Shown in pieces: positions 1 to 50,101 of a DNA stretch of 50,101 bases. The first letter of the stretch is position 1, and every line of letters starts with the position of its first letter. The position numbers and the translations under genes are program-made. The notes beneath the pieces were generated by a model. It saw only the letters and a program-made list of their open reading frames with translations. It had not been told where the DNA came from and made no database searches. Where the stretch lies: contig JAJYGH010000009.1 in NCBI GenBank assembly GCA_021785175.1, positions 1 to 50,101 of the forward strand, in the 5' to 3' direction. This DNA comes from Chloroflexota bacterium. GTDB taxonomy: Bacteria; Chloroflexota; Limnocylindria; Limnocylindrales; CSP1-4.

Positions 1-267
1 CCGCAGCATAGCGTCGGCCCCTGCCGCGGGCGTTGCGCGGGCCGCGCCCCTCGGCGCGCCAAGGCGTGTGGCATGCAGGAGGGGACGCGGCTCGAGCAGA
101 GCAGCGAGCACGTCGACCTCGAGGGCCCGGGGATACGCCCGTTTCGCGCCCTCGGAGGGCAGCACGCGTCGCCGGGCTGCTGTGTCGCAAGGCACGAGGT
201 CGGGGACGACCCGGGGGAGCGGCTCGTCGGAACTGACGACCGACCCGAGATCGTGCATCCGGATCAC
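1..267 (-). CDS. Partial hypothetical protein running off the left edge
   Basis: An open minus-strand frame begins at a GTG (complement of 265-267), or an ATG nine bases further in (256-258), and stays open to base 1, about 88 codons. Third codon positions are mostly G or C, as in the window's real genes, which favours coding. The visible N-terminal part begins VIRMHDLGSVV and contains RAYPRALEVDVLAALLEPRP. I see no membrane segment, no metal motif and no family I recognise. It is divergent from the copper-type operator and YHS gene, so the two may share the promoter region. No clear ribosome binding site is visible. The call rests on frame openness and codon bias only; the C-terminal part lies outside the window. 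Confidence 0.4.
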   Translation of the reverse strand, partial: MIRMHDLGSVVSSDEPLPRVVPDLVPCDTAARRRVLPSEGAKRAYPRALEVDVLAALLEPRPLLHATRLGAPRGAARATPAAGADAMLR

Positions 268-283
268 GACGACCGATCTGCCA

Positions 284-324
284 TATACTACCCCGGAGTA
301 TAGGGTACTGGAGTATCAGGGCAT
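284..324 (+). promoter_or_regulatory. CsoR-like operator and -10 region of the YHS gene
   Basis: ATACT (285-289), 7 bp, AGTAT (297-301) form an interrupted palindrome with a C/G-run centre, followed by a second TACT-GG-AGTA palindrome at 306-315 and GAGTATCAGGGCAT at 311-324. TATACT (284-289) can serve as the -10 box, so a repressor bound here would block transcription. The same arrangement (ATACT-N7-AGTAT, then GAGTATCAGAGCAT) precedes the copper ATPase gene near 30512. CsoR-family operators are G/C-run palindromes flanked by TA-rich ends, so copper-responsive repression is the likely role. No csoR gene lies in the window. Confidence 0.6.
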
Positions 325-337
325 CACGGAGGGCGAC

Positions 338-511
338 ATGGCGACGGCGATCGATCCGGTCTGCGGGATGGAGGTCGACACGGCGACCGCGAAGTGGACG
401 TTCGAGTACGAGGGCACGACGTATTACTTCTGCGGCAAGGGCTGCATGCTCGAGTTCCGGGACGACCCCGGGAAGTACCTCGATCCGAACTACACGCCGC
501 AGGGGATGTAG
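338..511 (+). CDS. YHS-domain metal-binding protein (57 aa)
   Basis: A complete stand-alone YHS (TRASH-like) domain. It begins MATAIDPVCGMEVD, and DPVCGM plus YYFCGKGCMLEF supply the three cysteines typical of this fold. In other bacteria this domain is found fused to copper P-type ATPases or beside copper-handling genes, and is thought to bind or sense soft metals. ATG at 338 is preceded by GGAGG at 328-332, so the longer upstream frame is not needed. The operator at 284-324 matches the one in front of the copper ATPase 30 kb away, which points to a shared copper response. The small size and lack of a signal peptide suggest a cytosolic carrier or buffer. The family assignment is firm; the metal is inferred from the shared operator. 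Confidence 0.85.
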   Translation: MATAIDPVCGMEVDTATAKWTFEYEGTTYYFCGKGCMLEFRDDPGKYLDPNYTPQGM

Positions 512-662
512 CCCCGCGAGCAACCCGCGTCCCTGGCCTGCACGGGATTCCCCGCGCGCGTGACTGGAACGTCGCCGTCAGCGTCATCCGGGGTTCCGGC
601 AGGTAAGCCGCAGTGAAGGCGGCGCGAAGCCGGCGATGAGTCGTGCTCGATAGCCTTCCCGT

Positions 663-684
663 CTGCCCGTCGCTCAACGGGCAG
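663..684 (+). promoter_or_regulatory. Short perfect hairpin upstream of the GRRW-repeat gene
   Basis: CTGCCCGT (663-670) and ACGGGCAG (677-684) pair perfectly around a 6-nt loop. The ribosome binding site GGGAGG of the next gene follows four bases later (688-693). There is no U-run, so it is not a classical terminator. It could be a protein-binding palindrome or a hairpin affecting translation; the role is unknown. Confidence 0.35.
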
Positions 685-699
685 GCGAGGGAGGTGTGC

Positions 700-1248
700 G
701 TGAAGATGCGTGCGGATCGAGCTCGGGGGCAGTGGACGGACGCAGCCCGGCTCGCGCTGCTCATCCTGTTCGCGTGGGCCGCGGGGATTGCCATCGCGCT
801 GATCCTCGGGCTGGCTCGTCCCGGATCCGCGCCGTCCTCGCTGACGTTCACCGCTGATCGGTCGCAGGCTGGACCGGCGGACGAGACGATGGCGGGACGG
901 CGCTGGACGGACGCGCGCGACCCGGACCTCCTGCTGGCCGGCCGCCGGTGGGCGACCGCGCCGACCGGCGCCTTGTTCGCGGGCGGGCGCCGGAGTCCCG
1001 CGGGGCAGGCCGATGTCGGACCGGCTGCCGGGCGCTGGCGTCCTGTCGAGGGGGCGGGACGGATGCTGGCGGGAAGGCGGTGGGATCGCGGCCAGACCAT
1101 CGCCTTCCCGGACGGAAGGCGATGGAACGTCGTGGTGAGCGGCATCGCCGTCGCGCGCGGGATCGATGGGTCCACCGCCGCCCTCGCCGGTTCGCCATGT
1201 GACCGACCTGATCGCATCGCACAGCCGGCAGGCAGGCGCTGGGGCTGA
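700..1248 (+). CDS. Membrane-anchored protein with repeated GRRW motifs, unknown function
   Basis: GTG at 700 is chosen because GGGAGG lies 6 bases upstream; an in-frame GTG at 643 would add 19 residues without a good site. Residues about 16-40 form one hydrophobic helix (LALLILFAWAAGIAIALILGL), so the short charged N terminus is probably cytosolic and the rest extracytosolic. The remaining ~140 residues contain seven copies of a short motif: MAGRRW, LAGRRW, AGGRRS, AGRWR, LAGRRW, DGRRW and AGRRW, spaced irregularly 10-40 residues apart. Four cysteines are absent from any recognisable arrangement. I know of no named family with this pattern. The repeated basic-aromatic motif might bind an anionic polymer or be a processing or modification site; both are guesses. 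The gene stands alone between the YHS and ferredoxin genes. Confidence 0.55.
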   Translation: MKMRADRARGQWTDAARLALLILFAWAAGIAIALILGLARPGSAPSSLTFTADRSQAGPADETMAGRRWTDARDPDLLLAGRRWATAPTGALFAGGRRSPAGQADVGPAAGRWRPVEGAGRMLAGRRWDRGQTIAFPDGRRWNVVVSGIAVARGIDGSTAALAGSPCDRPDRIAQPAGRRWG

Positions 1249-1438
1249 CGCCACCCCTGCAGGCCTGACGGACCGATGGCCGGGCGCGTCCCCGCCGTCC
1301 TCGTCCGGCGCGTCCCCGGCATTCGGACGCTGGCGATTCGCGCTCGTGGCCGCCTTGCACGCCGGCTCCGCGTCGTACCATTGCCGCGGCCGCGTTGAGG
1401 ACGCGCCCGCGAATGGCGCGGAGACTAGGAGAGCCCCG

Positions 1439-1726
1439 ATGACCTATGTGATCGCCGAACCGTGCGTCGACGTGATGGATCAGGCCTGTGTCGCGGTCTG
1501 CCCGGTCGACTGCATCCACTTCGACGAGGGCGTCGACCGCACGCTCTACATCGACCCGAACGAGTGCATCGACTGCGGTGCCTGCGAACCGGAGTGCCCG
1601 GTGAACGCGATCTTCGCCGAGGACTCCGTCCCCGCGGAGTGGACCGCGTACACGCCGATCAACGCGCTCTGGTACACGGACAAGGATGCCGCCCGTGCCC
1701 AGGTCGATTCGCTCAAGCCGGCCTGA
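1439..1726 (+). CDS. fdxA: Seven-iron [3Fe-4S][4Fe-4S] ferredoxin
   Basis: A 95-residue FdxA/FdxC-type ferredoxin, a small cytosolic electron carrier. By the Azotobacter FdI pattern C9, C17 and C53 hold the [3Fe-4S] cluster, and C21, C43, C46 and C49 hold the [4Fe-4S] cluster (ECIDCGACEPECP); C25 matches the conserved extra cysteine. The start MTYVIAEPCVDV is the near-invariant N terminus of actinobacterial-type seven-iron ferredoxins. AGGAGA lies about 10 bases before the ATG. Length is usual for the family. It is monocistronic, with a strong GC hairpin 50 bases after the stop. Possible partners in the window include the 2-oxoacid oxidoreductase at 9.3-12.3 kb, although that operon has its own ferredoxin subunit. 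Specific partners cannot be read from the sequence. Confidence 0.93.
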   Translation: MTYVIAEPCVDVMDQACVAVCPVDCIHFDEGVDRTLYIDPNECIDCGACEPECPVNAIFAEDSVPAEWTAYTPINALWYTDKDAARAQVDSLKPA

Positions 1727-1774
1727 TCGCGCCGATCACATCCGCCGCCCCGTTCTTCCCGGTGCCGCGCCCGG

Positions 1775-1796
1775 GGCCCCGGCACATGCCGGGGCC
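1775..1796 (+). terminator. GC-rich hairpin after the ferredoxin gene
   Basis: GGCCCCGGCA (1775-1784) and TGCCGGGGCC (1787-1796) form a perfect 10-bp inverted repeat separated by 2 bases, which would fold as an 8-bp stem with a 6-nt loop. It lies 48 bp past the stop. No run of T follows, so intrinsic termination is plausible but not shown. Confidence 0.4.
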
Positions 1797-1870
1797 TCAT
1801 CGTGTCCGGGGCAGCCGTCCCTGCCCGCTGCCATCCGGACCCCGGCCGACGCTTGCCCGGGCCGCCTGCG

Positions 1871-1876
1871 TACACT
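1871..1876 (+). promoter_or_regulatory. -10 box TACACT, leaderless promoter of the binding-protein gene
   Basis: TACACT ends 6 nt before the ATG at 1883 (gap CGGCCG). This places the expected transcription start at or next to the start codon. No Shine-Dalgarno sequence is present in the gap. Confidence 0.5.
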
Positions 1877-1882
1877 CGGCCG

Positions 1883-2908
1883 ATGCGGATCGTGTCGCTC
1901 CTGCCCTCGGCAACCGAGATCGTCTTCGCCCTCGGCCTCGACGAGGAGCTCGTCGGGCGGACCGACGCCTGCGACCATCCTCCCGAGGCGGCCGCCATCC
2001 CGATCGTCGCGCGATCCCGTCCGCCTGCCTCGGAGGCAGGCGGGGAGAATCGCGACCCCGGGCTCGAGACCGGGGCCGCCCCCGGCACTGCCGCGCTCCC
2101 CGGCGCACCGGCGACGGTTCGCCACGACAGGACGCCCGCCGGCGACGCACCCCCTGCCGATCGTCGCCCGCAGCGCGTGACTCAGCCGGGCCGTCTCGAT
2201 CTCGACGCCCTCCGCGCCACCGCTCCCGACCTCGTCCTGGCCGGGGAGGAGTGCGGGGCGTGCGGGATCGGCAGGGCCGAGGTCGTGCAGGCACTGCGGT
2301 CGTGGGGTTCGGAGGCGGAGGTCATCGCGCTCGAGCCCGCCTCGATCGAGGGGATCCTGCACACGATCACGACCGTCGGCGCGATGACGTCGGCGGAGGA
2401 CGAGGCGATCGGCCTGGTCGAACTGCTCCGCGAGCGCCTCGGCGCGATCGAGGCGCAGGTGCAGCAGCGGCGCGCCGAAGGGGTTCGCGCACGACGCGTC
2501 GTCGCGCTCGAATGGCTCGACCCGCCCTATGCCAGCGGGCTGTGGATCCCCGAGCAGATCCGGCGAGCGGGCGGCTGGGACGTGCTCGGCGCCGAAGGAC
2601 GGCGAGCGGTCGAGACGACCTGGGAGGCCGTGGCCGAAGTCGATCCCGAGCAGATCCTGTTCGTCCCGTGCGGCCTTGATGCGCGGGAGGCGGCCGCCGC
2701 GTGGGAACGTGTCCGGCGCCCGCCGGGCTGGCACGACCTGCGCGCGGTGCGGCACGGCGAGGTGTTCGCACTCGACGCGCGCTCGTACTTCACGCGGCCC
2801 GGCCCCCGGGTGATCGAGGGGATCGCGATGCTCGCCGAGCTGTTCGACCCCGGCGGTTTCGTCGACGAGGCGCCGACGGAGGCCTGGATCCCGCTGACCG
2901 ACCCCTGA
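1883..2908 (+). CDS. Cobalamin/iron-type ABC binding protein without signal peptide
   Basis: A 341-residue protein of the helical-backbone Peripla_BP_2 (BtuF-like) fold. It opens with MRIVSLLPSATEIVFALGL, the family's first strand and helix, followed by GRTDACDHPPEA. A conserved DLVLAGEECGACG segment and the C-terminal VFALDARSYFTRPGPR strand-loop are also typical. There is no signal peptide or lipobox, as in the cytosolic-looking cobalamin-binding subgroup often seen in Actinomycetota and Chloroflexota, so the real role may not be transport. No permease or ATPase is adjacent. Residues about 47-105 (2021-2190) do not resemble the family. That stretch holds a perfect 23-bp palindrome and is bracketed by two copies of CCGATCGTCGC, and looks inserted or rearranged. 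The start is set by the conserved N terminus and a TACACT box 6 nt upstream. Confidence 0.75.
   Translation: MRIVSLLPSATEIVFALGLDEELVGRTDACDHPPEAAAIPIVARSRPPASEAGGENRDPGLETGAAPGTAALPGAPATVRHDRTPAGDAPPADRRPQRVTQPGRLDLDALRATAPDLVLAGEECGACGIGRAEVVQALRSWGSEAEVIALEPASIEGILHTITTVGAMTSAEDEAIGLVELLRERLGAIEAQVQQRRAEGVRARRVVALEWLDPPYASGLWIPEQIRRAGGWDVLGAEGRRAVETTWEAVAEVDPEQILFVPCGLDAREAAAAWERVRRPPGWHDLRAVRHGEVFALDARSYFTRPGPRVIEGIAMLAELFDPGGFVDEAPTEAWIPLTDP
2021..2043. repeat. Perfect 23-bp palindrome inside the binding-protein gene
   Basis: Arms CCGCCTGCCTC (2021-2031) and GAGGCAGGCGG (2033-2043) are exact inverse complements around one base. The palindrome lies in the non-conserved segment between two copies of CCGATCGTCGC (2000-2010 and 2157-2167). 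It may be the trace of a small inserted element. Confidence 0.6.
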
Positions 2909-2947
2909 CGCCGCGGGGAAGACCCCCTGACGCCGCCCCCGATCTGC

Positions 2948-2953
2948 GATACT
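2948..2953 (+). promoter_or_regulatory. -10 box GATACT, leaderless promoter of proC
   Basis: GATACT ends 7 nt before the ATG at 2961 (gap CCGGCCG). There is no Shine-Dalgarno site between them, so a leaderless transcript is expected. Confidence 0.5.
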
Positions 2954-2960
2954 CCGGCCG

Positions 2961-3807
2961 ATGTCACCACTGACGAATCGCACCATTGCGACGGTCGGCT
3001 CCGGCGTCATGGCCGAGGCCATGATCGCCGGCCTGCTCCGCGGCCAGCAGGTCGAGCCCGCGCAGATCGTCGCGAGCCACCCAAGGGCCGACAGGCGCGC
3101 GCAGCTCGAGCGCGACTACGGCATCCGCGTCTGCGCGTCGAACCTCGACGCGATTTCCGGTGCCGACGTCATCGTCCTCGGCATCAAGCCGCAGATGCTC
3201 TCCCGCGTCGGACGCGAGCTCGGGGGCAATCTGCGCGACGGGCAGCTCGTCATCAGCATCATCGCGGGCGCCACGACGACCGCGCTCTCGACGGTGCTCC
3301 GTCACCGCCAGATCGTGCGGAGCATGCCGAACACCCCGGCGCGTCTCGGGAAGGGCATGACCGTCTGGTACGCGACGCCCGAAGTCACCCCGGAGCAGCG
3401 CGAGCAGGCGTCGACGCTCCTCGCCGCGCTGGGCGCCGAGCTTGCGGTCGACGACGAGCGGATGGTCGCGATGGCGACCGCGGTGAGCGGCACGGGGCCC
3501 ACATACGTGTTCCTCGTCATGGAGGCCCTGATCGACGCCGCCGTCCACCTCGGCTTCCCGCGGCACATCGCGCACGACCTCGTCATCGAGACGCTCGAGG
3601 GCAGCACGCTGTTCGCGAAGTCGAGCGGGATGCACCCGGCCGAGCTGCGGAACATGGTGACCTCGCCGGGAGGCACGAGCGCCGCTGCGCTGCACGAACT
3701 GGAGTCCGGGCGCCTCCGGACGGTGCTGTCGGAGGCCGTGTGGGCGGCGTTTCGCCGCACGGAGGAGCTGGGCGACCAGCTCGAGCGCCAGGTCGAGGCG
3801 GGCACGG

Positions 3808-3815
<8 letters not shown>
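2961..3815 (+). CDS. proC: Pyrroline-5-carboxylate reductase
   Basis: Catalyses the last step of proline synthesis, NAD(P)H-dependent reduction of 1-pyrroline-5-carboxylate, in the cytosol. The 284-residue length matches the family. The N-terminal Rossmann motif reads VGSGVMAEAMIAGLL (usual form GxGxMAEA). Further family marks are VILGIKPQ-like VIVLGIKPQ, RSMPNTPARLGKGMT, the AVSGTGPTYVF catalytic segment, and the C-terminal signature VTSPGGTSAAALHELE. The ATG is set by the conserved start and by a GATACT box 7 nt upstream. Its stop codon sits inside a 17-bp direct repeat. Proline dehydrogenase, the opposing activity, lies 3.3 kb downstream on the same strand but in a separate unit. Confidence 0.95.
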
Positions 3816-5470
<1,655 letters not shown>

Positions 5471-5608
5471 GGACAGGCGTGGAGCCTGTGCGGACGTGTC
5501 GGTTCGGCGGCGCGGCTGACCGGCCGATCCTGACCGACGTCGCCGGCTGAAACGCCGGCCTGCGGCCCCGCCTGCGGGGAGGCGGCCACGGGGCGGATCA
5601 CGAGTGGG

Positions 5609-5614
5609 TAGCAT
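5609..5614 (+). promoter_or_regulatory. -10 box TAGCAT, leaderless promoter of the LiaF-like gene
   Basis: TAGCAT ends 6 nt before the ATG at 5621 (gap GATTCC), with no ribosome binding site between them. Confidence 0.5.
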
Positions 5615-5620
5615 GATTCC

Positions 5621-6556
5621 ATGCGGTCGACCGGAGAAGTCGTCGGGCTCGTGCTGATGATCGTCGGCGTGCTCGTCCTGCTCGGGACGCTCGGCGCCGA
5701 CTCGGGCCTCTCGCAGGCGCTCGGCTGGATCTGGCCGCTCCTCGTGATCGGGTTCGGCGTGTGGCTCGTGTGGGACGCCGGGAACCGCCGGCGCACGATT
5801 CCGCCCGCCGGCTCCGTCCCCTCCGGAGCCGCGGGAGCCGCGGGATCCGCCGGGGCCGGATGGTCGTCGGGAGCGTGGTCGAGCGCGGGCGGATCGCACG
5901 AGGCGTGGCGCGGCCGCGCGCCGCACGCGTGGGGTGCGCAGGGCTGGGCATGGGCACCCGGAGCGTTCCGCGAGCGGCGGTTCCTCGGCGAGATCGAGAT
6001 GGCGGGACCGATGCAGGCAGGGCCGATGGACATCGAGACGTTCATCGGCGAGGTGCGCCTCGACCTGACGCGCGCGACGTTCCCGGAGGGCGAGACGCCC
6101 ATCCACGTCAGTGCGGCGATTGGCGAGGTTCGCGTGCTCCTGCCCGCGGACGTCCCCGCCACCGTGCGGACGAGCTCGCTGCTCGGCGAGAGCGAGGCGC
6201 TGGGCCGGGTCTCGGGCGCGTTCATGGGCGAGGCACGCGCCGAGACGGAGGACTTCGCGGGCGCAACGCGCCGGATACGCCTGGAGGCGCAGTCGCTCGT
6301 CGGCGAGGTGGCGGTGCGAAGGGCGCGACCGGGGGGCGTGGAGCCGAACGGGGCCAGCGCCCCGTCCGGGCCGACGTGGCAGCCGGCATCCTGTGCCTCG
6401 TCGGACGGCCCGTCCGTCGGCGACGCGCCGTCCGACCGTCCAGATGCGAACTGGCCGGCGGAGGCGAGCTGGTCGGCCGACGATCCGGTGGGACGGACGG
6501 AGGCGGATCAGAGCGCTCGGCCGGGCCCGACCGCTCCGGCGGGGCCGGCCGCCTGA
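5621..6556 (+). CDS. LiaF-like membrane protein with toastrack domain
   Basis: 311 residues. The first ~45 form two membrane helices (VVGLVLMIVGVLVLLGTL and ALGWIWPLLVIGFGVWLVW), like the LiaF/DUF5668 N terminus. A Gly/Ser/Ala/Trp linker follows. Residues about 125-240 form a series of beta turns with a repeated FxGE pattern (RFLGEIEM, FIGEVRLDL, IGEVRVLLP, LLGESEAL, FMGEARAE, LVGEVAVR), the hallmark of the LiaF C-terminal toastrack fold. The last ~75 residues are a low-complexity tail rich in Pro, Ser and Ala. LiaF proteins modulate cell-envelope stress two-component systems in Firmicutes; here no such pair is adjacent. It is followed after 1 base by the next gene, so it heads a three-gene unit with a thioredoxin-fold protein and proline dehydrogenase. 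Confidence 0.75.
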   Translation: MRSTGEVVGLVLMIVGVLVLLGTLGADSGLSQALGWIWPLLVIGFGVWLVWDAGNRRRTIPPAGSVPSGAAGAAGSAGAGWSSGAWSSAGGSHEAWRGRAPHAWGAQGWAWAPGAFRERRFLGEIEMAGPMQAGPMDIETFIGEVRLDLTRATFPEGETPIHVSAAIGEVRVLLPADVPATVRTSSLLGESEALGRVSGAFMGEARAETEDFAGATRRIRLEAQSLVGEVAVRRARPGGVEPNGASAPSGPTWQPASCASSDGPSVGDAPSDRPDANWPAEASWSADDPVGRTEADQSARPGPTAPAGPAA

Positions 6557-6557
6557 G

Positions 6558-7070
6558 GTGTCCGACCTCCGGGCCGAGCTGCTCTACACGCTCGACTGCC
6601 CGCACTGGGAACGGGTGCGCGCGGATCTGCACGCCGTCCTCGCGCAGGGGGCGATCGAGACGCAGATCCAGCTGGTCCTCATCGGCAGCCAGGACGACGC
6701 CGAGTTCCTCGACTTCCCGGGTTCGCCGACGGTCCGGCTGAATGGCGTCGACGTGGTGCCGCCTCCGCCAGGCACGCCACCGACGACGGGGTGCCGGCTG
6801 TATCCGCAGCCCGACGGAACGCTGAGCGGGCGGATCCCGGTCGAGGTGCTGGCGGAGGCCGTGCGCATGCACCGGCAGGGGCGGCTGGAGATGTTCCAGC
6901 GCGAGGAATCGGCGAAGGTCGCCGCCGCGGCGATCGAGGCGGCGCACGACGAGGCGCAGCCGGGCGTCGACGAGCGGCGTTCGGCCGAGGACGAGCGACT
7001 GCCGGATGGCGACGAGCGATGGCGGCGCGGCGAGGCGGGAGCGGAAGCGACGGAGGGTGGGCGGACGTGA
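6558..7070 (+). CDS. Thioredoxin-fold protein with CPHW motif
   Basis: 170 residues, starting at GTG one base after the previous stop; no AUG start fits. Residues 1-110 match small thioredoxin-like proteins often annotated with alkylmercury-lyase or glutaredoxin relatives. They show LLYTLDCPHWERVRADL, the cis-proline-type FPGSPTVRLNGVDV, GCRLYPQPDG and a closing helix VEVLAEAVRMH. The usual redox motif CxxC is reduced to a single cysteine (CPHW), with a second cysteine in GCRLY, so it may bind a thiol or metal rather than form a disulfide. The last ~50 residues are charged and low in complexity. The stop overlaps the start of the proline dehydrogenase gene (GTGA), implying translational coupling. 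The substrate is unknown. Confidence 0.68.
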   Translation: MSDLRAELLYTLDCPHWERVRADLHAVLAQGAIETQIQLVLIGSQDDAEFLDFPGSPTVRLNGVDVVPPPPGTPPTTGCRLYPQPDGTLSGRIPVEVLAEAVRMHRQGRLEMFQREESAKVAAAAIEAAHDEAQPGVDERRSAEDERLPDGDERWRRGEAGAEATEGGRT

Positions 7071-8059
7071 GCGCCACGCGCTCCCGCGCGGCAGGGACTC
7101 GACGTGCCGCAGGGGAGGCAGCGGCGCGCGGGCTTCGCGCGGGATTCCTCTGGGCCTCTCGCCGGCGGCGGCTCGCGCGCCTCGCGGCCGGCAGCAGCCT
7201 GACGCGCGGGATCGTGCAGCGGTTCGTAGCCGGCGAGGATCTCCCGGCCGCGCTGCGGGTGCTCGACCGGCTGCATGCTCGCGGACTCGCGACGACGGTC
7301 GACGTGCTCGGCGAGTCGGTCACGACCGTCCAGGCGGCGCATGCCGCGGCGGATCGGTACATCGACGTGCTCGACGCGCTGGCGGAGCGCGGGCTCGACC
7401 GGAACGTCAGCGTGAAGCTGACGCAGCTGGGCCTCGACCTCGAGCCGGCGCTGTGCCGCGAGAACCTCATGCGGATCCTCGCGCACGCGGCGGAGCTCAA
7501 CGCGTTCGTCCGTGTCGACATGGAGGACCACACCCACACGCAGGCCACGATCGAGCTGGTGCGGCAGCTGCACGCGGTGTACCCGGGGGTGGGCGTCGTG
7601 GTGCAGGCGTACCTGCGGCGCAGCGCCGCCGACGTGGCGATGCTGAACGCGGACCGCGTGCGGGTCCGGCTCTGCAAGGGTGCGTATGACGAGCCGCCGG
7701 ATGTCGCGTTCGCCCACAAGCCCGACGTCGACGAGAACTTCCGCCGCCTTGCGGAATCGCTCCTGCGCGACGGGGAGTATCCGGCGCTCGCGACGCACGA
7801 CGAGCTGCTCGTGGCGTGGGCGCGCGGGTTCGCGGACCGCGAGCGGATCGACCGGTCGCGCTTCGAGTTCCAGATGCTCTACGGGGTCCGGCGCGATCTG
7901 CAGGAACGCCTCGTCGCGGGTGGGTACACCGTCAGGGTCTACGTGCCATTCGGGACCGAGTGGTACCCGTACTTCATGCGGCGCCTCGCGGAACGCCCGG
8001 CCAACGTCCTGTTCCTGACGCGCAGTGTGCTCGGGGAGCGGCGTCGTCCGCGACGCTGA
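7067..8059 (+). CDS. Proline dehydrogenase
   Basis: A 330-residue monofunctional PRODH, an FAD enzyme oxidising proline to pyrroline-5-carboxylate and passing electrons to the membrane quinone pool. The GTG at 7067 overlaps the previous stop. Family marks are TTVDVLGESV, NVSVKLTQLGLDL, FVRVDMEDHTHTQ, VVVQAYLRR, VRVRLCKGAYDEP and the C-terminal VRVYVPFGTEWYPYFMRRLAERPAN, which contains the paired arginines that bind the proline carboxylate. Length fits the PutB-type single-domain enzyme. No P5C dehydrogenase (PutA C-terminal partner) follows, so that step must be encoded elsewhere. Operon placement after a LiaF-like and a thioredoxin-fold protein is unusual and unexplained. Confidence 0.9.
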   Translation: MSATRSRAAGTRRAAGEAAARGLRAGFLWASRRRRLARLAAGSSLTRGIVQRFVAGEDLPAALRVLDRLHARGLATTVDVLGESVTTVQAAHAAADRYIDVLDALAERGLDRNVSVKLTQLGLDLEPALCRENLMRILAHAAELNAFVRVDMEDHTHTQATIELVRQLHAVYPGVGVVVQAYLRRSAADVAMLNADRVRVRLCKGAYDEPPDVAFAHKPDVDENFRRLAESLLRDGEYPALATHDELLVAWARGFADRERIDRSRFEFQMLYGVRRDLQERLVAGGYTVRVYVPFGTEWYPYFMRRLAERPANVLFLTRSVLGERRRPRR

Positions 8060-8131
8060 TCCGGGCGGACCTCCCGGCGTCAGGTGCGCGCGGGGCCGCC
8101 GCCGCCGTCGCGCCTGCTCCGGGCCCTCCGC

Positions 8132-9154
8132 TCACGCCTCCCGTTCGACCACGGCCTCGATCGACGCCGGACGCCCGGTCTGCGCGAGCAGCACCGCGGC
8201 CACGACGAGCGCGCCGCCGAGCACCTGGAGCGGCGCGAGCCGTTCGCCGAGCAGCAGCACGGCGAGCGACACGGTGAAGACGGGCTCGAGCGTGCTGACG
8301 AGCGCGGCGCGGGCCGCGCCGAGCCGCGAGACGCCGGCGTAGAACGCCTGGATCGCGACGGCCGTGGCGAACACGGCGATCCCGATGAGGCCGGGCCACG
8401 CGGCCGGAGGGATCTGCCCGGGCAGCACCCGTTCACCCGATGCCACGGCGAGGGCAGCGACCACGAGCCAGGTCCCGAGCATCATGAGCGCCGTGGCCAG
8501 CAGCGGAGGCACCTCGGATACGGCGCCCCGGACCGCCCCGGTGGACCCCAGGGGCCGTTCGCCTGACGCGCGGCCGGCGGTCGGGGCACTGGGGCTCGCT
8601 CGACGGGCACCCGGCCGTTCCCCGGACGCGCGGCCGGCGAGCAGGATGTAGCCGGCGTAGATGACCGGCGACGCCGCCGCCAGGGCGATGCCGATCGGAT
8701 CCGCTCCCGTCTCGATCCCGTCGATGGTCAGGGCGGCCCCGACGACCGAGATCCCGAGCGCGACCCACGCGCGCCGCCCCTCGAAGGGTCGACCCACGCG
8801 CATCGCCCCGACGGCGACGATCGCGGGGTACACGTAGAGCAGCAGCGCGACGAGGCTCACCGGCGCGAGCTGGACCGCGGCGTAGTACGTCGTCGCGTTG
8901 CCGGCAAAGACCATCCCGAGACCGATGAGCACGGCCGCCTGGCGAGCGGTGAGCCGTCGCAGCGCGGCGCGGCCCCCTCGGGCGGTCACGAGCCAGCCCC
9001 ACGTGAGCAGGCCGGCCAGCGTGAACCGCCACGCCAGCAGCGCCAGCCAGTCCGTTCCGGTCGCGTAGACGCCCTTCGCGAGCAGCGGGCCGGACGCATA
9101 CCCGAGCGCCGCCGTGGCGACGAGGAGCGCTCCGATGATCTGCGCACGACGCAT
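8132..9154 (-). CDS. EamA-family drug/metabolite exporter (DMT superfamily)
   Basis: A 340-residue inner-membrane transporter with ten predicted helices in two EamA repeats: from IIGALLVATAALGYASG to ALTIDGI, and from ATALMMLGTWLVVAALAVASG to LVVAAVLLAQT. Typical family segments include RFTLAGLLTWGW, YYAAVQLAPVSLVALLLYVYPAIVA and STLEPVFTVSLAVLLLGERL. The likely role is export of amino acids or metabolites, substrate unknown. The loop between helices 5 and 6 is extended by about 35 residues that contain AGRASGERP twice, the product of a 60-bp tandem duplication at 8553-8639. The ATG is at 9154, with a TAGCCT -10 box 6 nt upstream. The gene converges with proline dehydrogenase. Confidence 0.88.
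   Translation of the reverse strand: MRRAQIIGALLVATAALGYASGPLLAKGVYATGTDWLALLAWRFTLAGLLTWGWLVTARGGRAALRRLTARQAAVLIGLGMVFAGNATTYYAAVQLAPVSLVALLLYVYPAIVAVGAMRVGRPFEGRRAWVALGISVVGAALTIDGIETGADPIGIALAAASPVIYAGYILLAGRASGERPGARRASPSAPTAGRASGERPLGSTGAVRGAVSEVPPLLATALMMLGTWLVVAALAVASGERVLPGQIPPAAWPGLIGIAVFATAVAIQAFYAGVSRLGAARAALVSTLEPVFTVSLAVLLLGERLAPLQVLGGALVVAAVLLAQTGRPASIEAVVEREA
8553..8639. repeat. 60-bp-period duplication inside the EamA gene
   Basis: The 27-bp segments 8553-8579 and 8613-8639 match at 25 of 27 positions and are exactly 60 bp apart. The duplication keeps the frame and adds about 20 residues to a loop. Confidence 0.75.
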
Positions 9155-9160
9155 GGACCG

Positions 9161-9166
9161 AGGCTA
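9161..9166 (-). promoter_or_regulatory. -10 box TAGCCT, leaderless promoter of the EamA gene
   Basis: On the minus strand TAGCCT is followed by CGGTCC and then the ATG at 9154, a 6-nt gap. Confidence 0.45.
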
Positions 9167-9321
9167 TCAGGGCACGCGGGGGCACAGCGGGCACCTCCGA
9201 CGGCGTCTGCCGGCGCGTCGAGAGCGCCTGCCGATCGGCCCCCGTCCGCCGTGGAGACCGCCTACGACGAACGCAGGAGGCCCTTGCAGAAGCCGGGAGG
9301 CACGCACTTTTCTGCACCGAA

Positions 9322-9813
9322 ATGGGTAGACTTTTCGGGTCCGACCGGCCTGCAGGTGCGACCGGCGAACGTACACACGAGGACGCTGTCACGGCTACGC
9401 TGTACGCCCCCACGACACAGCGCGTCCGACGGGCCCCCACCGTCGTCGACTTCGTCAACATCCGGTGGGTCGATGACTGGTGCAAGCGCTGCAACATCTG
9501 CATCGAGATCTGCCCGAAGGATTCGCTGGTTCTCACGCACGATGCGATCGTCGAGGTCGAGAACTGCATCCGCTGCGGCCTCTGTGAGCGGTACTGCCCG
9601 GACCTCGCGATCGAGGTGATCCCCGCACAGGCCGTCGCGACGCTGCAGGCCGCTGGCGCGGCCATCACCGGGGCGCGGCCCCATCCGCGGGTCCCCCAGC
9701 GCTCCGGCACGCCCGACACCGCCCGCGGCCCCGCCGTTGCCGGGACCGATCCGAACCGCGGCATCACCGACGTCGAGAGCGCGCCGGACGTCGACCGCGC
9801 GAACCCGACGTAG
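9322..9813 (+). CDS. korD: 2-oxoacid:ferredoxin oxidoreductase, ferredoxin (delta) subunit
   Basis: 163 residues carrying two [4Fe-4S] motifs: WCKRCNICIEICPKDSL (about residues 53-70) and CIRCGLCERYCPDLA (about 83-98). It is the electron-accepting subunit for the alpha, beta and gamma proteins encoded next, and starts 15 bases before korA. The ~45 N-terminal residues before VDFVNIRWVDDWC and the Pro-rich C-terminal tail are not conserved. The start is uncertain. ATG at 9322 is the only ATG, but GGGAGG lies 21 bases upstream, and TAGACT at 9327-9332 looks like a -10 box inside the frame, so translation may begin later at a non-ATG codon. I assign Kor rather than Por because of the KorA sequence. 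Confidence 0.82.
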   Translation: MGRLFGSDRPAGATGERTHEDAVTATLYAPTTQRVRRAPTVVDFVNIRWVDDWCKRCNICIEICPKDSLVLTHDAIVEVENCIRCGLCERYCPDLAIEVIPAQAVATLQAAGAAITGARPHPRVPQRSGTPDTARGPAVAGTDPNRGITDVESAPDVDRANPT

Positions 9814-9828
9814 GAGGCGGACGAAGAG

Positions 9829-10899
9829 ATGGCAAAGCGACTCCTCCAGGGCAACGAGGCGGTGCTGCTGGGGGCGGTGAAGGCCGGCGCGACGTACTTC
9901 GCCGGCTACCCGATCAGCCCGAGCAGCGAGGTCCTCATGGCGGCGTCGGTGTACGCCGCGTCGCACCCCGAGCTCCGTTTCCTGCAGGCCGAGGACGAGA
10001 TCGCGAGCGCGAACGCGATCATCGGCGCGAGCCTCGCCGGCGCGAAGTCGTTCACCGCGACGTCCGGCCCAGGGTTCAGCCTGATGCAGGAGGCGATCGG
10101 GTACGCCCACAAGCTCGGCGTGCCGACCGTCTTCGTCGACGTCCAGCGGGTTGGCCCCGCGACGGGCATGCCCACGATGCCAGGGCAGGGGGACATCCTC
10201 CAGACTCGCTACGGCTCGTCCGGCGACTACACGAGCATCGTGTTCTACCCCTCGACCGTCGCCGAGTGCTACGAGTACACGATCCGCGCGTTCAACTGCG
10301 CCGAGGAGAGCCGATCGCCGGTGGTGCTCCTGTCCGACGCGTTCCTCGGCCACCTCAACGAGGTGGTCGACCTCGACGCGATCCGGGTGCCGGTCGTCGA
10401 ACGCACGCTCGAGCCGCTCGCGTCCGGCCACACGCGCCTGTTCAGCGGTGTCGCCACGTACCCCGACGGCGAGCCCGCCACGGCCGATGCCGACGAGTTC
10501 ATCCGCCAGTACGAGGAGGCCAAGGCGCGCCGGCTCGAGGTGTCGGAGCGCTACGCGTTCCACGAGTACGGGTGGAACAAGGACGCTGACACGCTCGTGA
10601 TCGCGTTCGGGATCACGCGCCGCATCGCCCAGCCACTGGCACCGCACTTCGCGCTGTTCCGCCCGATCCGCATCTGGCCGGTCCTCCAGGATGAGCTCCG
10701 CGAGATCGCGCCCCGCTACAGGCGGATCGTCGTGATCGAGGGCAGCGACGGCCAGTACGCGAGCGTCGTCGAGCGCGTCCTGTACCGCGACGTCTACCGC
10801 GTCCCGCTCCTCGGTGGCCGGATGAGCCTCGAGGCGGTGCGCGAGGGGCTCGACCGGATCGGCCTGCTCCCGGCGGAGCTGGCCGAGGCCGCGGTCTGA
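9829..10899 (+). CDS. korA: 2-oxoacid:ferredoxin oxidoreductase, alpha subunit
   Basis: A 356-residue alpha subunit holding the pyrimidine domain of the TPP site. It begins LLQGNEAVLLGAVKAGATYFAGYPISPSSEV, the family's N-terminal motif, followed by QAEDEIASANAIIGASLAGAKSFTATSGPGFSLM and VQRVGPATGMPTMPGQGD. These segments are characteristic of 2-oxoglutarate-type KorA with separate alpha and gamma subunits. The enzyme oxidatively decarboxylates a 2-oxoacid with CoA to an acyl-CoA, reducing ferredoxin, or runs in reverse as a carboxylase. GGAGG precedes the ATG. 2-Oxoglutarate is the likeliest substrate, but branched-chain or aryl 2-oxoacids cannot be ruled out by eye. Confidence 0.92.
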   Translation: MAKRLLQGNEAVLLGAVKAGATYFAGYPISPSSEVLMAASVYAASHPELRFLQAEDEIASANAIIGASLAGAKSFTATSGPGFSLMQEAIGYAHKLGVPTVFVDVQRVGPATGMPTMPGQGDILQTRYGSSGDYTSIVFYPSTVAECYEYTIRAFNCAEESRSPVVLLSDAFLGHLNEVVDLDAIRVPVVERTLEPLASGHTRLFSGVATYPDGEPATADADEFIRQYEEAKARRLEVSERYAFHEYGWNKDADTLVIAFGITRRIAQPLAPHFALFRPIRIWPVLQDELREIAPRYRRIVVIEGSDGQYASVVERVLYRDVYRVPLLGGRMSLEAVREGLDRIGLLPAELAEAAV

Positions 10900-10929
10900 G
10901 CACAACGAGAACCGAGGACCCGACCACCG

Positions 10930-11727
10930 ATGTCGTACAAGGACAAAGTCAAGACCGACCTCTTCCCGACCATCTGGTGTCCGGGCTGCGGGATCGGCCT
11001 GATCATGACCCAGCTCGCGATGGTGATGGACGACCTGGGGCTGGACAGGACGAACACCGTCATGGTGACCGGGATCGGCTGCACGGGGCGCATGGGTGCC
11101 TATATGCAGTTCGATTCCGTGTACACGCTCCACGGCCGCACGCTGCCGGTGGCGGAAGCGATCGCCACGGTCCGCCCCGAGCTCAATGTCATCGTCGTCT
11201 CCGGCGACGGTGACATGACCTCGATCGGCGGCAATCACCTGCTGCACGCGATCCGCCGCAACCCGCGGATCACCGTCCTCTGCAACAACAACGAGATCTA
11301 CGGCCTCACGGGGGGGCAGACGGGCCCGACGACCCCGGTCGGCACGAAGACCGTGTCGTCGCCCGCGGGCGCGACGTTCAGCCCCGTGAACCTCCAGGGC
11401 CTCGTCAACACGAACGGCAACGCGTTCTACGCGAAGACGACCGTGTACCACCAGGGCCAGATGCGCCGGGCGATCAAGGAAGCCATCGAGTGGCCCGGCT
11501 TCGCGTTCGTCGACATCACGAGCCAGTGCATCGAGAACAACGGGCGCCGGATCGGCTTCCCGAGCGCGAACGAGATGCTCAACTACTACAGGAAGGAGTA
11601 CCGTCAGGCCCCGCCAGGCTCGACGCAGCTGGCGAACCACCAGCTCGGCATCGTGAAGGGCCGCGCGGCGGAGCCGAAGGCGGAGCCCGCCGGTGCGGGC
11701 GCCGGGAAGGGGAGCGGCGAGGCATGA
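10930..11727 (+). CDS. korB: 2-oxoacid:ferredoxin oxidoreductase, beta subunit (TPP-binding)
   Basis: 265 residues. It carries WCPGCGIGLIM near the N terminus, GIGCTGRMGAYMQFDSVYTLHGRTLPVAEAIA and the TPP/Mg2+ motif VVSGDGDMTSIGGNHLLHAIRRN, then CNNNEIYGLTGGQTGPTTP, all standard for KorB. It supplies the diphosphate side of the cofactor site and pairs with KorA. The last ~25 residues (Ala/Gly/Lys-rich) are a non-conserved tail. The gene begins 30 bases after korA and overlaps korC by the ATGA arrangement, so all subunits are co-translated. Confidence 0.93.
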   Translation: MSYKDKVKTDLFPTIWCPGCGIGLIMTQLAMVMDDLGLDRTNTVMVTGIGCTGRMGAYMQFDSVYTLHGRTLPVAEAIATVRPELNVIVVSGDGDMTSIGGNHLLHAIRRNPRITVLCNNNEIYGLTGGQTGPTTPVGTKTVSSPAGATFSPVNLQGLVNTNGNAFYAKTTVYHQGQMRRAIKEAIEWPGFAFVDITSQCIENNGRRIGFPSANEMLNYYRKEYRQAPPGSTQLANHQLGIVKGRAAEPKAEPAGAGAGKGSGEA

Positions 11728-12344
11728 CGGAGCACGCGATCGTCATCGACGGCGTCGGCGGCCAGGGCGTGCGCGTCATCGGCAACACGATGGCCACGCT
11801 CCTCGGTGCGATGGGCTACGAAGTGACGCTGTTGTACGACTACGACTCGAGCGTGCGCGGCGGCATGAGCGAGGCGTTCCTCAAGTACGCGGACGAGCCG
11901 ATCTCGAACCCGGTCGTGGAGCACGCGAACGTCACGCTCCGGCTCGCCGACCGCGGCCCGAACCATCTCGACAGCGACTACGTGGTGTGCGACATCGGCC
12001 TCGTGAAGCCGGGTGAGCGCGCGGAGGAGATCCCCTTCCTCGAGCTCGGCGTCAAGCACTTCGGGCGCGATCTGTTCGGCAACATGATCGCGCTCGGCCG
12101 GCTGCTCCGACTCTCCGACGTCAAGTTCGACCAGGCCGCACTCGAGGCCGCGCTGCCGGCGAAATACCGCGAGGAGAACATCGGCGCGGTCCGCTACGGC
12201 TACGACCTGGACGACACGCAGATCCACCAGATCGTGCCGGAGGAGGCCGCGGGCCGGTTCGCCGGGCGGTACGCGGAGGCCGTGCTCTCGGGCGTCGCGA
12301 TGCGCGACGCGATCGAACTGGCCGGGCAGCACCCGGTCGCGTGA
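11724..12344 (+). CDS. korC: 2-oxoacid:ferredoxin oxidoreductase, gamma subunit
   Basis: 206 residues. It opens EHAIVIDGVGGQGVRVIGNTMATLLGAMGYEVTLLYDYDSSVRGG, the gamma-domain signature (GxGGQG, then a strand ending near RGG) that interacts with CoA binding in this enzyme family. The start ATG overlaps the korB stop. The four-subunit order ferredoxin-alpha-beta-gamma gives a complete enzyme that could work in an oxidative or reductive TCA branch. Nothing in the window decides the direction. Residues 175-206 (VPEEAAGRFAGRYAEAVLSG onward) are a helical tail usual for the family. Confidence 0.92.
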   Translation: MTEHAIVIDGVGGQGVRVIGNTMATLLGAMGYEVTLLYDYDSSVRGGMSEAFLKYADEPISNPVVEHANVTLRLADRGPNHLDSDYVVCDIGLVKPGERAEEIPFLELGVKHFGRDLFGNMIALGRLLRLSDVKFDQAALEAALPAKYREENIGAVRYGYDLDDTQIHQIVPEEAAGRFAGRYAEAVLSGVAMRDAIELAGQHPVA

Positions 12345-12401
12345 CCGGGAGTCCGGACTCGCGCGGAGCCGGACGAGGGCGCGCGGGGGGGCCGCCAGGC
12401 A

Positions 12402-14075
12402 ATGCACAGGGCGAGGACAGTCGTGGGCCGCACGGGCGCGATCCTGGTCGTTGCTGACGACCTCATCTGGGCGTCGCGTCTCGAGGGACTCGTCCGCGAC
12501 GCGGGCGGGCGTCCGATCCTCGTCCACTCGCTGCGTGCGCTCGACGGCATCCTCATGTCCGGGTTCGGGTTGCCGGCGGGGGCCGTGGTCGACCTGGCCG
12601 CCCGAGACGACGCCGCGCTTCCCGCGCTGCAGCGACTGGCGGATGCCGGCGTGCCGGCCGTCGCCGTCGGGCAGCACGACGACCGCGAAGGGCGCGCCGC
12701 GGCACGGGCGGCGGGTGCGGCGGTCGTGTACGCGTATGGCGCGCTCGCCGGAAGCGGCGCCCGCGGGTTCGAGTCGTGGGTTCGTGAGGTCGGAGTGACG
12801 GAGACGGTCGACGCGGCAGCGTCGGCGGAAGACACGTCCGGAGAGCTGTCCTCCGCTCCGGCCGGCGGCCCCGAGCCGGCCGGCGGGCCGGCGGCCGCTC
12901 TCGTTCCGCCCGGGATTCCGGCCGCCCGCTACGCCTCCCGACTTGCCGCGGCGCGGTCGGCGCTCGTCGAGAACGGCGCGTTGGCACTGCTCGTCGGTGT
13001 CGGCGCGGACCTGCGGTGGCTGACCGGGTACCAGGCGATGAACCTCGAGCGGCTCACGATGCTCGTGCTGCCGCGCGACGGCGACCCGGCGCTCATCGCC
13101 CCGCGGCTCGAGGCGCCTCGAGCCGCGCTCGCGCCCGCGGTCGCCGCCGGGCTCGTACGCATCGTGACGTGGGAGGAGACGGAGGACGCCGTCGCCGTCG
13201 TTCCCGGGCTCGTCGCAGCGTCCGGGCCGGGGCCCCGGGCGCACGAGGCCGATCCCGGTCGCCTGCTCGTGTCGGATCGGCTGTGGGCGTCGTTCGTGCT
13301 CCGGCTGCAGGCGGCCTTTGCCGGGGCATCGTTCGGGCTCGCGTCGGAGATCCTGCGCCCGCTCCGGATGACCAAGGATCCCGACGAGATTGTGCTGCTC
13401 CGCATGGCGGCCCACGCCGCCGATCGGGTCGTGCTCGCGATCGCTGCCGGGCGACTCGTCGGACGCACGGAGATGGACGTGGCCCGGGAGGTTCGCGAGC
13501 GGCTCATCGACGAGGGGCACGAAGACGCGGGCTTCGCGATCGTCGGCAGCGGGCCGAACTCGGCCTCTCCGCATCACGAGGCGTCGGGCCGCGTCATCCG
13601 CCCCGGCGAGCCGATCGTGCTCGACATCGGCGGCTCGTGTGGCGGCTACGGCTCGGACACAACCCGCACACTGTGGGTGACCGGCGACGTGGGTATCGGC
13701 CCCGGCCCCGAGTTCCTCCGCCTGTACGACGTGCTGCAGCGTGCACAGGCGCTTGCGACCGACGCCGTCGCGCCGGGGGTCCCAGCCGAACGCATCGACG
13801 CCATCGGGCGGAACGCGATCGCCGAGGCGGGGTTCGGGCCGGCGTTCACGCACCGGATCGGGCACGGAATCGGCCTCGAGGAGCACGAGGATCCGTACCT
13901 GGTGGCGGGCAACGGCGAGCCACTGCAGTCGGGATACGCGTTCAGCGTGGAGCCGGGGATCTACCTCGAGGGACGCTACGGGGCGCGGATCGAGGACATC
14001 GTGGTGTGCGGCGCTGCCGGGCCGGACGTGCTGAACGAGACGGCGCGCGACCTCCTCGTCGTCCGCGGCACATGA
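12402..14075 (+). CDS. Receiver-like domain fused to M24B (prolidase/creatinase-type) metallopeptidase
   Basis: 557 residues in two parts. Residues about 10-125 look like a degenerate response-regulator receiver: GAILVVADDLIWASRLEGLVRDAGG, GAVVDLAARDD and VPAVAVGQHDD, then RAAGAAVVYAYG. After a Pro/Ala/Gly linker, residues about 175-557 form an M24B peptidase with a creatinase-type N-terminal lobe (LLVGVGADLRWLTGYQAMNLERLTMLVLP). The metal ligands are all present: VLDIGG and GSDTTRT (two Asp), HRIGHGIGLEEHE (His), FSVEPGIY and ARIEDIV (two Glu). It is therefore likely an active Xaa-Pro aminopeptidase or dipeptidase. Start alternatives are ATG 12402 and GTG 12423; the latter has a better AGGAC site. 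The N-terminal fusion is unusual and its role is unknown. Confidence 0.82.
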   Translation: MHRARTVVGRTGAILVVADDLIWASRLEGLVRDAGGRPILVHSLRALDGILMSGFGLPAGAVVDLAARDDAALPALQRLADAGVPAVAVGQHDDREGRAAARAAGAAVVYAYGALAGSGARGFESWVREVGVTETVDAAASAEDTSGELSSAPAGGPEPAGGPAAALVPPGIPAARYASRLAAARSALVENGALALLVGVGADLRWLTGYQAMNLERLTMLVLPRDGDPALIAPRLEAPRAALAPAVAAGLVRIVTWEETEDAVAVVPGLVAASGPGPRAHEADPGRLLVSDRLWASFVLRLQAAFAGASFGLASEILRPLRMTKDPDEIVLLRMAAHAADRVVLAIAAGRLVGRTEMDVAREVRERLIDEGHEDAGFAIVGSGPNSASPHHEASGRVIRPGEPIVLDIGGSCGGYGSDTTRTLWVTGDVGIGPGPEFLRLYDVLQRAQALATDAVAPGVPAERIDAIGRNAIAEAGFGPAFTHRIGHGIGLEEHEDPYLVAGNGEPLQSGYAFSVEPGIYLEGRYGARIEDIVVCGAAGPDVLNETARDLLVVRGT

Positions 14076-14298
14076 CGGCGATCCCGCCTGATCTCGTCGT
14101 CACGAGAGGCGCGTGGTCTCGATCCGGAGTGGCGTGTCCCCCTCTCGCGACGCTGCGCTCCTCCCTCGACGAGCCGCCGGTTCGTGATCCGGGAGCGGCG
14201 CGTTCGCATCGCAACCTGACCTCGCGGCGCCCCTCCACTATGATCCTTCTCTGGCGCGGTGCCCACCGACGGCTCCGCATGCCGGGGACTGCAGGAAT

Positions 14299-14685
14299 GT
14301 GACTGACATCCACGACCGGCCGTCGATCGAGGTCTCGGCCGAGCCCACCGCCTCCAACAGGACCGCCCTGCTGGCCGACGCGCCAGCGTCGGCCGCGCAG
14401 GCCCAGCGTGGGTGCACCGCGGCGCAGCTTCGCCGGTTCATCAAGTCGCGCCCGTACGTGCCGCTCCACGAGCTGCGACGGCGGTTCGAGATGGGCGGTG
14501 AGACCGATGACCTGTCCTCGCTCGAGACCGGGCACGGGCTCGCGTACGTGGGCCTGCCGCCCCGAGAGTGCGCGCTGCTCCAGGACCTCGTCCGGCAGGG
14601 CGAGGTCGGCGTCGAGTTGTCGCTCGACCCGCCGATGCCCGTCGTGGTCGGCGTCTTCCCCATGCGGCCCGTGCCGCGGCCCTGA
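14299..14685 (+). CDS. Conserved-looking hypothetical protein (128 aa)
   Basis: A soluble 128-residue protein starting at GTG 14299. The N-terminal third is Ala/Ser/Thr-rich. The rest reads CTAAQLRRFIKSRPYVPLHELRRRFEM, then GLAYVGLPPRECALLQDLVRQGEVGVELSLD and a Pro-rich end. The helix-turn spacing and basic residues (FIKSRPYVPLHELRRRF) resemble a small helix-turn-helix-like element, but I do not recognise a family. Codon bias supports coding. It stands between the peptidase and another small hypothetical gene on the same strand, with no overlap, so an operon link is unproven. Confidence 0.6.
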   Translation: MTDIHDRPSIEVSAEPTASNRTALLADAPASAAQAQRGCTAAQLRRFIKSRPYVPLHELRRRFEMGGETDDLSSLETGHGLAYVGLPPRECALLQDLVRQGEVGVELSLDPPMPVVVGVFPMRPVPRP

Positions 14686-14888
14686 GCTGCCTCTGCTGGC
14701 GACTCGCTGTTCTCCCGCCGCATCGCTGCGCCTTCGTGCCGCCATCCCGCCGCACGCCATGTCGCCGCGGCGCGTCGCGCGCGATGCCGTTCGCCCGAGT
14801 CTTCAGGCCCTGTCGTTCGCGGCACCGATTGCGTAGGCTTGCCCCGGCGCAGCCGACGGGCGGCGCGCCACGCGACCGGAGGTGCACC

Positions 14889-15155
14889 ATGGCCGCCAGC
14901 GAGAAGCCACCGCTGTCCCACCTCGTGACAGAGGTGACCGACGACGAGGTCGACCCGGCTGCGGAGGCGGCCCGGCAGACCGACCAGGAAGCGGCGCTCG
15001 CGGACTACGCCGAGCTGGCACGGCTGCTGCGGGCAGCGGATCAGGCCGGCGACCGTGAAGCGGCCGCGGAGATCCGGGAGCAGATGGACGAGGTCTGGCC
15101 GTCGCTGAGCGAGGCACAGCGCGGGCGGATCGAGGATGGGGAGTTCGACTGGTAG
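14889..15155 (+). CDS. Small acidic hypothetical protein (88 aa)
   Basis: 88 residues, strongly acidic and probably all-helical: EKPPLSHLVTEVTDDEVD, AALADYAELARLLRAADQAGDREAAAEIREQMDEVW. ATG 14889 is preceded by GGAGG at 14878-14882, which sets the start and supports expression. There is no signal peptide, membrane segment or cysteine. I recognise no family. The 203 bp before it hold no other gene. Confidence 0.65.
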   Translation: MAASEKPPLSHLVTEVTDDEVDPAAEAARQTDQEAALADYAELARLLRAADQAGDREAAAEIREQMDEVWPSLSEAQRGRIEDGEFDW

Positions 15156-15297
15156 GCGCGGGGGAGAGCGAGGGGTCCGGTCGGAGATGGCCCGCCGGAG
15201 ATCGCATCTGCGTCCCCGGTGACATCCACCCTGACAGCCGCGCCCCCTGCCACGGCCGTCGTCGCTCGGGGTCCTCCGCCTCGGGGGTGGGGAGGCC

Positions 15298-15334
15298 GCG
15301 CCAACACGCTCCTCCGCGCCAAACACGCTCCTCC
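15298..15334. repeat. Two tandem 18/19-bp repeats
   Basis: GCGCCAACACGCTCCTCC (15298-15315) is followed directly by the same sequence with one extra A (15316-15334). They lie in the 213-bp gap between two convergent genes (15155 and 15369). Confidence 0.75.
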
Positions 15335-15368
15335 CGAGCTTGAGATCCCGACCCGGGCGTGTTGCGGC

Positions 15369-16100
15369 CTACCCGCGAACCGCCGCGTCCTCGAGCGTCA
15401 GCAGCCAGCGCTTCACACCCAGCATCTCCGCGCGAGGCGCGTGGCCCCCGCCTCCGTAGCCGCCCAGCGTGCCATCTGCGGCGAGAATGCGGTGACACGG
15501 GATCACGACGGGGACGGGATTCCGGCCGAGGGCGCCGCCGACCGCGCGCGCCGCGCCCGGGCGGCCGATCGACCGCGCCAGCGCCCCATAGCTCGTCACC
15601 TCGCCGTACGCGAGCCGAGTGGCTCCGGCGAGCACCAGCCGGTCCCACGCCGAGATCCCCTGGAGGTCGATCGGCAGGTCGAAGTCCGTCCGACGGCCCG
15701 AGAAGTATTCGGCGAGCTCACGCCGGGCCGCGGCGAGCGACGCCCGGATCGGGGCCGGCACGCTGTCGCCGTCGGGGACGACCCGGCCGCGCAGGCGTCG
15801 CGAGACGGTCGCCACGAAGTCGTCGGCGCCGGTCACGAGCTCGATCGCGACAATCCCCTGCGCCGATGCGGCGACGTGGATGGTGCCCCACGGCGCGGGC
15901 TCGCTCGAGTACGCGGCGATGACCCTGCGCTCCTCGTCCGGGGCTGGCTCCGTCATGCCGACTGCGGCACGCGTCCGGGTCCGTGCGGTCTCCACCTCGC
16001 CCGCGACTGCGCCCGCTGCGGGCAGCGGGTCATGCGCTCGCAGCCAGATCGCCATCGGGTCATCACCCACACCGTCGTCCCTCGTCCGTCGGTTCGTCAT
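15369..16100 (-). CDS. ogt: Methylated-DNA--[protein]-cysteine S-methyltransferase with N-terminal extension
   Basis: A 243-residue suicide repair protein that transfers alkyl groups from O6-alkylguanine to its own cysteine. The C-terminal domain carries the recognition helix segment YGEVTSYGALARSIGRPGAARAVGGALGRNP and the active-site VVIPCHRILAADGTLGGYGGG. The ribonuclease-like N-terminal domain spans about residues 60-150. The first ~55 residues (RRTRDDGVGDDPMAIWLRAHDPLPAAG) are not part of the enzyme. They resemble the short start of proteins encoded after ECF sigma factors, so this may be a vestigial anti-sigma-like segment. The ATG at 16100 overlaps the sigma factor stop (ATGA), implying coupling: the sigma factor may respond to alkylation or other DNA damage. 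That regulatory link is inference. Confidence 0.88.
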   Translation of the reverse strand: MTNRRTRDDGVGDDPMAIWLRAHDPLPAAGAVAGEVETARTRTRAAVGMTEPAPDEERRVIAAYSSEPAPWGTIHVAASAQGIVAIELVTGADDFVATVSRRLRGRVVPDGDSVPAPIRASLAAARRELAEYFSGRRTDFDLPIDLQGISAWDRLVLAGATRLAYGEVTSYGALARSIGRPGAARAVGGALGRNPVPVVIPCHRILAADGTLGGYGGGGHAPRAEMLGVKRWLLTLEDAAVRG

Positions 16101-16723
16101 CGGTCCATCTCCACGTAGGCGGCCAGCCTCCCCCGGAGCCGCCGCAGTCCCTGACTCACGTGCTGTCGTGCCGTCGTCTCCGAGCATCCGAGCGCCCTCG
16201 CCACGTCGGCGTACTCCCCGCCCTCGAGGACCCGCCCGATCACTGCCGCGCGTTGCCGCGACGTGAGGCCGAGGAGGGCCTCCCGGATCACGTCGGCCAT
16301 CTCCGCGGCAAGGGCGTGCGCCGCAGGATCGTCGGCGGGCCGAGCCGGCGCGTTGGACGCGATGCCGCCGAGCGGCGACGCCATCGCCGAACGCACGGTC
16401 CGACGACGGTACGCGTCGCGCGCCAGGTTGCCGGCGATCCGGTAGAGCCACGCGCGGACGTTCGCAGCCGCGTCGAGGCGCGGGTACGCGCGGAAGGCGC
16501 GGACGAACGTCTCCTGGTGCAGGTCGGCGGCCTCCTCTGCGGACGGCACGAGCCGTCGCAGGTAGCGGTAGATCTCGACTTCGTGGGCGGCCAAGACGGC
16601 CTCGAACGCCGGCGCGAGTGGTTCCACCGGAGCGAGTGGTTTCACCGGCGCGAGTGATCCGACCGGCGCGAGTGGTTCGGCAGACGGGGAGGGGAGCGCT
16701 CGCGGCGCTGGCATCGCACGCAT
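16097..16723 (-). CDS. ECF-type RNA polymerase sigma factor
   Basis: A 208-residue sigma-70 family ECF factor. Region 2 is at about residues 40-115 (YRYLRRLVPSAEEAADLHQETFVRAFRAYPRLDAAANVRAWLYRIAGNLARDAYRRR). Region 4 is at about 148-200 (LGLTSRQRAAVIGRVLEGGEYADVARALGCSETTARQHVSQGLRRLR) with a clear helix-turn-helix. The ~38 residues before region 2 contain four 6-residue repeats of the form [E/G/K]-[P/S]-L-A-P-V, from an 18-bp tandem repeat. ATG at 16723 lies 7 nt after a CACACT box, which predicts a leaderless mRNA and possible autoregulation. It overlaps ogt downstream. No separate anti-sigma gene is present. Confidence 0.92.
   Translation of the reverse strand: MRAMPAPRALPSPSAEPLAPVGSLAPVKPLAPVEPLAPAFEAVLAAHEVEIYRYLRRLVPSAEEAADLHQETFVRAFRAYPRLDAAANVRAWLYRIAGNLARDAYRRRTVRSAMASPLGGIASNAPARPADDPAAHALAAEMADVIREALLGLTSRQRAAVIGRVLEGGEYADVARALGCSETTARQHVSQGLRRLRGRLAAYVEMDR
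16611..16682. repeat. Four 18-bp tandem repeats in the sigma factor gene
   Basis: Units begin at 16611, 16629, 16647 and 16665, with consensus GGCGCGAGTGGTTCCACC and a few differences. They encode repeated LAPV-containing hexapeptides ahead of sigma region 2. Confidence 0.85.
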
Positions 16724-16730
16724 CTCGGTC

Positions 16731-16736
16731 AGTGTG
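16731..16736 (-). promoter_or_regulatory. -10-like box CACACT before the sigma factor gene
   Basis: On the minus strand CACACT is followed by GACCGAG (7 nt) and the ATG at 16723. Spacing matches the other leaderless candidates. Confidence 0.35.
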
Positions 16737-16963
16737 ACGCGCGGCCAGGGCAGACGTGAATGCCCGAGCGCCGCCGGGACCGGTGAGCGAAGCGCCCCCC
16801 GCCCATGGCACCGTTGACGGCCGTCTCGACCGTGAAGATCGCTTTACCGACCCTTACCCCCCAGGCCGGCCGCGATCTCAGAAACTGTCAAGAGTTCCCG
16901 GCGACCATGACCACCGGCCCTGTGCCGGGCTGCCCGGTACCCGCCTCTTCGACTGGTGAATGC

Positions 16964-18337
16964 ATGACCGTAACGTCCACGACCTCCCGGCGCGCTCCGC
17001 TCCCGCGGACCTGGTCCATCCGGGCGTCGGATATCGCCGCGCTCGTGGCCGGCAACGCGGTGCTCATCGGCGCCATGTGGGTCCGCCACGGCCAGCTCAT
17101 CGAACTGCATTCCGTGACCGGCATCATCACCGCCGCCGGTCAGCTCGCAGCCCTGTACGGCACGTACCTCGTGCTGCTCCAGCTGGTGCTCATGTCGCGC
17201 AGCCCCTGGCTCGACCAGGTCTTCGGCTCGGACCGGATCGTGTGGCTCCACCGGTGGGTCGGGTTCAGCGCGATCCTGCTCCTCGCCGCGCACGGCGTCC
17301 TGACGGTCACGGGCTACGGGCTCGCCAACGGATCGGGACCCATCGGCGAGACCGTGACGATGCTCACGACGTACCCGTACGTGCTCCTCGCCACCGCCGG
17401 CATGGCCCTCTTCGTGCTCATCGGCGTGATGTCGATCAACGCCGCCCGCCGCCGCGTCTCCTACGAGACCTGGTACGGCATCCACCTGTACACGTACCTC
17501 GCGATCGCGCTGGCGTTCATGCACCAGCTCGCGGTCGGCACGGACTTCCTCGGCGACCCCGTCGCGCGCCTGTACTGGCTCGCGCTCTACGTCGCGACGT
17601 TCTCGTTGCTGATCGCATTCCGGTTCGGGCAGCCGATCACGCTGTCGCTGCGACACCGCCTGCGAGTCGCGAACGTCATCGTCGAGGCGCCCGGCGTGAT
17701 CTCGATCTACATGACCGGTCGCGAGCTCGACCGGCTCGCGGTCCGCGCCGGCCAGTGGTTCCGCTGGCGCTTCCTGACCCCCGATGACTGGTGGCGCAGC
17801 CACCCGTTCTCCCTCTCCGCTGCCCCCAACGGCGAATTCCTGAGGATCACCGTGAAGGACGTCGGTGACTTCACGTCGAAGCTTCAGCGGATGCGGATCG
17901 GCACGCTCGTGTTCGTGGAGGGGCCGTACGGCATCCTGACCGGGGCCCAGCGGACGCGGCCCCGCGTGCTCCTCGTCGCGGGAGGGATCGGGATCACCCC
18001 CCTCCGCGCGCTCCTCGAGGAGATGCCGGCCGGCAAAGGTGACCTTGCCCTGCTGTACCGCGCGCGCCGGCCGCGCGACCTCGTGTTCCGGCGCGAGATC
18101 GAGCAGATCGCGGCCCTGCGCGGCGCGACCGTCCACTTCGTCGTCGGGCATCATGGGACACGCGAGATGCCACACGACCCGTTCGAGCCGCGGGCCATCC
18201 AGCGGCTCGTGCCGGACGTGGCCCAGCGCGACATCTACGTGTGTGGCCCCGTCCCGATGATGGACGCGGTCCGTCGAAGCCTGCACGCGCTCCACGTGCC
18301 CGACACCCAGATCCATGACGAACGCTTTGCGTTCTGA
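16964..18337 (+). CDS. Ferric-reductase-like transmembrane flavoenzyme (FRD/NOX type)
   Basis: 457 residues. The N-terminal ~235 residues hold six membrane helices with heme-ligand-type histidines in WLHRWVGFSAILLLAAHGVL and YGIHLYTYLAIALAFMHQLAV, as in the ferric reductase domain family. The C-terminal ~220 residues are a ferredoxin-reductase module. It has an FAD-binding barrel with RSHPFSLSAAPN (the RxYS-like flavin motif) and GPYG, then an NAD(P)H domain with LLVAGGIGITPLRALLEEM and VCGPVPMMD. It should pass electrons from cytosolic NAD(P)H through heme to the outer face. ATG 16964 is chosen because the membrane domain starts soon after; GGTGA lies 4 bases before it. The exported FMN protein 36 bp downstream is the likely electron acceptor. 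Confidence 0.9.
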   Translation: MTVTSTTSRRAPLPRTWSIRASDIAALVAGNAVLIGAMWVRHGQLIELHSVTGIITAAGQLAALYGTYLVLLQLVLMSRSPWLDQVFGSDRIVWLHRWVGFSAILLLAAHGVLTVTGYGLANGSGPIGETVTMLTTYPYVLLATAGMALFVLIGVMSINAARRRVSYETWYGIHLYTYLAIALAFMHQLAVGTDFLGDPVARLYWLALYVATFSLLIAFRFGQPITLSLRHRLRVANVIVEAPGVISIYMTGRELDRLAVRAGQWFRWRFLTPDDWWRSHPFSLSAAPNGEFLRITVKDVGDFTSKLQRMRIGTLVFVEGPYGILTGAQRTRPRVLLVAGGIGITPLRALLEEMPAGKGDLALLYRARRPRDLVFRREIEQIAALRGATVHFVVGHHGTREMPHDPFEPRAIQRLVPDVAQRDIYVCGPVPMMDAVRRSLHALHVPDTQIHDERFAF

Positions 18338-18372
18338 TCGGCGATCCGCCGCTGACTGACGGAGGACCCTCC

Positions 18373-18960
18373 ATGATTCCGAAACGCGCCGTCGCGGCGA
18401 TCGCGTCGACCGCGATCGCCCTCGCGCTCCTGTTGAACTTCAAGACCGCGGCGACCTTCACGGTGCCCACGTCCGCGGTCGTCGGCCAGCCGACGCCCGG
18501 CTCGACATCGGCAGCCGGTGCGTCCACCGGCTCCGGCCACTCGGCCGCATCCGGCGCCTCCGGGTCCGGGCAGCCCGCCGCGTCGAGCGGCGCGACCGGC
18601 TCCGGTTCCGGAAGCGGCGGATCAGGGAACGCGCCGGGCCCGTCATCGGGCGCGAACGGATCGACCGCGAGCTCCGGGGGCAGCCTGAAGAACGGGCAGT
18701 ACACCGGCGCCGCCGTCCAGATCCCGTTCGGCACGGTGCAGGTCCAGGTCACCATCTCCGCCGGCCGGATCACCGACGTGCAGGCGCTGCAGATGCCGAG
18801 CTCCCACGCGTACTCCGCGCAGATCAGCCAGTACGTGACGCCGATGCTCAAGCAGGAGGTCCTGCAGGCACAGAGCGCGCAGATCAACCTGATCTCGGGC
18901 GCGACGTACACGACCGAGGCCTACGCGCAGTCGCTGGGGTCCGCGCTCTCCCAGGCGTGA
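18373..18960 (+). CDS. Exported FMN-binding-domain protein, probable covalent flavinylation
   Basis: 195 residues. A signal-anchor helix at about residues 5-25 (VAAIASTAIALALLLNF) is followed by a ~75-residue Gly/Ser/Ala linker. An FMN_bind domain covers residues about 107-195: LKNGQYTGAAVQIPFGTVQVQVTISAGRITDVQAL, ending NLISGATYTTEAYAQSL. The SGAT element is the site where ApbE-type transferases attach FMN to a threonine in related proteins. GGAGG-like GACGGAGG precedes the ATG. Together with the membrane flavoheme protein just upstream it forms a short extracytosolic electron-transfer unit. No apbE is in the window. The terminal acceptor (iron, quinone or other) is unknown. Confidence 0.87.
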   Translation: MIPKRAVAAIASTAIALALLLNFKTAATFTVPTSAVVGQPTPGSTSAAGASTGSGHSAASGASGSGQPAASSGATGSGSGSGGSGNAPGPSSGANGSTASSGGSLKNGQYTGAAVQIPFGTVQVQVTISAGRITDVQALQMPSSHAYSAQISQYVTPMLKQEVLQAQSAQINLISGATYTTEAYAQSLGSALSQA

Positions 18961-18983
18961 CCGGGCCATGGTGACGGGGGCAT

Positions 18984-19035
18984 CGACAGGCGGCGCGTGA
19001 GCCGTGCCGCGACAGGCGGCGCGTGAGCCGTGCCG
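18984..19035. repeat. Perfect 26-bp tandem duplication
   Basis: The sequence at 18984-19009 is repeated exactly at 19010-19035; each unit begins CGACAGGCGGCGCGTGAGCC. It lies just after the FMN-protein stop codon. Confidence 0.85.
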
Positions 19036-19210
19036 CCGCGGGCGGAGCGCACCGTCGCGACGGCCCCATCGATCGCGGCGTTCGACGGCCCGGCGTGGAT
19101 CGTTTCACCCGGGCCGTTCCGTGTGCCCGCCCCCGCTGCATTGCCCGCGTCACGAGCAGGCGAGCGGTGTCCACACCGGCGTGGTGGCGCCCCGGAGTCG
19201 GCGGCCGAGC

Positions 19211-19227
19211 TTTCAGGATTGCTTCAG
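19211..19227 (+). promoter_or_regulatory. OmpR/MprA-type direct repeat upstream of the HtrA operon
   Basis: TTTCAG (19211-19216) and CTTCAG (19222-19227) share TTCAG with 11-bp spacing. That is the spacing expected for tandem binding of a winged-helix OmpR-family regulator on one DNA face. Such a regulator is encoded at 25273-25941 in the operon this region precedes, so autoregulation is likely but inferred. Confidence 0.45.
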
Positions 19228-19298
19228 CGCTGGCGGGTACAACAGTGGCCGAGGGTGGCGAGGACCGAGAGAGCGAACAGAGCGTGGAGAACCACACG

Positions 19299-20486
19299 AT
19301 GGAAGACGAGAACAGCCGCGAGGAGATCTCCGAGGTGCCCTCGAGGCGCCCGACCTGGGAGCCGCCGGTGCCGGTTCCAACCGACCCCTCCGGCGTCGCC
19401 GAGGTGACGGCGCCGGTCGATCCGTCGGCCGCCAAAGCGACGCACAGCGCGGCCGCAGCGCCGGCGCCGGTCGAGGGCGGTGCGCGCGCGGGCGCGGACG
19501 ATGCCACCGCCGCGGGGGGTGGGCTCGACGAGCCGTTCACGCGGGCCGATGCGGCGAACGCTGCACCGCTCGGGACCCGCGCCGTGGCCGACGAGCAGTG
19601 GCGGGCCCGGACGGGCGACCAACACGCTCCCGGTGCTTCGACCCGCGAGTCCGCACCTCGGCGGCGCGTCCCGGTGGCCGCGATCGTCGCCGCGGCCGTC
19701 CTGTCGGCCGTCCTCTCGTCGGGCGGCACCTACGCAGTCGTCAGGCTGACGGCTCCACCGGCATCGTCGAGCACGGCCCAGGACGCCAGCCTGGCCTCCA
19801 CGGCCTCGGCCGCCTCCACCTCGTCGACGTCGGGCGCCGCGCAGACCGCCTCCGGCAGCAACGCGATCGTGAACGTGGCCTCCGAGGCGAGCAAGTCGGT
19901 GGTGACGATCACGTCGAACGGCATGACGGGATACTCCCCGTTCTCGGTGCCGGTGACTGGCGTCGGGTCGGGGTTCATCGTGTCGACCAACGGGCTGATC
20001 CTCACCGCGAACCACGTGGTGACCGGGGCCCAGTCGCTGACCGTGACGCTCCCGAGTGGCCGCAACGTCCCGGCGACCGTCGTCTCGACGGATCCGTCGC
20101 ATGACGTGGCGCTGATCAAGGTCTCGGCGACCGGCCTGACCCCGTTGCCGCTGGGCGACTCGAACAACCTGACGGTCGGCGAGACCGTCGTGGCCGTGGG
20201 AAGCCCGCTGGGCACGTTCTACGACACGGTGACCAACGGGATCGTGTCGGCGCTGAACCGCACGATCTCCGTCTCCGAGACGGGCTCCCGTCAGCGGACG
20301 CAGCTCTCCGGCCTGATCCAGACCGACGCCCCGATCAACCCGGGCAACAGCGGCGGACCGCTCCTCGACACCACAGGTCACGTGATCGGGCTCGTCGACG
20401 CGCAGGCCAGCGGCGCACAGGGGGTCGGGTTCGCGGTGCCGATCAACGCGGGCAAGGCGCTCCTGAACAGCGCGCCGACGGCGTAG
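19299..20486 (+). CDS. HtrA/DegP-like membrane-anchored serine protease lacking a PDZ domain
   Basis: 395 residues. A ~120-residue acidic, Pro/Ala-rich cytosolic N terminus is followed by one membrane helix (about 124-148, VAAIVAAAVLSAVLSSGGTYAVV), a Ser/Thr/Ala linker and a trypsin-like domain (190-395). The catalytic triad is visible: H239 in LTANHVV, D269 in DPSHDVALIKV, S351 in NPGNSGGPLL. The usual C-terminal PDZ domain is absent; the protein ends soon after VGFAVPINAGKALL. ATG 19299 has GGAGA 8 bases upstream and is preferred over several upstream in-frame codons. It leads an operon with a MacAB-like exporter and a two-component system, suggesting cell-surface quality control or processing of an exported substrate. 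Confidence 0.88.
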   Translation: MEDENSREEISEVPSRRPTWEPPVPVPTDPSGVAEVTAPVDPSAAKATHSAAAAPAPVEGGARAGADDATAAGGGLDEPFTRADAANAAPLGTRAVADEQWRARTGDQHAPGASTRESAPRRRVPVAAIVAAAVLSAVLSSGGTYAVVRLTAPPASSSTAQDASLASTASAASTSSTSGAAQTASGSNAIVNVASEASKSVVTITSNGMTGYSPFSVPVTGVGSGFIVSTNGLILTANHVVTGAQSLTVTLPSGRNVPATVVSTDPSHDVALIKVSATGLTPLPLGDSNNLTVGETVVAVGSPLGTFYDTVTNGIVSALNRTISVSETGSRQRTQLSGLIQTDAPINPGNSGGPLLDTTGHVIGLVDAQASGAQGVGFAVPINAGKALLNSAPTA

Positions 20487-20539
20487 GACCCGAAGCGCAG
20501 GCGCGAGCGGGACCGCAACTCCACCTCGAAGGGACACAG

Positions 20540-22561
20540 ATGCAACCCAAGGTCGTCGGCGCCATCGCGATGATCGTCGTCGGCATCGGAGCCGTGGGCT
20601 ATGCGGTCTTCGCGCCGAACCTCACCGCCTCGACCGCGCCACAGTACCTCACCGCCACGGTCACGCAGGGGACGGTCGCGATCCAGGCGGTGGCGACTGG
20701 CACGATCGAGGCGGCCGAGACGTACGGCCTCGCGTTCGGCGCCGATCCCGCCGTCGTCTCCTCGTCGACCGCCTCGACGGGGGCCGGTTCGGGCTCCTCC
20801 AGCGCCTGGGTCACGAAGAGCGTCGCGGTGAAGGTCGGCGACACCGTGAAGCAGGGGCAGGTGCTCGCCGCGGCCGACCCGAGCACCGCGCAGGTGAACC
20901 TGGCCGTCGCGAAGGCGAACCTGGCGGCGGCGGAGGCCAGGCTGTCGGTCGACGAGGGGCATCCCTCCGCGACCGCCATCGCGGCGGCGCAGAACGCGAT
21001 CAACCAGGCAAGCCTCTCGTACACCTCGGCGCAGCACTCCACCCAGGCGACGCTGCAGTCGAGCCAGCTCGCGGTGACGCAGGCCGAACAGCAGCTCGCG
21101 AATGCGAAGGCGGGGCTGGCCACCGCGCAGGCGACACCGAGCCCGAGCCAGCTCGCGGCCTCGCAGGCGACCCTGGGCCAGGCGCAGCTGAACCTGCAGT
21201 CGGCGCAGCAGGCGCAGTCGGCGCAGCAGGCGAAGGACCAGCTCTCCCTGCAGTCGGCGCAGGAGGCCGTGACGAACGCGCAGACCGCACTGGCCAACGC
21301 GCAGGCCGCGCTCGCGAGTGCACAGGCCCAGTACAACGCCGACACGCAGACGGCCACGCCGGCTCCCGGCTCGAGCGCTCCGCCGGCGACGCCCAACCCA
21401 TCGAAGCTGGCCGCCGATCAGACGGCGATCAACCAGGCGCAGCAGCAGGTGCAGCAGGCGCAGCAGGCACTGCAGACCGCGCAGAACAACCTGGCGTCGG
21501 CGCAGCTGAGCGCCCAGACCGCGGAGCAGCAGGCGGCCAACCAGGTCACGAGCGCGCAGAACCAGCTGACGATCGCGCAGAACTCGTACGGCACGAGCAC
21601 GTCGCCCTCGCAGACCGCGGTGACCCAGGCCGAGCAGCAGGTGCAGTCGGCCGAGCTTGCGCTGACCTCCGCCGAGCAGAAGCTCGCGCAGTCGCAGACC
21701 CAGCAGTCGGACAGCCTGGCCCAGGCCCGGCAGTCGCTCGCCAACGCCCAGACCAACTACCAGGCGTCGGTCGGCCCGGCCGCGTCCGACGTCATCGCGA
21801 CCGACAGGGCGAGCGTGACGAGCGCGCAGGCGAACGTCACGACTGCCGAGACCACGCTGAGCCGCGCGACGCTGACGTCGCCCGTCGCCGGCGTCGTCAC
21901 CGCCGTCAACGTCCATCCCGGTATCGTCGCCGGGTCCGGCTACGCGGTCACGATCCAGGGGAACACGATGGATGCCACGGCGAGCTTCGCCGAGAGCTCG
22001 ATCGCGTCCCTCAAGCTCGGCCAGCCCGCCTCCGTGACGGTCACGGCCACCGGCGCGGACCTGCCCGGCACGGTCAGTGAGATCGTCCCGGTCGCGTCGT
22101 CGAGCGCCGGGTCGAACAGCGTCGTGACGTACACGGTCATGGTCACGCTGCCGAACGCGCCCGCGGGGATCCTCTCCGGGATGTCGACGAGCATCGCGGT
22201 GACGACGGCCGAGGCCCAGAACGTCCTGACGGTGCCGGCCATCGCCCTGCAGGGTTCCAGCGGCTCGTACTACGTGCGGGTGATGGGGACGAACAAGCAG
22301 GTCCAGGAGGTCCCGGTCCAGGTCGGTCTCGTCGGCACCTCGACGGCCGAGGTCCAGAGCGGCCTGTCGGCGGGCGAGACGGTCGTGACCGGCACGGTCA
22401 GCGCGCTGAACTCCGCGACGACGAGCGGTGGCGGCTTCGGAATCGGCGGTCTCGGGGGCGTGGGCGGCGGTAACTTCCGCCGGACCACGACCGGCGGCAA
22501 CGCGGCGGGCACCAGGGGCGCGGGCACCAAGGCGGCCGGGAACCGTGCGGCGCGGCCATGA
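20540..22561 (+). CDS. MacA/HlyD-type membrane fusion protein with extra-long coiled coil
   Basis: 673 residues, against roughly 370-400 for MacA. Residues 5-25 form the membrane anchor. A lipoyl half-domain (VAVKVGDTVKQGQVLAAAD, about 95-113) leads into a very long Gln/Ala-rich coiled coil (about 115-443) with heptads such as QAEQQLANAKAGLATAQ. It is broken by Pro-rich turns near 198-203 and 272-288, so it may be two hairpins. The second lipoyl half (TLTSPVAGVVTAVNVHPG) follows, then beta-barrel and membrane-proximal domains to ~620 and a Gly-rich tail. Its stop overlaps the ATPase start (ATGA). It should link the MacB-like permease to the envelope exterior. The length may reflect a thick or unusual envelope. 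Confidence 0.88.
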   Translation: MQPKVVGAIAMIVVGIGAVGYAVFAPNLTASTAPQYLTATVTQGTVAIQAVATGTIEAAETYGLAFGADPAVVSSSTASTGAGSGSSSAWVTKSVAVKVGDTVKQGQVLAAADPSTAQVNLAVAKANLAAAEARLSVDEGHPSATAIAAAQNAINQASLSYTSAQHSTQATLQSSQLAVTQAEQQLANAKAGLATAQATPSPSQLAASQATLGQAQLNLQSAQQAQSAQQAKDQLSLQSAQEAVTNAQTALANAQAALASAQAQYNADTQTATPAPGSSAPPATPNPSKLAADQTAINQAQQQVQQAQQALQTAQNNLASAQLSAQTAEQQAANQVTSAQNQLTIAQNSYGTSTSPSQTAVTQAEQQVQSAELALTSAEQKLAQSQTQQSDSLAQARQSLANAQTNYQASVGPAASDVIATDRASVTSAQANVTTAETTLSRATLTSPVAGVVTAVNVHPGIVAGSGYAVTIQGNTMDATASFAESSIASLKLGQPASVTVTATGADLPGTVSEIVPVASSSAGSNSVVTYTVMVTLPNAPAGILSGMSTSIAVTTAEAQNVLTVPAIALQGSSGSYYVRVMGTNKQVQEVPVQVGLVGTSTAEVQSGLSAGETVVTGTVSALNSATTSGGGFGIGGLGGVGGGNFRRTTTGGNAAGTRGAGTKAAGNRAARP

Positions 22562-23250
22562 GCGAGCCGATCCTCCAGCTCGAGCGCGTCTCCCGGATCT
22601 ACGACACCGGGAAGGTGCTGGTCCCCGCACTCCAGGACGTCGACCTGACCGTCGATCGCGGCGAGTTCCTCGCGATCGTCGGACCCTCCGGGTCCGGCAA
22701 GTCGACGATGATGCACATCCTCGGCTGCCTCGACCGCCCGACGAGCGGCCGGTACGTGCTCGACGGGACGCCGGTCGAGGAGCTCGACGACGACGCCCTG
22801 GCGGCCGTCCGCAGCCGGTCGATCGGCTTCATCTTCCAGTCGTACAACCTGCTCCCGCGCACGAGCGCGCTCGAGAACGTCGCGACCCCGCTCGCGTACC
22901 AGGGCGTCCCGCGGCGCGAGCGGCTCGAACGGGCGCGGGCGGCGCTGACGCTTCTGGGCCTGGGCGACCGACTCGACCACGAGCCGACCGAGCTCTCGGG
23001 CGGCCAGCAGCAGCGGGTCGGGATCGCTCGCGCGCTCGTCACCGAGCCGGCGGTCCTCCTCGCCGACGAGCCGACGGGCAACCTCGACAGCCACGCCGGA
23101 GCCGAGGTCATCGAGCTGTTCCGGCAGCTGCACGCCACCGGCCGGACCATCGTGCTGATCACGCACGACCTCGAGGTCGCCGAGGCGGCCGACCGGCAGG
23201 TGCACATCCGCGACGGGCGCATCGCCCCGGACGGGAGGATCGCGGCATGA
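22558..23250 (+). CDS. MacB/LolD-type ABC transporter ATPase
   Basis: A 230-residue nucleotide-binding subunit. Walker A is GPSGSGKST (42-50), the Q-loop is in FIFQSYNLLPR, the ABC signature is LSGGQQQR (146-153), Walker B is VLLADEPTGNLD (166-177) and the switch His is in LITHDLEVAE. The sequence is typical of MacB/FtsE/LolD ATPases that drive mechanotransmission rather than direct substrate passage. Both ends overlap neighbours by ATGA, so adaptor, ATPase and permease are translationally coupled. Confidence 0.95.
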   Translation: MSEPILQLERVSRIYDTGKVLVPALQDVDLTVDRGEFLAIVGPSGSGKSTMMHILGCLDRPTSGRYVLDGTPVEELDDDALAAVRSRSIGFIFQSYNLLPRTSALENVATPLAYQGVPRRERLERARAALTLLGLGDRLDHEPTELSGGQQQRVGIARALVTEPAVLLADEPTGNLDSHAGAEVIELFRQLHATGRTIVLITHDLEVAEAADRQVHIRDGRIAPDGRIAA

Positions 23251-24458
23251 GCCTGCGCGATCTTCTCCGGCTCGCCGTGTCGCGTCTCGGGACCGGCAAG
23301 CTGCGCACCGGGCTCACGATGCTCGGGATCATCATCGGCGTCGCATCCGTCGTCGCGCTCGTGTCGGTGGGCCAGGGCGCGACCGAGGGGATCAACAGCC
23401 GTCTCGAGGGCCTCGGCACGAACCTGCTGACGATCAACCCCGGGTTCTCGACGAGCGGCGCGACGCGCGGCGCGCTCGGGTCCGCCACGACCCTCACGAT
23501 CGAGGACGCGTCGGCGATCAGCGCGCTCCCGGACATCGCCGGCGTGGCCCCCGAGCTCTCCAGCCAGCAGCTCGTGGTCGCCGGCAGCCAGAACGAGACG
23601 ACGACGGTCATCGGCACGACGCCGGCGTACCCGCTCGTCTACGCGTACACGATGTGGCAGGGCTCGTTCCTGAACCAGGCGAGCGTCGACCACTCGCTGC
23701 GCGCCGCCGTCCTGGGCAACACCACGGCCACCAACCTCGGGCTCACCGCGAGCTCGATCGGCAGCACGATCTACATCAGCGGGCTGCCGTTCGAGATCGT
23801 CGGCATCATGCAGCCGAAGGGCGGATCGGGCTTCGTCAGCCCCGACGACGAGGTGCTGATCCCCGTCACGACCGCGCGCGACCTGTTCGTCGGGAGCGAC
23901 AGCGTCCGGACGGTCGGCGTCAGCGTCACGACGCAGGCCGCCATGAACACCGCGAACGCCGAGATCACCGCGCTGCTCGACCAGCGCCACGGGATCGGCG
24001 CGGGCGGCACGCCGGACTTCACGATCACGAGCCAGACCCAGCTGCTCTCGACCGTGTCCTCGGTCAGCACCCTCCTGACGGTGCTGCTGGCCGGCATCGC
24101 CTCGATCTCGCTGATCGTCGGCGGCATCGGGATCATGAACATCATGCTGGTCTCGGTCCGCGAGCGGACCCGGGAGATCGGCATCCGGAAGGCGATCGGC
24201 GCGCGAGGGCGCGACATCCTGCTCCAGTTCCTGTTCGAGGCCCTGATGCTCTCGGTCGCCGGCGGGATCGTCGGGATCGTCGTCGGCGTCCTCGCGTCGG
24301 GCGTCATCGCCGTCATCGCCGGCTGGGCGTTCACGTTCAACCCGTTCACCGTCGTCGTATCGGTCGTCTTCAGCCTGATCGTCGGGATCGTGTTCGGGGT
24401 CTGGCCGGCGAGCCAGGCGGCACGACTCGACCCGGTCGTCGCCCTGCGGTACGAGTGA
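23247..24458 (+). CDS. MacB/FtsX-type ABC transporter permease
   Basis: 403 residues. One N-terminal membrane helix (LRTGLTMLGIIIGVASVVALVSVG) is followed by a ~230-residue extracytosolic MacB_PCD domain (INSRLEGLGTNLLTINPG to about residue 265). Three C-terminal helices come next, with the FtsX signature GGIGIMNIMLVSVRERTREIGIRKAIGARGRDILLQFLFEALMLS. This is the four-helix MacB topology without a fused ATPase, which is encoded separately just upstream. It works with the long membrane fusion protein; macrolides, peptides, lipids or signalling are all possible substrates or functions for the family. Confidence 0.94.
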   Translation: MSLRDLLRLAVSRLGTGKLRTGLTMLGIIIGVASVVALVSVGQGATEGINSRLEGLGTNLLTINPGFSTSGATRGALGSATTLTIEDASAISALPDIAGVAPELSSQQLVVAGSQNETTTVIGTTPAYPLVYAYTMWQGSFLNQASVDHSLRAAVLGNTTATNLGLTASSIGSTIYISGLPFEIVGIMQPKGGSGFVSPDDEVLIPVTTARDLFVGSDSVRTVGVSVTTQAAMNTANAEITALLDQRHGIGAGGTPDFTITSQTQLLSTVSSVSTLLTVLLAGIASISLIVGGIGIMNIMLVSVRERTREIGIRKAIGARGRDILLQFLFEALMLSVAGGIVGIVVGVLASGVIAVIAGWAFTFNPFTVVVSVVFSLIVGIVFGVWPASQAARLDPVVALRYE

Positions 24459-24471
24459 GAGGAAGTGCTCG

Positions 24472-25263
24472 ATGATCGACTACCCCGTCACCCCGGGCCC
24501 CGGCGCGTCGCCCGATCCGACTGCGACGCCCGACCGCCCCCGCGGGGACTCCCCGGCGTCCGGCGCGTCGCCAGCGTCCGGCGCGTCGCCGGCGCCCGCT
24601 GCCCCGGCGGCGCCCGCGCCGTCCGCGAGCCCGTTCGAACCCGTGGCCCAGCCGTCCCCGCGACCCGCTGGTCCGGCTGCCGTGACCGGCGGTGGGCGCC
24701 GCGCCTCGTCACGCGCGACGAGCATCCTGTTCGGAGTCGCGGCCGTCGTCGCGATCGGCGGCATCGCGTTCGCAGTCGGACGCGTGACGGCGCCGACCGC
24801 GACCGCCGCCACGAGCCAGTTCGGCAACGGGGCCTTCGGCGCCGGAGGTTCGCGTGAGGCGGGCCCGAACGCGAGCTCCGTTCCGGGCCGCGTGCGCGCG
24901 GGGGCGTTCCGGGGCGCGCTGCCCGGCATCGGCGGCGCCGCAGGCCTCTCGATCGACGGCACGGTCCAGTCCATCAGCGGGAGCACGATGACGGTGAAGA
25001 CCGCGAACGGGGAGACCGTGACGGTCGACCTGGGCCCGGGCACGACCTACCACACCGCGACGACCGCCAGCGCGAACAGCGTGACGTCGGGAAGCCGGGT
25101 CCGGGTGCAGGTACAGTTGAACCGCGCGGGCTTCACGGCCGGCGGAGGGACGGCCGGTGGCGGCGGGACGACGGGCGGCACGGGGTCGACGCAGGGCCCG
25201 CTCGCGAGCGGCGCCACGCGGCGGACCCTGAGCGCCAGCGACGTGACCGTCGTGAACCCCTAG
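24472..25263 (+). CDS. Membrane-anchored DUF5666-like protein
   Basis: 263 residues. The N terminus (1-80) is Pro/Ser/Ala-rich and contains a GASPASGASPA repeat. One membrane helix follows (about 84-105, SILFGVAAVVAIGGIAFAVG). The C-terminal part includes LSIDGTVQSISGSTMTVKTANGETVTVDLGPGTTYHT, a small beta-barrel-like segment of the DUF5666 type. A Gly/Thr-rich loop and SASDVTVVNP close the protein. It is probably extracytosolic. It sits between the permease and the response regulator with 13 and 9 bp gaps, so it belongs to the same operon. It might be a ligand sensor or accessory factor for the exporter; this is not shown. Confidence 0.75.
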   Translation: MIDYPVTPGPGASPDPTATPDRPRGDSPASGASPASGASPAPAAPAAPAPSASPFEPVAQPSPRPAGPAAVTGGGRRASSRATSILFGVAAVVAIGGIAFAVGRVTAPTATAATSQFGNGAFGAGGSREAGPNASSVPGRVRAGAFRGALPGIGGAAGLSIDGTVQSISGSTMTVKTANGETVTVDLGPGTTYHTATTASANSVTSGSRVRVQVQLNRAGFTAGGGTAGGGGTTGGTGSTQGPLASGATRRTLSASDVTVVNP

Positions 25264-25272
25264 GAGCGATCG

Positions 25273-25941
25273 GTGCACCTGCTCATCGTCGAGGATGACG
25301 CCCGGCTGGTGCGGCTGCTGAAGCGGCTGCTCAGCCAGGATCGGCACGTGGTCGAGACCGCGTCGACCGCCGCCGACGCGCTCGAGATCGCCGGCTCCAC
25401 CGTGGAGCTCGACGCGATCATCCTCGACATCGGGCTTCCGGATCGCTCGGGCTTCGAGGTCGCGCGCCGGCTGCGCCACGACGGCTGCCAGGTCCCGATC
25501 CTCATGCTGACCGCCCGCGACGCCGTGAGCGACCGCGTCGAGGGGCTCGATGCCGGGGCGGACGATTACCTCGTGAAGCCGTTCGCCTACGACGAGCTGC
25601 TCGCCCGGCTCCGGGCACTGGCGCGCCGGCCGCCCACGAGGCGCGCGGCGCGCCTGGCGGCCGGGCCGATCGCCCTCGACGAGGCGAAGCGGCGCGTGAC
25701 CGTCGACGGCACGTCCGTGGACCTGAGCCAGCGGGAGTTCTCGATCCTCGAGTGCCTGCTCCGCCGTCCCGGGCAGGTCCTGACCCGCGACCAGCTCCTC
25801 GACTATGCCTGGCCGTACGGCGTGGCGCTCACGCCGAACACGGTCGAGGCCTACATCCACCTGTTGCGCGACAAGCTCGGCGCCGCAGCCGACCGGGTCG
25901 AGACCGTCCGCGGCGTGGGGTACCGGCTCCGTGACGACTGA
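25273..25941 (+). CDS. OmpR/PhoB-family response regulator
   Basis: 222 residues. The receiver domain has the acidic pair at D8-D9, phosphoacceptor D52 (IILDIGLPD), a conserved Thr in LMLTARD and Lys in LVKPF. The C-terminal winged helix includes LDEAKRRVTVDGTSVDLSQREFSILECLLRRPGQVLTRDQLL and ends with VETVRGVGYRLR. It starts at GTG 25273 with AGGAG 6-7 bases upstream. Its own kinase overlaps its 3' end. The direct repeat TTTCAG-N5-CTTCAG before the protease gene is a candidate binding site, which would make the operon autoregulated. Confidence 0.95.
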   Translation: MHLLIVEDDARLVRLLKRLLSQDRHVVETASTAADALEIAGSTVELDAIILDIGLPDRSGFEVARRLRHDGCQVPILMLTARDAVSDRVEGLDAGADDYLVKPFAYDELLARLRALARRPPTRRAARLAAGPIALDEAKRRVTVDGTSVDLSQREFSILECLLRRPGQVLTRDQLLDYAWPYGVALTPNTVEAYIHLLRDKLGAAADRVETVRGVGYRLRDD

Positions 25942-27397
25942 GCCCGACGGCCACCCGGCCATCCTCGGGAGTGACGGCGGATCGCCCTCCCTCGGGCCGG
26001 GGTCGAGTGCCGGGGTCGGTGGCGCCGGCACCGGCGGAGGCGGATCCGACGGGACCGCCGAGGAAGCCCCGCTCCTGCGGCGGACCCGCCTGCGCCTCCT
26101 CGCGTGGAGCGGCGGGATCACGCTCGTCATCCTCATCGCGCTCGGCGTCGCCGTCTACGCGGCCGTCGCGAACATGCTCGACGCAAACCTGACCACCCCG
26201 CTCGAGCACCGAGCGCAGGACATCGCCGCGCTCGTCCAGCGGAGCGGGTTCCCGGGGCGGCCGCAGGTCGGGATCGCGTTCGGCGGCGCCGCCGGAGGGA
26301 CGATCGCGTTCGTCGTCGGGCCCGGCGGCTCGGTGCAGGGCGCCACCGGGCTCGAGCTGCCGCAGGGGCTGCCCGACTCGGGCGGCGTGGCGGCGGCACT
26401 GCGGTCCGGGTCGGACGTCCGCGACGCGACCGTGTCCGGCATTCCGGTCCGCATCTACTCGCTCGCCGTCCCCGGGCCCGATGGCACGTACGTCGTGCAG
26501 GTCATCGGCGACCGGACGGCCGAGGAACGGCTGCTCGGCACGCTCGCGGAGGTGCTCGGGTTCGGCGGCCTGGCTGCCCTCCTGCTCGCGCTCGCGGCCG
26601 GGTACATCTACGCCGGGTATGCGCTGGTACCGATCCGGCTCTCGATCCGCCGTCGGCAGGAGGCGCTCCGCCGCCAGCGCGAGTTCACGGCGAACGCAAG
26701 CCACGAGCTGAGGACGCCGCTCACCGTGATCCGAGCGAGTGTCGCGGATCTGCGCCGGAACCGGACCCGCCCGGTGCAGGACGTCGGCGAGGCGCTCGAC
26801 GACATCGACAGCGAGGTCTCGCACCTGACGGCGCTCGTCGACGACCTGCTGCTGCTCGCCCGCGCCGACAGCGGCGCGGTCGAGATCGCGCGGGTGCCGG
26901 TCGACCTGGCCGACGTCGCCGCGGAGGCGGCCGGGCTCCTGGCGCCGGTGGGCGCCGAGCGCGGGGTCTCCGTGCTCGTCGACCCGCGGCCGGCCGAGCT
27001 GATCGGCGACCCGCTCCGGCTCCGGCAGCTCGTGACGATCCTCGTCGACAACGCGATCGCCCACTCTCCGGCGGGCGGGACGGTCCTGGTTCGCGTCCGA
27101 CGCGAGGCCGAGGCCGCCACGCTCGACGTTGCCGACGAGGGGCCCGGGATCCGGGAGGAGGACCTCGGCCGGGTGTTCGAGCGGTTCTGGCGAGCCGACG
27201 ACGCCCCCGCCGGCGGCACCGGCCTGGGACTGTCGATCGCCCGCTGGATCGTCGAGCGCCACGGGGGGACGATCTCGGCCTCGAACCGGCCCGAAGGGGG
27301 CGCGCTGTTCGAGGCGCGGCTGGCCGCGCCGCCGACGAAGGACACGACGAGGGACTGGGACGAGGAGCATCCGGCGGCGTCCGATTTCGCTGCCTGA
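25931..27397 (+). CDS. Sensor histidine kinase
   Basis: 488 residues beginning at GTG 25931, 11 bases inside the response regulator gene. A Gly-rich N terminus precedes membrane helix 1 (about 57-80). An extracytosolic domain of ~125 residues and helix 2 (about 205-228) follow. There is no clear HAMP domain; the dimerisation helix comes directly, with H258 in EFTANASHELRTPLTVIR. The ATPase domain has the N box DNAIAHSP, G1 VADEGPGI, F box FERFWRADD and G2 GGTGLGLSIARWIVERHGG. It is the cognate kinase of the overlapping regulator. Its location after an envelope protease and a MacAB-like exporter suggests that it senses envelope damage or an exported peptide. Confidence 0.94.
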   Translation: MTTEPDGHPAILGSDGGSPSLGPGSSAGVGGAGTGGGGSDGTAEEAPLLRRTRLRLLAWSGGITLVILIALGVAVYAAVANMLDANLTTPLEHRAQDIAALVQRSGFPGRPQVGIAFGGAAGGTIAFVVGPGGSVQGATGLELPQGLPDSGGVAAALRSGSDVRDATVSGIPVRIYSLAVPGPDGTYVVQVIGDRTAEERLLGTLAEVLGFGGLAALLLALAAGYIYAGYALVPIRLSIRRRQEALRRQREFTANASHELRTPLTVIRASVADLRRNRTRPVQDVGEALDDIDSEVSHLTALVDDLLLLARADSGAVEIARVPVDLADVAAEAAGLLAPVGAERGVSVLVDPRPAELIGDPLRLRQLVTILVDNAIAHSPAGGTVLVRVRREAEAATLDVADEGPGIREEDLGRVFERFWRADDAPAGGTGLGLSIARWIVERHGGTISASNRPEGGALFEARLAAPPTKDTTRDWDEEHPAASDFAA

Positions 27398-27681
27398 CCG
27401 TCGCTCGCGGTGCGCACGGCGTGCGTCGCCCGCTCGCCGGGACGCGTGCCGGCCACGTCCCGCACGCCGGCGCACCTGCCTTTCGCGCCGCTTGCCCGCC
27501 CCGACGCGACCGCGTCCGCCGATGCAACGCGGGCGCGATGCAGACGGAACATTCGGCGCGCCCGCTGCGGCCGCCCGGCGAGGCCGTCGCGCCTACACCA
27601 GTCGATCCGCGCATCTCTCGGGCCGCGCCGTCCGTGTCGCGACGGCCCGCACCCACTCGATCGTGTATCCGGAGGACGCCG

Positions 27682-30306
27682 ATGCCTGAGCCGATCCGCC
27701 TGTCCGTCAACGGCGACGAGCACCTCCTGCCGGTTGACCCGTCGCGAAGCCTCCTCTCCGTGGTGCGCGACGACCTCGGGCTCGTCGGGTCGAAGCTCGG
27801 CTGCGGCGAGGGGGAGTGCGGCGCCTGCACCATGCTCGTCGACGGCCGGCCGGTCCGGTCCTGCGTGACCGCGACCGGGGAGGTGGCCGGGCGCCGGATC
27901 GAGACGATCGAGGGCCTCTCGACAGGCGGGCTGCACCCTGTCGCCCGCGCGTTCGCCGAGGAGGAGGCGTTCCAGTGCGGCTTCTGCACGGCCGGCATGA
28001 TCATGAGCGCCGAGGGCCTCCTCCGCGCGCACCCCACCCCGACCGACGCGGAGATCGTAGAGGGCATGCAGGGGAACGTGTGCCGGTGCGGGACGTACCC
28101 CCGCATCACGCGGGCGATCCGGCGGGCCGCTGAGACGGGCCGGGATGCCGCCGGGGCGGGGGGCGCGGAACCCCCGATGCCCGTTCCGCTCGAGGCCGGC
28201 TGGATGCCGCGTCCGCCGGCCCCGTGGGACCTGACACCCCCGGATCGGCGCGCGTACTTCGACGTGCTCGGCGACGGGCTCGTGGTCGTGCTGCCGCCGG
28301 CCCAGGCGACGGCGAACCACCCGGACCAACCCGGACCGTGGCATCGCAACGGCGGTGCCTGGATCCACGTCGGCGCGGACGAGATCGTGACGGCGTTCAC
28401 CGGCAAGGTGGACGTGGGGCAGGACAACCGCACCGGCCTCGCACGCCTCGTGGCCGGGGAGCTGCGGATGCCGCTCCGGTCGATCCGTGTCGTGATGGGC
28501 GACACCGACGTCTGCCCGTACGACGTCGGGACGTTCGGGAGCCGGTCGATGCCCGACGCAGGCGAGTACCTGCGCGCCGCCGCAGCGACGGCCCGCGACG
28601 TGATCCTCGACGCGGCGGCCTCGCGGCTGGGAGCGCGCTCGGCCGGGGAGGTGGTGCTGTCGGAGTGCGTCGTGGCGCGAGCAGACGGGGCGGGCTCGGT
28701 CCGCGTGGGGACGCTGCTGCAGGGCGAGCGCCGGATCGAGGAGGCGGTGATCGCGGCCGCAGGCGGGGCCCAGCCGGGGACGGGACGGCCCGAGCGCGGC
28801 GAATCGAAGCTCACGGCCGGTGAGGTCGTGCGCGGGTCGCTGCGCTACGTGTCGGACGTCGAGCGGCCCAACATGCTTCACGGGAAGGTGCTGCGGCCGC
28901 CGGCGTTCGGGTCGCGGCTGGTGTCGCTCGACGCGTCGGCGGTGCAGGCGGTGCCCGGTGTGCACGTCGTGCGCGAGGGCGACTTCGTGGGCGTCGTCGC
29001 CCCCACGCTCGGTCGCGCGCTCGGCGGGTTGCGCGGGCTCCGCGCGGAGTGGACGCACGAGGCGCAGCCGTCCGAGGGGAACATCGTCGAGTACCTGCGG
29101 TCGCACCCGGCCGAGGGCCAGGGCTGGGAGAGCGAGTTCTCCGACGACGCCGGCGATGTGGACGCCGCGCTGGCCTCGGCCCCGATTCGGCTCGACGCCA
29201 CGTACACCGCCGCGTACATCGCGCACGTGCCGCTCGAGACGCGCACCGCGGTCGCCGAGTGGGACCACGACCGCCTGACGGTGTGGACGGGGACGCAGCG
29301 GCCCTTCGGGGTCCGCGAACAGCTCGCGGCCGCGCTGGGGATGCCGCAAGAGCGAGTCCGTGTGATCGTGCCGGACACCGGCGGCGCGTACGGCGGCAAG
29401 CACACGGGCGACGCCGCGGTCGACGCCGCGCGCCTCGCCCGCGCAGTCGGGCGACCAGTCAAGGTTCGCTGGAGCCGCGAGGAGGAGACGACCTGGGCCT
29501 ACTTCCGGCCGTTCGCCGTCATCGACGTGCGGAGCGGAGCCGCCGAGGATGGGACGCTGCAGGCGTGGGAGTTCACGAACGTGAACTCCGGCCCGAACGC
29601 GATCGGGACGCCGTACGAGGCGCCGAACCGGCACATCCGGTTCCAGCCCGCGGTCTCGCCGCTCCGGGTGGGCTCCTACCGGGCCCTCGCGGCGACCGCC
29701 AACACCTTCGCGCGCGAGTCGCACATGGACGAGCTCGCGGCGCGCGCGCGGACGGATCCGCTCGAGTACCGGCTGCGCCACCTGCGCGACGAGCGGCTGA
29801 CCGCTGTCCTGGTCGCGGCGGCGGAACGGGCGGGGTGGGGCCGCGATCCGGAGCCCGGGCGCGGGCTCGGCATCGCGTGCTGCCGCGAGAAATGGGGCCG
29901 GATCGCCACCGTCGCCGATGTCCGCGTGGGCCCGGACGGGCGGTTCGAGCTGCTGCATCTCGTGAGTGCGTACGAGGCGGGCCGGATCGTCGACCCGAAA
30001 GGACTCGCGAATCAGGTCGAGGGAGCGGCGGTCATGGCGCTCGGCGGCGCGCTGTTCGAGGCGGTCCACTTCGACGACGGACGGATCCTCGACGCGAAGC
30101 TCTCGGAGTATCGCGTGCCTCGGTTCCGCGACGTGCCGCCCATCGAGGTCGTGCTCGTCGACCGGCCCGACGTGCCCTCGGCGGGCGGAGGCGAGGTGCC
30201 GCTGGTCGCGGTCGCGCCGGCCATCGCGAACGCGGTCTTCGCGGCGAGCGGCGTCCGCCTGCGCAGCATGCCGCTCGTACCCGACGGCTTCGTGCGCGGA
30301 AGTTGA
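27682..30306 (+). CDS. Fused [2Fe-2S]/molybdopterin hydroxylase (xanthine dehydrogenase family)
   Basis: 874 residues combining two subunits that are usually separate. Residues 1-150 form the CoxS/IorA-type iron-sulfur part. C41, C46, C49 and C61 bind the plant-type cluster; C99, C102, C134 and C136 (CGFCTAGM, CRCGTYP) bind the second. Residues about 185-874 form an IorB-type molybdenum part, with VTAFTGKVDVGQ, VPDTGGAYGGKHTGDAAVDAARLAR and NVNSGPN. The active-site glutamate is retained in GGGEVPLVAVAPAIANAVFAASG. There is no FAD subunit gene nearby, so electrons probably go to a cytochrome or quinone as in isoquinoline 1-oxidoreductase-like enzymes. GGAGG lies 7 bases before the ATG. The substrate (N-heterocycle or aldehyde) is unknown. 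Confidence 0.88.
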   Translation: MPEPIRLSVNGDEHLLPVDPSRSLLSVVRDDLGLVGSKLGCGEGECGACTMLVDGRPVRSCVTATGEVAGRRIETIEGLSTGGLHPVARAFAEEEAFQCGFCTAGMIMSAEGLLRAHPTPTDAEIVEGMQGNVCRCGTYPRITRAIRRAAETGRDAAGAGGAEPPMPVPLEAGWMPRPPAPWDLTPPDRRAYFDVLGDGLVVVLPPAQATANHPDQPGPWHRNGGAWIHVGADEIVTAFTGKVDVGQDNRTGLARLVAGELRMPLRSIRVVMGDTDVCPYDVGTFGSRSMPDAGEYLRAAAATARDVILDAAASRLGARSAGEVVLSECVVARADGAGSVRVGTLLQGERRIEEAVIAAAGGAQPGTGRPERGESKLTAGEVVRGSLRYVSDVERPNMLHGKVLRPPAFGSRLVSLDASAVQAVPGVHVVREGDFVGVVAPTLGRALGGLRGLRAEWTHEAQPSEGNIVEYLRSHPAEGQGWESEFSDDAGDVDAALASAPIRLDATYTAAYIAHVPLETRTAVAEWDHDRLTVWTGTQRPFGVREQLAAALGMPQERVRVIVPDTGGAYGGKHTGDAAVDAARLARAVGRPVKVRWSREEETTWAYFRPFAVIDVRSGAAEDGTLQAWEFTNVNSGPNAIGTPYEAPNRHIRFQPAVSPLRVGSYRALAATANTFARESHMDELAARARTDPLEYRLRHLRDERLTAVLVAAAERAGWGRDPEPGRGLGIACCREKWGRIATVADVRVGPDGRFELLHLVSAYEAGRIVDPKGLANQVEGAAVMALGGALFEAVHFDDGRILDAKLSEYRVPRFRDVPPIEVVLVDRPDVPSAGGGEVPLVAVAPAIANAVFAASGVRLRSMPLVPDGFVRGS

Positions 30307-30511
30307 GCCGGCGCGGACATCTCGCGGCGACATCTCGATCCACTCCGGCGGACCCGGGGTCTTCGTCCCGCTCGGGATCAGGGTGCCGCCGTCGATCGCG
30401 CTGAGCGTGCTGCTCTGGCTGCCCGGGCGGGGCTGATCCCCGCCGATCGCAGGGGGCGGCCCGGCCCACAGCGGCCTGCCGACGGTCCCTTCGCCGACTG
30501 GACCGTTGCCA

Positions 30512-30537
30512 TATACTTGGGGGGAGTATCAGAGCAT
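30512..30537 (+). promoter_or_regulatory. CsoR-like operator and -10 box of the copper ATPase gene
   Basis: ATACT (30513-30517), 7 bp of mostly G, AGTAT (30525-30529), then CAGAGCAT. The palindrome has the same arms and spacing as the one before the YHS gene, and 30524-30537 matches 311-324 at 13 of 14 positions. TATACT (30512-30517) overlaps as a -10 box. Its presence also argues that the TTG inside it (30517) is not the start codon. Confidence 0.65.
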
Positions 30538-30585
30538 GCGGAAACGGCCGGCGTCGCCGGCGCGCCCGCCGCGGGAGAAGCCTCC

Positions 30586-33339
<2,754 letters not shown>

Positions 33340-33443
33340 CCGGTCACGGCCCACGGCCTGCCATCCGACCGGCGGCCCGATTCCGCCGCCGCCCACGACT
33401 CCACCCGGTGGCCGTGCGGCGGCCCTGAAAACGCCGGATCGGG

Positions 33444-33449
33444 CACAAT
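33444..33449 (+). promoter_or_regulatory. -10 box CACAAT, leaderless promoter of the thioesterase gene
   Basis: CACAAT ends 6 nt before ATG 33456 (gap CCCCGC), with no ribosome binding site in between. Confidence 0.5.
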
Positions 33450-33455
33450 CCCCGC

Positions 33456-33977
33456 ATGAGCCTCCGCCGTGACGAGCCGTCGATCCGCCGCTCGCGTCCA
33501 CCGACGGGGACGTTCCGCTACCGCCGGCCCATCGACGTGCGCTTTGCCGACACCGACGCGATGGGGCACGTGAACAACGCCGTCTACCTGACCTACATGG
33601 AGCTGGCTCGCGCCGGCTACTACCGCGAGGTCACGGGCTCGACGTTCGGCATCGGCGCGCAGACCCACGACCGCAGCTTCATCCTGGCCGAGGCGCGCGT
33701 CACGTACGCGAGCCCGGTGCTCTTCGGCGAGCGCCTCGTCTGCGAGTGCCGCGTCGGCTGGGCGTCCCGCTCAGCTTTCTCGATGGAGTACCGCCTCTCG
33801 GTCGACGTGTCCCCGTCCGGCAGCCCGCGGCTCGTCGCGTACGGCGAGACGGTCCAGGTCATGTACGACTACGCCGCCGGCCGTGTGATGCCGCTCCCTG
33901 CCGACCTGCTGGCGATGCTCGAGGCGTACGAGGCGGGTGCCTCCGAGGCGGCCAGCCCGACCACCTCCGAACCCTGA
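33456..33977 (+). CDS. Acyl-CoA thioesterase, 4-hydroxybenzoyl-CoA thioesterase (YbgC/FadM) family
   Basis: A 173-residue hotdog-fold enzyme, length usual with a short basic N-terminal extension. The YbgC/FadM signature is clear: IDVRFADTDAMGHVNNAVYLTYMELARAGYY, where the Asp of DTDAMGHVNN is catalytic. Strand ARVTYASPVLFGERLVCECRVGW and AYGETVQVMYDY follow. It probably hydrolyses short- or medium-chain acyl-CoA in the cytosol; the substrate cannot be read. ATG 33456 follows a CACAAT box by 6 nt. It is the last plus-strand gene before the minus-strand cys/fab block. Confidence 0.9.
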   Translation: MSLRRDEPSIRRSRPPTGTFRYRRPIDVRFADTDAMGHVNNAVYLTYMELARAGYYREVTGSTFGIGAQTHDRSFILAEARVTYASPVLFGERLVCECRVGWASRSAFSMEYRLSVDVSPSGSPRLVAYGETVQVMYDYAAGRVMPLPADLLAMLEAYEAGASEAASPTTSEP

Positions 33978-34060
33978 GTTCCGCGCCATTTCACAGGGTT
34001 CCGGCGGCCGGACACGATCCGTGCACAGGCCGCCTGGCCGGGCCGCGGGCGTCCGCCGCC

Positions 34061-34108
34061 CTGCCCGCCGCCCTGCCCGCCGCCCTGCCCGCCGCCCTGC
34101 CCGCCGCT
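34061..34108. repeat. Four 12-bp tandem repeats at the cysK 3' end
   Basis: CTGCCCGCCGCC occurs at 34061, 34073 and 34085, and with a final T at 34097. The array ends in the cysK stop codon (complement of 34107-34109). It lies between the convergent thioesterase and cysK genes. Confidence 0.9.
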
Positions 34109-35021
34109 ACGCGAACAGCCCCTCGACCGACAGGTAGCGCTCGCCGGTGTCGTAGGCGAACGTCAGCACGCGTGCGTTGTCGGGCAGACTCTCGACCCGC
34201 TTCCCGACCGCGGCGAGAACCGCGCCCGTGCTGATCCCGCAGAGGATGCCCTCCTCGCGGGCGCAGCGGCGGGCGAACTCGAAGGCGTCGGCCGCACCGA
34301 CCGTGACGACCTCGTCGACCGCATCGCGGTGGAAGTTCTCCGGCACGAAGTTCGCGCCGAGGCCCTGGATCGGGTGCGGGCCCGCGCGCCCCTCGCTGAT
34401 GACCGGCGACGCCTCGGGCTCGACCGCCACCGTCCGGAGGTGCGGCCAGAGAGGCTTCAGCACCTCGCCGCACGCGCTCAGGTGGCCGCCTGTCCCGACC
34501 CCCGCCACGATCTCGTCGAGCCCGTCCGGGAAGTCGCGCAGGATCTCCTGCGCCGTCGTCCGGCGGTGGACCTCCACGTTGGCCGGGTTCGCGAACTGCA
34601 TCGGCATCCACGCGTTCTCGGTCTCGCGCACGAGCTCCTCGGCCCGCTCGACCGATCCGCGCATCCCGAGCTCCCGCGGCGTCAGCTCGAACGTCGCACC
34701 GTATGCCGCCATGAGCCGTCGCCGCTCGACCGACATCGATTCCGGCATCACGAGCACCAGCCGGTAGCCCTTGACCGCGCAGACGAGCGCGAGCCCGACG
34801 CCGGTGTTGCCGGAGGTCGGCTCGATGACGACGGACCCGGGGTGCAGTACGCCCCGCGCCTCCGCGTCCTCGATCATCGACACCGCGATGCGGTCCTTGA
34901 TCGAGCCGCCCGGGTTCTGCCGCTCGAGCTTCAGCCAGACCTGGACCCGCTCGCCGAACAGGCGGTGCAGCCGCACCTCCGGCGTGTTTCCGATGACCTC
35001 GAGGATGTTGTCGGCCTTCAT
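34107..35021 (-). CDS. cysK: Cysteine synthase (O-acetylserine sulfhydrylase)
   Basis: A 304-residue PLP enzyme that makes cysteine from O-acetylserine and sulfide. The PLP lysine is in [18 protein letters not shown]. The substrate-binding loop [20 protein letters not shown] and phosphate-binding [15 protein letters not shown] are intact, as is the C-terminal [15 protein letters not shown]. Length is normal, and the ending LSVEGLFA matches the family. The start [18 protein letters not shown] is canonical, with GGGAGGGAG upstream. It follows cysE by 66 bp on the minus strand, forming a cysE-cysK unit that completes cysteine synthesis from serine. A 12-bp tandem array abuts its stop. Confidence 0.95.
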
Positions 35022-35087
35022 GTCTCCCTCCCGTGAGCGGAGTGCTGCGACTGACGCCGGCGGACGCGTGCCGCCGCGGTTCCGGGT

Positions 35088-35948
35088 TCAGATCGTGAAG
35101 TCGATGGGTTGCGGCTCGACCGGGCCGCTTCGGACGTGGACCTCGCTCCGGTGGTAGACGACGGAGTCGGGCGGGACGCTCTGGGTGAGCCATACGTTGC
35201 CGCCGATGACGCTGCCGCGTCCGACCACCGTCTGCCCGCCCAGGATCGTCGCGTTCGCATAGATCACGACATCGTCCTCGATCGTCGGGTGACGCTTCTG
35301 CGACGCGAGCGACTTGTCGACGCTCAGCGCGCCGAGTGTCACGCCCTGGTACAGCTTCACGTTGTCGCCGATCGTCGTCGTCTCGCCGATGACGATGCCG
35401 GTCCCGTGGTCGATGACGAGCGGGTTGCCGATCGTGGCCCCCGGGTGGATGTCGATCCCGGTCCGGTCGTGCGCGCATTCCGTGATGAGCCGGGGGAGCA
35501 GCGGGACACCGAGCGCCCTGAGCTCGTGCGCGAGCCGGTAGTGGAGGATGGCCAGGAAACCGGGGTACGCGAGGATGACCTCTTCGACGCTCTCCGCAGC
35601 CGGGTCGCCCTCGCAGATCGCGTCGGCATCGCGCTGGAGCGCGGCCTGGATGCGGGGCAGCGCGTCGAGGACACGCGACGCGGTCTCCTCCGGCGAGAGC
35701 GGCATCGGCGGCCGGAGCCCGCGCAGCGGCTCGAGCAGCTCCAGCAGGCCGCCGTGCAGCCGCTCGATCTCCGTAGCGGCGTCATCCGCCCGCGCGTCGT
35801 GGCCGGCAGCCTCGGGGAACAGGAGGCGCAGCGCGCAGTCGGCCAGGGCCGCGGCGGCCGGCTTGGCCGGGAGCCCGCCGAGCCCACGTCTGTGCCCCCG
35901 CAGCAGCCGCTCGGCGAGCCGTTCGCGTTCGACCGTGTCCATCGTCAC
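35088..35948 (-). CDS. cysE: Serine O-acetyltransferase
   Basis: 286 residues. It acetylates serine with acetyl-CoA, supplying O-acetylserine to CysK. The N-terminal helical domain (about 1-150) is followed by a left-handed beta helix with hexapeptide repeats: GIDIHPGATIGNPLVIDHGTGIVIGETTTIGDNVKLYQGVTLGA, then HPTIEDDVVIYANATILGG. The catalytic His/Asp region IDHGTG is present. The protein ends VEPQPIDFTI, close to the C-terminal Ile that SATs insert into CysK. GTG 35948 is preferred over ATG 35942, because a CACAAT box ends 6 nt upstream of the GTG. It has its own promoter behind the CapA-like gene and precedes cysK. Confidence 0.93.
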   Translation of the reverse strand: MTMDTVERERLAERLLRGHRRGLGGLPAKPAAAALADCALRLLFPEAAGHDARADDAATEIERLHGGLLELLEPLRGLRPPMPLSPEETASRVLDALPRIQAALQRDADAICEGDPAAESVEEVILAYPGFLAILHYRLAHELRALGVPLLPRLITECAHDRTGIDIHPGATIGNPLVIDHGTGIVIGETTTIGDNVKLYQGVTLGALSVDKSLASQKRHPTIEDDVVIYANATILGGQTVVGRGSVIGGNVWLTQSVPPDSVVYHRSEVHVRSGPVEPQPIDFTI

Positions 35949-35954
35949 GCCGCC

Positions 35955-35960
35955 ATTGTG
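35955..35960 (-). promoter_or_regulatory. -10 box CACAAT, leaderless promoter of cysE
   Basis: On the minus strand CACAAT is followed by GGCGGC and then GTG 35948. The box lies in the 35-bp gap after the CapA-like gene. Confidence 0.5.
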
Positions 35961-35983
35961 CCGCAAGTGCCCGCGAGGGCTCG

Positions 35984-37690
35984 TCACGGCTCGAGGAGCC
36001 GCGAGACGGAGAGCACCTGGTGCAGCACGAACTGACCGTCCGTCGCAGGGTCGGTCAGGTTCGGCTGGGCGTCGTTCAGCACGACCGTCGGGATGAGGCG
36101 GACCTGGGCGAGCCGCGTGCCGACGAACGTCAGCATGGTCATCACGGCCTCCTGCGTCTGGCGGCTCCAGCTCTGCCCGAACCAGAAGTTGCCCTGGCTC
36201 GCGGTCACCAGCCGGTACCCGGCGTCGCCGCCGGGCGTGATCGAGAGCGCGCCGGCCCAGTGGAAGTCCGCGCCGATGATCTCGTCCGCGCCGGCGGCCG
36301 CGAGCTGCGCGGCAAGCCGGTCCTGGAACGCCGTGAACGCCGCCCGGTACTCGACCGAGCTCCACTGCGGCAGCGCGAACACGACCTGGGCGCCCTGCGC
36401 CCGCGCGGCCGAGATCGCGATCCGGGCGTCTGCGGGCGTCAACGGGGCGACGCCCGCGCTCGTCGCGGTCGCGCTGGCCGACCCGCCGATCGCGTCGAAC
36501 CCGACGAACCCGAACCGGATGCCCCGGACGTCGAGCACGGCCGGCCGGAGCGCCTGCGTGAGGTCCGCCCCGCCTCCGACTGCCCTGATCCCGTTCGCCG
36601 CGAACGCCTTCACCGTGTAGGGCACGGCGGCGAGCCCGGGGTTCGTGTTGTGGTCGGCGGCGATCGTCGCGACGTCGAACCCGGCCTTCGCCATCAGCGG
36701 CGCGACCTTCGGGTCGATCGTGAAGTCGGTGCCGCTGTCGTGCTGCGTGAAGTTCGGCGTCATCGAGCACTCGAAGTCGCTCACGGCCACGTCCGCGTCC
36801 CGGATCAGCGCCCACATTGCGCCCGCGTGGTCGGTCCGCTCGGCATCGACCACCCACCACCCGAACTGCGGGTCCCAGTGCCTGCCCGTGTACCGGGCCG
36901 TCCCCGCCTGGAGCAGCCAGTCCCAGCCCCTGCCGCGCACGTTCGTCTGGTAGCTGACCCCGCGGTCGGGGCAGTTGACGCCGGTCGTCAGCACGACCCG
37001 GACGTTCGAGGAGTCGTACGCCGTCCAGGCCGCCGGCCAGCCGGGTGGCACGGGGATCGACAGCGGGTACGGCGCCGTCCGGGCGGGCGTCTCGCCGAAC
37101 GGGTCGGCGACGCCGATGGGCACCACGCGCACGGCCGGCGTCACGAGGCCGGGCGGCATCAGGGCGAGCGCAGTCGATGAGGACGGCAGCCGGGCCGTGA
37201 TCGTGGTCGCTGGGACGCAGGGCGCCGGCGAGGCGGCGGACGAGGGGACGGCAGCGCCGGACGCGGCCCCCACCCCGAGAGCGGAGGCGACCGCGGCCTC
37301 GGCCCCGCACGGCACGAGCAGCGAGCCGCTCGAGAGGGCCGTCGCGAGGGTACCCGCCGTCACGGAGTCGATGCGGTAGTTGGCGAAGCCCGTGACGACC
37401 GCGAGCGGAAGGCGGCCGGCCGATGGCTGCCCCGACGCCGCGGGCTGTCCGGGAGTCCCCGGCGCACCGGGCGCGCTCGGACTCGCCCCGGCCGGCTGCC
37501 CGGGACCCGCGGGAAGCCCCGATTGGCCCTGCGGCGACGCGATCGGAGCCGACGACTGCGCTGGCGCGCGAGGCGTGGCGATCGTCCTCGACGGGGTCGT
37601 CGACGAGGCGCACGAGGACGCGACGAGCGCCACGGCGAGCGGCAGCGCGAGCCCCCGGGCGGGAAGCCGGTGGCTGCGCCGGCCCGGCAT
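35984..37690 (-). CDS. CapA/PgsA-like lipoprotein (metallophosphatase-fold)
   Basis: 568 residues. A lipoprotein signal is visible at residues 8-27 (LPARGLALPLAVALVASSC, lipobox-like ASSC), followed by a Pro/Ala/Gly/Ser linker to ~95. A middle region (about 95-245) has alternating strands and no family I recognise. The C-terminal ~310 residues match CapA (PGA_cap). They include DADVAVSDFECSM, FTIDPKVAPLMAKAGFDVATIAADHNTNPG, FGFVGFDAIG, QWSSVEYRAAFTAFQDRLAAQLAAAGADEIIGADFHWAGAL and SQGNFWFGQSWSRQTQEA. These proteins help make or export surface polymers, or act as phosphoesterases. The ATG overlaps the fabF stop (ATGA), an odd coupling of a surface lipoprotein to fatty-acid synthesis. Confidence 0.85.
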   Translation of the reverse strand: MPGRRSHRLPARGLALPLAVALVASSCASSTTPSRTIATPRAPAQSSAPIASPQGQSGLPAGPGQPAGASPSAPGAPGTPGQPAASGQPSAGRLPLAVVTGFANYRIDSVTAGTLATALSSGSLLVPCGAEAAVASALGVGAASGAAVPSSAASPAPCVPATTITARLPSSSTALALMPPGLVTPAVRVVPIGVADPFGETPARTAPYPLSIPVPPGWPAAWTAYDSSNVRVVLTTGVNCPDRGVSYQTNVRGRGWDWLLQAGTARYTGRHWDPQFGWWVVDAERTDHAGAMWALIRDADVAVSDFECSMTPNFTQHDSGTDFTIDPKVAPLMAKAGFDVATIAADHNTNPGLAAVPYTVKAFAANGIRAVGGGADLTQALRPAVLDVRGIRFGFVGFDAIGGSASATATSAGVAPLTPADARIAISAARAQGAQVVFALPQWSSVEYRAAFTAFQDRLAAQLAAAGADEIIGADFHWAGALSITPGGDAGYRLVTASQGNFWFGQSWSRQTQEAVMTMLTFVGTRLAQVRLIPTVVLNDAQPNLTDPATDGQFVLHQVLSVSRLLEP

Positions 37691-38958
37691 CAGCCTTCGA
37701 ACCGCCGGAACACGGCCACGGCGTTCTGCCCGCCGAACCCGAACCCGTTCGCGATCGCGGTGTCGACGCGTGCCTTCCGTGGCGTCAGCGGCGTGTAGTC
37801 GAGGTCGCACTCCGGATCGGGGTCGTGCAGGTTCGCCGTCGGCGGGATGATGCCCTCGCAGATCGAGGACACGGCGACGATCGCGTTGGCGACGCCGGCC
37901 GCGCCGAGCAGGTGCCCGATCATCGACTTCGGTGAGGAGATCGCGACCCGGTGGGCGTGCTCGCCGAACGTCGTCTTGATCGCGCGCGTCTCGGTGACGT
38001 CGTTGAGCGGCGTCGACGTGCCGTGGGCGACGATGAGGTCGACGTCCCTGGGCCCGATGCCGGCGTTGCGGAGCGCGAGCGACATGGCGCGGGCAGCCCC
38101 CCGACCGGTCGGCTCCGGTGCGCTGATGTGGAACGCGTCGGCGGTGAGCGCCGATCCGATGACCTCGGCGCGGATCCGGGCGCCCCGCTCCATCGCGTGC
38201 GCCGCGGACTCCAGGACCACGACGCCTGCGCCCTCCCCGAACAGGAAGCCGTCGCGGGTCCGGTCGAACGGCCGCGAGGCGTGCTGCGGGTCGTCGTTGC
38301 GCTTCGACAGCGCGCCCATGTTGCCGAGCGCCGCGAATGCGACCGGGAGGAGCGGCGCCTCGCTGCCACCTGTCAGGACGACGTCGCACTCCCCGTCCTG
38401 GATCATGCGGAGCGCATCGTGGAACGCGATGACGGAGCTCGCGCACGCCGCGACCTGGGTCACGACGGGGCCGGTCAGCCCGTAGCGCATCGAGACCATG
38501 CACGCGCCCATCGACCCGGACAGGGCAGGGATCGCGAACGGACTGACCTGCCCCGGCCCCTTCTGCTCGAGGGCGTGCGTGCCGTCGACCATCTGCTCGA
38601 GACCGCCGCCGCCGGTGTTGATCGCGACGGCGACGCGGTCCCGCCGTTCCGCCGACCACGTCGAGAAGTCGAGGCCGGCGTCCTGCACGGCCTCCTGCGC
38701 CGCCGCCATCGCGAAGTGGATGAAGCGGCTCATCCGCCGGGCCATCTTGCGGTCCATCGCGGTCGTCGGGTCGAAGTCCTTGACCTCGGCCGCGATGCGC
38801 ACGTCGAAGCCGGTCGCGTCGAACGACGTGATGGGGCCGCCACCGTTGACGGCGCCGAGCAGGCTGCGCCAGTAGGTCGGGTAGTCGTTGCCGATGGGCG
38901 TGACGGCGCCCATGCCCGTGACGACGGCGCGGCGCGCGGGATCTGGGCTGGGGGGCAT
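37690..38958 (-). CDS. fabF: 3-oxoacyl-ACP synthase II (KAS II), copy 1
   Basis: A 422-residue condensing enzyme of fatty-acid elongation. The nucleophile is in VAACASSVIAFHDA, with the two histidines in VAHGTSTPLNDV and SPKSMIGHLLGAAGV; the C-terminal gate NGFGFGGQNAVAVF is typical. The start MPPSPDPARRAVVTGMGAVTPIGND has AGGAGG upstream. A second KAS II gene lies 1.1 kb away with an MpaB-like gene between them. Two KAS II copies are common where one handles unusual chain lengths. No acpP, fabG or fabZ is in the window. Confidence 0.93.
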   Translation of the reverse strand: MPPSPDPARRAVVTGMGAVTPIGNDYPTYWRSLLGAVNGGGPITSFDATGFDVRIAAEVKDFDPTTAMDRKMARRMSRFIHFAMAAAQEAVQDAGLDFSTWSAERRDRVAVAINTGGGGLEQMVDGTHALEQKGPGQVSPFAIPALSGSMGACMVSMRYGLTGPVVTQVAACASSVIAFHDALRMIQDGECDVVLTGGSEAPLLPVAFAALGNMGALSKRNDDPQHASRPFDRTRDGFLFGEGAGVVVLESAAHAMERGARIRAEVIGSALTADAFHISAPEPTGRGAARAMSLALRNAGIGPRDVDLIVAHGTSTPLNDVTETRAIKTTFGEHAHRVAISSPKSMIGHLLGAAGVANAIVAVSSICEGIIPPTANLHDPDPECDLDYTPLTPRKARVDTAIANGFGFGGQNAVAVFRRFEG

Positions 38959-39015
38959 CGGTCCTCCTGGGGTCGGGTCGGTCGGGACCTCTCGGTCAGG
39001 CCGTCTCGATTGCGG

Positions 39016-39870
39016 TCACGTCTCGATTGTAGTCGCGCGCATCCGGCGGTCGGCGGCCCTCGCCTGCGGCATCCAGCGCCACGAGCGGGGGAGGGTGTGG
39101 CCCCAGAAGGCGAACGTCGAGCGGAGCCATCGCGCCACCGCCTCCCGCTCGGACGTCCAGGGGATCCCGTACTCCTCGCGGACGCGCGTCGGGAGGAGCG
39201 CGATGGCAGGCCACATGAGCCAGTCGTAGAGCACCGGCGGGAGTGGCCCCACCGGCGGGTGCAGGATCGTCGGGATCAGCGACAGGGCCGTGGGCGTGAC
39301 GCGCACCGGTCCGTCGGGTGCGAGCATCGAGTTCCAGTACCGGTCGAACGCCTCGATGTCCTGCGGCAGCAGCGAGTCGGGGATGCCGAACGCCCGCCCG
39401 ACCGGCAGCGTCTCCCGGTAGAAGGCTGCCCTCCGCTCGGCTGACAGCGGCTCGTACCACGCGTCGTAGACTGTCATGGTCGACTCGACGAGCGTCGCGT
39501 GCACCCACAGCGACAGCTCCGGCTCCCGGGCCCGGTACTCGCTGGCGCCCGTCACGTCGCGCGCGACGGGATCGCGCACCGGCCCCCGGACGGACACGTG
39601 CAGCCGGTTCAGCCGCGCGATCTCGCCGGTCCCGGCCGACCGCGACCCGTACACGATCCGGAGATAGCTCGTCAGCGTCCCGTGGAGCCGGCCCCACGGG
39701 TCCTGCCGGAAGGTGCTGTGCTGGTCGACGCCCTCGGCCACGAGCGGATGCGCGAGCTGGAGCAGCAGGGCCCGCGGGCCCGCCCCGAGCAGCAGGAACG
39801 CCTCGCGGTTCAGGCGCCACGCCTCGCTCCTCGGCCCGTACAGCCCTCGGGCCTCGTGGTCCTTGGTCAC
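39016..39870 (-). CDS. MpaB-like / DUF2236 oxygenase-family protein
   Basis: 284 residues from GTG 39870; an upstream in-frame GTG at 39966 would add 32 residues. Neither has a convincing ribosome site, so the start is uncertain. The family (ER-bound oxygenase mpaB/latex-clearing-protein fold, all-helical, heme-binding in characterised members) is recognised from AWRLNREAFLLLGAGPRALLLQLAHPLVAEGVDQHS, with candidate ligand histidines. Further matches are DPWGRLHGTLTSYLRIVYGS, WVHATLVESTMTVYDAWYEPLS and FDRYWNSML. It sits between the two KAS II genes, so it may act on lipid or isoprenoid chains; this is only inference from context. Confidence 0.8.
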   Translation of the reverse strand: MTKDHEARGLYGPRSEAWRLNREAFLLLGAGPRALLLQLAHPLVAEGVDQHSTFRQDPWGRLHGTLTSYLRIVYGSRSAGTGEIARLNRLHVSVRGPVRDPVARDVTGASEYRAREPELSLWVHATLVESTMTVYDAWYEPLSAERRAAFYRETLPVGRAFGIPDSLLPQDIEAFDRYWNSMLAPDGPVRVTPTALSLIPTILHPPVGPLPPVLYDWLMWPAIALLPTRVREEYGIPWTSEREAVARWLRSTFAFWGHTLPRSWRWMPQARAADRRMRATTIET

Positions 39871-40018
39871 CCTTGCGCGACGCGAGGCGGGCGGGACGTT
39901 CTCCGCTCCCGCCGAACGAATAGCCCCGTTTCGCGGCGACGAGGACGGGTGGAGGGACGGTCGCACCGCCCGAGCGGAGCGGAAAGGGCGGTCGACCTCT
40001 CGCCAGGACCCGTCATCC

Positions 40019-41281
40019 TCACTCGCCGTCGAACCGCTTGAAGATCACGGCACCGTTGTGGCCGCCGAGGCCGACGTTCGCCGACATCCCGTAGCGCAGC
40101 TCGCGTGGCCGCGAGACCGGCGAGATGTCGAGCTGGATCTGCGGATCGGGGTCGCGATAGTTGATGGTCGGCGGGACCATCTGGTGGTAGACGCTGAGGA
40201 CGGTCGCGAGCCCCTCGAAGGATCCCGCGGCGCCCATCATGTGGCCGGTCATCGACTTCGTCGCGCTGATCGCGATCTCGCCCGCGCGCTCGCCGAACAC
40301 GCGGTGGATCGCCTGTGCCTCGGCAAGGTCCCCGACCGGTGTCGAGGTTCCGTGCGGGTTGATCATGTCGATCTCGTCCGCCGGGACCCCGCGGCGGTCG
40401 AGCGCCATCTGCATCGCCCGGGCGACGCCGTCGCCACCCTCGATCGGCTGGATGAGGTCCCACGCGTCGTTCGTCGACCCGTAGCCGACCACCTCGGCGT
40501 AGATCTTCGCGCCGCGCGCCTTCGCGAGCTCCATGTCCTCGATCATGAGCGCCGCGGCGCCCTCGCCGAGGATGAACCCGTTGCGGGTCAGGTCGAACGG
40601 GCGCGACACGGTCTGGATCGGCTCGCCGGGACGCGGGGAGCCGATCCCCCGCATGTTGCCAAAGCCGACCCACACCATCTCGTAGATCGGCGATTCCGTC
40701 GACCCGGCGATGATCGCCGTGCAGTCGCCGCGGCGGATCGCCTCGGCCGCCTCGCCGACCGCGTGCGTGCCCGTCGAGCACGCCGTCACGACCGCCATGT
40801 TGTGGCCGCGGATGCCCGTCTCGATCGCGATCTGGCCGGACGCGGTGTCGACGAGCATGTTCGCGATGAAGAACGGGCTGACGAGGCGGGCGCCCTTCGT
40901 GTCCCAGATCTGCTTGTTGTCCATCATGAGCTTGGGCTCGCCGGCGCCCGACGCGAAGATGATCCCGAGGTCGTCGCGGTTCTGTGCGGTGACCTGGATC
41001 CCCGAGTCCGCCAGCGCCTGCTTTGCAGCGGCAACGCCGAACTGCACGTTCAGGCCCGTCCGCCGCGCGGCCTTGAAGTCCATCCACTCGCGCGCGTCGA
41101 AACCCTTGACCTCGCCTGCCACGTTCGACTCGTAGCCTGACGCGTCGAATCGGGTGATGGGTGCGAGCCCGCTGCAGCCTGCCACGAGGTTGCTCCACAC
41201 CGTCCCGATGTCGTTGCCGATGGGGCTCACGGTCCCCAGTCCGGTCACCGCGATCCGGCGGTCGTAGTCAGGTCGACGCAT
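40019..41281 (-). CDS. fabF: 3-oxoacyl-ACP synthase II (KAS II), copy 2
   Basis: 420 residues. The catalytic Cys is in AVVTACSTGTHAVGEAAEA; the histidines are in NPHGTSTPVGDLAEA and TKSMTGHMMGAAGSFEG; the C terminus has YGMSANVGLGGHNGAVIFKRF. It starts MRRPDYDRRIAVTGLGTVSPIGND with GGAGAAG upstream and lies 51 bp after fabD, so fabD-fabF form an operon. It is clearly diverged from copy 1, for example in the acyl-pocket regions, so the two probably differ in substrate. Confidence 0.94.
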   Translation of the reverse strand: MRRPDYDRRIAVTGLGTVSPIGNDIGTVWSNLVAGCSGLAPITRFDASGYESNVAGEVKGFDAREWMDFKAARRTGLNVQFGVAAAKQALADSGIQVTAQNRDDLGIIFASGAGEPKLMMDNKQIWDTKGARLVSPFFIANMLVDTASGQIAIETGIRGHNMAVVTACSTGTHAVGEAAEAIRRGDCTAIIAGSTESPIYEMVWVGFGNMRGIGSPRPGEPIQTVSRPFDLTRNGFILGEGAAALMIEDMELAKARGAKIYAEVVGYGSTNDAWDLIQPIEGGDGVARAMQMALDRRGVPADEIDMINPHGTSTPVGDLAEAQAIHRVFGERAGEIAISATKSMTGHMMGAAGSFEGLATVLSVYHQMVPPTINYRDPDPQIQLDISPVSRPRELRYGMSANVGLGGHNGAVIFKRFDGE

Positions 41282-41332
41282 GGCGCGAGCTTCTCCTCGA
41301 GTTTGCTTGGGGGGTGGGCAGACGAGTGACGG

Positions 41333-42358
41333 TCATGCAGTGGGCGGTCGGAGGGAAGGCGAAGCCGTCGCCGCACCGCTGGATGACGTCGGGGACAACG
41401 CCTCGACGACGGCGTCGAAGGCGAGCCGGCCGGGCGCGTCGGCCTCGTCGAGCGCGATCGCCTCGGCATCGGCAACGATGCGGCGGACGAGCCCGGTCAG
41501 GACGCGGCCGGGCCCGACCTCGACGAACGTCATCACGCCGGCATCGGACATCGTGCGGACCGCGGCGATCCAGTCGACCCCGGTGGTCAGGTGCTCGACG
41601 AGCTCCGCGCGACACGCCTCGCCGGTCGTCAGGAGGCGGGCATCCGCGTTGGCGAGGAGCGGCACGGACGGGTCGCGGAACTCCACGTCGGCGAGCACCG
41701 CGCGCATCCCGGCCGCAGCCTCGGCCATCAGCGCCGAGTGGGCGGCGACGCTCACGGGCAGGACCACGGCTCGACGCGCCCCGAGGCTCTTCGCGGCGGC
41801 GACGGCAGCGTCGATCGCGGCCCGCTCGCCGCTCACGACGACCTGGCCCGGCGAGTTCCGGTTCGCGACCGTGAAGGCGCCTGCCTCGCTCGCGGTCGTC
41901 TCGAGCTCGGGCAGCCGCGCGTCGTCGAGCCCGATGATCGCCGCCATGGCGCCGTCCCGTCCGGACCCGGAGGCCTGCATGAACCGGCCGCGCTCGCGCA
42001 CCAGCCGGACGCCGTCCGCGAGTGAGAGGACTCCGGCGGCGACCATCGCGCTGTACTGGCCCATCGAGTGCCCGGCGACGAACGCCGGCTCGAGGGGTGG
42101 GCGGCCGTCGGCCGCGAGCCGCTCCTCGAGCGCGCGGAGGTAGGCGATCGACGTCGTGACGAGTGCGGGCTGGGCGTTCTCCGTGAGGTCGAGGTCGGCG
42201 GCGTCGCCCGACCAGGTGAGCGTCGAGATCGGACGTTCGAGCGAGGCGTCGGCCTCTGCGAAGACGTCGGCCGCGGCCGCGGAAACGTCCGCCAGTGCCT
42301 TGCCCATCCCGACGTACTGCGATCCCTGGCCCGGGAAGACGAACGCGACCCTGCCCAT
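41333..42358 (-). CDS. fabD: Malonyl-CoA:ACP transacylase
   Basis: A 341-residue enzyme that loads malonyl groups onto acyl carrier protein. The N terminus MGRVAFVFPGQGSQYVGMGKAL carries the oxyanion-loop motif GQGSQ. The nucleophile is in AGHSMGQYSAMVAAGVLS, the malonate-binding arginine is in VRERGRFMQ, and the catalytic His is in LPVSVAAHSALM. The C-terminal TFVEVGPGRVLTGLVRRI is typical. GGGAGG precedes the ATG. It heads the fab block and is divergent from a MarR regulator that may control it. The last ~35 residues are a variable tail. Confidence 0.95.
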   Translation of the reverse strand: MGRVAFVFPGQGSQYVGMGKALADVSAAAADVFAEADASLERPISTLTWSGDAADLDLTENAQPALVTTSIAYLRALEERLAADGRPPLEPAFVAGHSMGQYSAMVAAGVLSLADGVRLVRERGRFMQASGSGRDGAMAAIIGLDDARLPELETTASEAGAFTVANRNSPGQVVVSGERAAIDAAVAAAKSLGARRAVVLPVSVAAHSALMAEAAAGMRAVLADVEFRDPSVPLLANADARLLTTGEACRAELVEHLTTGVDWIAAVRTMSDAGVMTFVEVGPGRVLTGLVRRIVADAEAIALDEADAPGRLAFDAVVEALSPTSSSGAATASPSLRPPTA

Positions 42359-42465
42359 GGACCTCCCTCTGGCGCACACGGCCGGCGGCGCGGGGGGCGC
42401 GGCGCAACGATCGACGGCATGCGGCCCCACGGTAGCAGCCGTTCGGGGGCGTCGCGGCGATTCGT

Positions 42466-42479
42466 GTGCACGCCTGCAC
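42466..42479. promoter_or_regulatory. Candidate MarR operator between fabD and the regulator gene
   Basis: GTGCA (42466-42470), CGCC, TGCAC (42475-42479) is a 14-bp palindrome in the 151-bp divergent gap. It lies 18 bp upstream of the regulator's -10 box (42497-42502). It fits a MarR-type site by size and place, but binding is inferred. Confidence 0.35.
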
Positions 42480-42496
42480 GCATCAGGGGTCGTGCG

Positions 42497-42502
42497 TATG
42501 CT
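42497..42502 (+). promoter_or_regulatory. -10 box TATGCT, leaderless promoter of the MarR gene
   Basis: TATGCT ends 7 nt before ATG 42510 (gap GCCGCCG). The ATG inside the box (42498) is therefore unlikely to be the start. Confidence 0.5.
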
Positions 42503-42509
42503 GCCGCCG

Positions 42510-43076
42510 ATGGACCAGGGACGACCGCAACGGGCGCCGCAGCGCCCGGACGCCGCGAGCACCGTCGACCGGCTGCTGAGCCAGGTCGTCGAGGCGGCGG
42601 GCGCCGAGCTGCAGAATCCGCGCCAGCTGTCCGACCGGATCGCGATGGGTCGGGCGCTGTGGCGGGAGCTCGTGATCGGGTTCGCGGCGCAGCTCGCCGA
42701 GCTCGGGCTCGGCTTCACGCAGCTCGCGGCGATGTACGCCGTCAGCGGGACCGTGACGCTGACCGTCGGCGAGCTGTCCGGCTATCTCGGCCGCTCGGCG
42801 TCGGCGACGAGCCGGATCGTGTCGGGGCTCGAGCGCCAGGGACTGATGGTTCGCCACGAGGAGCAGGCCGACCGGCGCGAGCGGACGGTGGCGCTGACCG
42901 AGGCGGGCGTGACGCTGCTCGGCCAGATCGACCGCGGCCGCGCGGAGCAGTTCCTGGCCGTCGTGCGGCCACTGCCGCCGCCCGAGCGCGCGCTCGTGGC
43001 GATGGGCGTTGCCGCGCTCGCCGACCGGGCCATCACGCGGCGCGGCAAGCTCATCAAGGCGGGACCGGGAGAGTAG
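42510..43076 (+). CDS. MarR-family winged-helix regulator
   Basis: 188 residues with a long N-terminal helical segment (STVDRLLSQVVEAAGAELQNPRQLSDRIAMGRALW). The wHTH follows: GFTQLAAMYAVSGTVTLTVGELSGYLGRSASATSRIVSGLERQGLMVRHEEQADRRERTVALTEAGVTLL, which includes the MarR wing DxR.R..ALT. It is larger than a minimal MarR protein (~140 residues) by its N-terminal arm. It is divergent from fabD, so it may act like FabT-type regulators of fatty-acid genes. No effector pocket can be assigned. The start is placed by the -10 spacing. Confidence 0.85.
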   Translation: MDQGRPQRAPQRPDAASTVDRLLSQVVEAAGAELQNPRQLSDRIAMGRALWRELVIGFAAQLAELGLGFTQLAAMYAVSGTVTLTVGELSGYLGRSASATSRIVSGLERQGLMVRHEEQADRRERTVALTEAGVTLLGQIDRGRAEQFLAVVRPLPPPERALVAMGVAALADRAITRRGKLIKAGPGE

Positions 43077-43192
43077 GCGCGGGCCCGCCGACCGACCCGC
43101 GGGCCCCGACCGACCCGCGACGGCCGGTCGACCCATGCGCGCCTGAGCGCTCGGTGGATTCGAGGTCGCGACCGAGGGTGGGATTCGCTCCG

Positions 43193-43753
43193 TCATCTCC
43201 CGTCATCGCGCTCCCCCAGCCCGCCGCCGTCGCTCCGGGTTGGCGTCGCCCCGGCCGCGGAACCCGATGCGTCGCCGGCCGCTTCCCACTCGACGGCACG
43301 CGTCACGGCGATGCGGATGACCGGCAGACGTTCGAGCGCGTGCGATGCGTACTGCGGATACCGGGCGCGAAGTGCGACAACCGCTCTCGCGTGCTCGCGT
43401 TCGTTCTCGCCGGACGCGCCTGTCTCACGGGGTGGCTCGAGCAGCGTCGCCTCTCCCTCGAGCCGCAGCCACGCGAGCCGCGACCAGTCCTCGTCCCAGC
43501 GGTCGGCGAGGACGGCAACGGTCGGGTTCGAGAGGATGTCGCGGACTCGGGCCAGCCTCCCAGCGCCCTCCGAGCGTTTCGGCTTCTCGTCGATCGGGGT
43601 CCACACGACGTCGGCCGGCGGCGGCGAAACCGCGAAGCAGACCGGCACGGGCCGCAGCCGCCGCGAGGAACCGAGCGTGACGAGGACCGCGCGGCGGGTC
43701 TCGGCGAGCAGCGCTCGGCGGGCGGGCGTGAGGAGGGGATCGTCGGTGGTCAC
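43193..43753 (-). CDS. PPOX-class F420-dependent oxidoreductase-like protein
   Basis: 186 residues from GTG 43753, set by a CACAAT box 6 nt upstream; an ATG at 43771 would add six residues. The split-barrel flavin fold is recognised from LAETRRAVLVTLGSSRRLRPVPVCFAVSPPPADVVWTPIDEKPKR, ARVRDILSNPTVAVLADRWDEDWSRLAWLRLEGEATLL and VALRARYPQYASH. This pattern matches the TIGR03668-type F420-dependent group of the pyridoxamine oxidase superfamily. Its presence suggests that the host makes cofactor F420, although FMN binding cannot be excluded. The substrate is unknown. It is divergent from the GNAT gene, sharing a 69-bp promoter region. Confidence 0.8.
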   Translation of the reverse strand: MTTDDPLLTPARRALLAETRRAVLVTLGSSRRLRPVPVCFAVSPPPADVVWTPIDEKPKRSEGAGRLARVRDILSNPTVAVLADRWDEDWSRLAWLRLEGEATLLEPPRETGASGENEREHARAVVALRARYPQYASHALERLPVIRIAVTRAVEWEAAGDASGSAAGATPTRSDGGGLGERDDGR

Positions 43754-43759
43754 CGGCGC

Positions 43760-43765
43760 ATTGTG
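43760..43765 (-). promoter_or_regulatory. -10 box CACAAT, leaderless promoter of the PPOX gene
   Basis: On the minus strand CACAAT is followed by GCGCCG and GTG 43753, a 6-nt gap. Confidence 0.5.
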
Positions 43766-43787
43766 GTCCATCCGTCGCGGCTGCCCG

Positions 43788-43816
43788 TTGTCCCCTCGTC
43801 GGGAGTCGACGATGAT
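43788..43816 (+). promoter_or_regulatory. Promoter TTGTCC-N17-GATGAT of the GNAT gene
   Basis: -35-like TTGTCC (43788-43793), exactly 17 bp, -10-like GATGAT (43811-43816), then 6 nt to ATG 43823. It is the clearest two-box promoter of the leaderless set. Confidence 0.5.
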
Positions 43817-43822
43817 CCACGC

Positions 43823-44494
43823 ATGTCGCACCCGCTCTGGCCCCTCTTCGACCTGCGCATGTTCACGCCGCGCCTGGAGCTGCGCGTGCCGGTGGACGAC
43901 GACCTCGTCCGGCTCCTGGCCGTGGCGCGCGCCGGCATCCACGATCCGTCCGAGATGCCGTTCGCGCACCCGTGGACGGACCTTCCCAGCCCGGAGTTCG
44001 AGCGGTCCTTCGCGCAGTACCAGTGGAGTCGCCGTGGCGACTGGCGACCGGACCGGTGGAACCTCGGCCTCGGCGTGTTCCTGAAGGGCGAGCCCGGCGG
44101 CACGGCCGACCCGATCGGGATGCAGAACATGTTCGCGGCTGACTTCGCGACGCTCCGCTCGGTGTCGTCGGGATCGTGGCTCGGGCGGGAGCATCAGGGC
44201 CGGGGGATCGGCACGGAGATGCGCGGGGCGATGCTCGCGCTCGCGTTCGACGGTCTGGGCGCCTGGGTCGCTCTGAGCGAGGCGTTCACCGACAACGTCG
44301 CGTCGATCGGCGTGTCGCGTCGGCTCGGCTACGAGGAGAACGGGCGTGGCCTGATCGCCCGTCGGGGAGAACCGGCCGAGACGCTGCGGTTCCGGCTCAC
44401 GCGCGAGCGATGGGCGTCGCGACCGCGGCCGAAGATCCGGATCCAGGGGCTCGAGGCGTGCCTGGAGCTGTTCGGGATCGCGCCGACGGGCTGA
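43823..44494 (+). CDS. GNAT-family N-acetyltransferase (RimJ/RimL type)
   Basis: 223 residues. The GNAT core is visible: TPRLELRVPVDDDLVRLLAVAR, LGVFLKGEPGGTADPIGMQNMFAADFATLRSVSSGSWLGREHQGRGIGTEMRGAMLALAFDGLGAWVALSEAFTDNVASIGVSRRLGYEENG. QGRGIGTE is the acetyl-CoA pyrophosphate loop and NVASIGVSRRLGY the fourth motif. The group acetylates protein N termini, antibiotics or small molecules; which one applies here is unknown. It is translated from a probable leaderless mRNA and is divergent from the PPOX gene. Confidence 0.88.
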   Translation: MSHPLWPLFDLRMFTPRLELRVPVDDDLVRLLAVARAGIHDPSEMPFAHPWTDLPSPEFERSFAQYQWSRRGDWRPDRWNLGLGVFLKGEPGGTADPIGMQNMFAADFATLRSVSSGSWLGREHQGRGIGTEMRGAMLALAFDGLGAWVALSEAFTDNVASIGVSRRLGYEENGRGLIARRGEPAETLRFRLTRERWASRPRPKIRIQGLEACLELFGIAPTG

Positions 44495-44498
44495 TCGA

Positions 44499-44576
44499 GG
44501 GGCGCGCGTCGACGAACCGCCGCCGGCGGCAGGCGCGCGTGCGGCTCCGCCGCGAAGCGGTGGACACGCGCGCCCC
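44499..44576. terminator. Large stem-loop between convergent GNAT and ilvD genes
   Basis: GGGGCGCGCGT (44499-44509) and ACGCGCGCCCC (44566-44576) are perfect 11-bp inverse complements. The 56-nt interior has further pairing segments such as GCGGCTCCGCCGC and CCGCCGGCGG. It begins 4 bp after the GNAT stop. It could end transcription from both sides or be a structured RNA; there is no U-run. Confidence 0.45.
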
Positions 44577-44693
44577 GAAATCGTCGGCTCTGCGTCGGGC
44601 CCGCGAGCGGCGTGAGCATCCAGCGTCACGGACGCGCGGAGATCGCGGGCACGCGATGGAGCCGCGGCCCACTGAGCGCGAGACGGGTCGTGA

Positions 44694-46499
44694 TCAGCCG
44701 CGGATGGGGATCGGGGGCACTCCGGTCGCAGCCCTCGCTGCCGGATCCGTGACCGCGCCGCGGCTCGCCGACGAGACGAGCGCGGCGTACTTGGCGAAGA
44801 CCCCGCCGGTGTAGCGCGGGGCGGGCGGAGTCCAGGCCGCGCGACGCCGTTCCAGCTCGTCCTCGGGCACGTCGAGGTCCAGCGCGTGCCGGTCGACATC
44901 GATGACGATCGGGTCGCCCTCGCGGACGAGCGCGATCGGGCCGCCCAGCGCCGCCTCGGGCGCCACGTGCCCGATCATGAGCCCGTGCGTCGCGCCGCTG
45001 AACCGCCCGTCGGTGAGCAGCGCGATCGAGTCACCGAGTCCCTCGCCGACCAGTGCCGCGGTCACGTGCAGCATCTCGCGCATGCCGGGGCCCCCGGCCG
45101 GCCCCTCGTAGCGGATCACGACGCAGTCACCGGGCCCGATCTCGTGGGCCTTCACCGCCGCCCAGCACGCGTCCTCGGAGTCGTACACGCGCGCCGGGCC
45201 GCGGAACTGGCGCCGCTCGTGGCCGGCGAGCTTGATCACGCTTCCCTCCGGCGAGAGCGAGCCGTGCAGGATCGTGAGGCCGCCGCGCTCCATGAGCGGG
45301 CGGTCGATCGGGCGCACGACCTCCTGGCCGGGCGTCTCGACGACGTCCGCCGCGATCTCGGCGATCGTCCGTCCGTCGACGGTCCGCGCCTCCCCGTGCA
45401 GCAGTCCGCGCTTGAGGAGCTCGCGCATGACGAGCGCGACGCCGCCGGCGCGGTAGATGTCGTACGCGACGAAGCGACCGCCGGGCACCAGGTCGGCCAG
45501 GATCGGCGTGCGGTCCGCGATCTCGCCGAACTCGTCGATGCTGACCGGGATCCCGAACTCGTGCGCGATCGCGAGCAGGTGCAGCACGCCGTTGGTCGAC
45601 CCGCCGGTCGCCGCGACCGACGCGATCGCGTTCTCGAGCGCCGCACGCGTGACGATCGAGCTCGGCCGGGTGTCCTCCCGCACGAGCTTCACCGCCAGCT
45701 CGCCGGTCCTCCGAGCCGCTTCGAGCTTCTCGGGGAACGGCGCGGGGATGCCGTTCAGGCCGCCGGGCGAGATGCCGAGGAACTCGAGCGCGGTGCTCAT
45801 CGTGTTGGCCGTGAACTGCCCGCCGCACGCTCCCGCGCCCGGGCAGGCCACGTTCTCGAGCTCCCAGAGGTCGCGACCGCTCATCGTGCCGGCCTCGTAC
45901 GCGCCGACCGCCTCGAACACTGACTGGACGGTGACGTCGCGGCCGCGGAAGCTGCCCGGAAGGATCGTGCCGTTGTAGAGGACGACGCCCGGGATGTCGA
46001 GCCGGCCGAGAGCCATGACCGCGGCCGGGATCGTCTTGTCGCACCCGACCAGGCAGACGAGGCCGTCGAAGAGATGCCCACGGGCGACGAGCTCGATCGA
46101 GTCCGCGATGACTTCGCGGCTGACGAGGCTGGCCTTCATGCCCTCGGTGCCCATCGAGACGCCGTCGCTGATCGCGATCGTGTCGAACTCCATCGGCGTC
46201 CCGCCGGCCGCCCGGATGCCGGCCTTCACCTGCTCGGCCAGCTCGCGCTGGTTCCAGTTGCACGGCATCGTCTCGATCCACGTCGTTGCGACGCCGATCA
46301 GCGGCCGGGCGAGGTCCTCGTCGGTGAAGCCGATCGCCTTGAGCATGGCGCGCGCGGGGGCGCGGTCGGGGCCGTCCGTGAGCGCGGCCGAGTGGCGCTT
46401 GGCGGGGTCGGTCGGGAGGTCGTAGGGGAGGGCCGGCCCTGGGCTGTCAGGGCGGCGCTCGTCGTCAGGCTCGTTCGTCGACAGCGGCTGGTGGGGCAT
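44694..46499 (-). CDS. ilvD: Dihydroxy-acid dehydratase
   Basis: 601 residues, slightly longer than usual because of a ~45-residue N-terminal extension. It dehydrates dihydroxyacids in valine, isoleucine and leucine synthesis. Fe-S ligands are visible in [26 protein letters not shown] and [25 protein letters not shown]. The family marks [40 protein letters not shown] and [30 protein letters not shown] are intact. ATG 46499 has GAGGAGG upstream, and TACAAT at 46525-46530 is a good -10 box with a short leader. The gene stands alone with no other branched-chain genes near. An 11-copy tandem array begins ~75 bp upstream of its promoter. Confidence 0.95.
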
Positions 46500-46524
46500 G
46501 GTTCCTCCTCGGATCGTCCCGACC

Positions 46525-46530
46525 ATTGTA
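46525..46530 (-). promoter_or_regulatory. -10 box TACAAT upstream of ilvD
   Basis: TACAAT on the minus strand lies 25 nt before the ATG, leaving a short leader that contains GAGGAGG. Unlike the leaderless set, this gene has room for a ribosome binding site. Confidence 0.5.
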
Positions 46531-46603
46531 TGGAGGTTGCCCGTCGGCCTCGTGGCCGCGAATCGGCAGGAGTCCTGACTGGCGCGCGGGCGCGGCGTTT
46601 GCC

Positions 46604-46820
46604 CGCCCACGCTCGCCGTCAACCGCCCACGCTCGCCGTCAACCGCCCACGCTCGCCGTCAACCGCCCACGCTCGCCGTCAACCGCCCACGCTCGCCGTC
46701 AACCGCCCACGCTCGCCGTCAACCGCCCACGCTCGCCGTCAACCGCCCACGCTCGCCGTCAACCGCCCACGCTCGCCGTCAACCGCCCACGCTCGCCGTC
46801 AACCGCCCACGCTCGCCGTC
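46604..46820. repeat. Eleven perfect 20-bp tandem repeats (minisatellite)
   Basis: The unit CGCCCACGCTCGCCGTCAAC repeats exactly from 46604, ten full copies and an eleventh of 17 bp, with no sequence change and no spacers. Because 20 is not a multiple of 3, a coding reading would cycle through frames; no gene is supported here. It lies in the 504-bp gap (46500-47003) between ilvD and the HTH-nuclease gene. The remainder of that gap holds the ilvD promoter and two palindromes. Confidence 0.97.
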
Positions 46821-46830
46821 AGTGTCGCGT

Positions 46831-46845
46831 ACCACTCTCCGTGGT
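46831..46845. promoter_or_regulatory. Palindrome ACCAC-TCTCC-GTGGT (site 1)
   Basis: A 15-bp interrupted palindrome followed by GTTA, 11 bp after the 20-bp array. The same arms and N5 spacing recur at 46881-46895 and 47079-47093. Confidence 0.6.
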
Positions 46846-46880
46846 GTTAGCCGTCGTTCGGGACGCTCTTCGTGTCGTTC

Positions 46881-46895
46881 ACCACGGTGCGTGGT
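46881..46895. promoter_or_regulatory. Palindrome ACCAC-GGTGC-GTGGT (site 2)
   Basis: Exactly 50 bp from site 1 and also followed by GTTA, so sites 1 and 2 share ACCAC-N5-GTGGTGTTA in the same orientation. Confidence 0.6.
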
Positions 46896-47003
46896 GTTAC
46901 GCATGCGGCCGGGCGGGTAAGTGGCCGCGCGGCCCGCAGCCGTGATCGCTGCGATCCGAATCGGCCGTCAGCCGAGCGGCCGCGTGCGCGGCGCCGGCAC
47001 ATG

Positions 47004-47753
47004 TCACCTCGGCACGGCGCCCTGGCTCCTCGGGCCGGCCCGCCTGACGCGTCCGCGACCGACCACGGCGTGCGTACCACCACGGAGGGTGGTGGGCGAC
47101 ACGAGCCACAGGGCGGAGAGCAGGCTCTCGGGCGCGGCAAGCCATGCGCGGAAAGCATCGTTGCGGTCGGGAAGCGCGGCCTCGAAGATCGCGGCGTGCC
47201 TGGCGAGCAGCGTTCGGGTGTGCGTGGTGCGCGGCACGACGACGACGCGGCCCACCTGTCGCGCGCGCCACCCCCGCTCCTCCGCCAGCAGGAGCCGGGC
47301 GAGCCGCACCTTCCGGTCGAGCGTCGCGAGCAGGTCCTGCAGGTCGACGAGTCGCGACTTCGCCTCGACGACGAGCAGTGCGCGATGGTGTGCGTGCCAC
47401 CCGACCACGTCGACGCTGCCGCGTTCTCCGTACCTGGCGAACGACCACTCGACCAGCATCTCCCACCCGGACCTGCGCAGGGTCGCGACCGCCAGGCCGA
47501 CCACACGCGCATGCTGCTCGTCCAGCAGCCGGTCGAGGTCGCCCCCTCGCCACCGCAGCTGCACGTCGAGTGAGGCATCGAGGACCGACGCGACGCGCCT
47601 CGCACTCCCGAGCCCGACCCGTTCGAGCCTCCCGAGCTCCAGTTTCGACACGAACTCCTGGCTCACGCCCGCGGCGCGGGCGACGTCCGCCTGCCGGAGC
47701 CCCCGACGGCTCCTGATCGCCCGCAGTCCGAGGCCCACTCGTGCGTCGTCCAC
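47004..47753 (-). CDS. HTH (XRE-type) domain fused to PD-(D/E)XK nuclease-like domain
   Basis: 249 residues from GTG 47753, chosen because CACGAT ends 6 nt upstream and the HTH starts at once; a GTG at 47792 would add 13 residues. Residues about 8-60 form a Cro/C1-type HTH (LRAIRSRRGLRQADVARAAGVSQEFVSKLELG). Residues about 80-190 carry the nuclease-like signature E102, D115 (GSVDVVGW), E130 and K132 (LLVVEAKSRL), then DLLATLDRKVRLARLL. The family is widespread in Actinomycetota and Chloroflexota as an uncharacterised HTH protein; catalytic activity is inferred from the motif only. The last site of a three-palindrome set (47079-47093) lies inside its 3' coding region, and its 5' region is partly duplicated. 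It could be a regulator with a nuclease-derived domain or a defence factor. Confidence 0.82.
   Translation of the reverse strand: MDDARVGLGLRAIRSRRGLRQADVARAAGVSQEFVSKLELGRLERVGLGSARRVASVLDASLDVQLRWRGGDLDRLLDEQHARVVGLAVATLRRSGWEMLVEWSFARYGERGSVDVVGWHAHHRALLVVEAKSRLVDLQDLLATLDRKVRLARLLLAEERGWRARQVGRVVVVPRTTHTRTLLARHAAIFEAALPDRNDAFRAWLAAPESLLSALWLVSPTTLRGGTHAVVGRGRVRRAGPRSQGAVPR
47079..47093. promoter_or_regulatory. Palindrome ACCAC-GGAGG-GTGGT (site 3), inside the HTH-nuclease gene
   Basis: Read on the minus strand it is ACCAC-CCTCC-GTGGT, one base different from site 1. It encodes part of SPTTLRGG near the C terminus of the protein. Confidence 0.55.
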
Positions 47754-47759
47754 GAGTCG

Positions 47760-47765
47760 ATCGTG
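47760..47765 (-). promoter_or_regulatory. -10-like box CACGAT before the HTH-nuclease gene
   Basis: On the minus strand CACGAT is followed by CGACTC and GTG 47753, a 6-nt gap. Confidence 0.4.
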
Positions 47766-47776
47766 ACCGACCGGCC

Positions 47777-47883
47777 TTCGCGCCGGCTTCACCGCGACTT
47801 CGGTCCGGCTCTGCCGCGGTGAGTTGGAGCGGACCAGGACCCGTTCGCGCCGGCTTCACCGCGACTTCGGTCCGGCTCTGCCG
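47777..47883. repeat. Exact 40-bp direct repeat, period 67 bp, upstream of the HTH-nuclease gene
   Basis: 47777-47816 and 47844-47883 are identical over 40 bp, starting TTCGCGCCGGCTTCACCGCG. The duplication lies just upstream of the gene and would alter its promoter region; each copy contains a GTG that reads MKPAR. Confidence 0.9.
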
Positions 47884-47941
47884 AGATTTCCGCGGCCCGC
47901 TCCCTTGGCTGAGCCGGACCGCCGCTGCCGGAATCCTGGAG

Positions 47942-50011
47942 CTACGCCGCTCCCAGCACGCGCGCGATCAGCCCGCCTGCGCCGATTGCGAGCGCCAGGC
48001 TGCCCGCGGACATCGCGAGCGCCGGCCGCCAGCCGTGCTCGGCACGGAGCGCGGCGAACGTCGCGACGCACGGCACGGACACCGACACGACCACCGCGTA
48101 CGTGAACAGCTGCGCGGGCGACATGAACCTGGCGAGGTTGGCCGCCTGCGGCCCGAACTGGACGACCGCGAGCGACACGAGCAGCTGCAGAGCAAGCTCC
48201 TTGCGGAGGAACGCGAACACGAGTGCGAGCCCGGCCACCGACGGCAGGCCCAGCCAGTTCCGGACGACCGGGTCGGTGAACGTCGCGAGCGGCCACACGA
48301 GGTTGCTCTCGTAGAGGAAGCCGAGCACCAGCGACCCGACGAGCATGAACGGCGCGGCCGCGGTCACGAACGCACGGAACCGGTGCCAGGCCCGCGCGGC
48401 GACGAGGGCGGGCACGGGGCGGCGGAGCGGCGCGAGCTCCAGCACGAGCGGCGGCTGCCGGCCGGGGATCATCGCGTTCGCGGCCAGGCCGCCGCCGAGC
48501 GTGAGCAGCGCGACGACGCCGAACGCCGCGAGGGCGGCACCGGGGCCGACGAACGGCGCGAGCGCCCCGACGATGACCGCCGACCGCGCCGAGCACGGCG
48601 TCAGGGTCGCGAGGAACGAGGCGAGGAGCCGCTCGCGACGCGTGGCCAGGACCCGCGTCCCGTAGATCGCCGGCACGTTGCATCCCGTCGCGGCGATCAG
48701 GGGAATGGCCGCACGGCCGGGCAGCCCGAGGGCGTTGAAGAGCCGGTCCGTGAGGACGGCGGCCGTCGTGAGGTACCCGGAGTCCTCCAGGATCGCGAGC
48801 AGGACGTAGAACGTCAGCACGTACGGGACGCCGACCGAGAGGACGGCGAGGACGCCGCCGTCGAGCGCCCAGAGCAGCGTTCGCGCGAGCACCGGTTGCG
48901 GCACGAGCGCGGGCACGACCGCGGCGAGCACCGGGGACGCGGTCGCCGCCCACGCGGCCGAGAGCGCGGCGGAGAGGAGCCCGCCGATGGCCATCATGAC
49001 GAGCAGCGTTGCGATGACGAGCCCGGCGAACATCGGCAGCCCCGGCCACGCCTGCGTGCTGAGCCGGGCCAGCCGCTCGCCTGCCGTCTCGCGCGCACGC
49101 TCGGCACCTGTCCGCACGCCCCGTCGCCGTTCGACCTGCCCGACCCACTCCCCGGCGACCCGCCACCGGATCGGCTCGAGCGCCTCGGACAGCTCGATCG
49201 TGGCGGCGCCCCTCGGAGACACCAGGCCGCGGTGGAGTGCCGCCCCGGCGCCGCTGAGGTCGAGCGCGGCCGCGCCGAGCGACGTTGCGGCCGCGAGCCG
49301 CCGGCCGGTCCGTTCGAGGTCGAGCTCCAGTGCCGGACCGTAGACCGGTGCCGGGAGCGTCCCGCGCGGAGACGCCGTGTGCGCCCGGAACGCTCGTCGC
49401 TGCTGCGCGCGCCGCACGACGGCCTCGAGCGCCCGGTCGACCCCGATGCCCGTCCGGCCGCTCGTCTCGATGACCGGGGCGACGAGCAGCTGCGACAGGC
49501 GCCCCCGGTCGACCTCGATCCCCTGGCGCGCGGCTTCGTCGGCGAGGTTGGCCGCCACGACGATCGGCAGGCCGAGGTCGCGGCAGGCGAGCGCGAGCGG
49601 CAGGTGACGCGCGAGGTCGGCGGCGTCGGTGACGACGAGGATCGCGTCGGGCGCCGAATCGAGCAGCATCTCCCAGGCGGGGGCGCCGGACGTCGGGCGG
49701 TCGTGAAGGGAGAGCGTTCCCGGCAGGTCCACCACCCACGCGTCCCCCGCGCGGCTCGATACGCGCCGCCATTCCGTCCCGACGGTCGTGCCGGGAGCGT
49801 TCACCGACTCCGCCCACGCGCCGCTGATCCGTGCGAACAGCGTGCTCTTGCCGACGTTCGGGCGCCCGACCAGCGCGACGACTGGGAGCCGGTCCCGGCC
49901 GTCCGCCGACCGGCGATCGCGGGACGCGTCCGCCGACGAGGCGGGGTGACAGCCGCGGTCGGATCGCGACCGCGGCCGCGGCCGCCTCGGGATGCGGCCG
50001 ATCATGCCCAC
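47942..50011 (-). CDS. feoB: Ferrous iron transporter FeoB-like GTPase/permease
   Basis: 689 residues. A cytosolic G domain begins near residue 43: G1 GRPNVGKST (49-57), GTTVGTE, G3 DLPGTLSL, NLADEA and SGRTGIG. Ten or so membrane helices follow with the two Gate motifs: FYVLLAILEDSGYLTTAAVLTDRLFNALGLPGRAAIPLIAATGCNVPAIYGTRVL and FLRKELALQLLVSL, with TPCSARSAVIV between. These identify FeoB. G1 reads GRPNVGKS instead of the usual GNPNSGKT, closer to Era/Der GTPases. About 40 N-terminal residues before the G domain are basic and unconserved, so the true start may be internal (ATG 50005 is also possible). The gene probably follows a partner gene that overlaps it at the right edge. Confidence 0.9.
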   Translation of the reverse strand: MGMIGRIPRRPRPRSRSDRGCHPASSADASRDRRSADGRDRLPVVALVGRPNVGKSTLFARISGAWAESVNAPGTTVGTEWRRVSSRAGDAWVVDLPGTLSLHDRPTSGAPAWEMLLDSAPDAILVVTDAADLARHLPLALACRDLGLPIVVAANLADEAARQGIEVDRGRLSQLLVAPVIETSGRTGIGVDRALEAVVRRAQQRRAFRAHTASPRGTLPAPVYGPALELDLERTGRRLAAATSLGAAALDLSGAGAALHRGLVSPRGAATIELSEALEPIRWRVAGEWVGQVERRRGVRTGAERARETAGERLARLSTQAWPGLPMFAGLVIATLLVMMAIGGLLSAALSAAWAATASPVLAAVVPALVPQPVLARTLLWALDGGVLAVLSVGVPYVLTFYVLLAILEDSGYLTTAAVLTDRLFNALGLPGRAAIPLIAATGCNVPAIYGTRVLATRRERLLASFLATLTPCSARSAVIVGALAPFVGPGAALAAFGVVALLTLGGGLAANAMIPGRQPPLVLELAPLRRPVPALVAARAWHRFRAFVTAAAPFMLVGSLVLGFLYESNLVWPLATFTDPVVRNWLGLPSVAGLALVFAFLRKELALQLLVSLAVVQFGPQAANLARFMSPAQLFTYAVVVSVSVPCVATFAALRAEHGWRPALAMSAGSLALAIGAGGLIARVLGAA

Positions 50012-50101
50012 TCCCGCGCGCCGTCCGCCAGGGCCGCGTCGTCCGTCACGCGCGCACCTTCCGTCAGGTGATCGCCGTCCGCCCGGGGCGGCATGGCCGC
50101 G
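50002..50101 (-). CDS. Partial CDS at right edge, overlapping feoB
   Basis: A minus-strand frame open from base 50101 ends at TGA (complement of 50002-50004), overlapping the possible feoB ATG at 50005. The last ~30 residues read MPPRADGDHLTEGARVTD and end GAREWA; they are acidic and not diagnostic. By position it could be the end of feoA, but the visible tail does not show the FeoA SH3-like fold. Support is the ATGA overlap and frame openness only. Confidence 0.3.
   Translation of the reverse strand, partial: AAMPPRADGDHLTEGARVTDDAALADGAREWA

Follow-up and report, generated by a model that had tools for sequence, protein, structure and literature searches.

An AGRRW-repeat membrane protein at a ferredoxin locus of Chloroflexota and its possible kinship with microproteins behind c-di-GMP riboswitches

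The window analysed here is a 50,101-nucleotide stretch of contig JAJYGH010000009.1 (assembly GCA_021785175.1) from a Chloroflexota bacterium of the order Limnocylindrales. Near its start, between genes for a YHS-domain protein and a ferredoxin, lies a reading frame for a membrane protein with a recurring short motif. The features are:

338–511, plus strand: YHS-domain protein, 57 residues, upstream neighbour (PF04945, E 6.8e-17)
688–694, plus strand: Shine-Dalgarno-like AGGGAGG, 5 nt before the GTG (Shine-Dalgarno match 5/6)
700–1248, plus strand, stop included: AGRRW-repeat membrane protein, 182 residues (translation; orthologues at the same locus)
733–816, plus strand: single hydrophobic (transmembrane) helix, codons 12–39 (AlphaFold2; hydropathy 2.79)
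892–906, plus strand: motif 1, AGRRW (MAGRRW, residue 64)
937–951, plus strand: motif 2, AGRRW (LAGRRW, residue 79)
979–996, plus strand: motif 3, variant AGGRRS (residue 94)
1027–1041, plus strand: motif 4, variant AGRWR (residue 110)
1069–1083, plus strand: motif 5, AGRRW (LAGRRW, residue 123)
1111–1125, plus strand: motif 6, DGRRW (PDGRRW, residue 137)
1228–1242, plus strand: motif 7, AGRRW (PAGRRW, residue 176), one residue before the C-terminus
1439–1726, plus strand: 4Fe-4S ferredoxin, 95 residues, downstream neighbour and anchor of the conserved locus (Fer4 families)

Translation from the GTG at 700 (an ATG at 706 is also possible) gives a basic N-terminus, one helix and a tail of 139 residues that is predicted to be disordered. 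The AlphaFold2 model, made with a five-member alignment, has block means of 83–96 pLDDT over helix 12–39, values mostly below 50 in the tail and a mean of 52 over the whole protein. Translation and model confirm the seven motifs behind a single helix that were noticed in the initial annotation. To call these motifs irregular, as was done there, is too strong: they follow each other at 15, 14, 16, 14, 14 and then 39 residues, and the distances in the orthologues described below (15, 14, 14 and 14 in G002, 14 and 14 in G003, 19 and 15 in G004, 21 in G006) make the spacing nearly regular overall, mostly 14–16 residues. The absence of a recognisable family, also remarked on initially, was borne out by searches of Pfam and NCBIfam with the window protein, which returned nothing over the cut-off (one Pfam row, E 0.16), and by a PDB search with the protein and with profile A3 (see below), which returned no match. 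A promoter and terminator scan of positions 1–2000 found neither.

The repetition of GRRW in the tail is beyond chance. Five copies are exact and two are variants, while 100,000 shuffles of the tail residues gave no GRRW in 98,109 cases, one in 1,875, two in 16 and never more than two. The five exact copies are written in synonymous codons (GGA or GGC; CGG, CGC or AGG; CGC, CGG or CGA). Run with a score of 30, Tandem Repeats Finder reported only two short two-copy rows, with no array over the motifs. Codon variation without a DNA tandem array indicates that repetition and selection act at the level of the protein. The occurrence of a single AGRRW pattern in DNA was dropped as evidence, because its counts were similar to those of a reversed-pattern control.

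Among 60 relatives searched, true homologues of the window protein occur in four genomes of the same genus (G002, G003, G004 and G006), always at the same locus and with five, three, three and two motif copies, respectively, against seven in the window (variants included). The first motif begins at residue 63–66 in four of the five proteins. The ferredoxin, which has a match at E ≤ 1e-36 in 92/107 family genomes, lies directly 3' of the repeat gene on the same strand in 5/5 genus genomes with the locus. It is followed by a gene for a periplasmic binding protein in the window and G003 and, judging by the start of that gene, in G002 and G004; two genes intervene in G006. On its other side, the repeat gene is flanked by a LOG-type gene in G002 and G003. 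The three remaining genus genomes (G001, G005 and G007) have no ferredoxin match, which may mean that their assemblies lack the locus.

Comparison of the window protein with its closest orthologue, that of G002, bears directly on two earlier expectations, that the motif is kept while the linkers vary and that the frame is under protein-level selection, and both were upheld. Identity is 22/25 over motif residues, 13/39 over the linkers and 28/42 over the N-terminus and helix; dN/dS is 0.38, and pN rises from 0.28 in frame to 0.68 and 0.52 in the shifted-frame controls. The suggestion to look for protease or radical-SAM genes nearby in relatives brought no support. A CvpA-trypsin membrane protease is encoded two genes from the repeat gene in G002 and G003, and no radical-SAM family was found when ten genes around the repeat gene of G003, one of them without a Pfam match, were scanned. 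The protease was rejected as a processor of the motif, being a neighbour that nothing ties to it.

A gapped pattern of two motifs was also searched and matched in 12/107 family genomes. The matches in G000 (the genome of the window), G002, G003 and G004 are the orthologues themselves. That in G001 is out of frame, that in G006 is on a different contig from the G006 orthologue, and those in G017, G035, G036, G085, G094 and G117 were left out of the membership.

Other genera of the same family have a small single-helix protein, from 30 residues in length, at about 25/91 ferredoxin loci. Its reading frame carries a Shine-Dalgarno site, and most of these proteins end in one [AG][GA][RK]RW: the G065 protein reads MWLRVRRAALALSPWIALVVLVVPHAAKRW, and others end in VLAAGRRWA (G012), ESAGRRWPMP (G011 and G103) or LLVAGRKW (G018). 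Two copies are found in G081, G082 and G017, three related motifs in G076, and a PFRW variant that keeps only the RW in G033, G104, G107, G108 and G015. A cupredoxin-like gene (PF13473 at E 0.0097, below the cut-off; auracyanin B at E 0.003) separates the small protein from the ferredoxin in many of them, and its product is probably exported.

How specific is this association? A strict scan, which required a helix, a Shine-Dalgarno site and [AGRP][GA][RK][RK]W upstream of the ferredoxin at 96 family loci (second ferredoxin loci of some genomes being counted separately), was positive in sense at 14, five of them in the genus of the window. Its controls gave 0 antisense, 0 downstream and 0/78 among other named ferredoxin loci, which are not a pure outgroup, at least five of them (L207–L210 and L213) coming from family genomes. 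With the looser motif [GAP]x[RK]W, 36/96 loci matched, against 1 antisense, 0 downstream and 2/78 other loci. Six of these matches (G021, G111, G115, G125, G128 and G130) were in another frame of an unrelated conserved gene and were removed, leaving 30, of which 25 are outside the genus and one (G028, with DGTRW) is retained as doubtful. About two thirds of the family loci, approximately 66/96, thus have no recognisable member upstream.

The family may extend beyond this locus. Profile A2, made from nine single-copy ferredoxin-locus proteins and searched in 107 family genomes, found as its best other matches a very uniform group of proteins of about 30–34 residues, seven of them at E 9.5e-5 to 7.9e-4 per genome. 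The window's own genome has one such microprotein (G000:C22), which reads MKRSFELAKFRILLALAAIGSSALVLEAGRRWL, and an LEAGxRW copy is present in 7/8 genus genomes. Profile A3, to which this uniform group was added, matched at E ≤ 0.01 in 72/177 genomes of the class, some of the matches being to a second family without the motif, and at E ≤ 1e-5 in 20 genomes of a 400-genome sample of the phylum, of which 19 are in the family of the window and one (G170) is in another family of the same class. None of 24 A3 members matched Pfam or NCBIfam over the cut-off, the best row being E 0.027 for one member. The two names that came up, NF047320 MmpB (E 0.027) and MamI (E 0.094), were each hit by one of the 24 and were judged to be chance; a literature search on MmpB gave nothing relevant among the matches listed.

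The 57 microproteins counted are 27–34 residues long and carry the motif 0–3 residues from the C-terminus. Microproteins are under purifying selection: dN/dS is 0.19 when pooled over 13 pairs and 418 codons. Single pairs away from the ferredoxin locus range from 0 to 0.27, and those at the locus are higher (G064/G066 0.32, G011/G103 0.32, G012/G062 0.38), with an uninformative 1.67 for G065/G067, where there is one synonymous change. In the last motif, the A four places before the W is present in 46/46 'B/other' and 11/11 'A' members and [RK]W in all, an invariance that is partly built in by the motif-containing profiles and patterns with which the proteins were picked (for RW; less so for A). 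The flanking charges predict an N-in orientation for 53/57. The ferredoxin-locus set (n = 14) has an ambiguous charge balance, with six proteins more positive at the N-terminus, five equal and three opposite, which leaves their orientation weakly supported.

Many of the microprotein genes lie behind riboswitches. Rfam places c-di-GMP-I or c-di-GMP-I-GGC aptamers upstream at 22/49 unique microprotein loci (5/17, then 6/12 new and then 11/20), which is not an unbiased rate, the 49 having been hand-picked from profile matches with some preference for tandem copies. Tandem pairs or arrays of microproteins occur at L342, L343, L344, L346 and L347. At L343, L344 and L347, the aptamer is followed by a 28–29-residue AGxRW protein and then by one of 33–34 residues, their genes a few bases apart. 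Aptamers are also found upstream of the orthologous LEAGRRW microprotein in G001, G003, G005, G006 and G007. The LEAGRRW microproteins of the window genome (L325, G000:C22) and of G002 (L324, G002:C254) have no riboswitch recognisable by Rfam at E ≤ 1, and neither a c-di-GMP-I nor a c-di-GMP-II aptamer was found at the window locus, either at gathering score in a search of the whole window or at E ≤ 1 in a search of the locus. A sub-branch of microproteins (L300, L301, L303, L304, L308 and L315) has no aptamer and sits beside one conserved gene, which is presumably of the AlaX type (alanyl-tRNA editing). In nine genomes (G011, G017, G021, G027, G031, G036, G076, G111 and G112), a microprotein gene lies 3–8 kb from the ferredoxin, which fits local duplication.

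Searches from the riboswitch side gave a complementary picture. c-di-GMP-I aptamers (RF01051) are present in 36/61 family genomes searched, and the 30 loci fetched are followed by an RW-tailed microprotein in 11 cases, by another type with an ASVR or SARI tail in three and by neither in 16. Most of these 16 have longer reading frames with signal-like starts, possibly for surface proteins. The profile matches that fell short of the motif led to the second family, with consensus MKxRxxRLxxxLxxVAAxALAGGASLKGF (A4): 28–29 residues, one helix and a tail of GGASLKGF or GGGAGVRP that lacks RW. It may or may not be related to the AGxRW microproteins. A c-di-GMP-II aptamer stands at gathering score at 14/15 of its loci (L401–L415), the fifteenth (L408) scoring 49.4 bits, below the cut-off of 53.5. 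Conversely, 22/30 fetched c-di-GMP-II loci (L421–L450) are followed by a second-family protein, 19 recognised by pattern and three 28-residue GGGAGVRP proteins (L441, L444 and L447) added by eye; at one of the remaining eight, L429, the contig breaks off directly behind the aptamer. The example at L444 (1287–1370) is in the window's own genome, and L409 (625–711) is another example of the family.

How does the window protein relate to these microproteins? It has the basic N-terminus, single helix and [AG][GA]xRW tail by which the AGxRW family is defined, in several copies, and its gene has the position, upstream of the cupredoxin/ferredoxin genes, that marks the ferredoxin-locus branch of the family. 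When the repeat proteins were compared with the microproteins by hhalign, only the motif aligned, with a probability of 10%, so that kinship between the window protein and the riboswitch-linked microproteins rests on locus, architecture and motif. The AGRRW proteins look like an undescribed protein family. Searches of open PMC papers listed no description of an AGRRW or GRRW-repeat family among their matches and gave nothing on c-di-GMP-I riboswitches in Chloroflexi, on c-di-GMP riboswitches with small membrane proteins or microproteins, or on small proteins of the Limnocylindr lineage; of the papers there on c-di-GMP riboswitches and short reading frames, none was on AGxRW microproteins by its title.

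The best explanation, which stands as a whole at about an even chance, is that 700–1248 is a genuine gene and encodes a single-pass membrane protein with a long disordered tail, that this protein belongs to a lineage-restricted family of small proteins with one helix, of which it is the genus-specific form with expanded repeats, and that AGxRW is a membrane-proximal interaction motif of which the window protein is the multivalent form. Read in this way from sequence, AGxRW would be a short linear motif held at the membrane surface by the helix, most likely with the tail on the outer face, and the window protein and the riboswitch-linked microproteins would share a common ancestor. A single copy per molecule may be enough where microproteins are packed side by side in the membrane plane, and several copies on one anchor would make the window protein multivalent, with higher avidity. 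Since the motif recurs along the tail, a free C-terminus is not required for it. Its two arginines and its tryptophan would be suited to a partner of acidic or aromatic character, or to mutual cation-pi interactions; no partner gene for the motif was found. Binding of a polymer, proposed in the initial annotation, is one of several possible roles. The microproteins behind c-di-GMP riboswitches, together with the other aptamers before exported-looking proteins, make surface attachment or a change of the envelope the likely setting. Small bacterial one-helix membrane proteins that bind a larger membrane partner are known, such as CydX and BcsF. The AGxRW microproteins resemble these in size and in having one helix but have no Pfam or NCBIfam match, and no partner complex is recognised next door. 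C-terminal sorting signals such as LPXTG and PEP-CTERM also combine a short motif, one helix and basic residues at the C-terminus; in the AGRRW proteins, however, the order is reversed (helix, then motif), and the motif is also internal and present in several copies.

The main rival to an interaction motif is that the microproteins are type I-like membrane toxins, tied to the state of c-di-GMP and depolarising the membrane, with the window protein derived from them by lengthening and perhaps detoxified or regulatory. The closest precedent that came to light is in C. difficile, where c-di-GMP-I riboswitches are reported to be associated with two type I toxin-antitoxin pairs, CD0977.1-RCd11 and CD2889-RCd12, and to precede the antisense antitoxin RNA (PMC7699646, PMC6563280). 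The size, single helix and charged C-terminus of such toxins fit the 57 microproteins, as do the basic tails, the tandem arrangement at some loci and the frequent c-di-GMP-I riboswitch at the locus. Here, however, the riboswitch lies upstream of the microprotein itself, in sense, and the C. difficile toxins have another tail motif, apparently no repeats, and are borne on prophages. The microprotein sequences are also well conserved, LEAGxRW copies occur in most genomes of the genus, and a disordered tail with as many as seven copies is not accounted for by toxicity. At 182 residues, the window protein is itself well beyond the limit of 60 set for a type I toxin. The toxin reading is rather unlikely.

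Multi-copy precursors of peptide pheromones and hormones combine a constant short unit with variable spacers and a variable copy number. The window protein and its orthologues do the same, with two to seven copies (variants included), and a membrane protease is encoded two genes away in G002 and G003, which could suggest that cleavage frees the AGRRW units or the intervening stretches to serve as signals or small cationic peptides. Yet in all 57 microproteins the motif is so close to the C-terminus that there is little to release, the single-copy relatives leave nothing obvious, and no processing gene was identified, radical-SAM families being absent from the G003 neighbours scanned. A precursor is quite unlikely. 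It is very unlikely that the motif is instead cytosolic, in a multivalent tail of positive charge on which the adjacent ferredoxin or another electron carrier would dock. The constant position of the ferredoxin in the genus, the arginine-rich motif and a charge balance at the ferredoxin locus that is compatible with a cytosolic tail speak for such docking, but the microproteins that share the motif have a predicted N-in orientation, many of them lie away from any ferredoxin, and many other genera have the cupredoxin-like gene, with its probably exported product, in the next position instead of the ferredoxin. That only the helix matters, and that the repeats are low-constraint filler arising by slippage in the GC-rich DNA around the gene, would agree with unconserved linkers and a disordered tail but is already disfavoured as highly improbable, given the scrambled synonymous codons, the lack of a DNA array, the conservation of motif over linker and the single-copy locus proteins that end in the same motif.

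A broader and more tentative proposal, somewhat short of an even chance, is that c-di-GMP acts in good part through membrane microproteins of about 30 residues in this lineage, AGxRW proteins behind c-di-GMP-I and GGASLKGF-like proteins behind the structurally unrelated c-di-GMP-II riboswitches, which would modify the envelope for life on surfaces, and that the window protein branched off from these as a multivalent form without a riboswitch, with up to seven copies on one anchor. If this is true, genes for tiny membrane proteins have come, convergently and within one lineage, under two unrelated classes of c-di-GMP riboswitch; c-di-GMP would then act directly through microproteins, and peptides could be used to test what the five-residue motif does. 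The window protein would be useful here: its tail carries several copies by nature and could serve at once as bait for the partner.

Several individual loci are of interest in their own right. At L342 (G061:C392), three c-di-GMP-I aptamers in a row and four AGxRW microproteins lie within about 1.4 kb. The proteins with an ASVR or SARI tail, a third c-di-GMP-I-linked type, have 35–36 residues (L362, 1384–1488; L363, 1598–1705; and L364), and their aptamers are the three best-scoring among the RF01051 matches. c-di-GMP-I aptamers precede the longer signal-like reading frames at L365 (G000:C96), L366, L368, L369, L370 and others, and the proteins of L366, L369 and L370 have a hydrophobic stretch in common that ends in TTFAAKGG or similar. 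At L383 (G030:C9), one of the 16 fetched loci with neither type of microprotein, a c-di-GMP-I aptamer is followed by a probably exported protein with NSWSGNSWSGVRWQGNSWSQ, NSWSG/GVRWQ repeats and a C-terminal GGRRWR. The ferredoxin-locus protein of G030 contains AGVRWQGVRW, the same variant word thus being used twice in this genome.
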